NCBI RefSeq assembly: GCF_030758455.1
Contig: NZ_CP132353.1
Span: forward strand, 806,001-870,000
DNA length: 64,000 bases
Source of the DNA: Erwinia pyri
Lineage (GTDB): Bacteria > Pseudomonadota > Gammaproteobacteria > Enterobacterales > Enterobacteriaceae
Direction: 5' to 3'
Shown here: in pieces, positions 1-64,000 of the stretch
Position numbering within the stretch: the stretch's first letter is position 1
Layout of the letters: every line of letters begins with the position of its first letter
Made by a program: the position numbers and the translations under genes
Notes under the pieces: generated by a model
Database searches by the model: none
Told to the model about the DNA's origin: nothing
The model's input: the letters and a program-made list of their open reading frames with translations, nothing else

Positions 1-394
1 CCACCTTATAAAGATCGCCGGAGCAGGTGTAATTGCGGCCTTTCAGCAGATGGTTTCCACCCAATACGCGAGCTGCGGCGGAGCAGATGGGGGCTATCCA
101 TTTACCGGCGTCGTCGTGTCGGCGGATAAACTCAATGACCTGCGGATTGGCAGCGAGATTCACCGTTCCCTCTGGTCCGCCAGGAATGACTACGGCATCG
201 AACTCCCTCTCCGTAAGATCGGCCAGCAGCGCGTCGGCAATGACCGGTACAGCATGATAGCTGGCAACCTCACGCGAGGTATGGCAGGCCACGGTAGTAA
301 CCTTGACATGCAGCCGGTTGAGAATATCGATAATGATAAAAGCTTCAGCCTCTTCAAAACCTGGGGCAAGCAGTATGGCAGCCTGTTTACTCAT
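1..394 (-). CDS. DJ-1/PfpI family protein (C-terminal part outside the window)
   Basis: Reading leftward from the ATG at 394 gives about 131 residues before the window edge, starting MSKQAAILLAPGFEEAEAF. This is the usual N-terminus of the DJ-1/ThiJ/PfpI superfamily, with the conserved Glu in the GFEEAE segment. Later come the IPGGPEG turn and a nucleophile-elbow-like Cys in APICSAAARVL near residue 106. Members act as glyoxalases, deglycase-like stress proteins or chaperones; which applies here cannot be told. A very strong ribosome binding site (AGGAGG, 6 bases before the ATG) fixes the start. The gene is divergent from the type VI remnant to its right. The 3' end is cut by the window, not by a mutation. 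Confidence 0.85.
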   Translation of the reverse strand, partial: MSKQAAILLAPGFEEAEAFIIIDILNRLHVKVTTVACHTSREVASYHAVPVIADALLADLTEREFDAVVIPGGPEGTVNLAANPQVIEFIRRHDDAGKWIAPICSAAARVLGGNHLLKGRNYTCSGDLYKV

Positions 395-1068
395 TATTCC
401 TCCTGAATTTAAATTGAGCGATTAGCATTATTGAAATAACGTTTTATTTTTCATGTGTCAATCGGCGAGCGGCCAGAATGGGGGGAGGGGAGATAACGAC
501 AAACGCCGCTGCTTTTTAGCAAAATAGATAAGCCTCCTTTAAGTGAAAGATAAAAGTTGTGCTAATGAAAAAGAGCCTGTTTTTTCGCGTTATTCAACAA
601 TCTGTTAACGCTCATTTTTTGCAGAAAATGATAAATCAGACTTTTCATACGGATGGTGGTTTTTTGTACATTTTCAGGCGCCAATTCAAATCGATGATTT
701 TATGCCCACCCTTATTCCATAAGGCCTGAAGGGGGATTATCTGGAAAATACTTAAAAATCAATCTGATGATCTGATTTTCTAAATTCTCAATCTGTAAAA
801 TTATGTTACATTTTTTTATTTCCGCTAGCACATGTAACGTTTTTACACTCCTGCCTATAGGGCATTGTCCGAAAGGATGCAATTTCAGATAAACCCTTAA
901 AAATGAGGTGTCAGCTTGCTGGTGAATGGAATGTGCTCGCTTTTGACCCCGGCAGTAAGATTCGCGTTGGATAATGCGAACAGGGATATGTTTTGGCAGG
1001 GTAAGCCTTTCTTATTAATTTCTCACTGGCAATGACCGTTTCTATTACTCCATAGAACAGGGATAGCC
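395..1068. other. AT-rich intergenic stretch between divergent genes
   Basis: About 670 bases with no convincing coding frame. Much of it (roughly 480-860) is clearly richer in A and T than the flanking genes, with several T and A runs. It should hold the divergent promoters of the DJ-1 gene and the type VI remnant. I could not recognise a specific operator. The composition fits an old island promoter region, but that is inference. Confidence 0.5.
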
Positions 1069-1896
1069 ATGTCTAACTCCTATCAGTCCGAGATCCCCAA
1101 GGCCCGCGTTAACATCCAGTTAAGCCTGCACACGGGCGGTGCCCAGAAAAAAATCGAACTCCCCCTCAAGCTGATGGTGGTGGGGGATTACAGCAATGGT
1201 GCCGAGCAACGTCCGGTGTCGGAGCGTGAGACTGTCAGCATCAATAAAAACAACTTCGATAACATCTCACAGTCACTGCTGGGCCTGGTGGGGCTGGGTA
1301 TTCCCGGCACCGCTGAGCATATCCCCGCCCCGATGTCGCGCTTTCTGTCACTGCTTGGCGTGCTGCAGCAGCCCGGGAAAACTCAGGAGGGCATGCAGGC
1401 ATTGGTGAGCCTGCTGGCGCCTGACACCAGAGTGCAGGTCAGCCCGTACTGCCTGCGGCCGGTGGAGATCGGTAAACCACTGGGCTTTTACGGCGATGAA
1501 GATTTTCTGCTGGATGGCAACATGCCGCTTGGCGATGAAGCGATGGATGCCAACAGCCAGCTGCTGATTGGACTTTCCACCGATAACGAGCAGGAGACAC
1601 AGGGCTGGAAACCAGATGGTCTGCTGTATCAGGATTTTCTGGTCATGCTGAGGGTGTATCTGGGCTGGCGGTTTAAGGCAAAAATCACCCTGACCACCCG
1701 CACCTGCCTGCTGGCACTCCCTCCGTTGGGGGAGGGACCTTTCTGGCTCGGCATGAACGGTGTGCTGGGCGTCGAAGGCGATAACCTTCCGGATGATATT
1801 CCGCAAACATTTACCACTGAACTGGGTTACTACGCCGGGCTGGAGCCTGCGATACCACAACAAGGAAACCGACGTGTTACGTACAAGTTTGACTAA
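1069..1896 (+). CDS. Type VI secretion remnant: in-frame fusion of TssB N-terminus to TssG C-terminus
   Basis: The 275-residue product is a chimera. Residues 1 to about 64 match the start of TssB, the small contractile-sheath subunit: MSNSYQSEIPKARVNIQLSL, then the PLKLMVVGDY and INKNNF segments. From about residue 65 (NISQSLLGLVGLG) to the end it reads as the C-terminal two thirds of TssG, a baseplate wedge subunit, ending in the typical GNRRVTYKFD. The join is near base 1260. In related loci (EAEC/Pantoea type) tssB opens the cluster and tssG lies near its end. A single deletion therefore probably removed the rest of tssB, tssC, tssK, tssL, clpV, tssM, tssA, tssF and the start of tssG while keeping frame. 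The product cannot form a sheath or a normal baseplate, so it is best treated as a remnant although open. Confidence 0.8.
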   Translation: MSNSYQSEIPKARVNIQLSLHTGGAQKKIELPLKLMVVGDYSNGAEQRPVSERETVSINKNNFDNISQSLLGLVGLGIPGTAEHIPAPMSRFLSLLGVLQQPGKTQEGMQALVSLLAPDTRVQVSPYCLRPVEIGKPLGFYGDEDFLLDGNMPLGDEAMDANSQLLIGLSTDNEQETQGWKPDGLLYQDFLVMLRVYLGWRFKAKITLTTRTCLLALPPLGEGPFWLGMNGVLGVEGDNLPDDIPQTFTTELGYYAGLEPAIPQQGNRRVTYKFD

Positions 1897-2416
1897 ATCT
1901 GGGCGCTGGTTATTACCGCTGCTGGCTTTCAATCTGACGGGCTGCGGCCTGACTCAGAGCGTCAGCGACGGGACTAAATCGGCCTTTACCGCCGTATTTT
2001 ACAAGAAAATTAAGGAACTGCATCTGGACTTTACCGCCCGTGAGGCACTGAATACCGATTCCCGTGAAAGTAATTCGCTCTCCGAACCGTTGGTGGTAAG
2101 AGTTTACCAACTGAAAGATCGTAAAACGTTCGACAAAATGGTGTATCAGCAACTGTTGAAAGAGGGGGAGACGATCCTGAAAGCGGATCTGCTGGCGAGC
2201 CGTGATGTAATAGTCAAGCCGGGCGGTGATGCGAACCTTGATATGCCAATGGAGGCCGGTGCGCAGTTTGTCGCGGTGGTGGGGCTGTTCCGCTATCCGG
2301 ATATGATCAACAACACCTGGAAGCTGGTGGTAGAACGTGAAGAGCTGGACCCGGACAAGGCCAGAATTATTGAAGCGGGGAATAATCATCTGACACTGAT
2401 GCCAGTGAAGGAGTAA
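1874..2416 (+). CDS. tssJ: TssJ, type VI secretion outer-membrane lipoprotein
   Basis: 180-residue product beginning at GTG 1874, overlapping the end of the tssG part by 23 bases. AAGGA at 1862-1866 gives proper spacing, so I prefer this start to the longer frame that opens at 1760. The N-terminus has basic residues, a hydrophobic run and a lipobox LTGC, so the mature protein would be lipidated at Cys. The body carries the TssJ beta-sandwich pattern (PLVVRVYQLKD, FVAVVGLFRYPD, WKLVVERE). In an intact system TssJ anchors the TssM-TssL complex to the outer membrane. Neither partner is in this window, so the gene is probably orphaned. No inactivating mutation is visible. Confidence 0.85.
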   Translation: MLRTSLTKSGRWLLPLLAFNLTGCGLTQSVSDGTKSAFTAVFYKKIKELHLDFTAREALNTDSRESNSLSEPLVVRVYQLKDRKTFDKMVYQQLLKEGETILKADLLASRDVIVKPGGDANLDMPMEAGAQFVAVVGLFRYPDMINNTWKLVVEREELDPDKARIIEAGNNHLTLMPVKE

Positions 2417-2418
2417 TT

Positions 2419-2874
2419 ATGCCACAGTCACATCGCACCCCCTCGCTGTACGAGATGCTTTACGGTAACTTCACTGGCGGCCTCGATCTCCATCAGGTCA
2501 GCGAAGAAAACCAGGTGATCCTGTCCGTGCTGGACAACATGCAGCGCATCCTTAACTGCCGCGCCGGGACGCTGGCGCACCTGCCGGACTATGGGCTGCC
2601 GGATATGACCAAAATCTTGCAGGGCATGCCGGGAACTGCTCATCAGTTACTGGGCACGCTCTCAGCAGTTCTGCTCAAATATGAGCCCCGCCTGAACAGT
2701 ATTAAGGTGCTGCTGCTTGAACAAACTCAGCCCGGCGAGCTGCGCTATGCCATTGATGCTGAGCTGAAGGGACTTGGCCTTGTACGCTACGGCACGGAGT
2801 TTATGCCGGAAGGGCGGGTGTTGTTACGCCATCTCAGGCAGCAGCACTACCTTGGTAATGGCGCGAGAGTGTGA
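2419..2874 (+). CDS. tssE: TssE, type VI secretion baseplate protein (gp25-like)
   Basis: 151-residue protein starting two bases after the tssJ stop. The start MPQSHRTPSLYEMLYGNF, the middle segment ILNCRAGTLAHLPDYGLPDM and the C-terminal Glu-rich-to-basic pattern are those of the TssE/T4 gp25 lysozyme-like baseplate family, at normal length. TssE initiates sheath polymerisation together with TssF and TssG in a working system. The order tssG-tssJ-tssE matches the end of the enteroaggregative/Pantoea type of cluster. With the rest of the cluster lost from this site, it is probably non-functional unless a second type VI locus exists elsewhere in the genome. Confidence 0.85.
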   Translation: MPQSHRTPSLYEMLYGNFTGGLDLHQVSEENQVILSVLDNMQRILNCRAGTLAHLPDYGLPDMTKILQGMPGTAHQLLGTLSAVLLKYEPRLNSIKVLLLEQTQPGELRYAIDAELKGLGLVRYGTEFMPEGRVLLRHLRQQHYLGNGARV

Positions 2875-3109
2875 GCCACTTTATTATCCCGTGCAGAAAA
2901 CCAGATCCGTCCGGTAGCATGGCTCGAACTGCAGCCGGATATTCAGTACTGGCACCATCCAGGCGGCGTCGCCCGAACACAGAATGCATGGGTAACAGAG
3001 CTGAAAACCGGGGTGACTTTCTGATGTCAGCGTAGCAAGTACGATCCGGATCACGATTTTACTGGTGACGGATTGAGGCTGAGAATGAAACTGATAGAGT
3101 GCCAGAACT
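2875..3109 (+). other. Non-coding or decayed sequence between tssE and the bgl leader
   Basis: About 235 bases. One frame stays open for about 47 codons, starting near 2878 and ending in TGA at 3022-3024 (…ENQIRPVAWLELQPDIQYW…). It has no start codon with a ribosome binding site and I recognise no family. It may be the tail of a gene lost with the type VI deletion. The bgl promoter should also lie here, but I could not define its boxes. Confidence 0.3.
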
Positions 3110-4023
<914 letters not shown>

Positions 4024-4035
4024 GCCTCAAAAACT

Positions 4036-7427
<3,392 letters not shown>

Positions 7428-7510
7428 TTACCATTGGTATTAATGGCATCAAATCTTGTCGCGAGTGTTGATGAATGCTCGCGGCGAGAAACAGAGGTCA
7501 GAAGGCGACT

Positions 7511-7625
7511 TTGCGGTTTCATCATACGCTGACGACGGAGCTGATAAAATCGCCGGTACGGGATTTTCAACTGGTAAAGGGCTTGCTGGGGCACAGGAGC
7601 GTCAGTACAAAAGCGTTTCATGGCC
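7511..7625 (+). pseudogene. Tyrosine recombinase C-terminal fragment (copy A)
   Basis: One frame reads LRFHHTLTTELIKSPVRDF, then QLVKGLLGHRSVST. This is the box II region of tyrosine recombinases (consensus RFRHTLATELMK … LLGHRSVSTTMEY) with the catalytic box Arg changed to His and the tyrosine motif lost. No N-terminal domain is present. It is closely similar to the better preserved fragment near 11.7 kb and points the same way. No product is expected. The remaining bases between bglB and the catalase gene show no other gene. Confidence 0.6.
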
Positions 7626-7728
7626 AGGAAAGGGAAAAAATAAATACTTCTCATTACGCTTTATTTATCTGACTTCTTGAACCAGGATTTTTACTGCAAA
7701 ACATATTCAAGTTTACCAGGAGGAAGCC

Positions 7729-8586
7729 ATGTTTCATCATTCATCCAAAATGCAGTTCCCTGTTCGAGTTGAAAAACCAGACCCGGAATTTGCCATGCTA
7801 CTTCAGCAGGCGATTGGTGGTGTGGAGGGCGAAATCCGTGTGGCGATGCAATACTTTTTCCAGGCCATGGGCGCTCGGGGCGATGCCCGAATCAGGGATC
7901 TGCTGATTTCTACCGCAACAGAAGAACTGAGTCATATTGAAATGCTGGGGTATGCCGTTGCCCTGAATCTTGAAGGCGCGCCGCTTTCCTATCAGGAAGA
8001 GTCAGCGAAAGACCCGGTAATTAACGCTATTCTGGGTGGCATGAACCCCCGCCACATCCTCTCCTCCGGGCTGGCCGCCATGCCGGTAAATGCTAACGGA
8101 GTGCCCTTTGATATGAGTCACATCTACGCATCTGGTAACGTAGCTGCCGACATGCTGGCAAATGTCACTGCGGAGGCAACCGGCCGAGTGCTGGCCACCC
8201 GCCTGTACAACCTTACTGAAGATAAGGGCATGAAAGATTTCCTTTCGTTCCTTATCGCCCGCGATACCATGCACCAGCAACAGTGGCTGGCAGTGATTGA
8301 AGAAATGGGTGGACTCAACGCTTCGCTGCCTATCCCAAACAGCTTCCCACAGGAAAATGAGGCACAGGAACACTCTTATTATTGCCTGAATACTTCTCTG
8401 GACAAGCCATTACCTAAAGGACGCTGGAGCGAAGGCCCGGCTTATGACGGACGTGGTCAGTTCACGGCTAAAGAGCAACCGGACATGTTGGGTGGAGAAC
8501 CAATATTGGGTGCTGCCCGTCCGGGTTCAGGTGCGCAGCAGGAACAAATTGAAGGAAATGTTCCACCGGCAGGCAAGCCTTTGTAA
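7729..8586 (+). CDS. Manganese catalase family protein
   Basis: 285-residue non-haem catalase. The four-helix ferritin-like core is visible, with metal-ligand type glutamates in AIGGVEGEIRVAMQYFFQ (about residues 32-45) and ATEELSHIEML (about 64-74), and a second pair of E/H ligands around TAEATGR and RDTMHQQQW. The C-terminal tail (PDMLGGEPILGAARPGSG) is also typical of the family. It dismutates hydrogen peroxide in the cytoplasm using a dimanganese centre. AGGAGGAAG precedes the ATG. It stands alone, with a recombinase remnant upstream and KatG, convergent, downstream. The pairing suggests an acquired peroxide-defence module. Confidence 0.9.
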   Translation: MFHHSSKMQFPVRVEKPDPEFAMLLQQAIGGVEGEIRVAMQYFFQAMGARGDARIRDLLISTATEELSHIEMLGYAVALNLEGAPLSYQEESAKDPVINAILGGMNPRHILSSGLAAMPVNANGVPFDMSHIYASGNVAADMLANVTAEATGRVLATRLYNLTEDKGMKDFLSFLIARDTMHQQQWLAVIEEMGGLNASLPIPNSFPQENEAQEHSYYCLNTSLDKPLPKGRWSEGPAYDGRGQFTAKEQPDMLGGEPILGAARPGSGAQQEQIEGNVPPAGKPL

Positions 8587-8868
8587 AACCGTTTAATCTC
8601 TTTTTAATTGCAATAAAGTACAGACTAACTGCGGTCCATGCACCCAGTTAGTCTGTCCACCCCCCGCCTGCTTATCCGGCATCAGTTTGTAGCCTGTCGA
8701 TATCTCTGCCAAACCCGGTCTTTCAGTTACGCAGCTTGAGCGAACGCTGTTGAAAACGCCAACTTCGGACCGGATCAGGCTAAACTGAGTACGCCGATGC
8801 CGGAAGTCTGCCGTAAGCTGGACATTCCCCCTTCACTGAATAATGGCCAGATGCAGGGGTGACAGGAT
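8587..8868. other. Intergenic region after the Mn-catalase, with a stem-loop
   Basis: A 10-base perfect stem, CAGACTAACT (8621-8630) and AGTTAGTCTG (8646-8655), follows the catalase gene and may end its transcript, although no T run follows. The rest up to 8868 has no frame with a credible start. Confidence 0.45.
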
Positions 8869-9105
8869 TCAATGCGATTCCATGGACGGTGAATGTTTCT
8901 GTCCACAAAAATGCTGAAACTCTTCCATACGAAAGCCGGTTATTTCGGCGATCTCGGGACAAGAAAGACCTAATTTATAAAGGCTCAGGATCTGCAAATG
9001 CTCTTTGGTATTTGAACATATGATTCGTGGATTAGCGAAAGCGGGTTGGAGTGCATTAATCGGCCTGTCGGGACAGGCGTTATTCTTTGGCTTGCCGCCA
9101 GGCAT
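8869..9105 (-). CDS. Small putative helix-turn-helix protein
   Basis: 78 codons, not assigned to a family. A near-perfect ribosome binding site (AAGGAGGAAG, about 4 bases before the ATG on the minus strand) argues that it is translated. The region HLQILSLYKLGLSCPEIAEITGFRME (about residues 37-62) has the spacing of a helix-turn-helix (LSLYKLG-LSCPEIAEITGF), like the DNA-binding part of small regulators or of a transposase N-terminus. The rest is low in recognisable features and rich in Cys for its size. It lies downstream of katG in the same orientation, separated by about 105 bases. It could be a regulator of the peroxide genes or a truncated mobile-element protein. Confidence 0.5.
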   Translation of the reverse strand: MPGGKPKNNACPDRPINALQPAFANPRIICSNTKEHLQILSLYKLGLSCPEIAEITGFRMEEFQHFCGQKHSPSMESH

Positions 9106-9211
9106 TATCTTCCTCCTTCAGCCAGACCCTGCTTTAATATTTAAAGGGCCTTGGTATCACGGGGTTAAATACCGGGGGAGGGCATTGATCTCCCTCCTCC
9201 GGTTAACCGCC

Positions 9212-11488
<2,277 letters not shown>

Positions 11489-11493
11489 TCACT

Positions 11494-11508
11494 CTATGGA
11501 TTTGATAG
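11494..11508 (-). promoter_or_regulatory. Possible OxyR-binding core upstream of katG
   Basis: CTAT-N7-ATAG (11494-11497 and 11505-11508) is the central part of the OxyR recognition pattern ATAG-N7-CTAT-N7-ATAG-N7-CTAT. The two outer quarter-sites match poorly. It lies 72-86 bases upstream of the katG start, a position suited to activation. The call rests on pattern match only. Confidence 0.4.
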
Positions 11509-11599
11509 CCTTTCCCTGCAGTATTTCCGGGCATTACCTCGCTCAGGCATCAGATTTCCACTGGCTCATATGCTATGCATCTCTGGGGAGGCCGCCCGC

Positions 11600-11896
11600 A
11601 GGCTCAGGCGAGGGAAGGGGAAAGGAAAGTTAAGCATGCCATCATGGGTATGCCTCAGGCTATTAAGCGCTCAGGTATTATTTATCAGTGCCGTTTCGCC
11701 GCACCGTTTCAGACATACTCTGGCTACGGAACTGATGAAAGCACCGGAAAGGAATCTTTAGCTGTTTAAAGGTTTACTGGGTTATCGGGGCGTAAGTACA
11801 ACAATGGAATATGTGGAATTCAAGAGGGACATTATGGGCAAAACGCTGGAAGAAGGATTATCGTTGCACACAGATCTCTGTGTAGAAAGGGAATGA
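11600..11896 (+). pseudogene. Tyrosine recombinase/integrase C-terminal fragment (copy B)
   Basis: From about 11690 the frame reads SAVSPHRFRHTLATELMKAP followed by ERNL, then an in-frame TAG at 11759, then LFKGLLGYRGVSTTMEYVEF, KRDIMGKTLEE and a proper TGA at 11894. RFRH and the TMEY motif correspond to the catalytic Arg/His box and the catalytic Tyr of tyrosine recombinases. Upstream, the pattern continues in another frame (AIMGMPQAIKRSGI), so a frameshift adds to the nonsense codon. The N-terminus is missing. The fragment ends about 50 bases from the 3' end of tRNA-Phe, where integrative-element recombinases are normally found. Confidence 0.7.
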
Positions 11897-11943
11897 CAAC
11901 TAAGGGTTTAATCTCTTAAACAGCGTGCTTTGAGGCGAATTAG

Positions 11944-12019
11944 TGGTGCCCGGACTCGGAATCGAACCAAGGACACGGGGATTTTCAATCCCCTGCTCTA
12001 CCGACTGAGCTATCCGGGC
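11944..12019 (-). tRNA. tRNA-Phe (GAA)
   Basis: On the minus strand a 76-base tRNA folds perfectly. The acceptor stem is GCCCGGA with TCCGGGC, the D arm has AGCTCAGTCGGTAGAGC, the anticodon loop TTGAAAA carries GAA, and the T loop is GGTTCGATTCC. CCA is encoded at the 3' end (11944-11946 complement). It corresponds to the tRNA-Phe gene near speC in E. coli (pheV). Its 3' end points to the accessory region on the left. Confidence 0.97.
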
Positions 12020-12186
12020 AACGGGGCGCATTAAACCTTACTGGCTGCGGAGCGTCAATGGCTTTATAGCCAAAAACGCACTGGTTGCACTCTTTTCCAT
12101 CAACCCGGCGAAAAAGTAGCAAATTCGGCCGCAGGCATGCTTACTGCCCCCCTGATCTGTTCATTCTGCTTCTGTTGACTGCCCCT

Positions 12187-13503
12187 TCAATCCAGTCGTT
12201 TATCCACCACGTCACGCAGGCGATACCAGCCGCTGACAAAGGGTACAAACCAGGGGCGGCCATCATAAAGCGGTATGCGCTTAAACGTCGGACGATCGAA
12301 TGAGAGCGGACGCTCCTCTGTACCCAGCACCTTCTGCGCCGTGCGATATCCCAGCCAGCTCATCAGCGCCACGCCATTGCCGTTGCAGCCTACGGCAAAA
12401 CGGGTGCTATCCATCAGGCCTGCATAAGCCGTTTTGTCATGCGTCATGCCAACATAACCGCTCCAGGCATGACTGATGCGGTAATCCTTCAGCTCCGGCC
12501 AGATAGCCAGCATGCGTTCGCGGATCCTTACAGCCGCTGTTTTATCGTCGCAGTCCATGATACCGGGACGCGATCCAAACAGCAGGCGAGTCCCGTCGGG
12601 AGAAGGGCGGGTGTAGATCAGATCGCGTCGGCTGTCGGTGATCATTCTGCCGCCAGGGATCAGTTTAGCCATCAGCTCAGGCGGCAGAGGCTCCGTGGCA
12701 ATCTGATAGCTTTTTACCGGGACAATGCGTTTTGCCAGGTTTGGCGTAGCCAGTGAATCGGTATAGCCATTGGTGAGCACCAGCACTTCCTGCGCTTCGA
12801 TGGCACCGCGTTCGGTATTTACAATCTTCAGCCCGTTACGGGGTGTCACTGAGATGACACGGGCGTGAGAATAGAGACCTGCTCCGAGCTGGCGAGCGAG
12901 ATCCCGCAGTGCCTTGTTGTACTTCCCAGGATGCACCCCGCCATATTCATCTACCAGAATCCCGCCGTGATAAAATTCCGATCCGATAATCGATGCCTGC
13001 TCCTTCCGCTTCACTTTGTGTACGGTTACGCCGGTAACTTTGTGCAGGATATCGCCCATCTCATACAGACTGTCGAGCTGCTTTTTAGTGTGTGCACCAA
13101 AGTAGCGACCACCAATAAACAGGTCGGCGTCCAGCTGCTCATTTTTCACCAGCTCCTGAATAAAGGCGTAGGAGGCGATGGAGTCTGCAATCATGCGGCT
13201 GAACAACTCGGCGGAAATGCCCTTTATCGCGCCGCCCACCACCAGTTTCTGTCCACTGCTTATCATTCCGCCAGTGCGGGTGCTGCCGCCGCTGCCCAGC
13301 TCATTTGCATCCAGCACCACCACCTTTTTACCATGGCGTGCCAGCTCAATCGCCGCGTTAAGCCCGGCGAAACCGGAGCCGACCACCACCACATCTGCGG
13401 TTGCCGGTAATGGATCTAACGCCGTTTCAGGCGGTGCCGCTTCCCACCAGTAGGGACTGGTTTTAAAGTCTGGCGTAAAAATGTTATTAGTTGTGCTTGC
13501 CAT
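12187..13503 (-). CDS. FAD-dependent amine/amino-acid oxidoreductase (DAO family)
   Basis: 438 residues from the ATG at 13503; an upstream GTG at 13524 overlaps the ABC stop codon and is less likely. A Rossmann FAD site is near residue 38 (VVVVGSGFAGLNAAIELA), followed by the ELGSGGSTRTGG segment typical of the DAO superfamily. The C-terminal RFAVGCNGNGVALMSWLG closes the FAD-binding fold. Overall layout recalls gamma-glutamylputrescine oxidase PuuB and related amine or D-amino-acid oxidases, but the substrate cannot be named. It is the last gene of the leftward operon with an amino-acid ABC importer, which implies that the imported compound is its substrate. Confidence 0.8.
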   Translation of the reverse strand: MASTTNNIFTPDFKTSPYWWEAAPPETALDPLPATADVVVVGSGFAGLNAAIELARHGKKVVVLDANELGSGGSTRTGGMISSGQKLVVGGAIKGISAELFSRMIADSIASYAFIQELVKNEQLDADLFIGGRYFGAHTKKQLDSLYEMGDILHKVTGVTVHKVKRKEQASIIGSEFYHGGILVDEYGGVHPGKYNKALRDLARQLGAGLYSHARVISVTPRNGLKIVNTERGAIEAQEVLVLTNGYTDSLATPNLAKRIVPVKSYQIATEPLPPELMAKLIPGGRMITDSRRDLIYTRPSPDGTRLLFGSRPGIMDCDDKTAAVRIRERMLAIWPELKDYRISHAWSGYVGMTHDKTAYAGLMDSTRFAVGCNGNGVALMSWLGYRTAQKVLGTEERPLSFDRPTFKRIPLYDGRPWFVPFVSGWYRLRDVVDKRLD

Positions 13504-13520
13504 AGTGTCTCTCAGAAGGA

Positions 13521-14270
13521 TCACAAAACCTGACCGAGGAATTCGCGGGTGCGCGGATCCTGCGGGGCATCAAACAGCTGCTCAGGCGCGGCGCTTTCCA
13601 CAATCCGGCCCTGGTCGGTAAAACAGACGCGGTGAGAGACTTCACGCGCAAACCGCATCTCGTGCGTCACCAGCAGGCAGGTCATGCCTTCCTCTACCAG
13701 TTCGCGGATGGTGCTCAGTACCTCTTTCACCGTCTCCGGATCCAGCGCGGCGGTGACCTCATCAAACAGGATGATTTCTGGCTGCATCGCCAGCGCACGG
13801 GCAATCGCCACGCGCTGCTGCTGGCCGCCGGAGAGTTCGCCCGGATAGCGGTTCTCTTTTCCGCTCAGGCGTACTTTTGCAATCAGTTTCAGGGCTCTTT
13901 CGCGCACCTCTTCACGCTGATGCTTCAGTACCTGCATCGGAGCCATCATGATGTTGTCCAGTACTGTGCGGTGTGGGAAAAGGTTGTACTGCTGGAAAAC
14001 CATCGCCACCTGATGACGCAGCGGGCGCATCTGCTTTTCGTTGGTGATTTCATGCACGCGATGATTGCCCACGCGCACAAACCCTTCATCCACCGGCAGC
14101 AGGCCGTTGATGCAGCGCAGAATGGTGGATTTGCCGGAGCCGGAAGGGCCGATAATACATACCGCTTCCCCTTTGCTGACGTTAAGAGAGATCCCCTTCA
14201 GAACGTGGGTCTCTCCGAACGACTTGTGAATGTTGTCCAGCTCGATAAGAGCCTGGTTGCGTTCGCTCAT
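13521..14270 (-). CDS. Amino-acid ABC transporter ATP-binding protein
   Basis: 249-residue GlnQ/HisP-type ATPase. Walker A is GPSGSGKST (about residues 42-50), the Q-loop FQQYNLFPH, the signature LSGGQQQR and Walker [13 protein letters not shown], followed by the switch His in LLVTHEM. The start is the ATG at 14270, which overlaps the upstream permease stop (ATGA). A longer open frame extending to 14753 is an overlap with that permease and not real. It energises the two permeases and the binding protein encoded in the same operon. Confidence 0.92.
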
Positions 14271-15073
14271 AGGGCATCCCCTTTGGTATTTTTTTCCAGC
14301 CGACGCGCCAGCAGTGCAATCGGGTAGCAGTAACAGAAAAACATCAGCAGCACGGTGGCATAGAAGTAAACCAGCGAGCTTTCGCTTTCGGTCGCCAGCG
14401 TGGTACGCAGCAGCGTCACTACTTCCTGCACGCCAGTCACGGTTGCCAGTGAGGTAGAGATGGTCAGCAGCGCATAGAGATTCATCCAGCCCGGAATGAT
14501 GCGGCGAAAGGCCTGAGGCAGGATCACCAGCCGGTAAATTTGCCAGTAGCTGTAGCCCAGAGAGCGTGCAGATTCCCACTGTCCGCTGTGGACAGACTGC
14601 ACCGCGCCACGGATCACTTCTGCGAAGTTGGCGGCGGTAGGCAGGCTCAGGCCAACAATCGCTTTGAACAGCGGCGAGAAGGTGAACGGGATGCCAAACA
14701 GCGTGGCGTGATAGGGCAACAGGTAGAGCATTGAGAACAGCAACACCAGCCATGGCGAGTTACGCAGAAAGTTCATCAGGGCGCGTGCAGGCAGACTCAG
14801 CCAGCGGCGTTTTGCCATCATCGTCAGGCCCAGCAGCAGGCCGAATACGGTAGAGATCGCCATGCTGACTACGCTGATGAAGATGTTCAGCACAAATCCA
14901 CCCGTCCACGGCCAGCCCTGCTGGCTGCCGGTCAGCAGTAGCGGCAGGCGCAGCCAGACCTGGTGCCATTCACCGCCTGGATCGTTAAAAATGCTGAACA
15001 GCAGGCCCATCAGCGCCAGCAGCATGAAAGCCTGTTTGGTGCGGCGTTTTTGCTTCAGATAAACGGCTTCCAT
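14267..15073 (-). CDS. Amino-acid ABC transporter permease (second subunit)
   Basis: 268-residue inner-membrane protein of the HisM/GlnP class, with five or so hydrophobic spans. The EAA loop SARSLGYSYWQIYRLVILPQ precedes the last spans and contacts the ATPase. GGAGG is correctly spaced before ATG 15073, so the longer frame starting at 15130 was not used. It begins two bases after the stop of the first permease and overlaps the ATPase start, so the three are translationally linked. A long first loop before the core (GGEWHQVWLRLP) is usual for permeases of this subfamily. Confidence 0.9.
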   Translation of the reverse strand: MEAVYLKQKRRTKQAFMLLALMGLLFSIFNDPGGEWHQVWLRLPLLLTGSQQGWPWTGGFVLNIFISVVSMAISTVFGLLLGLTMMAKRRWLSLPARALMNFLRNSPWLVLLFSMLYLLPYHATLFGIPFTFSPLFKAIVGLSLPTAANFAEVIRGAVQSVHSGQWESARSLGYSYWQIYRLVILPQAFRRIIPGWMNLYALLTISTSLATVTGVQEVVTLLRTTLATESESSLVYFYATVLLMFFCYCYPIALLARRLEKNTKGDAL

Positions 15074-15075
15074 GA

Positions 15076-15786
15076 TTAACCTCCGTAGCCAGGATAAGCC
15101 AGACGTCGCTCCACCCAGCCGATAAACCACACCAGCAGGCTGACCAGCACTACGTAAATCACCAGCACCAGCAGCATCACTTCCAGCGTGCGGAAAGTGT
15201 CGTTATAGATTTGCCCGGCGGCGTACATGAGCTCCGGCACGGTGATCACCGAAGCCTGAGAAGTGGTTTTAAACAGGTTGGTCAGCACGTTAGTCAGCGG
15301 CGGCAGGCAGATGCGTGAAGCGATGGGCGCCTGCACGTGGGTAAAGAGTCCCCAGCGTGAATAACCCAGCGAACGTGCGGCTTCCAGCGTGGCTTTTGGC
15401 ACCGCATCAAAGCCCGAACGAAACGCTTCAATGCAGAGCGCACCGCCAAACAGGCTGAGCGATACGGTTGCCGAGGCGAAGGCGCCGATCAGCGGCACCT
15501 GCAGCCCGGTAACCGGATCTTCCGTGGTAAAGCCGATCTGCGTCAGGGTAAAGTAGAAAAACAGCATCTGCAGCAGCGGCGGCGTATTGCGAAACAGCTC
15601 TACAAACAGCTCGATTAGCGCATCAAGCCAGGCGATTTTTAACGTTAACCCAAGCGCACCAGCAAGGCCGACCACGACGGCAATCGCTGAAGAGAGTGTC
15701 GCCAGCTCCAGCGTCTGCACAACGCCCTGGATCAGCCACTGTTGGTAGACCGGATCCAGCAGCCAGGAATAATCGAGTCCGAACAT
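15076..15786 (-). CDS. Amino-acid ABC transporter permease (first subunit)
   Basis: 236-residue HisQ/GlnP-like permease. It has a periplasmic N-terminus, about five transmembrane segments, the conserved ELFRNTPPLLQMLFFYF stretch, and the EAA loop AARSLGYSRWGLFTHVQAPI. It pairs with the second permease to form the membrane channel. It lies 17 bases after the binding-protein gene and directly before the second permease. The specificity class is polar or basic amino acids and opine-like compounds, and the true ligand is unknown. Confidence 0.9.
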   Translation of the reverse strand: MFGLDYSWLLDPVYQQWLIQGVVQTLELATLSSAIAVVVGLAGALGLTLKIAWLDALIELFVELFRNTPPLLQMLFFYFTLTQIGFTTEDPVTGLQVPLIGAFASATVSLSLFGGALCIEAFRSGFDAVPKATLEAARSLGYSRWGLFTHVQAPIASRICLPPLTNVLTNLFKTTSQASVITVPELMYAAGQIYNDTFRTLEVMLLVLVIYVVLVSLLVWFIGWVERRLAYPGYGG

Positions 15787-15803
15787 GGTTACGCTCCCGG
15801 CGG

Positions 15804-16619
15804 TTATTTGGCCGCGCGGGCGGCTTCTGCACGCTTAGCGATATAGTCAGACGGCGGCATGTGATAAGTGGTCTGCCACTCAACCAGCTTGTTCTCGCCT
15901 TCTGTTTTCACAATGGCTGCGTTAACAGCTTTTTTAAAGGCGTCGTCACCTTTGCGTAAGCCGCCAGCCATTGGCTGGTACTCATAAGGGGTGATGGCGA
16001 TTTTATAACCGCTCCAGCCTGGTTCGCCCAGTTTGTTTTGCAGCGTAATATCATCAAATACCATCGCCACGCAGCGGTTATCCTGCAATGCCCGATAGGC
16101 TTCCGGCAGGGCGGTAAAGTTCACCAGTTGAATGCTGTATTTCTGCGTCAGCGTTTTGTTGTAATAAGAGCCCTGGATGCCGCAGACCTTCTGATTTTTC
16201 AGCTGTTCCCACTGGTTGAATTTGGCTTCTTTGCGCGCCAGTACGGAGGGGCCCGCTGCCAGTACGTACTGGTCAGTGAAGTCGATCTCTTTCTCGCGCT
16301 CAGGCGTAATGCCCAGCGTCGCCATGATCAGATCGATTTGGCCAGACTGAAGAAACTGAATGCGGTTGGAGGCGTTGACCGGCACCAGTTTGATTTTGTC
16401 AGGGGAACCCAGCAGATCAGCGGCGATGGCGCGGGCCAAATCTACTTCAAAACCCACCGTTTTACCTTCAGCGTTCATGAAGCCATAGGGCGGATAATCG
16501 TTTTTGATGCCTACGGTCAGTACGCCACGGCTTTTGATATCTTCAAGCGTGTCTGCGTGGGTGATGACAGGCGTCATAACCAGCAGGGAAAGCGTTAGCA
16601 GTGCGCGATGTTTATTCAT
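15804..16619 (-). CDS. Periplasmic solute-binding protein of an amino-acid ABC transporter
   Basis: 271 residues with a clear signal peptide (MNKHRALLTLSLLVMTP…ITHA, cleavage after about residue 22). A type 2 periplasmic-binding fold follows: DIKSRGVLTVGIKNDYPPYGF, the VGFEVDLARAIA segment, and IMATLGITPEREKEIDFTD in the hinge/ligand region. It captures the substrate for the following permeases. It is the first gene of the leftward operon, so the operon promoter lies in the 16620-16871 divergent region shared with the IclR gene. Confidence 0.92.
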   Translation of the reverse strand: MNKHRALLTLSLLVMTPVITHADTLEDIKSRGVLTVGIKNDYPPYGFMNAEGKTVGFEVDLARAIAADLLGSPDKIKLVPVNASNRIQFLQSGQIDLIMATLGITPEREKEIDFTDQYVLAAGPSVLARKEAKFNQWEQLKNQKVCGIQGSYYNKTLTQKYSIQLVNFTALPEAYRALQDNRCVAMVFDDITLQNKLGEPGWSGYKIAITPYEYQPMAGGLRKGDDAFKKAVNAAIVKTEGENKLVEWQTTYHMPPSDYIAKRAEAARAAK

Positions 16620-16843
16620 ATTTACATCCTTCCGGTGTAGTGATGATTGCAGATGGTTTTATCGTTATTCCCCCGGCGAGTAAGGCTCAGGTAGCTCTGT
16701 CCCGGCGGTAATGGGCCTGGCATTGTCCGGTTTTTATCTCCTGGCAAAGTGATTAAAAAAACCTCTCACTTGCCAACCGAGTGTGAAATCTGCTAGAAAT
16801 TTAGTCAATAAAAAACCACATACTGAAATCTTATAATTAAAAG

Positions 16844-16858
16844 TTCCACATTGTGGAA
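16844..16858. promoter_or_regulatory. Perfect palindrome, probable IclR-family operator
   Basis: TTCCACATTGTGGAA is a 7-1-7 perfect inverted repeat. It ends 13 bases before the IclR start codon, overlapping the expected leader, and lies in the divergent control region. Operators of IclR-family regulators are often short palindromes of this kind near their own gene. The neighbouring DNA is AT-rich, as in a promoter. Confidence 0.6.
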
Positions 16859-16871
16859 TTCTGGAGGGGCG

Positions 16872-17675
16872 ATGAGCGACGTTCAGGGGAAGAATGGCGT
16901 GCAGCTACTGGATCGTGCCGTGATGCTGATGGATCTGGTCGCTGATGTCGGCAGCGAGGGCGTGTCGTTGAAAACGCTGTGTGAGCTGTCCGGGCTAAAC
17001 AAAGTAACCTGCCACCGCATATTGAACTCGCTGGTGGACCATCAGCTGCTGCACAAAGCGCAGGGCGATAAGTGCTACCGGCTGGGAACCAAGCTGTTAA
17101 TTTTTGGTGCAAAAGCCGCGAAAGGGCCGGGGCTGCGTCGCCAGTTCCAGCCTGCGCTTGAGCGTTTGCGTAAGCTGACCGGCGAAACGGTGATGCTGAT
17201 GGCGCGTGACCGGGATGACTCCGTCTGTATCGACCGCTACGACAGCGATTTTCAGATGCAAACGCTAACCGGCTCGATTGGTGGCGCAGTCCCGCTGGGT
17301 CTTGGCCCCGGAAGCCTGGCGATCCTGTCGTTTATTGAGCCTGAAACGCAACAGGCTATTTTTGAACGGAATCTTAAGCGCCTGCATACCTGGCCGATCC
17401 TGACCAGGAGCAGGCTGCAGGCTCTGATCGAGCAAACCGCTGAGCAGGGATATGCATTTGATCCGGGGGAGCTACTGCCTGGCATTGGCGGAGTGGCCGT
17501 ACCGATCCGCGTGGCGGGCGCTGGCGTGGTCGGCTCGTTAGGGTTAACAGTGCTTTCACCGCGCCTGACGGCAGAAACCGTGCAGCGTTATGTCGCGCTG
17601 TTACAGGAAGAAGTGGCAAACGTCGAGCCGCTATTGAGCCCACTGGACACGCGCTTGCGGGCATCGCTGGGTTAA
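16872..17675 (+). CDS. IclR family transcriptional regulator
   Basis: 267 residues from ATG 16872, chosen because GGAGGGGCG lies just before it; an in-frame TTG at 16851 falls inside the palindrome and is unlikely. The N-terminal winged helix-turn-helix (VSLKTLCELSGLNKVTCHRILNSLVDH, about residues 31-57) is followed by the IclR effector domain (GETVMLMARDRDDSVCIDR, GLGPGSLAILSF, GIGGVAVPIRV). It is divergent from the ABC/oxidoreductase operon and upstream of the SDR and second oxidoreductase. It is the obvious regulator of both arms. Confidence 0.9.
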   Translation: MSDVQGKNGVQLLDRAVMLMDLVADVGSEGVSLKTLCELSGLNKVTCHRILNSLVDHQLLHKAQGDKCYRLGTKLLIFGAKAAKGPGLRRQFQPALERLRKLTGETVMLMARDRDDSVCIDRYDSDFQMQTLTGSIGGAVPLGLGPGSLAILSFIEPETQQAIFERNLKRLHTWPILTRSRLQALIEQTAEQGYAFDPGELLPGIGGVAVPIRVAGAGVVGSLGLTVLSPRLTAETVQRYVALLQEEVANVEPLLSPLDTRLRASLG

Positions 17676-17841
17676 CTTTTGCGTTAAGAACGGCGTGTTT
17701 ACAGAAGGAGGTTTCCTGAACTGCAAAAACGGTTGAACTTTGCCTTTGGTCACAAGTGCATCCGGTACGCTCAGAACGTGCATTTTTCAAACGGAGAAAG
17801 CTTTCTCCGTCATGATTCAGAACCTTTTCAAGGAGCATAAA

Positions 17842-18546
17842 ATGACGATTTCCAGCCGCCGCGTGGCGCTGATCAGTGGAGCAAGCCGGGGCATTGGTGC
17901 GGCTGTCGCCGCTAATTTATTGGCTAACGGCTGGGCCGTAAGCCTGGGATGCCGCACGCCTGACGAAGTTGAAAACAGCGATCCGGAACATAAGCTGGTA
18001 TGCAAATTTGATGCGCTGGAGGGGGCCACCGAAGATAGCTGGATTGCCGCCACGCTGGCGAAATTTGGCCGTATCGATGCGGTAGTGCATAACGCGGGCA
18101 TGATGCTGCCGGTTTCCGTACTTGCGGCCACCGATGAGGAGTTCGATAAAACGTTTGACGTCAACGTGAAATCGCCCATGCGTCTGAGCCGCAAGCTCTG
18201 GCCGCATTTAGTGGCCAGCGGCAACGGGCGTATTGTCACACTGGTTTCCCTCTCCGGTAAGCGCGTTCGCGGCGAACGTTCAAGCTTGTACGCCATGAGC
18301 AAATTTGCCGCGCTGGCGCTGGCGCACGGCCTGCGCCGCATTGGCGATGAGCAGGGCATCCGGTCAACCGCCATCTGCCCGGGCTATGTGGCGACCGATA
18401 TGGGGACTTCGCTCTCTGACGTCCCGGTTGAAAAAATGACCCAGCCCGAAGATCTGGCACATCTGGTGCGCACGGTTCTTGAGCTGCCGACCACCACCAG
18501 CATCGCGGAAATTCCGGTTAACTGGACCGTGGAAGATCAATACTAG
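17842..18546 (+). CDS. Short-chain dehydrogenase/reductase (SDR)
   Basis: 234 residues from ATG 17842, with AAGGAG before it. Cofactor motif is SGASRGIGAAVA near the N-terminus, NNAG-like HNAG in the middle, and the catalytic Tyr and Lys are in LYAMSKFA with a Ser about a dozen residues earlier. Classical SDR enzymes oxidise or reduce alcohols or ketones with NAD(P). An acidic residue after the second strand is not clear enough to choose NAD or NADP. It lies 11 bases before the second FAD oxidoreductase gene and probably works in the same catabolic route. Confidence 0.9.
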   Translation: MTISSRRVALISGASRGIGAAVAANLLANGWAVSLGCRTPDEVENSDPEHKLVCKFDALEGATEDSWIAATLAKFGRIDAVVHNAGMMLPVSVLAATDEEFDKTFDVNVKSPMRLSRKLWPHLVASGNGRIVTLVSLSGKRVRGERSSLYAMSKFAALALAHGLRRIGDEQGIRSTAICPGYVATDMGTSLSDVPVEKMTQPEDLAHLVRTVLELPTTTSIAEIPVNWTVEDQY

Positions 18547-18557
18547 GAGCGAATAAC

Positions 18558-19886
18558 ATGGGTCCAGGGGTCGATCTGTTGTCATCTTCGGAAAAATTTC
18601 CTTCGCAGGCGGAAGTTGTGGTCATTGGGGGAGGGATTATTGGCGTGGCCACGGCGCTTTCGCTGGCGCAGCGCGGGGTCCAGACGGTGCTGCTGGAAAA
18701 AGGCACCGTGGCCGCCGAGCAGTCCAGCCGGAACTGGGGCTGGTGCCGCCGCACCGGTCGCGATCTGCGTGAGCTGCCGCTGATCCACAAAAGTATGAAG
18801 ATGTGGGAAGCGATGAATGCTCTGGTCGGCAGCGAAACGGGCTTTCGTCGGGAAGGCATTCTCTATACCTCACGCACAGAGGAACAGCGCGCAAGGCATC
18901 TGCGCTGGGTTGAAGAGGCGCGGCACCACGATATCCACAGCGAAATGCTTTCCGTTGCGCAGGTCGGTGAGAAACTTCCCGGTCTGCAGGGTTCTGTTGT
19001 CGGCGGACTCTGGACACCACTTGATGGGCGGGCAGAACCGCAGAAAGCGACTCCGGCGATGGCGAAATATGCGATGTCGCTTGGCGTGAATCTTCAGCAA
19101 CACTGCGCGGTACGCACCATTGAACAGTCCGCCGGACGCGTGAGCCACGTTGTTACCGAGCATGGCGTGGTGAACTGCCAGTCCGTGGTAGTGGCAGGCG
19201 GTGCCTGGTCAAGAGTGCTGATGCAGGGAATGGGCATCGATCTGCCGCAGCTAAAGGTGCTCTCCACGGTGATGCGAACGCGTCCGGTACAGAGTGATAT
19301 CGCCTTTTGCGCCAGCTTTGGCAACGTGGCGCTGCGTAAACGGCTGGATGGCGGCCTGACGATAGCCAGCTCGGCGATTAACACCGCAGATATCACGCCT
19401 GACTCGCTGCGCTTTATGAAGGCGTTCTTTCCGGCCTTCTGGCACGAGCGTAGTTCTCTTCAGTTAAGAGTGGGCAAGCGATTTATTGAAGAGGCACTGC
19501 ACTGGCAGCCGGGTCATGCCGATAAAATCTCAATCTATGAGCGGATCAGGGTGCTGGATCCACACATTAACCCAGCGATTATCAGCCAGATGCTGGCAAG
19601 TTTGAAACAGTGGCTGCCATCGCTGGGTAAAGTGCAGGTTGCGCAAAGCTGGGGAGGCTTGATCGACACCATGCCGGATGCCATTCCTGTTATTTCCGGC
19701 GTGCCTTCATCGCCGGGGCTCTATCTGGCAACTGGATTCTCTGGCCACGGTTTCGGCATTGCGCCTGCCGCTGGTCAGCTGATGGCAGACCTGGTCACCA
19801 ACGTTACGCCAGTTGTCGATCCCAGCGCCTTCCGTTTGTCGCGTTTCAGTGACGGTGAGCAAATACGGGCACAGCACTGGTTATAG
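18558..19886 (+). CDS. FAD-dependent oxidoreductase (DadA-like)
   Basis: 442 residues. The Rossmann site is VVVIGGGIIGVATALSLAQR (about 20-39), with EKGTVAAEQSSRNWGWCRR next, the segment where related D-amino-acid dehydrogenases and sarcosine-type oxidases carry FAD contacts. The C-terminal LYLATGFSGHGFGIAPAAG closes the FAD site. AGGAG is 9 bases ahead of the ATG. This is the second DAO-superfamily enzyme of the cluster and is only distantly like the leftward one, so the two probably act on different steps. A terminator follows directly. Confidence 0.85.
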   Translation: MGPGVDLLSSSEKFPSQAEVVVIGGGIIGVATALSLAQRGVQTVLLEKGTVAAEQSSRNWGWCRRTGRDLRELPLIHKSMKMWEAMNALVGSETGFRREGILYTSRTEEQRARHLRWVEEARHHDIHSEMLSVAQVGEKLPGLQGSVVGGLWTPLDGRAEPQKATPAMAKYAMSLGVNLQQHCAVRTIEQSAGRVSHVVTEHGVVNCQSVVVAGGAWSRVLMQGMGIDLPQLKVLSTVMRTRPVQSDIAFCASFGNVALRKRLDGGLTIASSAINTADITPDSLRFMKAFFPAFWHERSSLQLRVGKRFIEEALHWQPGHADKISIYERIRVLDPHINPAIISQMLASLKQWLPSLGKVQVAQSWGGLIDTMPDAIPVISGVPSSPGLYLATGFSGHGFGIAPAAGQLMADLVTNVTPVVDPSAFRLSRFSDGEQIRAQHWL

Positions 19887-19895
19887 CCAGATTAA

Positions 19896-19942
19896 AGGTG
19901 CGATTTTATAAGCCGTGACGGCTCGACATCGCACCTGTTTTT
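19896..19942 (+). terminator. Rho-independent terminator after the FAD oxidoreductase gene
   Basis: AGGTGCGAT (19896-19904) and ATCGCACCT (19928-19936) form a 9-base stem with a second small hairpin in the loop, followed by GTTTTT. It ends the rightward IclR/SDR/oxidoreductase unit. Confidence 0.85.
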
Positions 19943-20325
19943 AAGCCGCTCCCCGTCTTGAACCGCAAAATAAAAAATGCCATGATTGCGGCCTTACTGA
20001 CGACTCCCGTCATTTCTCTCCTGAGGCCGCCGCTATGCCAGGTTCACTGCTGCTATCCAGCGACTGTTCCCGACATCACCCGATGCCGCGCGCCCGTCAC
20101 ATTCTGTCAAAAAAGAGTCACACCGTTCGGTGAGGTTTTCATACGCTTAACTCATGGCCATGCGTAAAAACAGACGCGATCTGATTTTACTGATGTCTAT
20201 CGGTTGAAGCCTGCACCCCTGGCTGTTCATCCTCCAGACACCTTTCGCCGGGCGAGGGCTGTTGCCGTTTCCCATTGCTGTGCCTTATGGCACCCACTCA
20301 TCCTTGCCGCTTAAGGATTTGTGTT
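19943..20325. other. speC upstream region
   Basis: About 380 bases without a supported gene. A 69-codon frame at 19958 lacks a ribosome site and resembles nothing I know. A small stem CACCG-TT-CGGTG at 20121-20132 followed by TTTT may be a weak stop signal. The speC promoter and any leader must lie here. Confidence 0.4.
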
Positions 20326-22476
20326 ATGACACCACTGAAAATTGCAGCCAGCACCACTGTGGCTATTCACCTCCAGACCGGACGCGAAGTCGTTACGCTG
20401 GAGAAAACCGATTTTACCGATGTGGCGGCAGTGGTCGTCTCGGTTGCCGACTCCAGATCCGGCATGCTGGCGCTGCTGCGGCATACCGGCTTCAATCTGC
20501 CGGTCTTTATTTCGCTCGATTATCCTGAACAGGCGCAAGAGCTGGAGTTGCCAGACAATGTCGGGCTGCTGGCTGGCGATGGGGATGACGCTATCAAGCT
20601 GGAAGCTGCCGCGGCGGAATACCAGAGCGAACTCCTGCCGCCCTTTTTCAACACACTGACCAAATATGTGGCGATGGACAACAGCACCTTTGCCTGTCCG
20701 GGCCATCAGGGCGGGGCGTTTTTCAAAAAGCACCCTGCCGGACGACAGTTTTTTGATTTCTTTGGTGAAAACGTTTTTCGTGCGGATATGTGCAATGCTG
20801 ACGTGAAGCTTGGCGATCTGCTGATCCATGAAGGCTCCGCCAAGCATGCCCAGAAATTTGCCGCCAAAGTGTTTAACGCGGATAAAACCTATTTCGTGCT
20901 GAACGGCACCTCCAGTGCCAATAAAGTGGTAACGAACGCGCTGCTGACGCGCGGCGATCTGGTGCTTTTCGACCGCAACAATCACAAATCTAACCATCAT
21001 GGCGCCCTTATCCAGGCGGGGGCCACGCCGGTTTATCTGGAAACGGCCCGCAACCCGTTTGGTTTTATCGGCGGCATTGATGCGCGCTGCTTTGATGAAG
21101 AGTACGTACGTAATCAGATCAAACAGGTTGCGCCGGAGCGGGCTGAGGAAGCACGGCCCTTCCGTCTGGCGGTGATCCAGCTTGGGACTTACGACGGCAC
21201 GGTCTATAACGCCCGTAAGGTGATCGACAGCATTGGGCACCTGTGCGACTACATCCTGTTTGACTCGGCATGGGTTGGCTATGAGCAGTTTATTCCGGTG
21301 ATGGAAGCCTGTTCTCCACTGCTTTTAGAGCTGAAGGAGAGCGACCCGGGCATTTTTGTTACGCAGTCGGTGCACAAGCAGCAGGCAGGCTTCTCGCAGA
21401 CTTCGCAGATCCACAAAAAAGATAACCATATTCGCGGGCAGCAGCGTTTTTGTAGCCACAAGCGCCTGAATAATGCGTTTATGCTGCACGCCTCAACCAG
21501 CCCGTTTTACCCGCTGTTTGCCGCGCTGGACGTCAATGCCAAAATGCATCAGGGCGAAGCGGGGCGCCGTCTGTGGCACGAGTGCGTGACGCTGGGAATT
21601 GATGCGCGAAAAGCGATTCTGGCCCGCTGCGAAATGATCAAACCCTTTATTCCTGATGAGGTGGATGGCAAGCCCTGGCAGGAGGCGAAAACTGAAACCA
21701 TCGCTTCAGATCCCCGCTATTTCAGCTTCGCCCCGCGGGCAGAGTGGCACGGCTTTGAGGGTTATGAAAAAGATCAGTATCTGATCGATCCCTGCAAGCT
21801 GTTGCTGACCACGCCCGGCATTGATGCCGCAACGGGGCAGTACGCCTCTTTTGGCGTCCCGGCGACGATTCTGGCTAACTATCTGCGCGAAAATGGCGTG
21901 GTGCCAGAAAAATGCGATCTCAACTCCATTCTGTTTTTGCTGACGCCGGCGGAGAGCGTGGAAAAAATGGCGTATCTGGTCGGCAAGCTGGCGCAGTTTG
22001 AACAGCATCTGAAACAGGATGCGTTATTGTCCGACGTGCTGCCCACCATCTACCGGAAAAATGCGAAGCGCTATGCAGGCTATACGCTGCGTCGTCTCTG
22101 TCTGGAGATGCATCAGCTCTACGTCAGCTACGGCGTGAAAGATTTGCAGAAGGCGATGTTCCGTCAGGAGAGCCTGCCGAAGGTAGTGATGAACCCGCAG
22201 GATGCCAACATTGAATTTATACGTGGCAACGTCGAGCTGGTGCCCATCGCTAAGGCGGAAGGGCGCATAGCTGCAGAAGGCGCTTTGCCTTATCCTCCGG
22301 GCGTGCTGTGCGTGGTGCCTGGCGAAGCCTGGGGCGGCGCGGTGCAACGCTACTTCCTGGCGCTGGAAGAGGGGCTTAATCTGCTGCCGGGCTTCTCGCC
22401 GGAACTGCAGGGCGTTTATGCCGAGGTGGATGAGCAGGGCGTTAAACGGCTCTATGGCTATATGATTAACGAGTAG
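20326..22476 (+). CDS. speC: Ornithine decarboxylase, constitutive
   Basis: 716-residue PLP enzyme, close to E. coli SpeC (711) from end to end. The wing domain (TDFTDVAAVVVSVADSRSG) is followed by the fold-type I core with the PLP-binding Lys in VTQSVHKQQAGFSQ and FACPGHQGGAFF before it. The product ends with the family's GFSPELQGVYAE and KRLYGYMINE. It makes putrescine from ornithine in the cytoplasm. I start at ATG 20326 after TAAGGATTT; an upstream in-frame ATG at 20275 gives a non-family extension. It stands alone in a region that in E. coli also adjoins tRNA-Phe. Confidence 0.96.
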   Translation: MTPLKIAASTTVAIHLQTGREVVTLEKTDFTDVAAVVVSVADSRSGMLALLRHTGFNLPVFISLDYPEQAQELELPDNVGLLAGDGDDAIKLEAAAAEYQSELLPPFFNTLTKYVAMDNSTFACPGHQGGAFFKKHPAGRQFFDFFGENVFRADMCNADVKLGDLLIHEGSAKHAQKFAAKVFNADKTYFVLNGTSSANKVVTNALLTRGDLVLFDRNNHKSNHHGALIQAGATPVYLETARNPFGFIGGIDARCFDEEYVRNQIKQVAPERAEEARPFRLAVIQLGTYDGTVYNARKVIDSIGHLCDYILFDSAWVGYEQFIPVMEACSPLLLELKESDPGIFVTQSVHKQQAGFSQTSQIHKKDNHIRGQQRFCSHKRLNNAFMLHASTSPFYPLFAALDVNAKMHQGEAGRRLWHECVTLGIDARKAILARCEMIKPFIPDEVDGKPWQEAKTETIASDPRYFSFAPRAEWHGFEGYEKDQYLIDPCKLLLTTPGIDAATGQYASFGVPATILANYLRENGVVPEKCDLNSILFLLTPAESVEKMAYLVGKLAQFEQHLKQDALLSDVLPTIYRKNAKRYAGYTLRRLCLEMHQLYVSYGVKDLQKAMFRQESLPKVVMNPQDANIEFIRGNVELVPIAKAEGRIAAEGALPYPPGVLCVVPGEAWGGAVQRYFLALEEGLNLLPGFSPELQGVYAEVDEQGVKRLYGYMINE

Positions 22477-22482
22477 GCAACG

Positions 22483-22504
22483 GGGGCCGCATGCGGCCCC
22501 TTTT
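22483..22504. terminator. Terminator between convergent speC and the TetR gene
   Basis: GGGGCCGCATGCGGCCCC (22483-22500) is a perfect GC-rich palindrome followed by TTTT. It lies 7 bases after the speC stop and just before the end of the convergent regulator gene, so it may serve both. Confidence 0.85.
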
Positions 22505-22510
22505 CAGCGA

Positions 22511-23128
22511 TTATTTTGCGTCTGAAACTGACAGCTTTTCATCTTCCCGCGCCTGACGCACTATCGCTTTAGCAATCCATTTGCCTATATCCTGCAGCTG
22601 GTCATTTGAGCAGCCCCAGATATCCTTCATCACCAGAAAAATCTCCGAGCCGTAAACCAGCGACAGCGACTGCACCACACGCTCCACCCTTTCCGGCGAC
22701 ATCTCCTGATTCAGCGGCTCGACAACGTGCTGCAGCAGCGCTTTACGATTGCCTCTGACCAGCTTCTCTTTCTCCGGGCGCTCGTTAGAGCGGGACTGCG
22801 CCCACTGCGTCAGCGAAAGGTGCAGCGCAGCGCGAAGCGTGCCTTCATGCTCCAGCATGCGCGGAAAAGCAAAGCCCAGCAGTTCATCAATGCGTTCGCT
22901 GGCATCCTCTTTTACCGGACGCCAGCTTTTGATAGGGCTTAGCGTTTCCGTCACGATGGCGGAAACCAGCGCGCTCTGCGTAGGGAAGTAGCGGTAGGCC
23001 GTGGCTCTGGAAAGCTGTGCCTCCTGAGCCACTTCGGTGATGGATGGAAACGCGCCGCTGTCGAACATTTTCATGGCGGTCTCGATCAGTAAACGACGTG
23101 TTCTTGCTCTTGTAGCGGTTAGTGTCAT
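22511..23128 (-). CDS. TetR family transcriptional regulator
   Basis: 205 residues from ATG 23128. The ribosome site is weak, and a longer frame opens upstream without family resemblance. The N-terminal DNA-binding domain is TRARTRRLLIETAMKMF then ITEVAQEAQLSRATAYRYFPT (helix-turn-helix, residues about 28-48). The C-terminal ligand domain is divergent, as usual. It is divergent from the Tm-1-like/TIM-barrel pair and most likely represses it. A possible operator lies just upstream of its start. Confidence 0.88.
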   Translation of the reverse strand: MTLTATRARTRRLLIETAMKMFDSGAFPSITEVAQEAQLSRATAYRYFPTQSALVSAIVTETLSPIKSWRPVKEDASERIDELLGFAFPRMLEHEGTLRAALHLSLTQWAQSRSNERPEKEKLVRGNRKALLQHVVEPLNQEMSPERVERVVQSLSLVYGSEIFLVMKDIWGCSNDQLQDIGKWIAKAIVRQAREDEKLSVSDAK

Positions 23129-23182
23129 AACCCCAGCGGAATCCCTTTGCTCCACAATAACCTCATTTGTCCGGTTAAATCT

Positions 23183-23197
23183 GCTTGCTGTACAAGC
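23183..23197. promoter_or_regulatory. Inverted repeat, possible TetR-regulator operator
   Basis: GCTTG-CTGTA-CAAGC is a 5-5-5 inverted repeat between the divergent regulator and Tm-1-like genes. A second one, TTGAT-TT-ATCAA, lies at 23309-23320 nearer the target gene. Either could be the operator. Support is by position and symmetry only. Confidence 0.35.
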
Positions 23198-23436
23198 GAT
23201 TGTCTGATGAAGAACAGGGTTACCGTTGTTAACTCCTGTTCGAATCTGGTTGCCAAATTCCACCATCAAGCATAGTCAACATCTCTGTGAGACGCGTATT
23301 CCATTCAATTGATTTATCAATAATGAAGGTGATACTGTTATCCAGTAACGTTAAAAGAAATGCATTCTTATACGTTATTTACGTTTTTACTACTGATTTA
23401 TCAAGTCTTTATTTCGTCTAATAACAGGGTGTTGTT

Positions 23437-24663
23437 ATGGCTATGGGTACAAGTACAGGGTATGTCTATGCTGTTGCGACAGCAGATACTAAAGGAAGGG
23501 AACTGTTTTACGTCAGAGAATGCGTGGCCAGAACGGGCGCAGAAGTTCTGACAGTTGACCTGTCTACTCAACCAGTTAGCGCTGCTTCAGGGGCAGATTT
23601 CCCGCCTGAACTGATTGCTGATTTCCATCCCGAGGGTCGTGCCGCAGTGTTCTGCGGCGACCGGGGAAAAGCCATTGACGCGATGGCGCTGGCATTTAAG
23701 ATTTTCCTCAGTAATCGTCCCGATTTAGCTGGCGTGATCGGCCTGGGCGGATCGTGCGGCACTGCGCTGATCACGCCAGCGATGCAGGCTCTGCCGGTGG
23801 GCATCCCCAAAGTGATGGTCTCTACCATGGCTTCGGGTGACGTCTCCGGTTATGTGGGCGCCAGTGATATCAGCCTGCTCTATTCCGTCACGGATGTGGC
23901 CGGGCTTAACCGCATTTCCCGTCAGGTACTGGGTAATGCTGCGCATCAGATAGCGGGTGCTGTACTCTGGAAGCCGGAACGCAGTGCGGATGATAAGCCT
24001 GCGCTGGGGCTGACAATGTTTGGCGTGACAACTCCCTGCATCCAGCAGGTGAGCGCAGAGCTGGAGGCCGACTACGATTGCCTGGTTTTTCATGCCACAG
24101 GCAGCGGCGGCATGGCGATGGAAAAACTCGCTGGCAGCAGAATGCTTGCCGGCCTGCTGGATCTGACCACTACGGAAGTGTGCGATCTGCTGTTTGAGGG
24201 CGTGCTGGCCTGTGAGGAGACGCGCTTCGAAGCGATGGCGGCGTCTGGCATACCTTGTGTTATCTCCTGTGGGGCGCTGGATATGGTTAATTTCGGCCAT
24301 GCGGAGAGCGTGCCGCAAAAATATGCCAGCCGCCTCTTCTATCACCACAATGCGCAGGTAACGCTGATGCGCACCACGGTGGAGGAGAACGTCAAGATGG
24401 CGAAATGGATAGCGGAGAAACTCAACCGGTGTGAAGGTAAAGTAGCCTTCCTGATCCCGGAAGGGGGCTTCTCGGCGCTAGATGCACCCGGGCAGGCCTT
24501 CTGGTCACCGGAAGCGGATAACGCCTTCATTACCACGCTTGAGGCGCATCTTATTCAGACGGAACGCCGCTTTATTCGCCGTCTCCCTTACAATATCAAC
24601 GATCCTCAATTTGCGCAGGCTGCAGTCAGGCAGTTTCGCCAGCTTACAGAGAAGGAGTTCTGA
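23437..24663 (+). CDS. Tm-1-like ATP-binding domain protein (UPF0261)
   Basis: 408 residues of the UPF0261/Tm-1 N-terminal family. The opening [20 protein letters not shown], the Gly-rich [31 protein letters not shown] and [14 protein letters not shown] blocks, and the end [13 protein letters not shown] are hallmarks. In tomato Tm-1 this domain binds ATP and, fused to a TIM barrel, blocks tobamovirus replication. The bacterial function is not established. The gene is two bases from the TIM-barrel gene, so they form one operon. It is divergent from a TetR regulator. The ribosome binding site is weak, but the start agrees with the family. Confidence 0.88.
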
Positions 24664-24665
24664 AA

Positions 24666-25493
24666 ATGGCTTTTACCCGTCAGGATATACTGACAAAATT
24701 TAACGCGATGATTGCCCGCCGCGAACCGATCATCGGTGGCGGCGCCGGAACGGGGCTCTCCGCAAAATGTGAAGAAGCGGGCGGGATCGATCTGATCGTG
24801 ATCTACAACTCAGGTCGCTACCGCATGGCAGGACGTGGATCGCTTGCGGGCCTGCTCGCCTACGGCAACGCCAATGAGATTGTGGTAGATATGGCAAAAG
24901 AAGTGCTGCCGGTAGTGAAAAATACGCCAGTGTTAGCGGGCGTGAACGGCACCGATCCTTTCTGCCATTTTGACAAATTTCTGGACGATCTGAAGGCGAT
25001 GGGCTTTTCGGGCGTGCAGAACTTTCCGACCGTAGGGCTGATTGATGGCAACTTCCGCGCTAATCTCGAAGAGACGGGCATGGGATATGGGCTGGAAGTG
25101 GAGATGATCGCCCTGGCGCATCAGAAAGGGCTGCTGACTACTCCCTACGTATTCAGCGAGGCGGATGCCATTGCGATGACCAAAGCGGGTGCCGATATCA
25201 TTGTGCCGCATATGGGGCTGACCACCGGCGGCAATATCGGCGCTGAAACCGCGCTGAAATTATCCGACTGCGTGCCGCTGATTAATCAGTGGGCGGCGGC
25301 GGCAAAAGCGGTGCGTAAAGAGGTGATTGTGCTCTGCCATGGCGGCCCGATCTCCAGCCCGCAAGATGCGCAATATATTCTGGATAACTGCCCACAGTGC
25401 GATGGTTTTTACGGCGCCAGCTCGATGGAGCGCCTGCCGACCGAGAGCGCACTGACCGATACCACCCGCCAGTTTAAAAATATCACCCGCTGA
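24666..25493 (+). CDS. TIM-barrel protein (PEP hydrolase family), partner of the Tm-1-like protein
   Basis: 275 residues. The N-terminal [20 protein letters not shown], then [21 protein letters not shown] and [10 protein letters not shown], are diagnostic of the TIM-barrel family related to phosphoenolpyruvate-utilising enzymes. [15 protein letters not shown] and [16 protein letters not shown] lie in later strands. AAGGAG inside the upstream gene drives translation, and the genes are only two bases apart. This is the bacterial counterpart of the C-terminal half of the plant Tm-1 protein. The catalysed reaction is unknown. Confidence 0.88.
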
Positions 25494-25511
25494 AAGTCTG
25501 TTCTTGCCTGA

Positions 25512-25537
25512 AAAACGGCAGCCCTTTTTGGGCTGCC
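25512..25537 (-). terminator. Terminator downstream of mltC
   Basis: GGCAGCCC (25517-25524) and GGGCTGCC (25530-25537) form an 8-base stem. On the minus strand it is followed by GTTTTT, so it fits the leftward mltC transcript, and it also faces the convergent TIM-barrel gene. A second stem without a T run lies at 25616-25645. Confidence 0.7.
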
Positions 25538-25654
25538 AGCAGGCGCACGGCATCTGAAAAATTTGCCCTGGTGGAAACAGTCATCTTTGCCGTGCTGTAT
25601 GCCGGACATGAACCGCTACCGGATAAAGTCGACCTCATCCGGTAGCTAAAGCAC

Positions 25655-26734
25655 TCAGTAGAGGTGATAGCTCTTCTGGGCGCTGTTCACCTTGTAGAGA
25701 TAGCGGCGGGATTCAGCCGATGGATGGTTAGAGGTCAGCGTCTGATAGACCTCGGCAGGCGAGAGGTTGTTAATCGTATTGAATGCCCGGGTCTTATCGC
25801 TGGAGAAGACCTTGAGCACGCTGCCAGCCCCTCCGTTATAGGCGGTGATCACCGCATAACGGCGTGAAGTCGGGTTGCTGATACCGCCCAGATAGTTGCT
25901 CTGAAGGATCGACAGATAGGCCGTACCGGCATCAATATTATTCTCCGGATCCAGCAGATAGCTGCGGCTCGGTTTGCCCCATTTACCTTTCATGCGGAAC
26001 ACATCCACACCGGCGGTGTGCTGCACCACCTGCATCAGCCCCAGCGCATCGGCATGACTCACCGCATAGGGGTTGAAGCTCGATTCAATCTGCATGATCG
26101 CCAGGATCAGCGACTGATCGACGCCATATTTCGCAGCGGCTTCGCGGACCATCGGCAGATATTTATGCGCACGCTTATCCAGATGGTTTGGCACCATCGG
26201 GATGGTGACCGACCAGATCACATGCAGGCCGACATTGCGGCGCTGAAGCTTATTCTGGATCAGGTAATCTGCGAAGCTGGCCGCACGACCCTGCCAGCGG
26301 ATCGGCTGCCCGGTGTTATCCAGTACCTGGCCATAGAGCAGCGGCTCGGTGCCGAGCTTGATGTCGTTCGCATCGGAATAGAGATCGACATTACCCGGAT
26401 CTTCACCGATCAGCAGCGTGGTGATAATGGCCTGACGCAGGCTGGCCATTGGATCGGTTCCGGCGATGGTCTCGATCGTGATCGAGCCTGACTCAAAGTT
26501 AATGTGGCTGCGCGTATAGTATTGATCGCTGTACTTCACATAATCTTTGGGGCCGGCGATCAGCACTTCGTTAATGCCCCAGATATTCTCGATGTTATGG
26601 GCAAATTGACCCATCAGAATATCGAAGCCGTTGGTGTCCTTGACCCACTCTTCGTGGAAAGCTGGTTTTTTATTGCCTGAGCAGGAGATCAGCAGCGGCG
26701 CTATTACCAGCAAACCTATCAGTTTCTTCTTCAT
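25655..26734 (-). CDS. mltC: Membrane-bound lytic murein transglycosylase C
   Basis: 359 residues from ATG 26734. A lipoprotein signal ([20 protein letters not shown], lipobox ISC) is followed by an N-terminal domain and a C-terminal goose-type SLT domain. The catalytic Glu is in [17 protein letters not shown], then GLMQVV and the AYNGGAGSV motif. It cleaves peptidoglycan glycan strands from the inner face of the outer membrane, forming 1,6-anhydromuramyl ends. It follows yggX in the mutY-yggX-mltC operon. The 16 extra codons upstream are not family-like. Confidence 0.96.
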
Positions 26735-26785
26735 CTTGTCGTGCTTCGCCCACATTGAGAGGGCCTCATCTGTGAGGCCCAACGA

Positions 26786-27058
26786 TTATTCTTCTGGCGG
26801 GGTGTAACCTTCGATATGGACGTCATGCCCTTCGAACAGGAACTTGATCATCTCCTGCTCAAGCTGCTTACGATCTTCCGGGTTCATCATGCTGAGTTTC
26901 TTTTCATTGATCAGCATGGTCTGCTTGCTCATCCATTGCGACCAGGCTTCTTTAGAGATCTCATTATAAATACGCTTGCCTGTTTCGCCCGGATAGAGCT
27001 GGAAATCCTGCCCTTCGGCGTCACGCTGCAGGAACGTGCAAAAAATCATTCGGCTCAT
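26786..27058 (-). CDS. yggX: Probable Fe(2+)-trafficking protein YggX
   Basis: 90 residues, full length for the family: [20 protein letters not shown] with the conserved Cys7, then [11 protein letters not shown] and [11 protein letters not shown]. It protects Fe-S proteins from oxidative damage. Its start codon overlaps the mutY stop (TAATG), meaning tight translational coupling with a gene for an Fe-S enzyme. Confidence 0.96.
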
Positions 27059-28146
27059 TACTCTTCCTCTTCTGTGGCGCGGATGTTCAGCGCTTTCTGT
27101 TGTGGCTGACGCAGCTGTTGTAACAGGCGTTCCACCGGAGCGGCCAGCCCAACGGACTGTGGTTGCGCTAAGTTATACCAGAGACCAGCGCCTTCATCCA
27201 TTGCCGCGCCTGCCGGAGGCAGTTCCAGCCACATCGGGACAATATCCAGGTGGAAATGGCTGAAGGTGTGGCGAAACGCGATACCCTGCTGCAAAGCGGC
27301 GCTATCGATGCGTTTTTCACTCAGCCACTGTTCCAGCTCTGGCTGCGTAGCAAACTGCGGGAAGCAAAACAGCCCACCCCAGAGCCCCACTGGCGGGCGC
27401 TGCTCCAGCCACACTTCCTGACCCTGCTGCATCATCAGCAGCCAGCCAGTGCGCTCTGGTAGCGTCTGTTTCGGCTTCTTACCCGGGTAAGAAGCCCAGC
27501 TCCCGTTGGCATAGGCCAGACAGCCCATATTCAGCGGGCAGATTTCGCATTTTGGCTTAGAGCGGGTGCAGACGATGGCGCCCAGATCCATCATCGCCTG
27601 ATTAAACTGGCTGACCCCCTCTGCAGGCGTCACCTCTTCACTGATCTGCCAGAGGCGTTTCTCAACCTCTTTCTTACCCGGCCAGCCGGAAACGGCATAG
27701 CAGCGAGCCAGCACGCGCTTAACGTTGCCATCAAGGATAGGGTAATGCTGTCCCAGAGAAAGAGAGAGAATGGCGCCAGCGGTGGAGCGGCCAACGCCCG
27801 GCAAATCTGCCACTTCGGCAAAAGTCTGCGGAAAATTCCCGTGATGCTTATCGGCCACCATTTTAGCGGCTTTGTGCAGATTGCGCGCGCGGGCGTAGTA
27901 ACCCAGCCCGGTCCAGAGGTGCAGGACTTCATCCAGCGGTGCAGCCGCCAGATCGGTAACGGTGGGGAAACGCGCCATAAAACGCTCGAAGTAGGGGATC
28001 ACCGTCGCCACCTGCGTCTGTTGCAGCATCACTTCCGAAAGCCAGACTTTATAGGGCGTTTTTTCCAGCTGCCAGGGCAGCGTTTTGCGGCCAAAGCGTT
28101 GATACCAGTCCAGTACCTGCCGGGAGAAGTGCGGCGCTTGCATCAT
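27058..28146 (-). CDS. mutY: Adenine DNA glycosylase MutY
   Basis: 362 residues from ATG 28146 (a second ATG follows at once). The HhH-GPD fold has the catalytic Glu in [10 protein letters not shown] and the Asp in [12 protein letters not shown]…[10 protein letters not shown]. The 4Fe-4S loop Cys-x6-Cys-x2-Cys-x5-Cys is intact in [17 protein letters not shown]. The C-terminal NUDIX-like domain recognises 8-oxoguanine. It removes adenine mispaired with 8-oxoG. A longer open frame reaching 28314 runs into the trmB start and is rejected. It is divergent from trmB and first in the operon with yggX and mltC. Confidence 0.96.
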
Positions 28147-28297
28147 GGTAGAGAAATATCCTGGAGAATGAAAAATCAGGCTGGGATTCCAGCACAGACC
28201 AACTATGCTGTAAACCGGAAGTTGCCGGAGCTTGCTTAACCGCCGTAACTTTGCATAATGCCCCCTTTCCAGAGATTCCAGAGCAGCAGGCAGAAAC

Positions 28298-29017
28298 ATG
28301 AAGAATGATGTCATTTCTCCGGAGTTTGATGAAAACGGTCGCCCGATGCGCCGTATTCGCAGCTTCGTTCGTCGTCAGGGCCGCCTGACAAAAGGCCAGC
28401 AGCACGCGCTGGATAATTACTGGCCAGTGATGGGCGTGGAATATCAGCCTGAGGCGGTGGACCTGGTGAGCCTGTTTGGGCGTGAAGCCCCTGTTGTGCT
28501 GGAAATCGGCTTCGGCATGGGCGCCTCGCTGGTGACCATGGCTGAAAGCAATCCACAGCAAAACTTCCTGGGTATTGAAGTGCACTCGCCGGGCGTGGGG
28601 GCCTGCCTGAGCAGCGCGCATGAGGCTGGCGTGGAGAATCTCCGCGTGATGTGCCACGATGCCGTCGACGTGCTGGATAAGATGATCCCGGATAACTCGC
28701 TGCGTATGGTGCAGCTGTTCTTTCCGGATCCGTGGCATAAAGCGCGCCACAACAAGCGCCGTATCGTTCAGGTGCCGTTTGCCGAGCTGGTGATGCGCAA
28801 GCTGAAGCTGGGCGGCGTGTTCCATATGGCGACCGACTGGGAAGCCTACGCCGAGCATATGCTGGAAGTGATGAGCAGCATCGCGGGCTATAAAAACCAG
28901 TCCGAAACGCAAAATTACGTGCCGCGTCCCGAGTCGCGTCCGTTAACGAAATTTGAGCAGCGTGGCCAGCGTCTTGGCCACGGTGTTTGGGATCTGATGT
29001 TTGAGAGGATTAAATAA
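28298..29017 (+). CDS. trmB: tRNA (guanine-N7)-methyltransferase
   Basis: 239 residues. The SAM-binding motif is [11 protein letters not shown] (about 69-79), with [19 protein letters not shown] as the family catalytic and RNA-binding segment. The C-terminus ends [15 protein letters not shown], as in E. coli TrmB. It makes m7G46 in many tRNAs. The stop overlaps the start of yggL by one base, a two-gene unit. It is divergent from mutY, with about 150 bases between the starts. Confidence 0.96.
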
Positions 29018-29343
29018 TGGCTACCCAACGCAGTCGTCGTTTGCGTAAAAAAATGCATATCGATGAGTTTCAGGAATTAGGTTTTTCCATCGGCTTCGGC
29101 TTCCCGGAAGGCACCAGCGAAGAGACCATCGACAAAACCGTTGATGCACTGATTGAAGAAGTGATCGATCCTAACGGCCTGGCGTTTGACGGCAGCGGCT
29201 ACCTGCAGTGGGAAGGGTTGATCTGCCTGCAGCAGACCGGTAAATGTACTGACGAGCACCGCGAGCTGGTGCGCAAGTGGCTGGAAGAGCGCAAGCTGAA
29301 TAACATTCAGGTGACCGAACTTTTCGATGTCTGGTGGGACTAA
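29017..29343 (+). CDS. yggL: YggL family 50S ribosome-associated protein
   Basis: 108 residues, full length: [26 protein letters not shown] with a basic N-terminus, then a conserved acidic and aromatic tail ending FDVWWD. DUF469 proteins have been linked to 50S subunit assembly. It is translationally coupled to trmB, and a strong terminator follows. Confidence 0.93.
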   Translation: MATQRSRRLRKKMHIDEFQELGFSIGFGFPEGTSEETIDKTVDALIEEVIDPNGLAFDGSGYLQWEGLICLQQTGKCTDEHRELVRKWLEERKLNNIQVTELFDVWWD

Positions 29344-29389
29344 GTAGTATCCCGCTTAACATCCCGCAGGATGTGGGAAATAATTTTGG

Positions 29390-29411
29390 GGCCACGCATG
29401 CGTGGCCTTTT
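29390..29411 (+). terminator. Terminator after yggL
   Basis: GGCCACGCATGCGTGGCC (29390-29407) is a perfect stem followed by TTTT, about 45 bases after the yggL stop and 20 bases before yggN. Read-through to yggN is possible. Confidence 0.8.
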
Positions 29412-29430
29412 CACTTTCAGGAGAATGCAA

Positions 29431-30144
29431 ATGCGTAAAGCGATGATGGTGGGTGCGTTGTTACTGGCAGCGGGCCAGGCTCAGGCAGACTATCAATGTA
29501 GCGTGAAACCTCAGGATGATATCGTTCTCTCTCCGCAGAGCGTGCAGGTTGTCGGAGCCAGCGGCAATCTGACCATCACGCCGACGGGAGATGTGCAGCG
29601 CAACGGTAAAGCCGCGACGGTGGATACCGCCACGCGGCAGAAAGCGATTGATTACCAGACCGCGCTACGGCGTGATTTGCCCTGGATCGATCAGGGCGCG
29701 CGTCAGCGTCTGGAAAAAGGCCGCCTAGCGCTGGACAAAGTGATCGTAGAAAAGCTGGGTCAGGATAGCAACGTGCGTAACCGTCTGACCTCGCTGGATA
29801 CGCAGCTTAAGCAGCAGATGAACCGCATTATTGAGCACCGCGACGACGGGCTGACTTTCCACCATCAGGCCATCGACCAGGTTCGTCAGGACGGTGAGCA
29901 ACTGGTGCAGAATGCGATGGGTGGCGTGGTGCAGGACAGCCTGAACGAGATGGGCAGCAAGCAGGCTGGCAACGGCAGCAATCCTCTGCAGGCGATCATG
30001 GGTAATCTGGGCGGTCTGCAGCAGTCTATTCAGGCCGAATGGAAAAATCAGGAGAAAGATTTCCAGAATTTCGGTCATGAAGTCTGTAACCGCGTTACCA
30101 CGCTGGAAGATCAGCGCAAGGCGATGATTGCCGGGCTGAAATAA
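29431..30144 (+). CDS. yggN: YggN family DUF2884 protein, exported
   Basis: 237 residues from ATG 29431, chosen over the ATG two codons earlier because AGGAGA is then correctly spaced. The signal peptide MRKAMMVGALLLAAGQAQA is cut before DYQC. The mature part is mostly helical and Gln-rich, with no known catalytic motif; the family (DUF2884/YggN) has no assigned function. It lies between two terminators, so it is probably expressed alone from the region after yggL. Confidence 0.88.
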   Translation: MRKAMMVGALLLAAGQAQADYQCSVKPQDDIVLSPQSVQVVGASGNLTITPTGDVQRNGKAATVDTATRQKAIDYQTALRRDLPWIDQGARQRLEKGRLALDKVIVEKLGQDSNVRNRLTSLDTQLKQQMNRIIEHRDDGLTFHHQAIDQVRQDGEQLVQNAMGGVVQDSLNEMGSKQAGNGSNPLQAIMGNLGGLQQSIQAEWKNQEKDFQNFGHEVCNRVTTLEDQRKAMIAGLK

Positions 30145-30163
30145 CAGCCTGACTTACAGCCAT

Positions 30164-30200
30164 AAAAAAACGCCTGATAAACACATCAGGCGTTTTTTTT
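30164..30200. terminator. Bidirectional terminator between yggN and hemW
   Basis: AAAAAAACGCCTGAT (30164-30178) pairs with ATCAGGCGTTTTTTT up to 30200, with an ACACA-type loop. The A and T runs on both sides suit termination in both directions between these convergent genes. Confidence 0.92.
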
Positions 30201-30210
30201 CAGTGAAGAG

Positions 30211-31353
30211 TTACGCCTCTTCGGCCAGAAACAGCTCCAGCAGCGAATTCAGAAACAGCTTGCCTTTCTCCGTCACCTGCCAGCTTTCCGGCGTTTCGGT
30301 CAGATAGCCCTGGCTGAGAGCTTCGTCGATCTGCGGCCGGATAACGCTTTCCGCAAGGCCGGTATAAAGCTGAAACTCCTCGCGCGGCGCGGCTTCCAGC
30401 AGGCGGAAGCGGTTCATAAAGAATTCGAACGGCTTCTCGCTGTCGCTGACTTCATGGCGGCGATCCAGATAATTTCCCGCCATAAATCCACGAGGATGCC
30501 GCGTTTTGCTGGTGCGGATGATTCGCCCGTCAGCCTGAGTCAGCTTACCGTGCGCGCCGCAGCCAACGCCCAGATAGTCTCCGAAGCGCCAGTAATTAAG
30601 ATTATGTTCGCAGCGGTAGCCTGGCTTTGCATAAGCAGAGGTTTCGTACTGCACGTAACCTGCCGCCGTCAGCAGCTGGTCACCCTGTTCAAAAATATCC
30701 CACAGCGCATCGTCATCCGGCAGAACCGGCGGACGAGAGGCAAACAGCGTGTTTGGCTCAATAGTAAGCTGATACCAGGAGAGATGCGGCGGATTGAGCG
30801 CAATGGCCTGGCGCAGATCGTCCAGCGCCTCTTCCAGCGACTGATCCGGCAGCCCGTGCATCAAATCCAGATTAAAGCTGCGCAGGTTCAGGTCAGTGGC
30901 GAGTCCTGCTGCCCGTCTGGCCTCTTCCGGGCCGTGAATGCGTCCCAGACGCGCCAGTTTCTGCTCGCTGAAGCTCTGCACCCCAATCGAGATACGGTTA
31001 ATCCCGGCACGCTGGTAGCCGCTGAAGCGGTCTGCTTCCACCGTACCAGGGTTCGCCTCCATGGTGATTTCAGCAGTCGGGGAGAGCGGCAAACGAGCGC
31101 GAACGCCATCCAGCAGCATCTGCATCGCTTCACTGCTTAACAGGCTGGGGGTGCCGCCGCCGATGAAAATGGTGCTGACTTCACGTCCTGAGGCCAGCGG
31201 CAGGTCAGCATCCAGATCCGCCAGCAAATGCCGCACGTACTCCTCGTGCGGCACTTCGCCCTTCAGCGCGTGGGAGTTGAAGTCGCAGTAGGGGCACTTC
31301 TGCACGCACCATGGGATATGGATATAGAGGCTTAACGGAGGCAGCTTACGCAT
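30211..31353 (-). CDS. hemW: Radical SAM haem chaperone HemW
   Basis: 380 residues. The radical SAM cluster motif is [15 protein letters not shown] (Cys-x3-Cys-x2-Cys), after the SLYIHIP start. [10 protein letters not shown] and [10 protein letters not shown] are the next conserved blocks, and the C-terminal HemN-like domain is present. HemW proteins are haem carriers related to, but distinct from, coproporphyrinogen dehydrogenase HemN. The start overlaps the rdgB end by 8 bases. It is the last gene of the yggS-yggT-rdgB-hemW operon. Confidence 0.95.
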
Positions 31354-31939
31354 TACGCATCGCTTCCAGCAGCAGCGTCATCGCTTTACCCCGATGGGAA
31401 ACGGCATGCTTCTCCGCTTTTGTCAGCTCCGCCGCCGTTTTGCCCAGGGCCGGAACAAAGAAAATCGGATCGTAACCAAAGCCGCCAACGCCCGCAGCGG
31501 CACGGGTAATTTCACCCTGCCAGCTGCCGTGGAACACCAGTGGCGTGGGATCCTCTGCATGACGCAGATAGACCAGCACGCAGTGGAACTCTGCCTGGCG
31601 GGCGCCGTCCGGCACGCTTTCCAGCGCGGCAAGCAGCTTGAGCAGATTCTGCTGGTCGCTCGCCTCTTCGCCCGCATAGCGCGCAGAGTAGATCCCCGGC
31701 GCGCCGCCCAGCGCATCTACCGCCAGCCCGGAATCATCGGCGATCGCCGGCAAGCCGGTTACCGCCGCGGCGTGACGCGCCTTCAGGATCGCGTTTTCAA
31801 TAAACGTCAGGCCGGTCTCTTCGGCTGACTCCACGCCCAGTTCCGTTTGCGCCACAATGTCGAGGCCAAAGGCGGCCAGCAAATCGGCCATTTCACGAAC
31901 TTTGCCGGGATTTCCGGTGGCGAGCACAACTTTTTGCAT
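31346..31939 (-). CDS. rdgB: dITP/XTP pyrophosphatase RdgB
   Basis: 197 residues from ATG 31939, the same length as E. coli RdgB. Family motifs: [14 protein letters not shown] at the start, [18 protein letters not shown], the catalytic [25 protein letters not shown] and the C-terminal SHRGKAM. It hydrolyses non-canonical purine triphosphates to keep dITP and XTP out of DNA. The yggT stop is only 22 bases upstream, which shows that yggU, present between them in E. coli, is missing here. Confidence 0.96.
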
Positions 31940-31961
31940 ATCAGGTCCAGAATTTTTCAAA

Positions 31962-32516
31962 TTACAGCAGATACCAGAGGCCAGGGAAGAGATCCATGCC
32001 CAGGTAGTTCAACATATAGAGGATCAGGATCACCACCATCGCGGAGAAATCGATCCCGCCCATCGCGGGCAGTATACGGCGGATGGGGGCCATCAGCGGT
32101 TCGGTCAGCTGGATTAATACATAGTCTACCGGGCCACGACCCTGACTGATCCAGCTCATCAGCGAGCGGATAATGATCACCCAGAACACCAGATAACCGA
32201 CCGATTTAATCAGCGAGAGCAGGCCAACCAGCAGGTTCATCGGATCAACAGAGAAGGCCCCTACCTGGATTAACAGTAAAATTGGGTATTTCAGCGTAGT
32301 GAGCACAAAGGCCAGCAGCAGTGGTGCAGTATCTACCGGGCCAATAGAGGGGAGGATCCGCCGCAGCGGTTTGAGCACCGGCTGAGTAATTTTTACGATA
32401 AATTGTGAGAGCGGATTATAGAAATCACAGCGCGACCACTGCATCCAGATACGCAACAGCAGCACCATTACGTAGAGATCGATCAGGGTCTTGACCAGAA
32501 AAGTCAACGTCAGCAT
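31962..32516 (-). CDS. yggT: YggT family osmotic-shock-linked membrane protein
   Basis: 184 residues with two repeated halves, each having two membrane segments around a basic, Pro-rich loop ([19 protein letters not shown] and [20 protein letters not shown]). This duplicated YGGT layout is the family signature. It is an inner-membrane protein linked to osmotic shock tolerance in some bacteria, with no defined mechanism. It lies 8 bases after yggS in the same operon. Confidence 0.93.
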
Positions 32517-32524
32517 GGGGTTCC

Positions 32525-33232
32525 TCAGTTATTGTTGTGAGCGGCGCTGTAATCACGCGCGCCAAAAATTGCGGTGCCGATGCGCACCATTGTACTGCCT
32601 GCCGCTATCGCGGCATCCATATCGTCGCTCATTCCCAGAGAAAGCGTGTCGACGGAGGGATACTTTTTTTTCAGTTCGTTAAACGCTTCTGCCATCTGGC
32701 TACAGACGGCTAACTGCCGCGCATAGTCACTCTCAGGCGCGGGGATAGCCATCAGACCGCGCAGCGTTAAACGAGGCAGCAGTGAAATCTCTTTTGCCAG
32801 CTCGCTCAGCGCCTCCAGCATGATGCCAGATTTACTGTTTTCGTCACTGATGTTTATCTGGATCAGCACGTTCAGCGGCGGCAGCTCCTGCGGACGCTGC
32901 TCGTTAAGACGGGCAGCAATCTTCAGCCGGTCAATGGTGTGGCACCAGTTAAAATGTTCAGCAACCAGCCGACTCTTGTTGGATTGCAGCGGGCCAATAA
33001 AGTGCCAGTCGAGAGCGGAATTTCCTGACGCTTTAATTTTGTCGACACCTTCCTGTACGTAGTTCTCGCCAAAACAGCGCTGGCCCGCGGCAACCGCTTC
33101 TTCGATCGCGCTCGCAGGTTTTGTTTTGCTGACTGCAAGCAGGGTAATTTCTGCCGGATCGCGCCCGCACCGTGCGGCGGCCGCTGAGATCCTCTCGCGG
33201 ACTTGCTGTAAGTTGTGCTGAATCGAGGTCAT
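32525..33232 (-). CDS. yggS: PLP homeostasis protein YggS (PLPBP/YBL036C family)
   Basis: 235 residues, alanine-racemase-like barrel without dimer partner domain. The PLP Lys is in ITLLAVSKTKPASAI (about residue 36). FGENYVQE, DWHFIGPLQSNK and LSLGMSDDMDAAI with RIGTAIFGAR are the family signatures. It binds and buffers PLP rather than catalysing a reaction. It is first in the operon and divergent from pilT, with only about 15 bases between start codons' flanks. Confidence 0.95.
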   Translation of the reverse strand: MTSIQHNLQQVRERISAAAARCGRDPAEITLLAVSKTKPASAIEEAVAAGQRCFGENYVQEGVDKIKASGNSALDWHFIGPLQSNKSRLVAEHFNWCHTIDRLKIAARLNEQRPQELPPLNVLIQINISDENSKSGIMLEALSELAKEISLLPRLTLRGLMAIPAPESDYARQLAVCSQMAEAFNELKKKYPSVDTLSLGMSDDMDAAIAAGSTMVRIGTAIFGARDYSAAHNNN

Positions 33233-33246
33233 AGTCAGGGAGTAAT

Positions 33247-34266
33247 ATGAATATTGAGGAGATGGTGGCCCTTAGTGTAAAGCATAACGCGGGGGATCTG
33301 CACCTTTGCAGTGGTCATTCTCCATTCTGGCGGCGTTGCGGCAGGCTGGAGCCGGTGCCGGATGCCATCACCGTCACCGCCGGGCTGCTGGAAGCGACGG
33401 CAAAAAGGTGGCTTACCGCAGCCCAGATCGGACAGTTTGACCAGGCGGGCCAGCTCGATTTTGCTCTGACGATGGCGGATGGCACGCGTCTGCGTGCCAA
33501 TCTGTTCCGCCAGCAGCAGGGGCTTTCACTGGCGCTGAGGCTGATAGCGTGCCATTGTCCCGAGCTTGCGGAGCTGAAACTGCCTGCCTTCGCTCACACC
33601 TTGTTAACCCTGAACGACGGACTGGTACTGGTAACCGGCGCAACGGGCAGCGGTAAATCCACCACGCTGGCGGCGTTGATTGGCGAGATCAACAGAGTGC
33701 AGGATCGGCACATTCTCACGCTGGAAGATCCGATCGAATTTATTCATCACAGTCAGCGCTCGCTGATCCAGCAGCGGGAAGTGGGTCAGCACTGCATTTC
33801 GTTCAGTGAAGGGCTGCGCGGCGCGCTGAGGCAAGATCCCGATATTATCCTGCTCGGGGAACTGCGTGATGGCGAGACGATTCAACAGGCGCTGACGGCG
33901 GCAGAAACCGGGCATCTGGTGCTGGCAACGCTGCATACCCGTGGCGCAACGCAGGCCGTGGAGAGGCTGGTGGATCTCTTTCCCGGGGCGGAGAAAAACC
34001 TGGTGCGCAGCCAACTGGCTGGCAGCCTGAAAGCGGTTATAGCACAGCGGCTGGAGCAGGGCGCGGAACAGGGAAGGGTGGCGCTATTTGAAGTACTGGT
34101 GAATACGCCTGCGGTAGCGAACCTGATCCGCGAGGGGAAAACCCATCAGCTTGCTGGCCTGCTGGAAACGGGCATGCAAAGTGGGATGCAGACCTTTGCT
34201 CAAAGTCTGGCCGGGCGGAGAAAAACGGGGTTAATCGCCGGGCCAGACCCGGATCAGGCTGGTTAA
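33247..34266 (+). CDS. pilT: PilT-type twitching motility ATPase (YggR)
   Basis: 339 residues of the GspE/PilT secretion ATPase family. Walker A is TGATGSGKSTTLA (about 131-143), the Asp box TLEDPIEFIH, Walker B ILLGELRDGETI, and the His box HLVLATLHTRGA. This is the retraction-ATPase class, called yggR in E. coli. No pilus structural genes lie nearby, as in E. coli, so its partner machinery is elsewhere or reduced. It stands between the divergent yggS and the convergent ruvX. Confidence 0.9.
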   Translation: MNIEEMVALSVKHNAGDLHLCSGHSPFWRRCGRLEPVPDAITVTAGLLEATAKRWLTAAQIGQFDQAGQLDFALTMADGTRLRANLFRQQQGLSLALRLIACHCPELAELKLPAFAHTLLTLNDGLVLVTGATGSGKSTTLAALIGEINRVQDRHILTLEDPIEFIHHSQRSLIQQREVGQHCISFSEGLRGALRQDPDIILLGELRDGETIQQALTAAETGHLVLATLHTRGATQAVERLVDLFPGAEKNLVRSQLAGSLKAVIAQRLEQGAEQGRVALFEVLVNTPAVANLIREGKTHQLAGLLETGMQSGMQTFAQSLAGRRKTGLIAGPDPDQAG

Positions 34267-34273
34267 TCTGACC

Positions 34274-34696
34274 TCAGGCCCAGCTGTTCTCGAACCAGCT
34301 TTCAAGAATGATCACCGCAGAGAGAGAGTCCACGCTGCCTTTGCTCAACGCGCGGAAGCCACCGCGTTCGAACAGCTCTGCCCGGGCTTCAATGGTGCTG
34401 AGACGCTCATCGTGGAGGTCCACCTGCACGCCAAACCGGCCATGAATGCGGTTAGCAAACTTACGGGCGCGTACCGTCAGCGGTTGCTCGGTGCCGTCCA
34501 TATTCAGCGGCAGGCCGACGACCACGCGGTCCGGCTGCCACTCTTTCAGTAACGCTTCAATTTTATTCCAGTCCGGCGTGCCGTCCTGCGCCTTCAGCGC
34601 CGCTAACGGTCTGGCCGTGCCGGTGAGCTGCTGCCCAATGGCCACGCCAATACTTTTGGTGCCGAAATCAAACGCCAGCAGAGTCATATGGCTCAT
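34274..34696 (-). CDS. ruvX: Holliday junction resolvase-like RuvX (YqgF)
   Basis: 140 residues with an RNase H-like fold. The first acidic motif is [47 protein letters not shown] and the C-terminal [14 protein letters not shown] follow. YqgF proteins act in 16S rRNA 5'-end maturation and are structurally like RuvC. The ATG overlaps the yqgE stop (TGATG), so the two are translated together. Confidence 0.95.
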
Positions 34697-35259
34697 CAGG
34701 CGTGACCTGCATCACTGGTGATATTGTGAATATCAATACCAATGCTTTTTGCTGCTTCCCGCCAGCGTTCGGCTATTGGGGTCTGGAACAGAATATTGCT
34801 GTTAGCGGGCGTGGTCAGCCAGGCGTTTTCCAGCAGCTCATTTTCCAGCTGATCTTTCTCCCAGGCGCAGTAGCCCAGCGCAACCAGCACGCTGCTCGGC
34901 TGTTCTGGCGTCCCCAGCGTTTCCAGCACATCGCGCGAGGTGGTAATCACCGTATTATCGGAAACGCGGATGCTGGAGGCGAAAGTGCGTTGGGCAGAGT
35001 GCAGGATAAATCCACGATCTTCTGCCAGCGGGCCACCGGAGAAAACCGGCTTGTCGAGTTTGACCTCTGGCTCACGCGGCGTGGGCATAATTTTGAGTTT
35101 CTTCAGAATACCGTCAACGGTTAAGTTATCCATTGGCTTATTCACAATCAGGCCCATGGCTCCGTCATCATTATGCTCGCAGATATAAACCACCGAGCGC
35201 TTGAATAACGGGTCCTGCAGCGTGGGCATCGCAATCAAAAAATGATGCTGTAAATTCAT
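34696..35259 (-). CDS. yqgE: YqgE/AlgH family protein
   Basis: 187 residues from ATG 35259 ([19 protein letters not shown]); the frame extends upstream but without family similarity. [35 protein letters not shown] and [17 protein letters not shown] are conserved UPF0301 blocks. Function is not settled; AlgH was once proposed as an alginate regulator. It precedes ruvX with overlapping codons, and gshB lies upstream on the same strand. Confidence 0.94.
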
Positions 35260-35351
35260 ATCAGGATTCTGTATTCGGGTTAACCGCACGCGACCCGGGC
35301 CGCGTGCGTAATTAACGGGTTAATAAAGGGGCCCGTTGACCCCGCGTACCG

Positions 35352-36296
35352 TCAGGCCAGACGTTTTTCAATGGCATCCATCAGCATACCAGTAATTGAA
35401 ATTGGGAATGCGGCCTCGATCTCACGGACGCAGGTTGGGCTGGTCACATTAATCTCGGTCAGCTTATCGCCAATAATATCCAGACCTACAAAAATCAGGC
35501 CTTTGGCTTTCAGGGTCGGGCCCACGCGGCGGGCAATTTCCCAGTCGCTTTCAGAAAGCGGACGCGCTTCACCACGTCCACCAGCCGCCAGATTTCCACG
35601 CGTTTCACCAGACTTGGGAATACGGGCCAGGCAGTAGGGCACAGGTTCGCCATCCACCACCAGCACGCGCTTATCCCCTTCTTTAATAGCAGGCAGATAG
35701 TTCTGCGCCATGCAGTAGAAGTTACCGTGCTCGGTTAACGTCTCGATGATGACCGACAGGTTAGGATCTTCCTGCTTGATGCGGAAAATGGACGCGCCGC
35801 CCATGCCATCCAGCGGTTTCAGGATGATATCGCCATGCTCCTGCCAGAACTCACGTATCTGCTGCGCATTGCGGGTCACCAGAGTATCTGGCGTCAGTTC
35901 CGCAAACCAGGCGGTGAACAGCTTTTCGTTACAGTCACGCAGGCTCTGCGGTTTGTTGACGATCAGCGTTCCCTGTTCCTCGGCACGTTCAAGGATATAG
36001 GTAGCATAGATGAACTCGGTATCAAACGGCGGATCTTTACGCATCAGCACCACGTTCAGATCGGCCAGCGCAATGTCCTGCTCGCTGCCGAACTCAAACC
36101 ACTTATCATAGTTCTGCTCTACGCTAAGGCTGCGGGTACGCGCACGAGCTTCCCCACCGCGCAGATAGAGATCGTTCATCTCCATATAATGGATTTCGTA
36201 ACCACGGCGCTGTGCTTCCAGCAACATTGCGAAGCTGGTGTCTTTTTTGATATTGATGGAGGTAATAGGGTCCATCACAATGCCAAGCTTAATCAT
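35352..36296 (-). CDS. gshB: Glutathione synthetase
   Basis: 314 residues from ATG 36296 (MIKLGIVMDPITSINIKKD), preceded by GGAGAG. It is an ATP-grasp ligase. The MRKDPPFDTEFIYATYILE region, the ILKPLDGMGGASIFR Gly-rich loop and GDKLTEINVTSPTCVREIE at the end carry the ATP and glutathione contacts. It joins glycine to gamma-glutamylcysteine. The 351-codon open frame extends further upstream, but that part has no family resemblance. Confidence 0.96.
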   Translation of the reverse strand: MIKLGIVMDPITSINIKKDTSFAMLLEAQRRGYEIHYMEMNDLYLRGGEARARTRSLSVEQNYDKWFEFGSEQDIALADLNVVLMRKDPPFDTEFIYATYILERAEEQGTLIVNKPQSLRDCNEKLFTAWFAELTPDTLVTRNAQQIREFWQEHGDIILKPLDGMGGASIFRIKQEDPNLSVIIETLTEHGNFYCMAQNYLPAIKEGDKRVLVVDGEPVPYCLARIPKSGETRGNLAAGGRGEARPLSESDWEIARRVGPTLKAKGLIFVGLDIIGDKLTEINVTSPTCVREIEAAFPISITGMLMDAIEKRLA

Positions 36297-36530
36297 TTTG
36301 TCTCTCCAGTGAGCTATCTTATTTGCCATGTTTAACGCTGGCCGTGTTTGAAACTCACGCGCCTTTGAGTTCGCTGAAGTTCCTGCACGCTGGCGTGGCC
36401 GCAACAAGGACGCTCAGACTCAGCGGTCCGGCATAACTTACCCAACTAAAATAATTTTGCATCACCAATTGGGCTCTCCGGCCCGCTCTGCAAGGCGGGA
36501 TGAAGTGATGCGTTCTGTTTTATCGCACGC

Positions 36531-37262
36531 CTACCCGAGATCGCCAAAGCGGACCTGAAGGGCAGTAATCACCGTCAACGCCGTTGTTTCAGTGCGAAGT
36601 ACGCGCGGACCTAACAGGATATCGGTAAAGCCGTAGCGTGCCGTCATGCTGATTTCATCAGCGGTCAGGCCACCTTCCGGACCAATAAGAAGCCGGACTC
36701 GCCCGACGGGGAGTGGCAGCGTCTTAATGCTCTGGCTGGCTCTTGGATGCAGGTTCAACTTTAATCCCGCATCCTGCTCTGCGCACCACGCTTCCAGCGT
36801 CATGGCTTCACGTACTTCCGGCACGCTGTTTCTGCCGCACTGTTCACAGGAGGCAATCACGATTTTTTGCCACTGCTGATGCTTTTTAGCCAGACGATCG
36901 GCGTCCAGCTTTACGCCACAGCGCTCAGAAAACAAGGGGGTAATCACATTTACCCCGAGTTCAACGGCCTTCTGAATGGTGAACTCCATCTTCTCGCCGC
37001 GGGACATTACCTGCCCCAGATGCAGGTGAAGCGGGGATTCACGGCTCTCTTCGCGGCTTTCGCCCACCAGAACGCGAACGCTTTTTTTATCTGCCTGCAC
37101 AATTTCTGCGGGAAAAGTCAGATTAGTACCATCGAACAATTCCAGGGCCTGTCCGGCTCCCATGCGCAGTACGCGACCTACATGGTTCGCGGCCTCGTCG
37201 CTGAGGGCAATCTCACTGCCAGCGGTCAACGTCTCGGGATGGAAAATGCGGGGTATTCGCAT
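36531..37262 (-). CDS. rsmE: 16S rRNA (uracil1498-N3)-methyltransferase RsmE
   Basis: 243 residues from ATG 37262, as in E. coli. The N-terminal PUA-like domain starts [10 protein letters not shown], and the SPOUT knot has [24 protein letters not shown], then [14 protein letters not shown] and the final [16 protein letters not shown]. It methylates U1498 in 16S rRNA with SAM. It lies between endA and gshB on the same strand; the 234 bases to gshB include a GC-rich hairpin at about 36481-36499. Confidence 0.96.
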
Positions 37263-37336
37263 GGAAATCCTGCTAAAGGTTAATGGCCACGCCATCGGCA
37301 CGGCCTGAAGATGTGCTCTAGTTTAGGTCAGTGATT

Positions 37337-38050
37337 TTACCGCTGGCAAGCCTGCTGTACATAAGGATTATGATTGCCCTGTACCTTAGCAATGCGGTTA
37401 TCTCTCTCACACTCCCACGGCGTGACCGGATAGAGCTGGTTCCAGACCGTCATCAGCTGGGTCTGCTGCTTTGACATGCTTATCTGGTATTGGTCGCGCA
37501 TATAAAGCCAGGTTCGTGCTATCGCACCACGGGCGCGGGCTGGCGGCTCCGCCAGTTTGTTTTTAAAGTCGATTTTCATTTCACACTGACCATACTGGCG
37601 CTCGCTGCCGTTCCACTGGCTGTACATAAAGTTACCGCGATCGCCGTTCACTTCACCGATTGCGGGCTGAAGGTTATGCAGGTCCGTTTCAATACGGCGA
37701 TAGCCAGCATCTTTGGCGCACTGTTTACGGCCGCCATTCTGCCAGCACTGGCGCTGGTGTCCAAAGGTCCAGGCCGGTACCACATGTTCCCATTCGATAC
37801 GCTTTGCGCGGCTGGCGTTTTTACGTACCTGATAGCCGCAGGAGGCGAGATCCGGAACGCCTTTCTTGCCTTTCCAGGTGATTTTACAGCCACAGTAGAA
37901 GGAACCCGGCGCGTCAGCATTGAGCTTAGCCGCATACTCCTTAGCCTGACCAAAACTGTTCTGGTGATAGTTGTTCAGGCTGAAACTGTGCGCAACCAGC
38001 GGGGAGAGGAGCAAAAAGAGTGAAAAGCAGCGAATAATGTTGCGAAGCAT
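37337..38050 (-). CDS. endA: Periplasmic endonuclease I
   Basis: 237 residues with a signal peptide ([22 protein letters not shown]). The beta-beta-alpha-metal catalytic His is in [14 protein letters not shown], then [20 protein letters not shown] supplies metal-site Asn and family residues. Eight or so Cys form the disulfides of the mature enzyme. It cleaves double-stranded DNA in the periplasm. It is followed by rsmE after about 75 bases. Confidence 0.95.
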
Positions 38051-38156
38051 GTTCCGAAAATCTCTCTTGAAAACGAGGCGGCGAGAGTAACAGATGCAAG
38101 CGGTTACGGGAAATCAACTGGCGTTAATTGGAGCATTATTGGCGCTATTTTCGCTC

Positions 38157-38681
38157 TCAGGCCAGTTTTTCAGATTTTTGGAAATCACCGGGCTGAAGGC
38201 GTTCACCGCAGTGGACGCAGCGATACTCGCTCTCCCCCCGTATCACGCGGTTGTGGCGGCGTACGGTCAGCTGATGCTGCTGGCAGCCACAGCGATAGGG
38301 AAATGCACGGCTGCGTACGGAGTCAATCTCAAATTTGTGGGTGCGCTCTGCAGGCACACCGAGCACGCTTTCCATCATCCACTTCCACTCTTTGCCGTGG
38401 GGAGGCACGCGGCCAAAATGCTTCCAGACCAGGAGATGCGCCAGCTCATGAGGAACGACTTCATCAATAAACGCCTGCTGATTCTCCAGCAGAAGCACCG
38501 GATTCAGGCGGATCTCCCACTGTTGCAGCCATGCCGTGCCTGCAGCCGTGCCGCGCTGCTGGTAGAGAAGTTTGGGTTCAGGATAGTGGCGCTCAAGCCG
38601 ATGGTTTGCCTGCTGCAATTTTTCACGCAGCGAGCGCATCACCGCCTGTTGCAGCGCAATGGGAACTCTGAGGGATTTCAT
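38157..38681 (-). CDS. sprT: SprT family zinc protein
   Basis: 174 residues, slightly longer than in E. coli. The zinc-metalloprotease-like motif is [16 protein letters not shown] (HELAH). A C-terminal zinc ribbon is formed by YRCGC and YRCVHCGE. SprT-like proteins resemble the protease domain of Spartan; a bacterial substrate is not established. The gene lies between endA and galP on the same strand, with a terminator separating it from galP. Confidence 0.92.
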
Positions 38682-38714
38682 ACGGCAAAGGATACGATCG
38701 GGGGAGGAGGATTA

Positions 38715-38744
38715 CAATAAAGCTGGCCGGGTTTCCCCGGCCAG
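38715..38744 (-). terminator. Terminator after galP
   Basis: CTGGCCGGG (38723-38731) pairs with CCCGGCCAG (38736-38744). On the minus strand it is followed by CTTTATTG, a short T-rich tract, just beyond the galP stop. Confidence 0.75.
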
Positions 38745-38749
38745 TACTT

Positions 38750-40147
38750 TTAGTCACGCTGGCCGATATCGCGCAGCTTTTTGCCGCCCAACAGGTTGCG
38801 TTCAATGTGTTCCAGCGAAACGTTCTTGGTTTCCGGAATCAGCATAATGGTCAGGATAATGAACACGACGTTCAGACCGGCGTAGACCCAGAAGGTATTC
38901 GCGTTGCCCAGGGTATTAAGCATGGTCAGGAAGGTTGCGCCCACAATCATGTTGGCAATCCAGTTAGTCGCGGTGGAAACGGTGATACCGAAATCGCGGC
39001 CTTTCAGCGGCTGGATCTCAGAACAGAGTACCCAGATCAACGGACCGGCGCTCATGGCAAAACCAATGATGAACATCATCAGCATGGCGATAGCAAAGTA
39101 CTGCGCGCCTTCAGAATGAATGCCCATATGCAGCATGGTTCCCAGCACGCCCATGCCTACTGCCATCACCATAAAGCCCAGCTTCAGCGTTGGTTTGCGG
39201 CCCCAGCGGTCAACCAGACCGATAGCGATAAAGGTAGCCAGTACGTTGACCAGGCCAACGATTACGGTGCCCCACATCTGCTCGGTGGTATTGGTAAAGC
39301 CAGCGATCTCAAAAATCTTCGGCGCGTAGTACATGATGACGTTCATACCGGTGAACTGCTGCATCACCTGCAGAAGCACGCCCAGATAAACCGCACGGCG
39401 GAAGTTGCTGTTGTCTTTAAACAGACTCCAGCCAGACTGTTTGATCTTCAGGCTTTCACGGATCTCATCCAGCTCGCGTTTTGCCTGTTCGCTGGTATCA
39501 CGCAGACGATCCAGCACGCGTTGAGCGGTGCGGAAGTCGCCTTTTGCCGCCAGCCAGCGCGGGCTGTTTGGCAGGAAGCAGACACCCACCAGCAGCAGAG
39601 CAGCAGGAATGGTGATGATACCCAGCATCCAGCGCCATTCGCCGGTGTAGCTGAAGGCGGTGTCAGAGAGGTAAGCACCCAGGATCCCGATGGTAATCAT
39701 CAACTGGTAGAGCGAAATCATACTGCCGCGAATTTTTTCCGGAGCGATCTCGGAAAGATAAAGCGGCGCAGTATAAGAAGCCACACCCACGGCCAGACCC
39801 AGAATAACGCGGGCGAAGATCAGCATTTCCGGGTTAGAGGACATGGCAGACCAGAGGGAGCCGATGACGAACAGCACTGCGCCAATCATCAGGCTTTTTT
39901 TACGCCCCAGACGGGAGGACATCCAGCCGCTGCCGACAGCACCGACGGCGGCACCGAACATCATTGAGCTGACAATCCACTCCTGCTGATGCGGGGTGAC
40001 GTTAAAATCTTTGGCGATAAATGGCAGGGCGCCGGCGATCACGCCGATATCCAGACCAAATAACAGACCGGCCAGTGCTGCAAGGAAACAAACAAAAAAG
40101 GTCATCGCCTTGTTCGATGTTCTGCTCTGTTTCTTATTATCAGGCAT
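38750..40147 (-). CDS. galP: Galactose/proton symporter
   Basis: 465-residue MFS sugar porter with twelve membrane segments. Signatures: [17 protein letters not shown], the loop [22 protein letters not shown] at the end of the first half, [23 protein letters not shown] (sugar contacts), DRWGRKPTL and [13 protein letters not shown] near the C-terminus. It imports galactose and glucose with protons. GGAGG precedes ATG 40147. The control region carries a GalR/GalS operator and a CRP-like site. Confidence 0.95.
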
Positions 40148-40214
40148 AACGCCTCCATTAAAGTGGTACTGCTTATTGTTGTTATAAATGTTAGAAAACC
40201 TCAGCCCGCAAGAC

Positions 40215-40230
40215 TGTGCTGGAGATCACA
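40215..40230. promoter_or_regulatory. CRP-like site upstream of galP
   Basis: TGTGC-N6-TCACA at 40215-40230 matches 9 of 10 core positions of the cAMP-CRP consensus TGTGA-N6-TCACA. It is 4 bases from the galactose operator and about 70-85 bases upstream of the galP start. Confidence 0.65.
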
Positions 40231-40233
40231 TTG

Positions 40234-40249
40234 GTGTAATCGGTTACAC
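40234..40249. promoter_or_regulatory. GalR/GalS operator upstream of galP
   Basis: GTGTAATCGGTTACAC is the exact inverse of GTGTAACCGATTACAC, which fits the GalR/GalS consensus GTGKAANCGNTTWCAC. The position about 90-100 bases before the galP start, beside a CRP-like site, parallels E. coli galP control. Confidence 0.85.
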
Positions 40250-40507
40250 ACCAGATCAATCCGAAAAACAGCATTTTCACGCGCGCTTACGCTTTGTAAC
40301 CAGTTAGTGATAGTAGTCTTACTTAGTTCCCAAGTGCCCCGCTATCGGACAGCGCTGAAAATAGCGCATTCCGCTACACCTTGTTAAGCGTGTTAATTCT
40401 TAATTGTCAGATTTACAGAATGTTTCTGCGTGTAACCGTTAACAATTATGCCCCTCAGGACCAAAAGAAGTGTAGCCACAGAAGGCTATTCTGCCAGCGG
40501 CAGAGAT

Positions 40508-40533
40508 GAAAAAAGGGCACCCACTGGGTGCCC
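40508..40533 (-). terminator. Terminator after metK
   Basis: GGGCACCC (40515-40522) and GGGTGCCC (40526-40533) form an 8-base stem; on the minus strand TTTTTT follows. It lies about 20 bases beyond the metK stop. No gene lies between it and galP. Confidence 0.9.
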
Positions 40534-40553
40534 TCAGAACTGCCTGTCTGGGC

Positions 40554-41708
40554 TTACTTCAGGCCGGCCGCTTCACGCAGCAGTGCCGCTTTGTCAGTTT
40601 TTTCCCATGGGAAGTGCTCACGACCAAAGTGACCGTAAGCTGCTGTCTCACGGTAGATAGGGTGCAGCAGGTCCAGCATCTGGATCAAACCGTATGGACG
40701 CAGGTCAAAGAACTCGCGCACCAGCAAGGTCAACTGCTCGGTAGAGATTTTCTCAGTACCGAAGGTTTCCACCATGATTGAGGTCGGTTCAGCCACGCCG
40801 ATAGCGTAAGAAACCTGAATCTCGCAGCGGTCAGCCAGACCCGCAGCAACGATATTTTTTGCCACATAGCGCGCCGCATAGGCTGCAGAACGGTCAACTT
40901 TAGAGGGGTCTTTACCGGAGAATGCGCCGCCACCGTGACGTGCCATACCGCCGTAGGTATCAACGATGATTTTACGTCCGGTCAATCCGCAGTCGCCCAT
41001 TGGACCACCGATAACAAAACGGCCGGTCGGGTTGATGTGATATTTGGTGCTGGCGTTGATCCACTCTTCCGGCAGTACCGGCTTGATGATCTCTTCCATC
41101 ACCGCTTCCTGCAGATCTTTCTGAGAGATATCTTCAGAATGCTGGGTAGAGAGAACCACAGCGTCGATACCGACAATTTTGCCGTTATCATACTGGAAGG
41201 TGATCTGGCTCTTGGCATCCGGGCGTAGCCACGGCAGCGTGCCGTTTTTACGCACTTCTGACTGACGATGCACCAGACGGTGAGCATAGGTCACGGGGGC
41301 TGGCATCAGCACATCAGTTTCGTTGGTGGCGTAGCCAAACATCAGACCCTGGTCGCCTGCACCCTGCTCAAGAGGGTCCGCACGGTCAACGCCCTGGTTG
41401 ATGTCAGGTGACTGTTTACCAATAGCATTCAGTACGGCACAAGAGTTGGCATCAAAGCCCATATCGGAATGGACATAACCGATTTCGCGCACGGTGTTAC
41501 GGGTGATCTCTTCGATATCAACCCAGGCAGAAGTGGTAATTTCGCCGCCTACCAGCACCATGCCAGTTTTTACATACGTCTCGCAAGCCACACGAGCTTT
41601 CGGATCCTGCTCAAGAATGGCATCGAGCACGGCATCGGAAATCTGGTCAGCAATTTTATCAGGATGTCCTTCTGAGACGGACTCGGAAGTGAAAAGGTGT
41701 TTAGCCAT
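40554..41708 (-). CDS. metK: S-adenosylmethionine synthase
   Basis: 384 residues, as in E. coli. Signatures: [20 protein letters not shown] with the catalytic His, the hexapeptide loop [12 protein letters not shown], and [19 protein letters not shown] with phosphate-binding residues. It makes SAM from methionine and ATP. The upstream region holds an array of MetJ boxes. It is convergent with nothing and divergent from the speA leader, with about 580 bases between the two starts. Confidence 0.97.
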
Positions 41709-41832
41709 TAATTCTTTACCTTACTGAATACGGGTTGAAATCGACTGCCTAGCGCGAAAATACTGTCACCGTTAACCGGTTCAGGCTCTCAGCGCCCCCT
41801 CAGGCAAAGCCATGAGCAGTACATATAAATGA

Positions 41833-41880
41833 AGACGCTTAGAAGTTAACCAGTATAGATGGATTAACATCTGGACGGCT
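41833..41880 (-). promoter_or_regulatory. Array of six in-phase MetJ boxes upstream of metK
   Basis: Consecutive 8-mers from 41833 match the palindromic consensus AGACGTCT at 6, 5, 4, 5, 5 and 6 positions (first AGACGCTT, last GGACGGCT). Tandem imperfect boxes with no spacing are the known binding mode of the MetJ-SAM repressor. The array is 125-172 bases before the metK start, suited to a promoter with a long leader. Confidence 0.65.
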
Positions 41881-42198
41881 ATTTTAGGTTACTCATTAAT
41901 CGGATTGCCAGCCTTTTTTCTTTAAAGCTTTTTTCCGTTTAGGGGCAGAGTGGAAAATATTCATGACAGGGTACTCACTTCAACGATTTAGATTTTGCAT
42001 TTTGGGCGTTTCGGCTGTATAAAACGCCGCTGCGTTGAACTGTCCCGACCTCCTTCATCTTTCCGACATCCACGCCGTCTACTCTTTTATTGTGCTTTCC
42101 CCTCACTCAGCGCTGTCTGAGAGTGAGTGCCCTGGGGAGTGCGCGCCAGGTTTAATGTTATACTTCAGAGACCGATTGGTGTGATTCGCCAGTGTTTT

Positions 42199-42300
42199 AT
42201 GCTGGATTTCCCGGTAGTCGATGGGTTGTTGTCGCAGCATTTCCCTGCGATAGTAGTTAACTGTTTCGCATCATTTGAATTTGAGGCTCGTAATGTCTGA
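42199..42300 (+). CDS. yqgB: YqgB-like small protein in the speA leader
   Basis: 33 codons from ATG 42199; an in-frame GTG at 42181 would add six. The product contains [15 protein letters not shown], matching GLLSQFQAAIVVNCF of the 43-residue E. coli YqgB as I remember it, also encoded just before speA. The N-terminus has diverged and the C-terminal tail ([10 protein letters not shown]) is new. The frame ends at TGA 42298-42300, inside the first codons of speA (ATGTCTGA), so the two overlap by 8 bases and are probably coupled. No good ribosome site is visible. DNA identity across the conserved part looks higher than the protein alone would require, so a leader-RNA role is possible too. Confidence 0.6.
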
Positions 42301-44269
42301 CGACATGAAGACTATCAAGGGTTCGTCAGCAGGCGAACAGGGTGTACTCCGCTCAATGCAGGAGGTGGCTATGAGCGATCAAGATGCCAGCAAGATGCTG
42401 CGCACCTACAATATTGCCTGGTGGGGCAATAATTATTATGACGTCAATGAGCTGGGGCATATCAGTGTCTGTCCCGATCCGGACGTGCCGGAAGCACGCG
42501 TTGATTTAGCGAAGCTGGTTAAAGAGCGTGAGGCTGAAGGCCAGCGTCTTCCCGCCCTGTTTTGTTTCCCTCAGATTCTGCAACATCGCCTTCGTTCGAT
42601 AAACGCGGCTTTTAAACGTGCGCGTGAATCCTATGGCTATCGCGGTGATTACTTCCTCGTCTATCCAATTAAAGTTAACCAGCACAAGCGCGTAATTGAG
42701 TCGCTGATTAACTCTGGCGAACCGCTGGGCCTGGAAGCGGGTTCCAAAGCTGAGCTGATGGCGGTGCTGGCGCATGCGGGCATGACGCGCTCGGTGATTG
42801 TCTGTAACGGCTACAAAGACCGTGAATATATTCGTCTGGCGCTGATCGGCGAAAAGATGGGCCATAAAGTCTATCTGGTGCTGGAAAAAATGACCGAAGT
42901 GAAGCTGGTGCTGGAAGAGGCTGAACGGCTGAATGTCATTCCTCGCCTGGGTATCCGTGCGCGCCTGGCCTCGCAGGGTTCCGGTAAATGGCAATCCAGC
43001 GGCGGCGAAAAATCTAAATTTGGTCTGTCGGCAACCCAGGTTCTGAAGCTGGTAGAGATCATGCGTGAAGCGGGCCGGATGGAGAGCCTGCAGCTGCTGC
43101 ACTTCCACCTCGGTTCACAGATGGCGAACATCCGTGATATCGCGACTGGCGTGCGTGAGTCGGCGCGTTTCTACGTGGAGCTGGCTAAGCTTGGCGTAAA
43201 CATTCAGTGCTTTGACGTGGGCGGTGGCCTGGGCGTCGATTATGAAGGCACCCGTTCGCAGTCCGACTGTTCGGTAAACTACGGCCTGAATGAGTATGCG
43301 AACAACGTCATCTGGGCGATAGGCGATGCGTGTGAAGAGCACAATCTGCCGCACCCTACGGTGATCACCGAGTCTGGCCGTGCGGTAACCGCGCACCATA
43401 CTGTGCTGGTGTCGAACATCATCGGCGTGGAGCGTAACGAGTTCAGCGAACCGCATCCGCCTGAAGGCGATTCGCCACGTCCTATCGTCAGCATGTGGGA
43501 CACCTGGCAGGAGATGCACGAGCCAAATAACCGCCGCTCGCTGCGCGAATGGCTGCACGACAGCCAGATGGATCTGTTTGATATCCACACCGGCTACTCG
43601 CAGGGAACTTACGACCTGAAGCAGCGTGCCTGGGCCGAGCAGCTTTATCTGAGCATCTGCCACTATATCCAGCAGCATCTGGATCCAAGCAACCGCGCGC
43701 ACCGTCCGATTATCGACGAACTGCAGGAGCGCATGGCGGACAAAATCTACGTCAACTTCTCGCTGTTCCAGTCGATGCCGGATGCGTGGGGAATCGATCA
43801 GCTGTTCCCGGTTATGCCGCTGGAAGGACTGAATAAATCGCCAGAGCGTCGCGCCGTGCTGCTGGATATCACCTGTGACTCGGACGGCACCATCGACCAC
43901 TACGTGGACGGTGACGGCATCGCGACTACTATGCCAATGCCGCAGTACGATGTAGATAACCCGCCGATGCTGGGCTTCTTTATGGTCGGTGCCTATCAGG
44001 AGATCCTCGGCAACATGCACAACCTGTTCGGCGATACCGAAGCGGTTGACGTCTTTGCCTATGCGGATGGTCGGGTTGACGTGCAGCTTTCAGATGAAGG
44101 CGACACCGTTGCTGACATGCTGGAATATGTCCAGCTCGATCCGCAGGAGCTGCTGACGCACTTCCGCAATCAGATCAAAGAGAGCGATCTGGACGAAGAG
44201 CTGCGCGCGCAATTCCTGGAAGAGTTTGAGTCTGGCCTCTACGGCTATACCTATCTGGAAGATGAATAA
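42293..44269 (+). CDS. speA: Biosynthetic arginine decarboxylase
   Basis: 658 residues, exactly the E. coli length, from ATG 42293 (GAGG before it). The PLP Lys is in [16 protein letters not shown] near residue 127. [32 protein letters not shown] and [16 protein letters not shown] carry further family residues. It converts arginine to agmatine in the cytoplasm. It forms an operon with speB 12 bases downstream, giving putrescine through agmatine. Together with speC this window thus encodes both putrescine routes. Confidence 0.97.
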
Positions 44270-44281
44270 AGAGGATTGTGT

Positions 44282-45202
44282 ATGAATAATACCCTGGGCA
44301 ACCAGTATGATAACTCGCTGGTTTCAAACGCCTTTGGTTTTATGCGTTTTCCGGTTAACTTCCAACCCTACGACAGCGATGCCGAGTGGGTGATTACCGG
44401 TATTCCTTTCGATGCGGCGACCTCGGGCCGACCGGGCAGCCGTCTGGGGCCGGGGGCCATTCGTCAGATCTCCACTAATTTGGCGTGGGAAGGCTGCCGC
44501 TGGCCGTGGAACTTTGATCTGCGTCAGCGCCTGAAGGTGATTGACTGTGGCGACCTGGTTTACGCCTTTGGCGATTCGCAGGATCTGACCGATAAGCTGC
44601 AGGCGCACGCGGAAAAACTGCTGGCGAACGGCAAGCGCATGATGACCTTCGGCGGCGATCATTACGTGACGCTGCCTCTGCTGCGCGCGCATGCGAAATA
44701 CTTCGGCAAAATGGCGCTGGTGCATTTCGATGCCCATACCGACACCTACTCTAACGGGCCGAAGTTTGACCACGGCACCATGTTCCACCATGCGCCGCAG
44801 GAAGGGCTGATCGATCCGGCACGCTCCGTGCAGATCGGCATCCGCACTGAATTTGACGCCTCGCTGGGCTTTAATGTTCTGGATGCGGCGCAGGTTAACG
44901 ATCGCAGCGTGGATGAGATCCTGGCTCAGGTGAAAGAGATCGTAGGCGATATGCCGGTTTACCTGACCTTTGATATCGACTGTCTGGATCCGGCTCACGC
45001 GCCGGGAACCGGCACGCCGGTGATTGGTGGACTGACCACGGATAAAGCAACTAAGCTGGTGCGCGGTCTGCAGGGGTTAAACATCGTCGGGATGGATCTG
45101 GTGGAAGTGGCACCGGGCTACGATCAGTCCGATCTGACGGCGCTTGCTGCGGCAACGCTGGCGCTGGATATGCTGCACGTTCAGGCCGTGAACAAGGGCT
45201 GA
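44282..45202 (+). CDS. speB: Agmatinase
   Basis: 306 residues from ATG 44282, with AGAGG before it. This is the ureohydrolase family, with binuclear Mn ligands in [18 protein letters not shown] and [32 protein letters not shown] is typical of agmatinases. It hydrolyses agmatine to putrescine and urea. It follows speA in the same operon and is followed by a strong terminator. Confidence 0.96.
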
Positions 45203-45299
45203 GCTGCAAAGAGCAAGATAACGGCTGAAAAGTAAGGCGGGCTGTGCCATCAGGCAAGCCCTCTTTGCAAAAGCCTGGCTCTGAAAGAGAGTCAGTTAA

Positions 45300-45327
45300 A
45301 GGGCGCACCGGTGGGTGCGCCCTTTTT
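45300..45327. terminator. Terminator between speB and loiP
   Basis: GGGCGCACC and GGTGCGCCC form a long stem (45301-45323) with a short GGT loop, followed by TTTTT on the plus strand and TTT on the minus strand. It separates the convergent speAB and loiP genes. Confidence 0.9.
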
Positions 45328-45338
45328 GATCGCTTTAA

Positions 45339-46091
45339 TTATTTACCCGCAGCGATACGATCTTTGATGTGCTGCGCGCGGGAAGCGGAAGAGGGGTGGG
45401 AGTCAAACATGGTGCTTTCGTGGCTGCCTTCCAGCTTCGAGAGTTTTTCAAAGCTGGTGACCAGGCCCTCCGGATTGATACCGCGTTTCTTCATCAGATC
45501 AAACGAGTAGTCATCTGCCTGCGATTCCTGTTTCTGTGAGAACTGCGCGTTAACCAGTTTCTCGCCAAGGTCGCCCAACTGAGACTGGGAAAGCGTAGCG
45601 GCGATGCCGCCCACCGATGCCGCCGCCGTACGGGCAGCCGTAGCGCTGTAGGCAACCTGCATGGCGCGACGGGTATGACCCAGCGCAACGTGGCCCATTT
45701 CATGGCCGAGTACGCCTTCCACTTCATTGTCGGTCATGATATCCATCAGTCCGCTGTAGACGCGGATACAGCCGTTCGCCATCGCCCAGGCATTAACGTC
45801 TTTGGTCACATAAACCTTGTAGTTAGCTGGCGTGCCGTTGATGTTGTCGCCCAGCGCTGCAGCGATCTTGTTCAGGCGCTGGGTATATACGCTGCCGGCG
45901 GGCGCAATCTGCGCTTCGCTGTCCATCTGCTCGCACGACTTCACACTCAGCTCTTTGACCTGTTCATCGCTAAGCGTGGCAGCCTGATAGGCCTGCGCGC
46001 CAGACTGCAACAGCGCATTACTGTCGAAATTCTGGCAACCAGAAAGTGCGGAAATCAGACCCAGGGTAAGTAAAGAGTGACGTAATTTCAT
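45339..46091 (-). CDS. loiP: Outer-membrane metalloprotease LoiP (YggG)
   Basis: 250-residue lipoprotein. The signal and lipobox are MKLRHSLLTLGLISALSGCQ. The M48 zinc site is in NEVEGVLGHEMGHVALGH (HEMGH), and the third ligand Glu lies in KQESQADDYSF. It is an outer-membrane-anchored periplasmic protease, in E. coli tied to low-osmolarity quality control with YfgC/BepA. It is convergent with speB and divergent from tktA. Confidence 0.95.
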   Translation of the reverse strand: MKLRHSLLTLGLISALSGCQNFDSNALLQSGAQAYQAATLSDEQVKELSVKSCEQMDSEAQIAPAGSVYTQRLNKIAAALGDNINGTPANYKVYVTKDVNAWAMANGCIRVYSGLMDIMTDNEVEGVLGHEMGHVALGHTRRAMQVAYSATAARTAAASVGGIAATLSQSQLGDLGEKLVNAQFSQKQESQADDYSFDLMKKRGINPEGLVTSFEKLSKLEGSHESTMFDSHPSSASRAQHIKDRIAAGK

Positions 46092-46376
46092 ATTATTTCA
46101 TCCAGTGAGTAACAAGGTAATAAAAACAAGAACCTGCCAAAAAGAGTGGTAAAAAAGCGAACGATAAAGAGGGCGTTATAACCTTCCCCGCCACAAATGC
46201 ATAGTGGCTCGGCTCTCAAAGCGCAAGTTTCCCCCCGGTATTTTGCACGTTTCGCCATGTACAGGAGACCTGTGTTTCATGTACATTGTGGGTCGACTTT
46301 TACAACTTTGCCTGATAACTCATTGATTAAAATAGGTTAAGGACGGCGAAGCGTTTAATCCGACCTGGAGTAGAAC

Positions 46377-48368
46377 ATGTCTTCTCGTAAAGAGCTTGCT
46401 AACGCCATTCGCGCACTAAGTATGGATGCGGTACAAAAAGCCAAATCTGGCCACCCGGGCGCCCCAATGGGCATGGCGGATATCGCCGAAGTGCTGTGGC
46501 GTGACTTCCTGAACCATAACCCCACTAACCCACTCTGGGCTGACCGCGACCGCTTTGTGCTGTCCAATGGCCACGGCTCTATGCTGATTTACAGCCTGCT
46601 GCACCTCAGCGGCTATGATTTGCCGATCGCGGAACTGGCTAACTTCCGTCAGCTGCACTCTAAAACTCCAGGTCACCCGGAATTTGGTTACACCGCAGGT
46701 GTTGAGACCACCACCGGTCCGCTGGGGCAGGGCATTGCAAACGCCGTAGGCATGGCGATTGCAGAGCGCACAATGGCCGCTCAGTTTAACCGTCCTGGTC
46801 ACGAAGTTGTCGATCACAGCACCTATGTGTTTATGGGGGACGGCTGCATGATGGAGGGTATCTCCCATGAAGTCTGCTCGCTGGCGGGAACGCTGAAGTT
46901 GGGCAAGCTGGTTGCCTTCTATGATGACAACGGCATCTCTATCGACGGCCATATTGACGGCTGGTTTACCGATGATACCGCTAAGCGTTTTGAAGCCTAC
47001 GGCTGGCACGTGGTACGCGGCGTGGATGGCCACGATGCTGAAGCGATTAAAAAAGCGGTTGAAGAAGCGAAAGCAGTCAGCGACAAACCATCTCTGCTGC
47101 TGTGCAAAACCGTTATCGGTTTCGGCTCGCCAAACAAAGCTGGCACCCATGATTCACACGGCGCGCCGCTGGGTGATGACGAGGTAGCCCTGACCCGTAA
47201 GCAGCTTGGCTGGAGCCATGCGCCGTTCGAAATCCCACAGGATATCTACGCGCAGTGGGATGCCAGAGAAGCAGGCCAGGTTAAAGAAGCCGCATGGAAC
47301 GAGAAGTTCGCGGCCTATGCTAAAGCGCACCCTGAGCTGGCGGAAGAGTTCAAACGCCGTATGGGTAACGAGCTGCCGGCTAACTGGCAGGCAGAGTCGC
47401 AGAAGTTTATTGAGCAACTGCAGGCTAACCCGGCGAAAATCGCCAGCCGTAAAGCGTCGCAGAACAGCCTGGAAGCCTTTGGTAAGCTGCTGCCGGAATA
47501 TCTGGGCGGCTCAGCCGACCTGGCACCAAGCAACCTGACCATGTGGTCCGGCTCTAAGCCAATCAATGAAGACGCAGCCGGTAACTATATCCATTATGGC
47601 GTCCGCGAATTCGGTATGACCGCCATCGCTAACGGCATCACGCTGCATGGTGGCTTCCTGCCGTATACCGCAACCTTCCTGATGTTTGTGGAATATGCGC
47701 GCAACGCGGCCCGTATGGCTGCCCTGATGAAAATCCGTCAAATCATGGTCTATACCCACGACTCTATCGGTCTGGGTGAAGATGGCCCGACGCATCAGCC
47801 GGTTGAGCAGATGGCCAGCCTGCGCGTCACGCCAAACATGAGCCTGTGGCGTCCTTGTGACCAGGTAGAGTCTGCGGTGGCGTGGAAATACGCGATTGAG
47901 CGTGTTGATGGCCCAACGGCGCTGATCTTCTCCCGTCAGAATCTGGCGCAGCAGGATCGTAATGCTGAGCAATTGGCTAACGTTGCGCGCGGCGGTTACG
48001 TGCTGAAAGATTGCGATGGCCAGCCTGAGGCGATCCTGATCGCTACCGGTTCCGAAGTTGAGCTGGCGGTGGGCGCGTATGACCGGCTGACCTCAGAAGG
48101 GCGTAAAGTTCGCGTAGTTTCTATGCCTTCTACCGATGCCTTCGACAAGCAGGATGCTGCCTACCGTGAAGCGGTACTGCCGAAAGCGGTCAGCGCTCGC
48201 GTGGCTATCGAAGCGGGTATCGCCGACTACTGGTTCAAGTATACCGGCCTGAACGGCGCTATCGTGGGCATGACCACCTTTGGTGAGTCAGCGCCTGCTG
48301 AGCAGCTGTTTGAGATGTTTGGCTTCACCGTGGATAACGTGGTCGCTAAAACCAAAGAACTGCTGTAA
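46377..48368 (+). CDS. tktA: Transketolase 1
   Basis: 663 residues, as in E. coli. The thiamine diphosphate site is in [20 protein letters not shown] and [21 protein letters not shown] follows; [14 protein letters not shown] at the start supplies substrate contacts, and [21 protein letters not shown] lies in the Pyr domain. It moves two-carbon units in the pentose phosphate pathway. GGAG precedes the start and a terminator follows. The 280 bases before it toward loiP show no small gene. Confidence 0.97.
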
Positions 48369-48375
48369 TCCGCTG

Positions 48376-48401
48376 GGGCGGGAGCTATCCCGCCCCTTTA
48401 C
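48376..48401 (+). terminator. Terminator after tktA
   Basis: GGGGCGGGA (48376-48384) pairs with TCCCGCCCC (48389-48397), followed by TTT, 8 bases after the stop. Confidence 0.85.
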
Positions 48402-48485
48402 TGCGGCCTGTGTCCACTCATGCCAAAATCTGCCTTCGATTCCTTTTCTGCCACCCCTCTCTCCACCGGCTTAATTTTGCAAATC

Positions 48486-48501
48486 TGTGACACAGATCCA
48501 A
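48486..48501. promoter_or_regulatory. Weak CRP-like site upstream of epd
   Basis: TGTGA-N6-TCCAA matches 8 of 10 core positions of the CRP consensus, about 200 bases before epd. In E. coli the epd promoter region is controlled by CRP and Cra, which gives this match some weight. Confidence 0.4.
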
Positions 48502-48559
48502 AGATTGTCGCTGCAATTGATCCCGGTCATTCCTATTATTCCTGAGTTCAATTATCCTA

Positions 48560-48573
48560 GCTGAACCGTTTCA
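48560..48573. promoter_or_regulatory. Cra (FruR) operator upstream of epd-pgk-fbaA
   Basis: GCTGAACCGTTTCA fits the Cra consensus GCTGAAWCGWTTCA except for one central base. It lies 131-144 bases before the epd start codon, as expected for the glycolytic epd-pgk-fbaA unit repressed by Cra. Confidence 0.75.
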
Positions 48574-48703
48574 GTTGGTCTCCGGGCGTAACTCAGACGG
48601 GTTTTCAGGCTGGTGGCGTGACATAAAAATTCCCTGTACAAACCCGATCGTCTGCCTCAGGCTAACGCTCCAGTTTTACACTGAATTCAGATGCTGGAGT
48701 GAT

Positions 48704-49723
48704 ATGACAGTTCGCATTGCCATAAACGGGTTTGGCCGCATCGGACGTAACGTACTGCGTGCGCTCTATGAAACCGGCCGTCGGGCGGAAATCACCGTGG
48801 TGGCTATCAATGAGCTGGCGGAAGCAGCGGGCATGGCGCACTTGCTGAAGTACGATACCAGCCACGGACGCTTTGGCTGGGAGGTGCGTCAGGAGCGGGA
48901 TCTGCTTTCGGTAGGCGAAGATACGATTCGTTTGCTGCACCGTGCGGAGATTGCCGCACTGCCGTGGCGGGAGCTGAATGTGGACGTGGTTCTCGACTGC
49001 ACCGGCGTCTATGGCAGCCGCGAAGATGGTGAAGCGCATCTGGCTGCGGGCGCCAAAAAAGTGCTCTTTTCCCATCCTGGCGGTAATGACCTGGATGCCA
49101 CCGTGGTTTTTGGTGTGAATGAGAAAGAACTCCAGCCTAATCACCTGATTGTCTCCAATGCCTCCTGCACGACGAACTGTATTATTCCCGTGATTAAATT
49201 GCTGGATGATGCCTACGGCATCGAGTCGGGTACGGTGACTACCATCCACTCTGCCATGCACGATCAGCAGGTGATTGATGCTTACCACAGCGACCTGCGC
49301 CGTACGCGTGCGGCCAGTCAGTCCATTATTCCGGTCGATACGCGGCTTGCTGCCGGGATTACCCGTATTTTTCCTAAATTTAATGACCGGTTTGAGGCTA
49401 TAGCGGTACGCGTGCCTACTATAAACGTGACGGCGATTGATTTGAGCGTCAGCGTCAGGCGCGCGGTAGGGGCTTGCGAAGTTAATGCCTTGTTGCGAAA
49501 CGCGTCAGAAGGGGCATTTAGTGGTATAGTTGACTATACGGAACTACCGTTAGTCTCAATAGATTTTAACCATGATCCGCACAGTGCCATAGTCGATGGC
49601 ACGCAGACGCGGGTCAGCGGTCAGCACCTGATCAAGACGCTGGTCTGGTGCGACAACGAGTGGGGCTTTGCTAACCGGATGATCGACACCACGTTAGCGA
49701 TGGCCGCAAGCGGTTTCAGGTAG
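48704..49723 (+). CDS. epd: Erythrose-4-phosphate dehydrogenase
   Basis: 339 residues from ATG 48704, the E. coli length; an open frame reaching 48575 lacks family resemblance upstream. NAD fold [15 protein letters not shown], the catalytic Cys in [13 protein letters not shown], the His in [11 protein letters not shown], and [12 protein letters not shown] at the end are all GAPDH-type. It oxidises erythrose 4-phosphate to 4-phosphoerythronate in PLP synthesis. It heads the epd-pgk-fbaA operon. Confidence 0.95.
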
Positions 49724-49773
49724 GGCGCGGACTGCGCCCGTCAAAACTTAGAGAATCAACGAGAGGATTCACC

Positions 49774-50934
49774 ATGTCTGTAATTAAGATGACCGATCTG
49801 GATCTTGCTGGCAAACGCGTACTTATCCGTTCTGATTTGAACGTGCCGGTAAAAGAAGGGAAAGTGACGTCTGATGCACGTATTCGTGCTTCATTGCCGA
49901 CCATCGAAGCGGCGCTGAAGCAGGGCGCAAAAGTGATGGTAACCTCCCACCTTGGTCGCCCAACTGAAGGTGAATACAACGAGGAGTTCTCTCTCCTGCC
50001 AGTTGTTAACTATCTGAAAGACAAACTCTCTTCTCCTGTTCGCCTGGCAAAAGATTACCTTGATGGCGTGGAAGTTGCCGAAGGTGAACTGGTCGTGCTG
50101 GAAAACGTTCGCTTCAACAAAGGCGAAAAGAAAGACGACGAAGCCCTCTCTAAAAAATATGCTGCGCTGTGCGACATCTACGTGATGGATGCGTTTGGTA
50201 CGGCTCACCGCGCGCAGGCTTCTACCCACGGCGTAGGTAAATTTGCTCCGGTCGCCTGTGCAGGCCCGCTGCTGGCTGAGGAATTAGACGCGCTGGGTAA
50301 AGCGCTGAAAAGCCCGGCTCGCCCAATGGTGGCTGTGGTTGGCGGTTCTAAAGTCTCTACCAAGTTTGACGTGCTGAATTCGCTGGTGAAAATTGCGGAT
50401 ACCGTCATTGTGGGCGGCGGCATCGCTAACACCTTCGTGGCTATCGATAACAACGTCGGTAAATCTCTCTATGAGCCTGATTTTGTTGAAGCAGCGAAAA
50501 AACTGCGTGATGAATTCAAAATCCCGGTGCCGACCGACTCCCGCGTAGGCACAGAATTCTCTGAAACTGCCCCCTCTACCGTCAAGAAAGTGAGTGAAGT
50601 CAAAGACGACGAAGAGATCATGGACTTCGGTGACGAAACCGCACTGGCGATGGCTAAGCTGTTGAAAGAAGCCAAAACTATTCTGTGGAATGGCCCGGTT
50701 GGCGTGTTCGAATTCCCGAACTTCCGTAAAGGAACTGAAATTGTAGCGAAGGCGATTGCAGAGAGCGACGCATTCTCTATCGCCGGAGGCGGTGATACGC
50801 TGGCTGCCATCGATCTGTTCGGTATTGAAGATAAAATTTCCTATATTTCTACCGGCGGCGGGGCTTTCCTGGAGTTCGTGGAAGGCAAGAAACTGCCAGC
50901 AGTCGCCATGCTTGAAGAGCGTGCGAAACAGTAA
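49774..50934 (+). CDS. pgk: Phosphoglycerate kinase
   Basis: 386 residues. [20 protein letters not shown] and [10 protein letters not shown] bind 3-phosphoglycerate, ENVRFNKGE continues the N-domain, and [15 protein letters not shown] with the [14 protein letters not shown] loop forms the nucleotide site. It catalyses the ATP-making step of glycolysis. It lies 50 bases after epd, with AGAGGA before the ATG. Confidence 0.97.
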
Positions 50935-50941
50935 TCTCTGG

Positions 50942-50963
50942 GGCGGGAGCGCGTCTCCCGCCG
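50942..50963 (+). other. Stem-loop between pgk and fbaA
   Basis: GGCGGGAG and CTCCCGCC form a strong stem just after the pgk stop, with no T run behind it. It may protect or process the operon RNA rather than stop transcription. Confidence 0.5.
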
Positions 50964-51028
50964 GACTGATTTGCCCCACTAGCGGGCGCAAAATCTCTTA
51001 ATACGACCGACGAAACAGGACAAAAAAC

Positions 51029-52108
51029 ATGTCTAAAATTTTTGATTTCGTAAAACCAGGCGTTGTCACCGGCGACGACGTGCAGAAGATCTTTAAAGTA
51101 GCGAAAGAAAACAAATTCGCTCTGCCAGCCGTTAACTGCGTGGGTACTGATTCTATCAACGCCGTGCTGGAAACCGCCGCTAAAGTTAAAGCGCCGGTCA
51201 TTATCCAGTTCTCTAACGGTGGCGCTGGCTTCATCGCTGGTAAAGGTCTGAAATCCGATAAGCCGCAGGCTGCGGCTATCCTGGGCGCAATCTCTGGCGC
51301 GCACCACGTTCACCTGATGGCTGAACAGTATGGCGTGCCGGTTATTCTGCATACCGACCACTGCGCCAAGAAACTGCTGCCGTGGATCGACGGCCTGCTG
51401 GACGCGGGCGAAGCACACTTCGAGAAAACCGGTAAGCCACTCTTCTCTTCCCATATGATCGACCTCTCTGAAGAGACGCTGGAAGAGAACATCGAAATCT
51501 GTAGCAAGTATCTGGCGCGTATGGCCAAAATTGATATGACGCTGGAAATCGAACTGGGTTGCACCGGCGGTGAAGAAGATGGCGTGGACAACAGCCACAT
51601 GGACGCTTCTGCCCTCTACACGCAGCCAGAAGATGTTGATTACGCTTACACCAAACTGAACGCTATCAGCCCACGCTTCACTATCGCTGCCTCCTTCGGT
51701 AATGTGCACGGTGTATACAAGCCTGGCAACGTTAAGCTGACCCCAACCATCCTGCGTGATTCTCAGGACTATGTGAGCAAGAAACACAATCTGCCACATA
51801 ACTCTCTGGATTTCGTCTTCCACGGCGGTTCAGGTTCATCAGCAGCTGAGATTGAAGAGTCTATCGGCTACGGCGTGATCAAAATGAACATCGATACCGA
51901 CACCCAATGGGCAACCTGGGATGGTATCCTGCAGTATTACAAAAAGAACGAAGGCTACCTGCAGGCCCAACTGGGTAACCCGGAAGGCGCAGATAAGCCA
52001 AACAAAAAATATTACGATCCGCGCGTCTGGCTGCGTGCATCCCAGTCCTCGATGATCGTGCGTCTGGAGCAGGCTTTCAAAGAACTCAACGACGTTGACG
52101 TTCTGTAA
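51029..52108 (+). CDS. fbaA: Fructose-bisphosphate aldolase, class II
   Basis: 359 residues, E. coli length. Zinc ligands and catalytic Asp are in ILHTDHCAKKLLPW; IELGCTGGEEDG and FGNVHGVYKPGNVKL follow. FVFHGGSGSSAAEIEESIGYG contains the phosphate-binding Gly-Ser loop. It cleaves fructose 1,6-bisphosphate to two trioses. It is the last gene of the epd-pgk-fbaA operon, 94 bases after pgk and before a terminator. Confidence 0.97.
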   Translation: MSKIFDFVKPGVVTGDDVQKIFKVAKENKFALPAVNCVGTDSINAVLETAAKVKAPVIIQFSNGGAGFIAGKGLKSDKPQAAAILGAISGAHHVHLMAEQYGVPVILHTDHCAKKLLPWIDGLLDAGEAHFEKTGKPLFSSHMIDLSEETLEENIEICSKYLARMAKIDMTLEIELGCTGGEEDGVDNSHMDASALYTQPEDVDYAYTKLNAISPRFTIAASFGNVHGVYKPGNVKLTPTILRDSQDYVSKKHNLPHNSLDFVFHGGSGSSAAEIEESIGYGVIKMNIDTDTQWATWDGILQYYKKNEGYLQAQLGNPEGADKPNKKYYDPRVWLRASQSSMIVRLEQAFKELNDVDVL

Positions 52109-52127
52109 GTCGCCATAACATGATGAT

Positions 52128-52152
52128 AAGGCCCCTTAATGGGGCCTTTTTT
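52128..52152 (+). terminator. Terminator after fbaA
   Basis: AAGGCCCC (52128-52135) pairs with GGGGCCTT (52141-52148), followed by TTTTTT, 20 bases after the stop. Confidence 0.92.
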
Positions 52153-52288
52153 ATGCCCAGAACCGGTAACAAATTGTTAATTTCACGGCTTATTTGGCGG
52201 CGCGTGCCATTTTTAGTTACCCTTTGGGTTTGGGCTGTCAGTTTCTTCTGACGATATCACCCATTGAGAACAACAACAGGAAAACGAA

Positions 52289-53194
52289 ATGGAAGATCTT
52301 AACGTGGTACACGGCATTAACAACGCCGGCAGCTGGCTGGTTCGCAACCAGGCGCTGCTGTTGAGCTATGCCGTCAACATCGTCGCGGCCGTAGTGATTG
52401 CCATCATCGGGATGATCGTCGCGCGAATCATCTCCAATACGCTGAATAAAGTGCTGCGGGCACGTCATATTGATGCCACAGTTGCTGACTTTCTTTCCGC
52501 ACTGGTGCGCTACGGGGTTATTGCCTTTACGCTGATTGCCGCGCTGGGACGGGTAGGGGTACAGACCGCCTCCGTTATCGCCGTACTGGGTGCCGCAGGT
52601 CTGGCTATTGGTCTGGCCTTGCAGGGATCGCTGTCAAACCTGGCTGCGGGCGTGCTGCTGGTTACCTTCCGCCCTTTCCGTACCGGCGAGTTTATTGATA
52701 TTGGCGTGATGGGAACCGTGCAGAACGTACAGATTTTCTCTACTACGCTGAAAACCGCCGACGGTAAAATCGTCGTTGTACCGAATGGAAAAATCATCGC
52801 GGGCAATATCGTTAACTTCTCCCGTGAGCCGGTTCGCCGTAACGAGTTTATTATTGGCGTGGCTTACGATGCCGATGTAGACCAGGTTATCAAGTTGTTG
52901 CAGGAAGTATTGGATGCCGAGCCGCGTGTGCTGCAGGATAGGGGTGTGCAGATTGGCCTGCAGGAGATGGCAGCCTCTTCCCTGAACTTTATCGTGCGCT
53001 GCTGGAGTAACGCGAGCGAACTGCAGCTTGTGTACTGGGATCTGATGAAGAACTTCAAGCGTACGCTGGACGCGCATGGAATCGGTATTCCTTATCCGCA
53101 GATGGATGTTCACCTGCATCAGGTCAAATCCCCTGAAGCGCAGCAGAGCGACGCAGCGCCACAGGCGGCTCAGGCATTGCCTAAGCCAGAGTAA
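52289..53194 (+). CDS. mscS: Small-conductance mechanosensitive channel MscS
   Basis: 301 residues, about 15 longer than in E. coli because of an Ala/Gln-rich tail. Three membrane helices: the first two span about residues 28-90, and the pore-lining third is rich in Gly and Ala ([26 protein letters not shown]). The cytoplasmic cage domain follows, with [10 protein letters not shown] and [11 protein letters not shown]. It opens on hypo-osmotic stress to release solutes. It stands between fbaA and argO and has its own upstream region. Confidence 0.96.
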
Positions 53195-53302
53195 ATTTTC
53201 AGGAGGTTATTCAGGCGTAGCCGAAAGAAGGATTACTATCCTGACCAATCCCACACTGGCCTGGATCAGATTACCGTTGCAGGTGCCTGAATTCACTCCG
53301 CT

Positions 53303-53331
53303 AATAAGGCGAACTCCGGTTCGCCTTATTT
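53303..53331. terminator. Terminator between mscS and argO
   Basis: AATAAGGCGAAC (53303-53314) and GTTCGCCTTATT (53319-53330) form a 12-base stem with a four-base loop and a short T run on the plus strand. The sequence from 53195 to 53300 shows nothing else I recognise. Confidence 0.8.
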
Positions 53332-53436
53332 AGTACGGTTATATTAGATAAACTGATATGCCATAAGATTTTTCCATTTCCTCTAATGATGGCTCCCTTA
53401 TACACTCGGCTGAAATAATCCGGTCGAGGAATATAT

Positions 53437-54057
53437 GTGATATCTATTTTCTTTCAGGGCATGGCGCTGGGCGCTGCGCTAATCCTCCCTTTGGGACCCC
53501 AGAATGCGCTGGTGCTGAATCAGGGCGTGCGCCGCCAGTATCATTTGATGACGGCCGGACTCTGTACCTTAAGCGATATTGTCCTGATTTGTGCCGGGGT
53601 CTTTGGCGGCAGCGCCTTACTGACTCAGTCGCCGTTACTGCTGAACCTTGTCACCTGGGGTGGCGTGGCATTTTTAGTGTGGTATGGCTGGGGGGCCTTT
53701 CGCACCGCTTTTAGCGGCGAGGTGGATCTCGCCTTATCAGCGGCAATGAAGCAGAGCCGGTGGCGAATTTTCGCCACCATGATGGCGGTAACCTGGCTTA
53801 ATCCTCACGTTTATATCGACACGTTCGTCGTGCTCGGCAGCCTTGGCGGACAGCTACCTGCGGAGGCCCGAAGCTGGTTTGCGCTGGGGTCGGCCAGCGC
53901 CTCACTGCTGTGGTTCTTTGGTCTTGCCTCGCTGGCCGCCTGGCTCTCACCCGTGCTCAATACCGCTAAAGCGCAGCGGATAATTAACGCCTTAGTCGGC
54001 GTGATGATGTGGGGCATTGCGCTGAAGCTGGCGCTGCAGGCAGTTGGCTGGGCTTAA
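53437..54057 (+). CDS. argO: Arginine exporter ArgO
   Basis: 206 residues of the LysE/ArgO family from GTG 53437 (GAGGA before it). [26 protein letters not shown] is the conserved first helix and loop. [18 protein letters not shown] is the characteristic helix later, and about six membrane segments are visible. It exports arginine and canavanine. Its known activator ArgP is encoded about 1 kb to the right on the opposite strand. Confidence 0.94.
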
Positions 54058-54212
54058 GGGAACTCACTCCAGGAATTACGGTCATAGCCTGATACCTGAA
54101 AACGCAATAACATAGCCCGTTGCGTTTAAACGGAACTCATTCTCTGGCGGTGAACCTTTTCATCGCCAGTTGATTCCCGGATATGACTAGAAGCCCCCCA
54201 CGGAGGAACCCA

Positions 54213-54938
54213 GTGAAGCTTACCAAATTGGCTCTGGCCGCACTAATTGGACTTGGAACAGTACCCGCACTCGCCCTGGCAGATGAACTGCCAAATGGCC
54301 CGCACGTTGTGACCTCCGGCCAGTCCAGCGTTGACGCCACGCCGGACATCGCCACGCTGGCTATCGAAGTCAGCATTACCGCTAAAGATGCTGCTGAAGC
54401 CAAAAAACAGGCTGACGATCGCGTCGCGCAATATTTTGATTTTCTGAATAAGAACGGGATTGAGAAGAAAGATATTGATGCCGCAAATCTCCGTACCCAG
54501 CCTGAATATGACTACACCAAAGAGGGCAAAGCGGTTCTGAAAGGGTATCGCGCGGTACGTCAGGTGCAGGTAACGCTGCGCCAGCTGGACAAGCTGAATG
54601 AGCTGCTGGACGGCGCGCTGAAATCTGGCCTCAACGAGATCCGCTCTGTGGAGCTGGGCGTGGCAAATCCTGACCAGTATCGTAATAAAGCGCGGCAGGC
54701 GGCTATAGATGACGCTACGCAGCAGGCGGGCGAGCTGGCGAAAGGGTTCAACGCCAAGCTGGGTGGGGTTTACAGCATCCGTTATCACGTTGCTAACTAT
54801 CAGCCGATGCCAGTCGCCAGAATGTATAAGATGGCTGACGCGGCACCGATGACTTCAGCTGCACAGACCTATGAGAAGCAGAGCATTCACTTTGACGATC
54901 AGGTAGATGTTGTGTTTGAGCTGCAGCGCAATCAGTAA
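54213..54938 (+). CDS. yggE: YggE, periplasmic SIMPL domain protein
   Basis: 241 residues from GTG 54213, chosen over the ATG at 54183 because CGGAGGAAC sits right in front and a clean signal peptide (…LTKLALAALIGLGTVPALALA) begins there. The mature part carries the SIMPL domain: GPHVVTSGQSSVDATPDIATL, KDIDAANLRTQPEYDYT and GYRAVRQVQVTLRQLDKLNELLD. The family (DUF541) is linked to oxidative stress resistance; the molecular role is unknown. It lies between argO and argP, and a terminator follows. Confidence 0.93.
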   Translation: MKLTKLALAALIGLGTVPALALADELPNGPHVVTSGQSSVDATPDIATLAIEVSITAKDAAEAKKQADDRVAQYFDFLNKNGIEKKDIDAANLRTQPEYDYTKEGKAVLKGYRAVRQVQVTLRQLDKLNELLDGALKSGLNEIRSVELGVANPDQYRNKARQAAIDDATQQAGELAKGFNAKLGGVYSIRYHVANYQPMPVARMYKMADAAPMTSAAQTYEKQSIHFDDQVDVVFELQRNQ

Positions 54939-54998
54939 CGGATAACGTTTTACTGATGGCTTATGCTGGCTGTATCAGCATAATGCCAGCAGTTTAAG

Positions 54999-55022
54999 GG
55001 CCTCCTTCGGGAGGCCTTTTGC
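54999..55022. terminator. Terminator between yggE and argP
   Basis: GGGCCTCC-TTC-GGGAGGCC forms a compact stem followed by TTTT at 55017-55020, ending just before the convergent argP gene. Confidence 0.9.
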
Positions 55023-55025
55023 TGT

Positions 55026-55922
55026 TTACTCGCTCTGACGCAGTACGCGATGGCCGTGGCCAATCAACGCATCGGTCACTTTACGCATCAGGCGGCTTTC
55101 CGGGGCGAAGCGGTGCCAGTAGAGCATCCGCCGCTGGAACAGCCCTGGCGTTAAGTCAATCAGCTCGCCCTCGGCCAGCTCACGTTCTATCTGCAGATGG
55201 GGGATCATACAGCAGGTGGTACCCTGTCTGGCCAGCTGCACAAAGGCTTCTGAGGAGTTGACGATGTGGCACGGCACGCTGCCTGGCGACAGGTCAAAGT
55301 TCTGCTGCAAAAATGCCTGATGCATATCATCCAGATGGTCAAACGCCACCGCAGGCGCTTTCAGCAGGGCCGAGCGGGTCACGCCGTTGGGAAAGTAGCG
55401 TGCAGCGAACTCTTTCGAGCCGACAAACAGGTAATCCAGCGCGCCGAGCCGATCAACCAGGCAACTTGGCAGCGGCTGCGGCTGAATACTCACTGCCCCA
55501 ACCACTTCCCCGCGACGCAAGCGCTCCTGGGTACGGCTCTCATCCTCTACCTGCAAATTCAGGCGGACCGGAGAGTCCGTTAACACGGTTTTCAGCGCCG
55601 GGAGCAGCCAGGTTGCCAGACTGTCGGCGTTGACCGCCAGCGAGAGCAGCAGAGGCGTGGTTCCGCCGTTTTCATCACCCAGCCACTGCTCTTCCAGCAG
55701 CTCGACCTGGTGCAGCAGCGCCAGCAGCTTTTGTCCCTGCTCAGTAGGGCGCGGCGGCACGGTGCGCACCAGCAACGGCTGACCAAACATATTTTCCAGC
55801 TGTTTGATCCGCTGGGAAACAGCCGACTGAGTAATACAAAGCTTTTGCGCTGCGCGCTCAAAGCCGCGCTCGCGAATGACGGCATCCAGCGCCTGAAGCG
55901 TTCGATAATCCGGGCGTTTCAT
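55026..55922 (-). CDS. argP: LysR-type regulator ArgP (IciA)
   Basis: 298 residues from ATG 55922. The winged helix-turn-helix is [20 protein letters not shown] followed by [36 protein letters not shown] is the linker motif. The effector domain responds to arginine and lysine. It activates argO and modulates other genes. It is divergent from rpiA. A longer frame up to 56123 crosses the rpiA start and is rejected. Confidence 0.95.
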
Positions 55923-56116
55923 TGTGGGTATAAACTCTCTTTCAGGTGTGGAAACTGCACTATGCCATAAATTTGTCATTTTCCCCCAGGGCAATAAACA
56001 CTTTATCGCTTTGTGGGCCCGCTTCCAAACTGCCAACAAATGCCGCGTGAAGGCGGTGATTTCTCTCCCGGTTGTTTTATACTGGCGCCACGATCCCATC
56101 GGAATTGAAACTGACC

Positions 56117-56776
56117 ATGACACAGGATGAACTGAAAAAAGCCGTTGGCTGGGCCGCGCTGGACTACGTGACCCCAGGTACCATTGTTGGCGTAGGAACG
56201 GGTTCCACTGCCGCGCACTTTATCGATGCCTTAGGCTCCATCAGGCATCAGATTGACGGGGCGGTCTCCAGCTCGGAGGCTTCTACCGAAAAGCTGAAAG
56301 CGCTGGGTATTCCGGTCTTCGATCTCAATGAGGTTGATTCTCTCGCTGTCTATGTTGATGGCGCGGATGAGATCAACGGCATGATGCAGATGATCAAAGG
56401 CGGCGGCGCGGCCTTAACGCGGGAAAAAATCATCTCTGCCGTTGCGGATAAGTTTGTCTGCATCGCCGATGAATCCAAGCAGGTGGATGTGCTGGGCCGT
56501 TTTCCTCTGCCGGTAGAGGTGATCCCTATGGCGCGCAGCTATGTGGCGAGAGAACTGGTCAAGCTGGGTGGCCTGCCGGAATACCGCCAGCATGTGCTGA
56601 CCGATAACGGCAATATCATCCTCGACGTGCATAACCTGAAGATCCTTGATGCAGTTGCGCTGGAAATTGCCATTAATGCGCTGCCCGGCGTGGTGACGGT
56701 GGGGCTGTTTGCGGCGCGTTCAGCCGACGTTGCGCTGATCGGCACGGCCAACGGCGTGAAGACCATACAAAAATGA
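56117..56776 (+). CDS. rpiA: Ribose-5-phosphate isomerase A
   Basis: 219 residues from ATG 56117, the E. coli length. Motifs: [52 protein letters not shown] with catalytic Asp/Glu, then [12 protein letters not shown] and [11 protein letters not shown]. It interconverts ribose and ribulose 5-phosphate. The gap to argP is about 190 bases. A stem-loop follows. Confidence 0.97.
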
Positions 56777-56781
56777 TCTTA

Positions 56782-56806
56782 CCGGCGCCGGACCGGTGCC
56801 GGCTAT
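56782..56806 (+). terminator. Probable terminator after rpiA
   Basis: CCGGCGCC (56782-56789) pairs with GGTGCCGG (56795-56802), with one G-U, followed by CTATTTT. It lies 5 bases after the stop. The T run is short. Confidence 0.7.
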
Positions 56807-56847
56807 TTTCAGCTAAAAAAACATCTTTTATGACAGCGGTGAAATTT

Positions 56848-56863
56848 GGTGACTTATGTCACA
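56848..56863. promoter_or_regulatory. CRP-like site upstream of serA
   Basis: GGTGA-N6-TCACA matches 9 of 10 core CRP positions, 218-233 bases before serA. In E. coli serA has a distal cAMP-CRP-responsive promoter, so the position is sensible. The remaining 200 bases before serA show no gene. Confidence 0.5.
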
Positions 56864-57080
56864 TAACAGACCGCCGCAGGGCAATCCTGCTGATCCTACC
56901 GCATGCACCGTGATTATCTGCCGAAATGTACTGCCACTCCCCGTCGCCATGCTACCCGCCAGGTAATCGTTTGTATTGCCGCAGGGCGAAAATTTGATAT
57001 TTTGACAGAAGGCTAACTTATACCCGGGTTAAGAGAGGGATAAGCTGGCACTTCTGAAGTCTGCTAAATAGGGTCGGGAA

Positions 57081-58316
57081 ATGGCAAAAGTATCACTGGA
57101 GAAAGACAAGATTAAGTTCCTGCTGGTGGAAGGCGTCCACCAGAGCGCGGTGGAAAACCTGCGTGCATCAGGGTACACCAACATTGAATTTCACAAGGGT
57201 GCGCTGGACAGTGAAGCGCTGAAAGAGTCGATCCGCGATGCGCATTTCATCGGTATCCGTTCGCGTACCAACCTCACTGAAGAGATTTTCGCCGCGGCAG
57301 AAAAACTGGTGGCGGTAGGCTGCTTCTGTATCGGCACCAATCAGGTTGACCTGAATGCAGCCGCTAAGCGCGGCGTGCCGGTATTCAACGCGCCATTCTC
57401 CAATACCCGATCCGTAGCAGAGCTGGTTATCGGCGAGCTGCTGTTGATGCTGCGCGGCGTGCCGGCAGCCAATGCCAAAGCCCACCGCGGCATCTGGAAC
57501 AAACTGGCGGTGGGATCTTACGAGGCCCGTGGCAAAAAGCTGGGGATCATCGGTTATGGCCATATCGGCATGCAGCTGGGCGTGCTGGCAGAGAGCCTGG
57601 GCATGCACGTGTTCTTCTATGATATTGAGAACAAGCTGCCGCTGGGTAACGCCACCCAGGTTCGCTATCTCTCTGACCTGCTGAACATGAGTGATGTGGT
57701 CAGCCTGCACGTGCCGGAAACCCTCTCCACCCAGAACATGATGGGCGCAGAGGAGCTGGCGATGATGAAGCCGGGCGCGCTGCTGATCAACGCCTCTCGC
57801 GGCACCGTGGTGGATATCCCCGCGCTGTGTAAAGTGCTGGCGGATAAGCATCTTGCGGGCGCAGCGATCGACGTTTTCCCGGAAGAGCCAGCCACCAACA
57901 GCGATCCGTTCAACTCGCCGCTGTGTGAGTTTGATAACGTGATCCTGACGCCGCACATTGGCGGCTCAACGCAGGAAGCGCAGGAGAACATCGGGATTGA
58001 AGTAGCCGGTAAGCTGGCGAAATACTCCGATAACGGCTCCACGCTCTCTGCCGTTAACTTCCCGGAAGTTTCGCTGCCGATGCATGGCGACCAGAGCCGC
58101 CTGCTGCATATCCATGAGAACCGTCCTGGCGTGCTGACGGCCATCAACAACATCTTTGCTGGTCAGGGCATCAACATCGCCGCCCAGTACCTGCAAACGA
58201 CCCCGCAGATGGGGTATGTGGTGATCGATATCGACGCGCCGCAGGATGTTGCCAATACCGCGCTGCAGCTGATGAAAGCGATCCCGGGGACTATTCGCGC
58301 CCGCCTGCTGTTCTAA
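57081..58316 (+). CDS. serA: D-3-phosphoglycerate dehydrogenase
   Basis: 411 residues (E. coli 410). NAD fold LGIIGYGHIGMQLGVLAE (about 153-170), the catalytic Arg in INASRGTVVDIPAL and His in NVILTPHIGGSTQEAQENIG. The C-terminal ACT domain (LLHIHENRPGVLTAINNIF) binds serine for feedback inhibition. It starts serine synthesis from 3-phosphoglycerate. It is convergent with fau; a terminator lies between. Confidence 0.97.
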   Translation: MAKVSLEKDKIKFLLVEGVHQSAVENLRASGYTNIEFHKGALDSEALKESIRDAHFIGIRSRTNLTEEIFAAAEKLVAVGCFCIGTNQVDLNAAAKRGVPVFNAPFSNTRSVAELVIGELLLMLRGVPAANAKAHRGIWNKLAVGSYEARGKKLGIIGYGHIGMQLGVLAESLGMHVFFYDIENKLPLGNATQVRYLSDLLNMSDVVSLHVPETLSTQNMMGAEELAMMKPGALLINASRGTVVDIPALCKVLADKHLAGAAIDVFPEEPATNSDPFNSPLCEFDNVILTPHIGGSTQEAQENIGIEVAGKLAKYSDNGSTLSAVNFPEVSLPMHGDQSRLLHIHENRPGVLTAINNIFAGQGINIAAQYLQTTPQMGYVVIDIDAPQDVANTALQLMKAIPGTIRARLLF

Positions 58317-58381
58317 GCATGAGCGGCAGAAGCTGAATCTGGCTTTCTGGCTGACATAGCCGCTTTATCCGCGCTGGCAGT

Positions 58382-58415
58382 AAAGCCCCGACAGATTTTC
58401 TGCCGGGGCTTTGTT
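58382..58415. terminator. Bidirectional terminator between serA and fau
   Basis: AAAGCCCCG at 58382 pairs with CGGGGCTTT ending near 58412, followed by GTTTT. The A/T flanks allow use in both directions between these convergent genes. Confidence 0.88.
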
Positions 58416-58423
58416 TTATCTGC

Positions 58424-59011
58424 TTACCACTGCCAGATATGTGAAGGGGTAATAATGGCTGGCAGCGGCACGTCCCACTCTGCCACCGGCAGCTCATCGA
58501 CCTGCTGACAGTCATGCGCCAGACCCACCGGCAGACAGCCGTGCTGCTGCCAGTTTTGCAGCGTGCGGTCATAAAAGCCGCCGCCCATTCCCAGACGCTG
58601 TCCCTGACGGTCAAAGGCCACCAGCGGCACCATCACCAGATCCAGCTCATCCAGCGTCGCCAGATGGCGTATATCCAGCGGCGGCTCAGGAATGTTCAGG
58701 CGATTGAGCGTCAGTAGGGTAGTGGGCTCATAGCGGATAAACAGCAGCTGCCCGGCAGAAAAGGGGTGAAGCACCGGCAAATAGACCTGCTGTTTGTGCT
58801 GCCACAGTTTGGCAATCAGCGGTCGGGTGCCCAGCTCGCCATCAAAAGAGAGAAACAGCGCGATTTTTTTAGCCTGCTGTAGCGGGGCGAAATTCAGCGC
58901 ACGTTCAGCGGCCTGCACCGCCGCAGTTTGCTGCTGCTCTGGCGTCAGCGCGCGACGGAGATGGCGCACATGGGTACGGATATCCTGTCGGTCAAAAAGA
59001 TTGAGGCTCAT
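58424..59011 (-). CDS. fau: 5-formyltetrahydrofolate cyclo-ligase
   Basis: 195 residues from ATG 59011. ALTPEQQQTAAVQAAERAL opens the family region, VYLPVLHPFSAGQLLFIRY follows, and the ATP loop LVAFDRQGQRLGMGGGFYDRTL is the signature. It converts 5-formyl-THF to 5,10-methenyl-THF. In E. coli the gene (ygfA) is co-transcribed with the 6S RNA, which also lies directly upstream here. An N-terminal dozen residues extend beyond E. coli. Confidence 0.94.
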   Translation of the reverse strand: MSLNLFDRQDIRTHVRHLRRALTPEQQQTAAVQAAERALNFAPLQQAKKIALFLSFDGELGTRPLIAKLWQHKQQVYLPVLHPFSAGQLLFIRYEPTTLLTLNRLNIPEPPLDIRHLATLDELDLVMVPLVAFDRQGQRLGMGGGFYDRTLQNWQQHGCLPVGLAHDCQQVDELPVAEWDVPLPAIITPSHIWQW

Positions 59012-59158
59012 GCATTCCTCACGTTCAGGCTGGCTAAAAGAGGTTACCAGAAGGGTGCCACAGCTTGATACGGAGTTCGAGTTCTTCAGCAGCAACGGGC
59101 TAAAATTCGTAGCGCAAATGGTGTGGATAGAGAGACTAACCGGGATGGAACTGAATGA

Positions 59159-59341
59159 GGAATCTCCGAGATGCCGCCGCAGGCTGTAACCCTTGAACCC
59201 TTGGTTCAAGGTGAGACTGCCGTCGTAGCCATCAGGCTTCTCGGACGAACCGAGCTTGCACACAGGTTACAGAGCGTCAGACTCTGTTGGTATTAAATAT
59301 CGGCTCAGGGGACTGGCCCGCTTGCAAACATCTCAGAGAAT
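59159..59341 (-). ncRNA. ssrS: 6S RNA
   Basis: The 183 bases on the minus strand match the E. coli 6S RNA at both ends. The 5' part has CTCTGAGATGTTTGCAAGCG then GGCCAGTCCCCTGAGCCGAT. The 3' part has CCTTGAACCAAGGGTTCAAG then GGTTACAGCCTGCGGCGG and CATCTCGGAGATTCC. The two ends pair, and the middle, which is less conserved, forms the open bubble that mimics a promoter. It binds sigma-70 RNA polymerase in stationary phase. It sits between zapA and fau as in other enterobacteria. The exact 5' base is uncertain by one or two. Confidence 0.95.
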
Positions 59342-59384
59342 TTTTTTACTCCACCGTTACTCTAGCATGAATAACGATGAGGTG

Positions 59385-59714
59385 TTATTCGAACTTGCTT
59401 CCGGTTCTATCTGTTATGCGACCCTGTTCAAGCAATGCCTGTTCAATGGTCTGCTGCAGCATCCGGATACGCTGCTCCATGTTACTGGCGTAGTCGCGGG
59501 TTTTAACTTTTTCCGCAGCCAGTTCATGACAGATATTCAGGGCAGCGATAAAAACCAGCTGCTCGGTATTTGTGACTCTAGTGCGAACTTTTAAATCTTG
59601 CAACCGTTGATTGAGATCTTCAGCAGCCATGTTCAGCGCATCTTGCTGTTCTGGCGGACAATTTACTCGTAACGAACGGCCAAAAATTTGAATATCTACC
59701 GGTTGTGCAGACAT
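59385..59714 (-). CDS. zapA: Cell division protein ZapA
   Basis: 109 residues from ATG 59714, the E. coli length; the frame continues upstream without family similarity. [20 protein letters not shown] at the start, then the long coiled coil ([49 protein letters not shown]). It bundles FtsZ filaments at the division ring. It is divergent from ygfB and followed by the 6S RNA on the same strand. Confidence 0.96.
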
Positions 59715-59884
59715 GCCACCATCCTGACTGATTACTCTACCGCCAATCTTCCCACCGCTAGCGGAGTGGGAGGGTAGGCGACTATAACTACGCCTTATAG
59801 AAGAAACAACCCCTTTTCTGGAATCGTTGAGGCACCTGGTGGTAGCATAACACGAACTTATCCAGCCAACGATGACCAAAACGT

Positions 59885-60463
59885 ATGTCACTATCAAACA
59901 CAATGCCGGGCTATGACGCGCTGGCTTCAGCACTGACGCAGCAGGGCGTAGGGATGACACCTGCCGAAATGCACGGGCTACTCAGCGGAATGATCTGTGG
60001 CGGCACGAAAGAGAGCGGTTGGCAGACGCTGGTCCATGAGCTGACTAACGAAGGCATGGCTTTCTCCCAGTCGCTGGCTTTGCCGCTGCAGCAGCTGCAT
60101 GAAGCGATCGGCAACACGCTTGAGGAGGAGGGTTTCCTGTTCCAGCTTTATCTGCCGGATGACGAAGATATCAGCGTGTTTGATCGCGCCGATGCGTTAG
60201 CTGGTTGGGTGAACCATTTCCTGCTTGGTCTGGGCGTCTCTCAGCCTAAACTCGACAAGGTAAAAGGCGAGACGGGCGAAGCGATCGACGATCTGCGGAC
60301 GATTGCGCAATTGGGCTACGATGAAGATGAAGATCAGGAAGAGCTGGAGCAGTCGCTGGAAGAGGTGATTGAGTACGTTCGCGTTGCCGCGCTGCTCTGC
60401 CATGATACCTTCACCCACATTGTGCCCACGGCTGTGGAAGTGAAAAAACCGACCCTGCACTAA
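59885..60463 (+). CDS. ygfB: YgfB/YecA-type UPF0149 protein
   Basis: 192 residues: [33 protein letters not shown] at the start, [24 protein letters not shown] VNHF segment, and an acidic stretch ([16 protein letters not shown]). This is the UPF0149 family; a Pseudomonas homologue affects beta-lactam resistance through AmpDh3, but no role is proven here. It is followed by pepP after 23 bases, heading the ygfB-pepP-ubiH-ubiI operon. Confidence 0.92.
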
Positions 60464-60486
60464 GCGGGTAACATCAGGAGAGAGGG

Positions 60487-61800
60487 ATGACCCAGCAAGA
60501 ATTCTTATGTCGTCGGCAGGCGCTGCTGAGCAAAATGGCCCCGGCCACGGCGGCGGTGATCTTTGCGGCCCCGGAAGCCACGCGAAGCAACGACAGCGAA
60601 TACCCCTACCGTCAGAACAGCGACTTCTGGTATTTCACCGGCTTCAACGAGCCTGAAGCGGTACTGGTGCTGATCAAAAGCGACGAAAGCCATAATCACA
60701 GCGTGCTGTTTAACCGCGTGCGTGATCTGACGGCGGAAATCTGGTTTGGTCGCCGTCTTGGGCAGGATGCCGCTCCGGAGAAGCTTGCTGTAGACCGCGC
60801 GCTACCTTATGACGACATTGCTGAGCAGCTGCCGCAGCTGTTGAACGGACTGGATGGGGTTTATCACGCGCAGGGGCTGTACGCCGAAGCCGATGCGCTG
60901 CTGTTTGCCGCCCTGGAAAAATTGCGGGCCGGTTCCCGGCAGAATCTCAAAGCGCCCGCCTCGGTTACCGACTGGCGTCCCATCGTTCATGAAATGCGTC
61001 TCTTCAAGTCCCCCGAAGAGCAGGCCATTTTACGTGAAGCGGGCCGTATCAGCGCGCTGGCGCATACCCGCGCCATGCAGCAGTGCCGCCCCGGCATGTT
61101 CGAATATCAGCTGGAAGGGGAGATCCATCACGAATTCAGTCGTCATGGCGCGCGCTATCCCTCCTACAACACCATCGTTGGCGCAGGCGAAAACGGCTGC
61201 ATCCTGCACTACACCGAGAATGAGAGCCAGATGCGCGAGGGCGATCTGGTGCTGATTGATGCCGGCTGTGAGCTGCAGGGCTATGCGGGCGATATCACGC
61301 GAACTTTCCCGGTCAGCGGCAAGTTTACCGCCCCCCAGCGCGCTATTTATGACATTGTGCTCAAGTCACTCAACACGGCGCTTAAATTGTTCCGCCCTGG
61401 CACCAGCATCCGTGAAGTGAATGCGGAAGTGGTCCGCATCATGGTCACCGGGCTGGTGAAGCTGGGCGTGATGAAAGGTGAAGTGGAGACACTGATTGCA
61501 GAGCAGGCGCATCGCCAGTTCTTTATGCACGGGCTGAGCCACTGGCTGGGGCTGGACGTTCACGACGTAGGTCATTACGGCAGCGATCGTGACCGCGTAC
61601 TGGAACCTGGAATGGTTATCACCGTCGAGCCGGGCCTCTATATCGCTCCGGATGCGGATGTCCCGGCAGAGTACCGCGGTATCGGGATCCGCGTGGAAGA
61701 TGACATCATTATCACCGCCGACGGCAATGAAAATCTCACCGACAGCGTGGTAAAAGAGGCGGATGAGATTGAAGCACTGATGGCGGCAGCGAAAGCGTAA
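60487..61800 (+). CDS. pepP: Xaa-Pro aminopeptidase P
   Basis: 437 residues. The pita-bread C-domain carries the two-Mn ligands: Asp pair in LIDAGCELQGYAGDITRTFP, His in MHGLSHWLGLDVHDVGHYG, Glu in ITVEPGLYIAPDAD and in GIGIRVEDDIIIT. It removes N-terminal residues next to proline. AGGAGAGAGG precedes the ATG. Its TAATG end overlaps the ubiH start, so the two are coupled. Confidence 0.96.
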   Translation: MTQQEFLCRRQALLSKMAPATAAVIFAAPEATRSNDSEYPYRQNSDFWYFTGFNEPEAVLVLIKSDESHNHSVLFNRVRDLTAEIWFGRRLGQDAAPEKLAVDRALPYDDIAEQLPQLLNGLDGVYHAQGLYAEADALLFAALEKLRAGSRQNLKAPASVTDWRPIVHEMRLFKSPEEQAILREAGRISALAHTRAMQQCRPGMFEYQLEGEIHHEFSRHGARYPSYNTIVGAGENGCILHYTENESQMREGDLVLIDAGCELQGYAGDITRTFPVSGKFTAPQRAIYDIVLKSLNTALKLFRPGTSIREVNAEVVRIMVTGLVKLGVMKGEVETLIAEQAHRQFFMHGLSHWLGLDVHDVGHYGSDRDRVLEPGMVITVEPGLYIAPDADVPAEYRGIGIRVEDDIIITADGNENLTDSVVKEADEIEALMAAAKA

Positions 61801-62978
61801 TGAGCATTGTAATTGCAGGCGGAGGAATGGCTGGCGCCACGCTGGCGCTGGCTGTTTCTCATCTCACGCAGGGAAAAGTGCCGGTCACGCTGGTGGAAGC
61901 TACTGCGCCAGCCAGCCGGACGCATCCGGGCTATGACGGCCGGGCGATTGCGCTGGCTGAAGGTACCTGTCAGCAGCTGGCCGCCATTAATCTGTGGCCG
62001 TTTCTCCACTCCTGCGCCACGGCGATCACGCACGTACACGTCAGCGATCGCGGGCACGCCAGCTTTGTTTCGCTGGCGGCAGCCGAACATGGCATCTCAG
62101 CGCTGGGGCAGGTGGTGGAGCTGCATGATGTCGGCCAGCGCCTGTTCAGCCTGCTTGAGAAAGCGCCCGGCGTGCGGCTGTGCTGCCCGGCTAAAGTCAC
62201 GCAGGTGATACGTAACCAGCAGAGTACCAGCGTGACGCTGAGCAGTGGCGAAACGCTGGAAGCTCAGCTGCTGGTAGCCGCAGATGGGTCACGTTCTGCC
62301 GTTGCGGCCTCCTGTGGCGTACAGTGGCAGTCGCACGATTATCAGCAGATAGCGGTTATCGCCAACGTCTCCACGCAGCAGCCGCACGGTGGACGCGCCT
62401 TTGAGCGCTTTACCGAGCACGGTCCGCTGGCCCTGTTGCCGATGTCGGCAGGAAGAAGCTCGCTGGTCTGGTGCCATCCTCTGCAGGAGAAGGCTACCGT
62501 TGACGGCTGGAGCGACAGCCAGTTTATGGCGGAGCTGCAGAAAGCTTTCGGCTGGCGGCTGGGTCGTATCACTCAGGTAGGTCAGCGACACAGCTATCCT
62601 CTTCAGTTGCAGGCCGCCTCTCAGCATGTTTCTCACCGGCTGGCGCTGGTGGGCAATGCGGCGCAAACGCTGCACCCTATTGCCGGTCAGGGTTTCAATC
62701 TGGGGCTCAGGGATGTGATGTCCCTTGCGGAAACCGTGGCCGCATCCTGGCGCACAGGCGAAGATGTGGGGAGCTATGCCACGTTGCAGCGCTATCAGCA
62801 GCGTCGCCAGCCGGATGCTGCCGCCACTATTGGCATTACCGACACGCTGGTCAGGCTGTTTGCTAACCGCTATATACCGCTGGTGGCAGGACGCACTCTT
62901 GGCCTGATGGCCATGGACGCGCTACCGCCAGTGCGGAATTTGCTTGCCGAGCGCACGTTAGGCTGGGTCGAGCGTTAA
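61800..62978 (+). CDS. ubiH: 2-octaprenyl-6-methoxyphenol hydroxylase
   Basis: 392 residues of the UbiH/UbiF/UbiI FAD monooxygenase family. The FAD fold begins MSIVIAGGGMAGATLALAV, DGRAIALAEGTCQQL is the second motif, LLVAADGSRSAVA carries the DG motif, and HRLALVGNAAQTLHPIAGQG the GD-type FAD motif with N in place of D. It performs a ring hydroxylation in ubiquinone synthesis. It is coupled to pepP upstream and followed 13 bases later by ubiI. Confidence 0.95.
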   Translation: MSIVIAGGGMAGATLALAVSHLTQGKVPVTLVEATAPASRTHPGYDGRAIALAEGTCQQLAAINLWPFLHSCATAITHVHVSDRGHASFVSLAAAEHGISALGQVVELHDVGQRLFSLLEKAPGVRLCCPAKVTQVIRNQQSTSVTLSSGETLEAQLLVAADGSRSAVAASCGVQWQSHDYQQIAVIANVSTQQPHGGRAFERFTEHGPLALLPMSAGRSSLVWCHPLQEKATVDGWSDSQFMAELQKAFGWRLGRITQVGQRHSYPLQLQAASQHVSHRLALVGNAAQTLHPIAGQGFNLGLRDVMSLAETVAASWRTGEDVGSYATLQRYQQRRQPDAAATIGITDTLVRLFANRYIPLVAGRTLGLMAMDALPPVRNLLAERTLGWVER

Positions 62979-62991
62979 GGAGAAAGCAGTA

Positions 62992-64000
62992 ATGCAAACT
63001 TATGATCTCATCGTCGCAGGCGGCGGTATGGTTGGACTCGCCGTAGCCTGTGGCCTGCAGGGCACGGGGCTGAAAATCGCCGTGCTGGAACGCGAGCCAG
63101 AGCAAGCGTTTACCCTTACAGCAGAGCCCGCGCTACGCGTCTCTGCTATCAACGCCGCCAGCGAGCGCCTGCTTCAGCATCTTGATGTCTGGACCACCAT
63201 CCTGTCGACACGCGCCAGCGCTTATCATGGCATGGAGGTGTGGGACCGCGACAGCTTCGGGCGCATCGCTTTTGACGATGGCCAGCAGGGCCTGGCCCAT
63301 CTTGGGCATATCGTAGAGAACCCGGTCATTCACCACGCATTGTGGAAAAAAGCCAGCGAACTCAGCAACGTCACGCTGATTGCCCCCGCTGAACTTCAGC
63401 AGGTCGCCTTTGGTGACAACGAAGCGTTTGTGACCCTGAAGGATGGCACCATGATGAGTGCCCGGCTGCTGGTGGCTGCCGATGGTGCCAACTCCTGGTT
63501 GCGTAATAAAGCCGATATTCCGCTGGCCTTCTGGGATTACGAGCACCATGCGCTGGTCGCCAACATCCGCACGGAGCAGCCTCATGAGGCGGTAGCGCGT
63601 CAGGTCTTCCACGGTGACGGGATCCTGGCCTTCTTACCACTAAACGAACCTGACCTCTGCTCTATCGTCTGGTCCGTTTCTCCGCAGGAAGCGACCCGTT
63701 TGCAGTCAATGCCTGCTGAGGTCTTCAATCAGCAGCTTTCCGTGGCGTTCGATATGCGGCTGGGGCTGTGTAAAGTAGAGGGCGAGCGTAAAACATTCCC
63801 GCTGATGGGGCGCTATGCGCGTAATTTCGCGGCGCACCGCCTGGCGCTGGTGGGCGATGCCGCGCATACCATTCATCCGCTGGCCGGGCAGGGCGTTAAC
63901 CTGGGCTTTATGGATGCGGCTGAACTGATAGGCGAAGTAAAACGCCTGAATCAGCAGGGTAAAGATATTGGGCAGCATCTCTACCTGCGTCGTTACGAGC
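62992..64000 (+). CDS. ubiI: 2-octaprenylphenol hydroxylase UbiI (3' end outside the window)
   Basis: 336 codons to the window edge from ATG 62992, with AAGGAGAAAG before it. The FAD fold begins MQTYDLIVAGGGMVGLAVAC, ALRVSAINAASERLL follows, LLVAADGANSWLR carries the DG motif and LALVGDAAHTIHPLAGQG the GD motif. This is the VisC/UbiI C5-hydroxylase of ubiquinone synthesis. About 60 C-terminal residues lie beyond the window. No mutation is visible. Confidence 0.95.
   Translation, partial: MQTYDLIVAGGGMVGLAVACGLQGTGLKIAVLEREPEQAFTLTAEPALRVSAINAASERLLQHLDVWTTILSTRASAYHGMEVWDRDSFGRIAFDDGQQGLAHLGHIVENPVIHHALWKKASELSNVTLIAPAELQQVAFGDNEAFVTLKDGTMMSARLLVAADGANSWLRNKADIPLAFWDYEHHALVANIRTEQPHEAVARQVFHGDGILAFLPLNEPDLCSIVWSVSPQEATRLQSMPAEVFNQQLSVAFDMRLGLCKVEGERKTFPLMGRYARNFAAHRLALVGDAAHTIHPLAGQGVNLGFMDAAELIGEVKRLNQQGKDIGQHLYLRRYE

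Follow-up and report, generated by a model that had tools for sequence, protein, structure and literature searches.

What became of a type VI secretion system (T6SS) that has left the beginning of tssB and the end of tssG in one open reading frame is the question raised by the locus at 1069..1896 of the window, by which the whole analyzed stretch of 64,000 nucleotides from Erwinia pyri is meant. The preliminary description took this frame for the mark of a collapsed T6SS cluster. The reading favored in the present study, to which a probability of about 0.82 is assigned, is that a recent deletion in such a cluster left the chimera behind as a scar without function. The features on which the argument draws are the following.

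614..1068, + strand: retained upstream region of tssB, about 74-75% identical across 462 bases to its counterpart in Erwinia sp. ErVv1 (G029) and in genome G028
1069..1896, + strand: in-frame tssB::tssG chimera, one open reading frame of 275 aa carrying both Pfam domains
1069..1263, + strand: tssB part, residues 1-65; 66 residues align to L062 TssB with 97% amino acid identity; match to PDB 3j9g_A
1258..1263, + strand: tssB/tssG join, with 2 to 6 bases common to both genes
1264..1896, + strand: tssG part, TssG residues from about 150-152 to 361, by TssG alignments and PDB TssG chains
1874..2416, + strand: intact tssJ (lipoprotein); PF12790, E 1.2e-26; TIGR03352 above cut-off
2419..2874, + strand: intact tssE (baseplate); PF04965, E 4.2e-11; TIGR03357 above cut-off
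2908..3024, + strand: last ~38 codons of a carbohydrate-porin-like gene, matching the C-terminus of the 452-aa ORF L155:9039-10397 in genome G031

The chimeric nature of the frame was borne out by independent matches to its two halves. Residues 7-66 corresponded to T6SS_VipA (PF05591; E 1.2e-18; profile positions 2-63 of 155) and residues 53-234 to T6SS_TssG (PF06996; E 1.7e-16; profile positions 123-304 of 304), both exceeding the Pfam gathering scores; in the PDB, the VipA chain 3j9g_A matched residues 7-68, and the TssG chains 6gj3_C, 6n38_G and 6giy_C matched residues 62-218. Separate alignment of the halves to the 79 loci kept after scanning public genomes gave, for residues 1-66, 97% identity to TssB of Erwinia sp. 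ErVv1 (L062), 95% to that of Biostraticola tofi (L064) and 94% to that of Pantoea brenneri (L063), and, for residues 64-275, up to 89% identity among the fetched loci to TssG of Kosakonia, Leclercia and others, so that the attribution of the first 65 residues to TssB stands. In the numbering of a 361-residue TssG (P0002), the retained C-terminal part starts near residue 150 and amounts to about 59% of the protein, not to the two thirds initially estimated; an alternative alignment starts it at 147, reaching slightly into the TssB part. The fusion is thus without the greater part of TssB and without TssG residues 1 to ~149, and neither TssB/VipA nor TssG was matched over a full-length profile in Pfam or NCBIfam. 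The score against the NCBIfam equivalog for TssB (TIGR03358) was 66.1 bits, below the cut-off of 97.25, and that against the equivalog for TssG (TIGR03347) was 65.3 bits, below 143.3. The warning that automatic annotation would label the frame as an ordinary T6SS protein thus holds for Pfam, which calls both domains, but not for the NCBIfam equivalogs of TssB and TssG, the cut-offs of which are not reached.

The position of the join, previously placed near base 1260, was confirmed by the borders of DNA homology. Of the 20 loci with an alignment to tssB, 17 have its end at 1256-1263 (in L077, L078 and L103 it lies earlier), and alignments to tssG begin at 1257-1274 in 75 of 77 loci (those of L051 and L092 begin later), some of these loci being one genome fetched twice. 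No element has been inserted between the two parts, as tssB homology runs up to or into tssG homology, and the two partial genes follow each other in native order and strand, the intact order being seen in relatives. The window carries GATAAC at this point, and the same six bases are present in tssB of L062. On the tssG side, the bases GA are invariant in the 63 rows examined, the next base is T in 12 rows and the following one is A in 50, with the exact GATA found in 4 of the 60 rows listed. The short repeat looked for at the join therefore exists as 2 to 6 shared bases, although only GA is common to all tssG copies examined: two bases are certain, at least four are shared with some tssG copies, and up to six are possible. 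Such a short match is weak evidence as a pointer to mechanism.

The intact arrangement in relatives suggests how the two halves came together. Among 15 genomes with a close tssG, tssB was located on the same contig and strand in eight (G435, G436, G439, G441, G442, G443, G444 and G446), on another contig in six and more than 300 kb away in one (G434). In the eight linked genomes, the distance between the two join points, obtained by hand arithmetic on coordinates, was 24.5-29.0 kb. With tssB and tssG on one strand at this spacing, one internal deletion accounts for the join. The two genes had been described as lying at opposite ends of the cluster, which has to be amended, since tssG is not the last gene in the relatives' clusters: tssJ and usually also tssE come after it, as they do in the window. 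In ErVv1 (G029), tssB-C-K-L stand at the start and F-G-J-E near the end, several gene names in this cluster being our own assignments, made in part from length and order.

The flanks of the chimera indicate that the cluster was also cut at its other side. On the 3' side, tssJ overlaps the chimera end, as in L001, and is followed by tssE in native order; tssJ has 58-86% identity to the copies in L001-L061. Past tssE, some 30 bases suffice for the homology to switch to the porin-like gene, of which the 3' end is present and which we take to be OprB-like, with DNA homology from about 2906. In G031, the 452-aa form of this gene precedes the same sugar operon, and the stretch from the porin end through the right neighbors, presumably licT, bglF and most of bglA, could be aligned as one piece in this genome only. 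On these homologies, the remnant was truncated a second time at its right end, where it runs into the porin-like gene. The 14.5 kb fetched from G031 around these right neighbors contained no match to the tss genes of the window. On the left side, the neighboring gene, presumably DJ-1/PfpI-like, stands apart from tss genes in all six stretches of 14-16 kb examined in relatives. The intact cluster that the preliminary description had sought at this same chromosomal site in close relatives was accordingly not found in the six left-side stretches and the right-side stretch of G031. No tRNA gene is present in the first 12 kb of the window. A direct repeat of ~37 bases (92%), at 3106-3141 and about 4032-4068, flanks the licT-like gene, its first copy preceding a terminator-like stem; we assume from their appearance that these repeats are antiterminator sites of a BglG/LicT-type sugar operon. 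On the 5' side, the segment at 614-1068 may be the old promoter region of the cluster, kept in place. A sigma-70 consensus scan of 400-3250 gave no more sites than shuffled sequences and no + strand site before the chimera.

The collapse of the T6SS was evident from the rest of the genome (4.76 Mb; completeness rating 100%), which contains no match for the sheath protein TssC (PF05943) or for TssK (PF05936), both of which a functional T6SS requires. Of the 37 genomes of the genus, 36 have TssC, the genome under study being the sole exception. A second T6SS locus with TssC or TssK is likewise lacking in this genome, although T6SS genes are not entirely absent from it. Three whole orphan hcp genes (contig C1, 1550754-1551161, 2885238-2885633 and 1790782-1791141) and a fragment (1657558-1657671) are present, scattered over the chromosome; a DUF1493 gene adjoins one of the three. 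The search for VgrG (PF05954) gave two matches, in open frames of 397 and 384 aa, lengths that we regard as typical of phage D proteins. Moreover, a partial T6SS-2-like locus (L162:3985-12971; C1 about 1909484-1918470) carries genes for DotU-OmpA, IcmF, FHA, a phosphatase and a kinase. Its IcmF is short, 707 aa, matching positions 1-627 of 1168 of TIGR03348 with the later part of the profile unmatched. This locus fits the partial, possibly non-functional T6SS-2 of Pantoea and Erwinia as far as the portions of the account available to us describe it (PMC3235180), and it is a locus separate from the scar.

The following course of events would explain these observations. The ancestor would have possessed a complete T6SS cluster with the layout tssB-C-K-L-(OmpA-like)-...-H-...-M-A-F-G-J-E, in which a single illegitimate recombination joined tssB at codon ~64 to tssG at codon ~150 through short stretches of matching sequence and took out about 25-29 kb; that the frame was kept would be chance, with odds of one in three. 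Everything after tssE, together with most of the neighboring porin-like gene, would have been lost by a further deletion or rearrangement. The preliminary description had attributed the loss of nearly the whole apparatus to a single deletion; an internal deletion does explain the join, but the second truncation and the lack of a sheath gene of any other T6SS mean that more than one event took place. With the upstream region kept, transcription of the chimera together with tssJ and tssE may persist; as the genome has neither TssC nor TssK, however, they could not be assembled into an injection machine.

An origin from two clusters, with tssB contributed by an ErVv1-like and tssG by a Kosakonia/Pantoea-like T6SS, has to be considered, as the genomes with the closest tssB (95-97%; ErVv1, G424, and B. 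tofi, G426) have a linked tssG only 42-43% identical to that of the window, and the eight linked genomes with a close tssG have a tssB of 56-74% identity, only 56-63% in five of them and at least 70% in three. Against this mosaic pattern stands the uneven similarity of the two cluster subtypes: they diverge in TssK, TssL and the OmpA-like protein but are nearly alike in TssB, TssC and TssH. In P. brenneri L063, a close tssB occurs together with tssK and tssL of the other subtype (TssB 90%, TssC 94-97%, TssK 53-60% and TssL 35% identical to those of ErVv1), its tssG not having been found in the search for a linked copy. Single clusters in which both halves are similar to the window also exist: in Silvania (G428), linked tssB and tssG, 26 kb apart, are 86% (over 66 residues) and 79% identical, and in Serratia inhibens (G436) and P. 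agglomerans (G441), tssB is 73-74% identical over residues 1-81 and tssG 86%. A deletion inside one cluster is preferred, and a two-cluster origin is considered unlikely. An error of assembly, for which nothing speaks beyond the join being known from one genome, is scarcely conceivable, as the join is situated within a contig of 4,523,022 bases, and no tssC or tssK occurs elsewhere in the assembly, as a real deletion would predict.

The state of the remaining parts also has to be considered, as an open frame with conserved tssJ and tssE would look alike if the parts were still used. The pN/pS values of the truncated tssG, tssJ and tssE of the window versus the 25 closest copies (0.153, 0.167 and 0.146) lie within the range of these copies among themselves (medians 0.151, 0.165 and 0.128), and the window has no private replacement at the 180 codons of the three genes that are invariant in the other copies (54 of 61 other tssG', 43 of 61 tssJ and 46 of 52 tssE rows used, those covering at most 95% of the gene or less than 74% identical being left out). 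Clear decay was thus not found by either comparison. These numbers, as well as the upstream region still present at 614-1068, could be taken to favor a chimera kept for a role, as a decoy, a dominant-negative part or a partner of tssJ and tssE outside secretion. However, recent loss and continued use give the same numbers and cannot be told apart by them, because the other copies also have a median of only 0 to 1 private changes at such codons; either the loss was recent or the remaining parts are still constrained, and if they have been neutral since then, divergence since the loss would be below about 0.8%. The mean pN of the window, for its part, is higher than in 17 of the 25 copies for tssG', in 21 for tssJ and in 18 for tssE, above the median in all three. 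The genome has no sheath or TssK to poison, and the collections searched yielded no second genome that shares the fusion. A retained role is therefore regarded as very improbable, the decoy or dominant-negative idea having no positive support, and a recent scar remains the preferred reading.

No relative was found in those collections to carry the identical fusion inside a working cluster, a finding that the preliminary description had named as one that would contradict it. Among the 37 genomes of the genus, an end-to-end match to the chimera was obtained in its own genome only, and none of 72,556 plasmid records covers 80% of it. A survey of E. coli, in which 1415 of 5426 genomes had a match and one place only covered 80% of the query, was uninformative on comparable fusions. 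Among the 62 TssG copies of at least 60% identity listed from a search of 392 genomes, 59 span residues 1-2 to 357-361, two have the front only (G086:C94, 1-269; G329, 1-227), and that of the window is the only one without its front, so such fusions are rare per genome. A motif filter was passed by 47 loci, three of them from the genome under study; of the other 44, two are short (L030 and L051).

Fusions of the same kind are nevertheless known. In the protein search with the chimera, none of the best 120 of 2137 matches covers more than 80% of the query, and nine of these 120 (7.5%) carry another T6SS-type domain besides TssG: TssB in one, TssC in four, TssA in two, TssK in one and AAA in one. 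With the C-terminal part of TssF as a control query, 11 of the best 120 matches (9.2%) were such proteins; in each search, the AAA or Clp domain of one match was taken as ClpV by interpretation. In-frame fusion through internal deletion is thus a general product of T6SS decay. The idea of TssG as a special hotspot gene for deletions was rejected at the whole-gene level, given the control count of 11/120 against 9/120, each among the best 120. One protein of 378 aa (P0001, from a 1783-base contig with the source tag lgn) likewise has a TssB N-terminus fused in frame to a TssG C-terminus; unlike that of the window, its join is at its own residue 88, corresponding to TssG residue 71, which makes it a separate event. 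Partial clusters occur as well. In an Enterobacter MAG (L030), tssB and tssC are whole and a truncated tssK is joined out of frame to a truncated tssG. Within the genus, G014 (L153) keeps a tssB fragment of 29 residues, with tssE, an ImpA-like gene and a fragment of tssF in its vicinity, and in L152 and L154 (G013) tssK is immediately preceded by a tssB with a broken frame, nothing in the stretch matching tssC. In G028 (C1:1168000-1220000; L142-L144), tssB, tssE and ImpA-like genes are 97-99.6% identical to those of ErVv1, but between tssB and tssE nothing matches TssC, K, L, M, F or G, a sheath gene being kept elsewhere in this genome. The kind of event therefore appears ordinary, other fusions and internal deletions being known, even if the same fusion was met nowhere else in the collections searched.

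Some fusion endpoints recur in the protein set, which consists of protein sequences only, some from short contigs. TssG Y140 is the entry point in four fusions, P0011, P0013, P0093 (TssC partner) and P0014 (TssF partner), which differ in partner or partner position, and the out-of-frame join of L030 (about 10000-10040) is within a few codons of it, resembling the stretch that codes for Y140 onwards. TssF Y321 is likewise the entry point in four proteins (P0137/P0159, P0145 and P0160), joined to TssK at two places and to VgrG, two of the four sharing one identical TssK site. Both positions are Tyr-Pro codon pairs; the fusion of the window, at TssG ~150, is about ten codons from Y140. That four of 14 fusions should fall on one codon over some 139 has a chance of roughly 4 in 10,000 by hand arithmetic, for a site chosen post hoc. 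It is rather doubtful that T6SS clusters have preferred deletion sites that repeatedly give in-frame fusions of core genes; if these sites were real, the course of T6SS loss would be predictable, and accident alone might not account for such fusions.

The locus provides a clean, apparently recent example of the loss of a costly weapon, in a genome that alone among the 37 sampled from its genus has no sheath gene. Scars of this type are counted as T6SS proteins by Pfam, and in-frame fusions at the frequencies given above among the best 120 matches are enough to mislead surveys that count single genes. Titles and abstract openings in the literature yielded no report of natural in-frame fusions of core T6SS genes, which is not proof of their absence. 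Internal deletions have been described: in Escherichia coli ST410, 21.0 kb were lost between rhsG and tssM within one T6SS cluster, and a second deletion removed 19.8 kb between tssD1 and tssA2 (PMC10711316). The rhsG-tssM remnants are, like those in the window, without a mobile element at the site, at least in the available portions of that report; different genes meet at the join, and those portions describe no in-frame fusion. A further parallel is offered by Enterobacter bugandensis E104107, in which, according to the parts of the publication that were accessible, one i2 cluster is reduced to tssB and a truncated tssC, another has lost the genes for baseplate and membrane components, and hcp is present as seven scattered copies (PMC10763514). 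That strain retains a complete i3 system, in contrast to the genome studied here, where no sheath gene was found; its i2 layout, tssBCKLDH with an OmpA-like gene, resembles that of the relatives' clusters.
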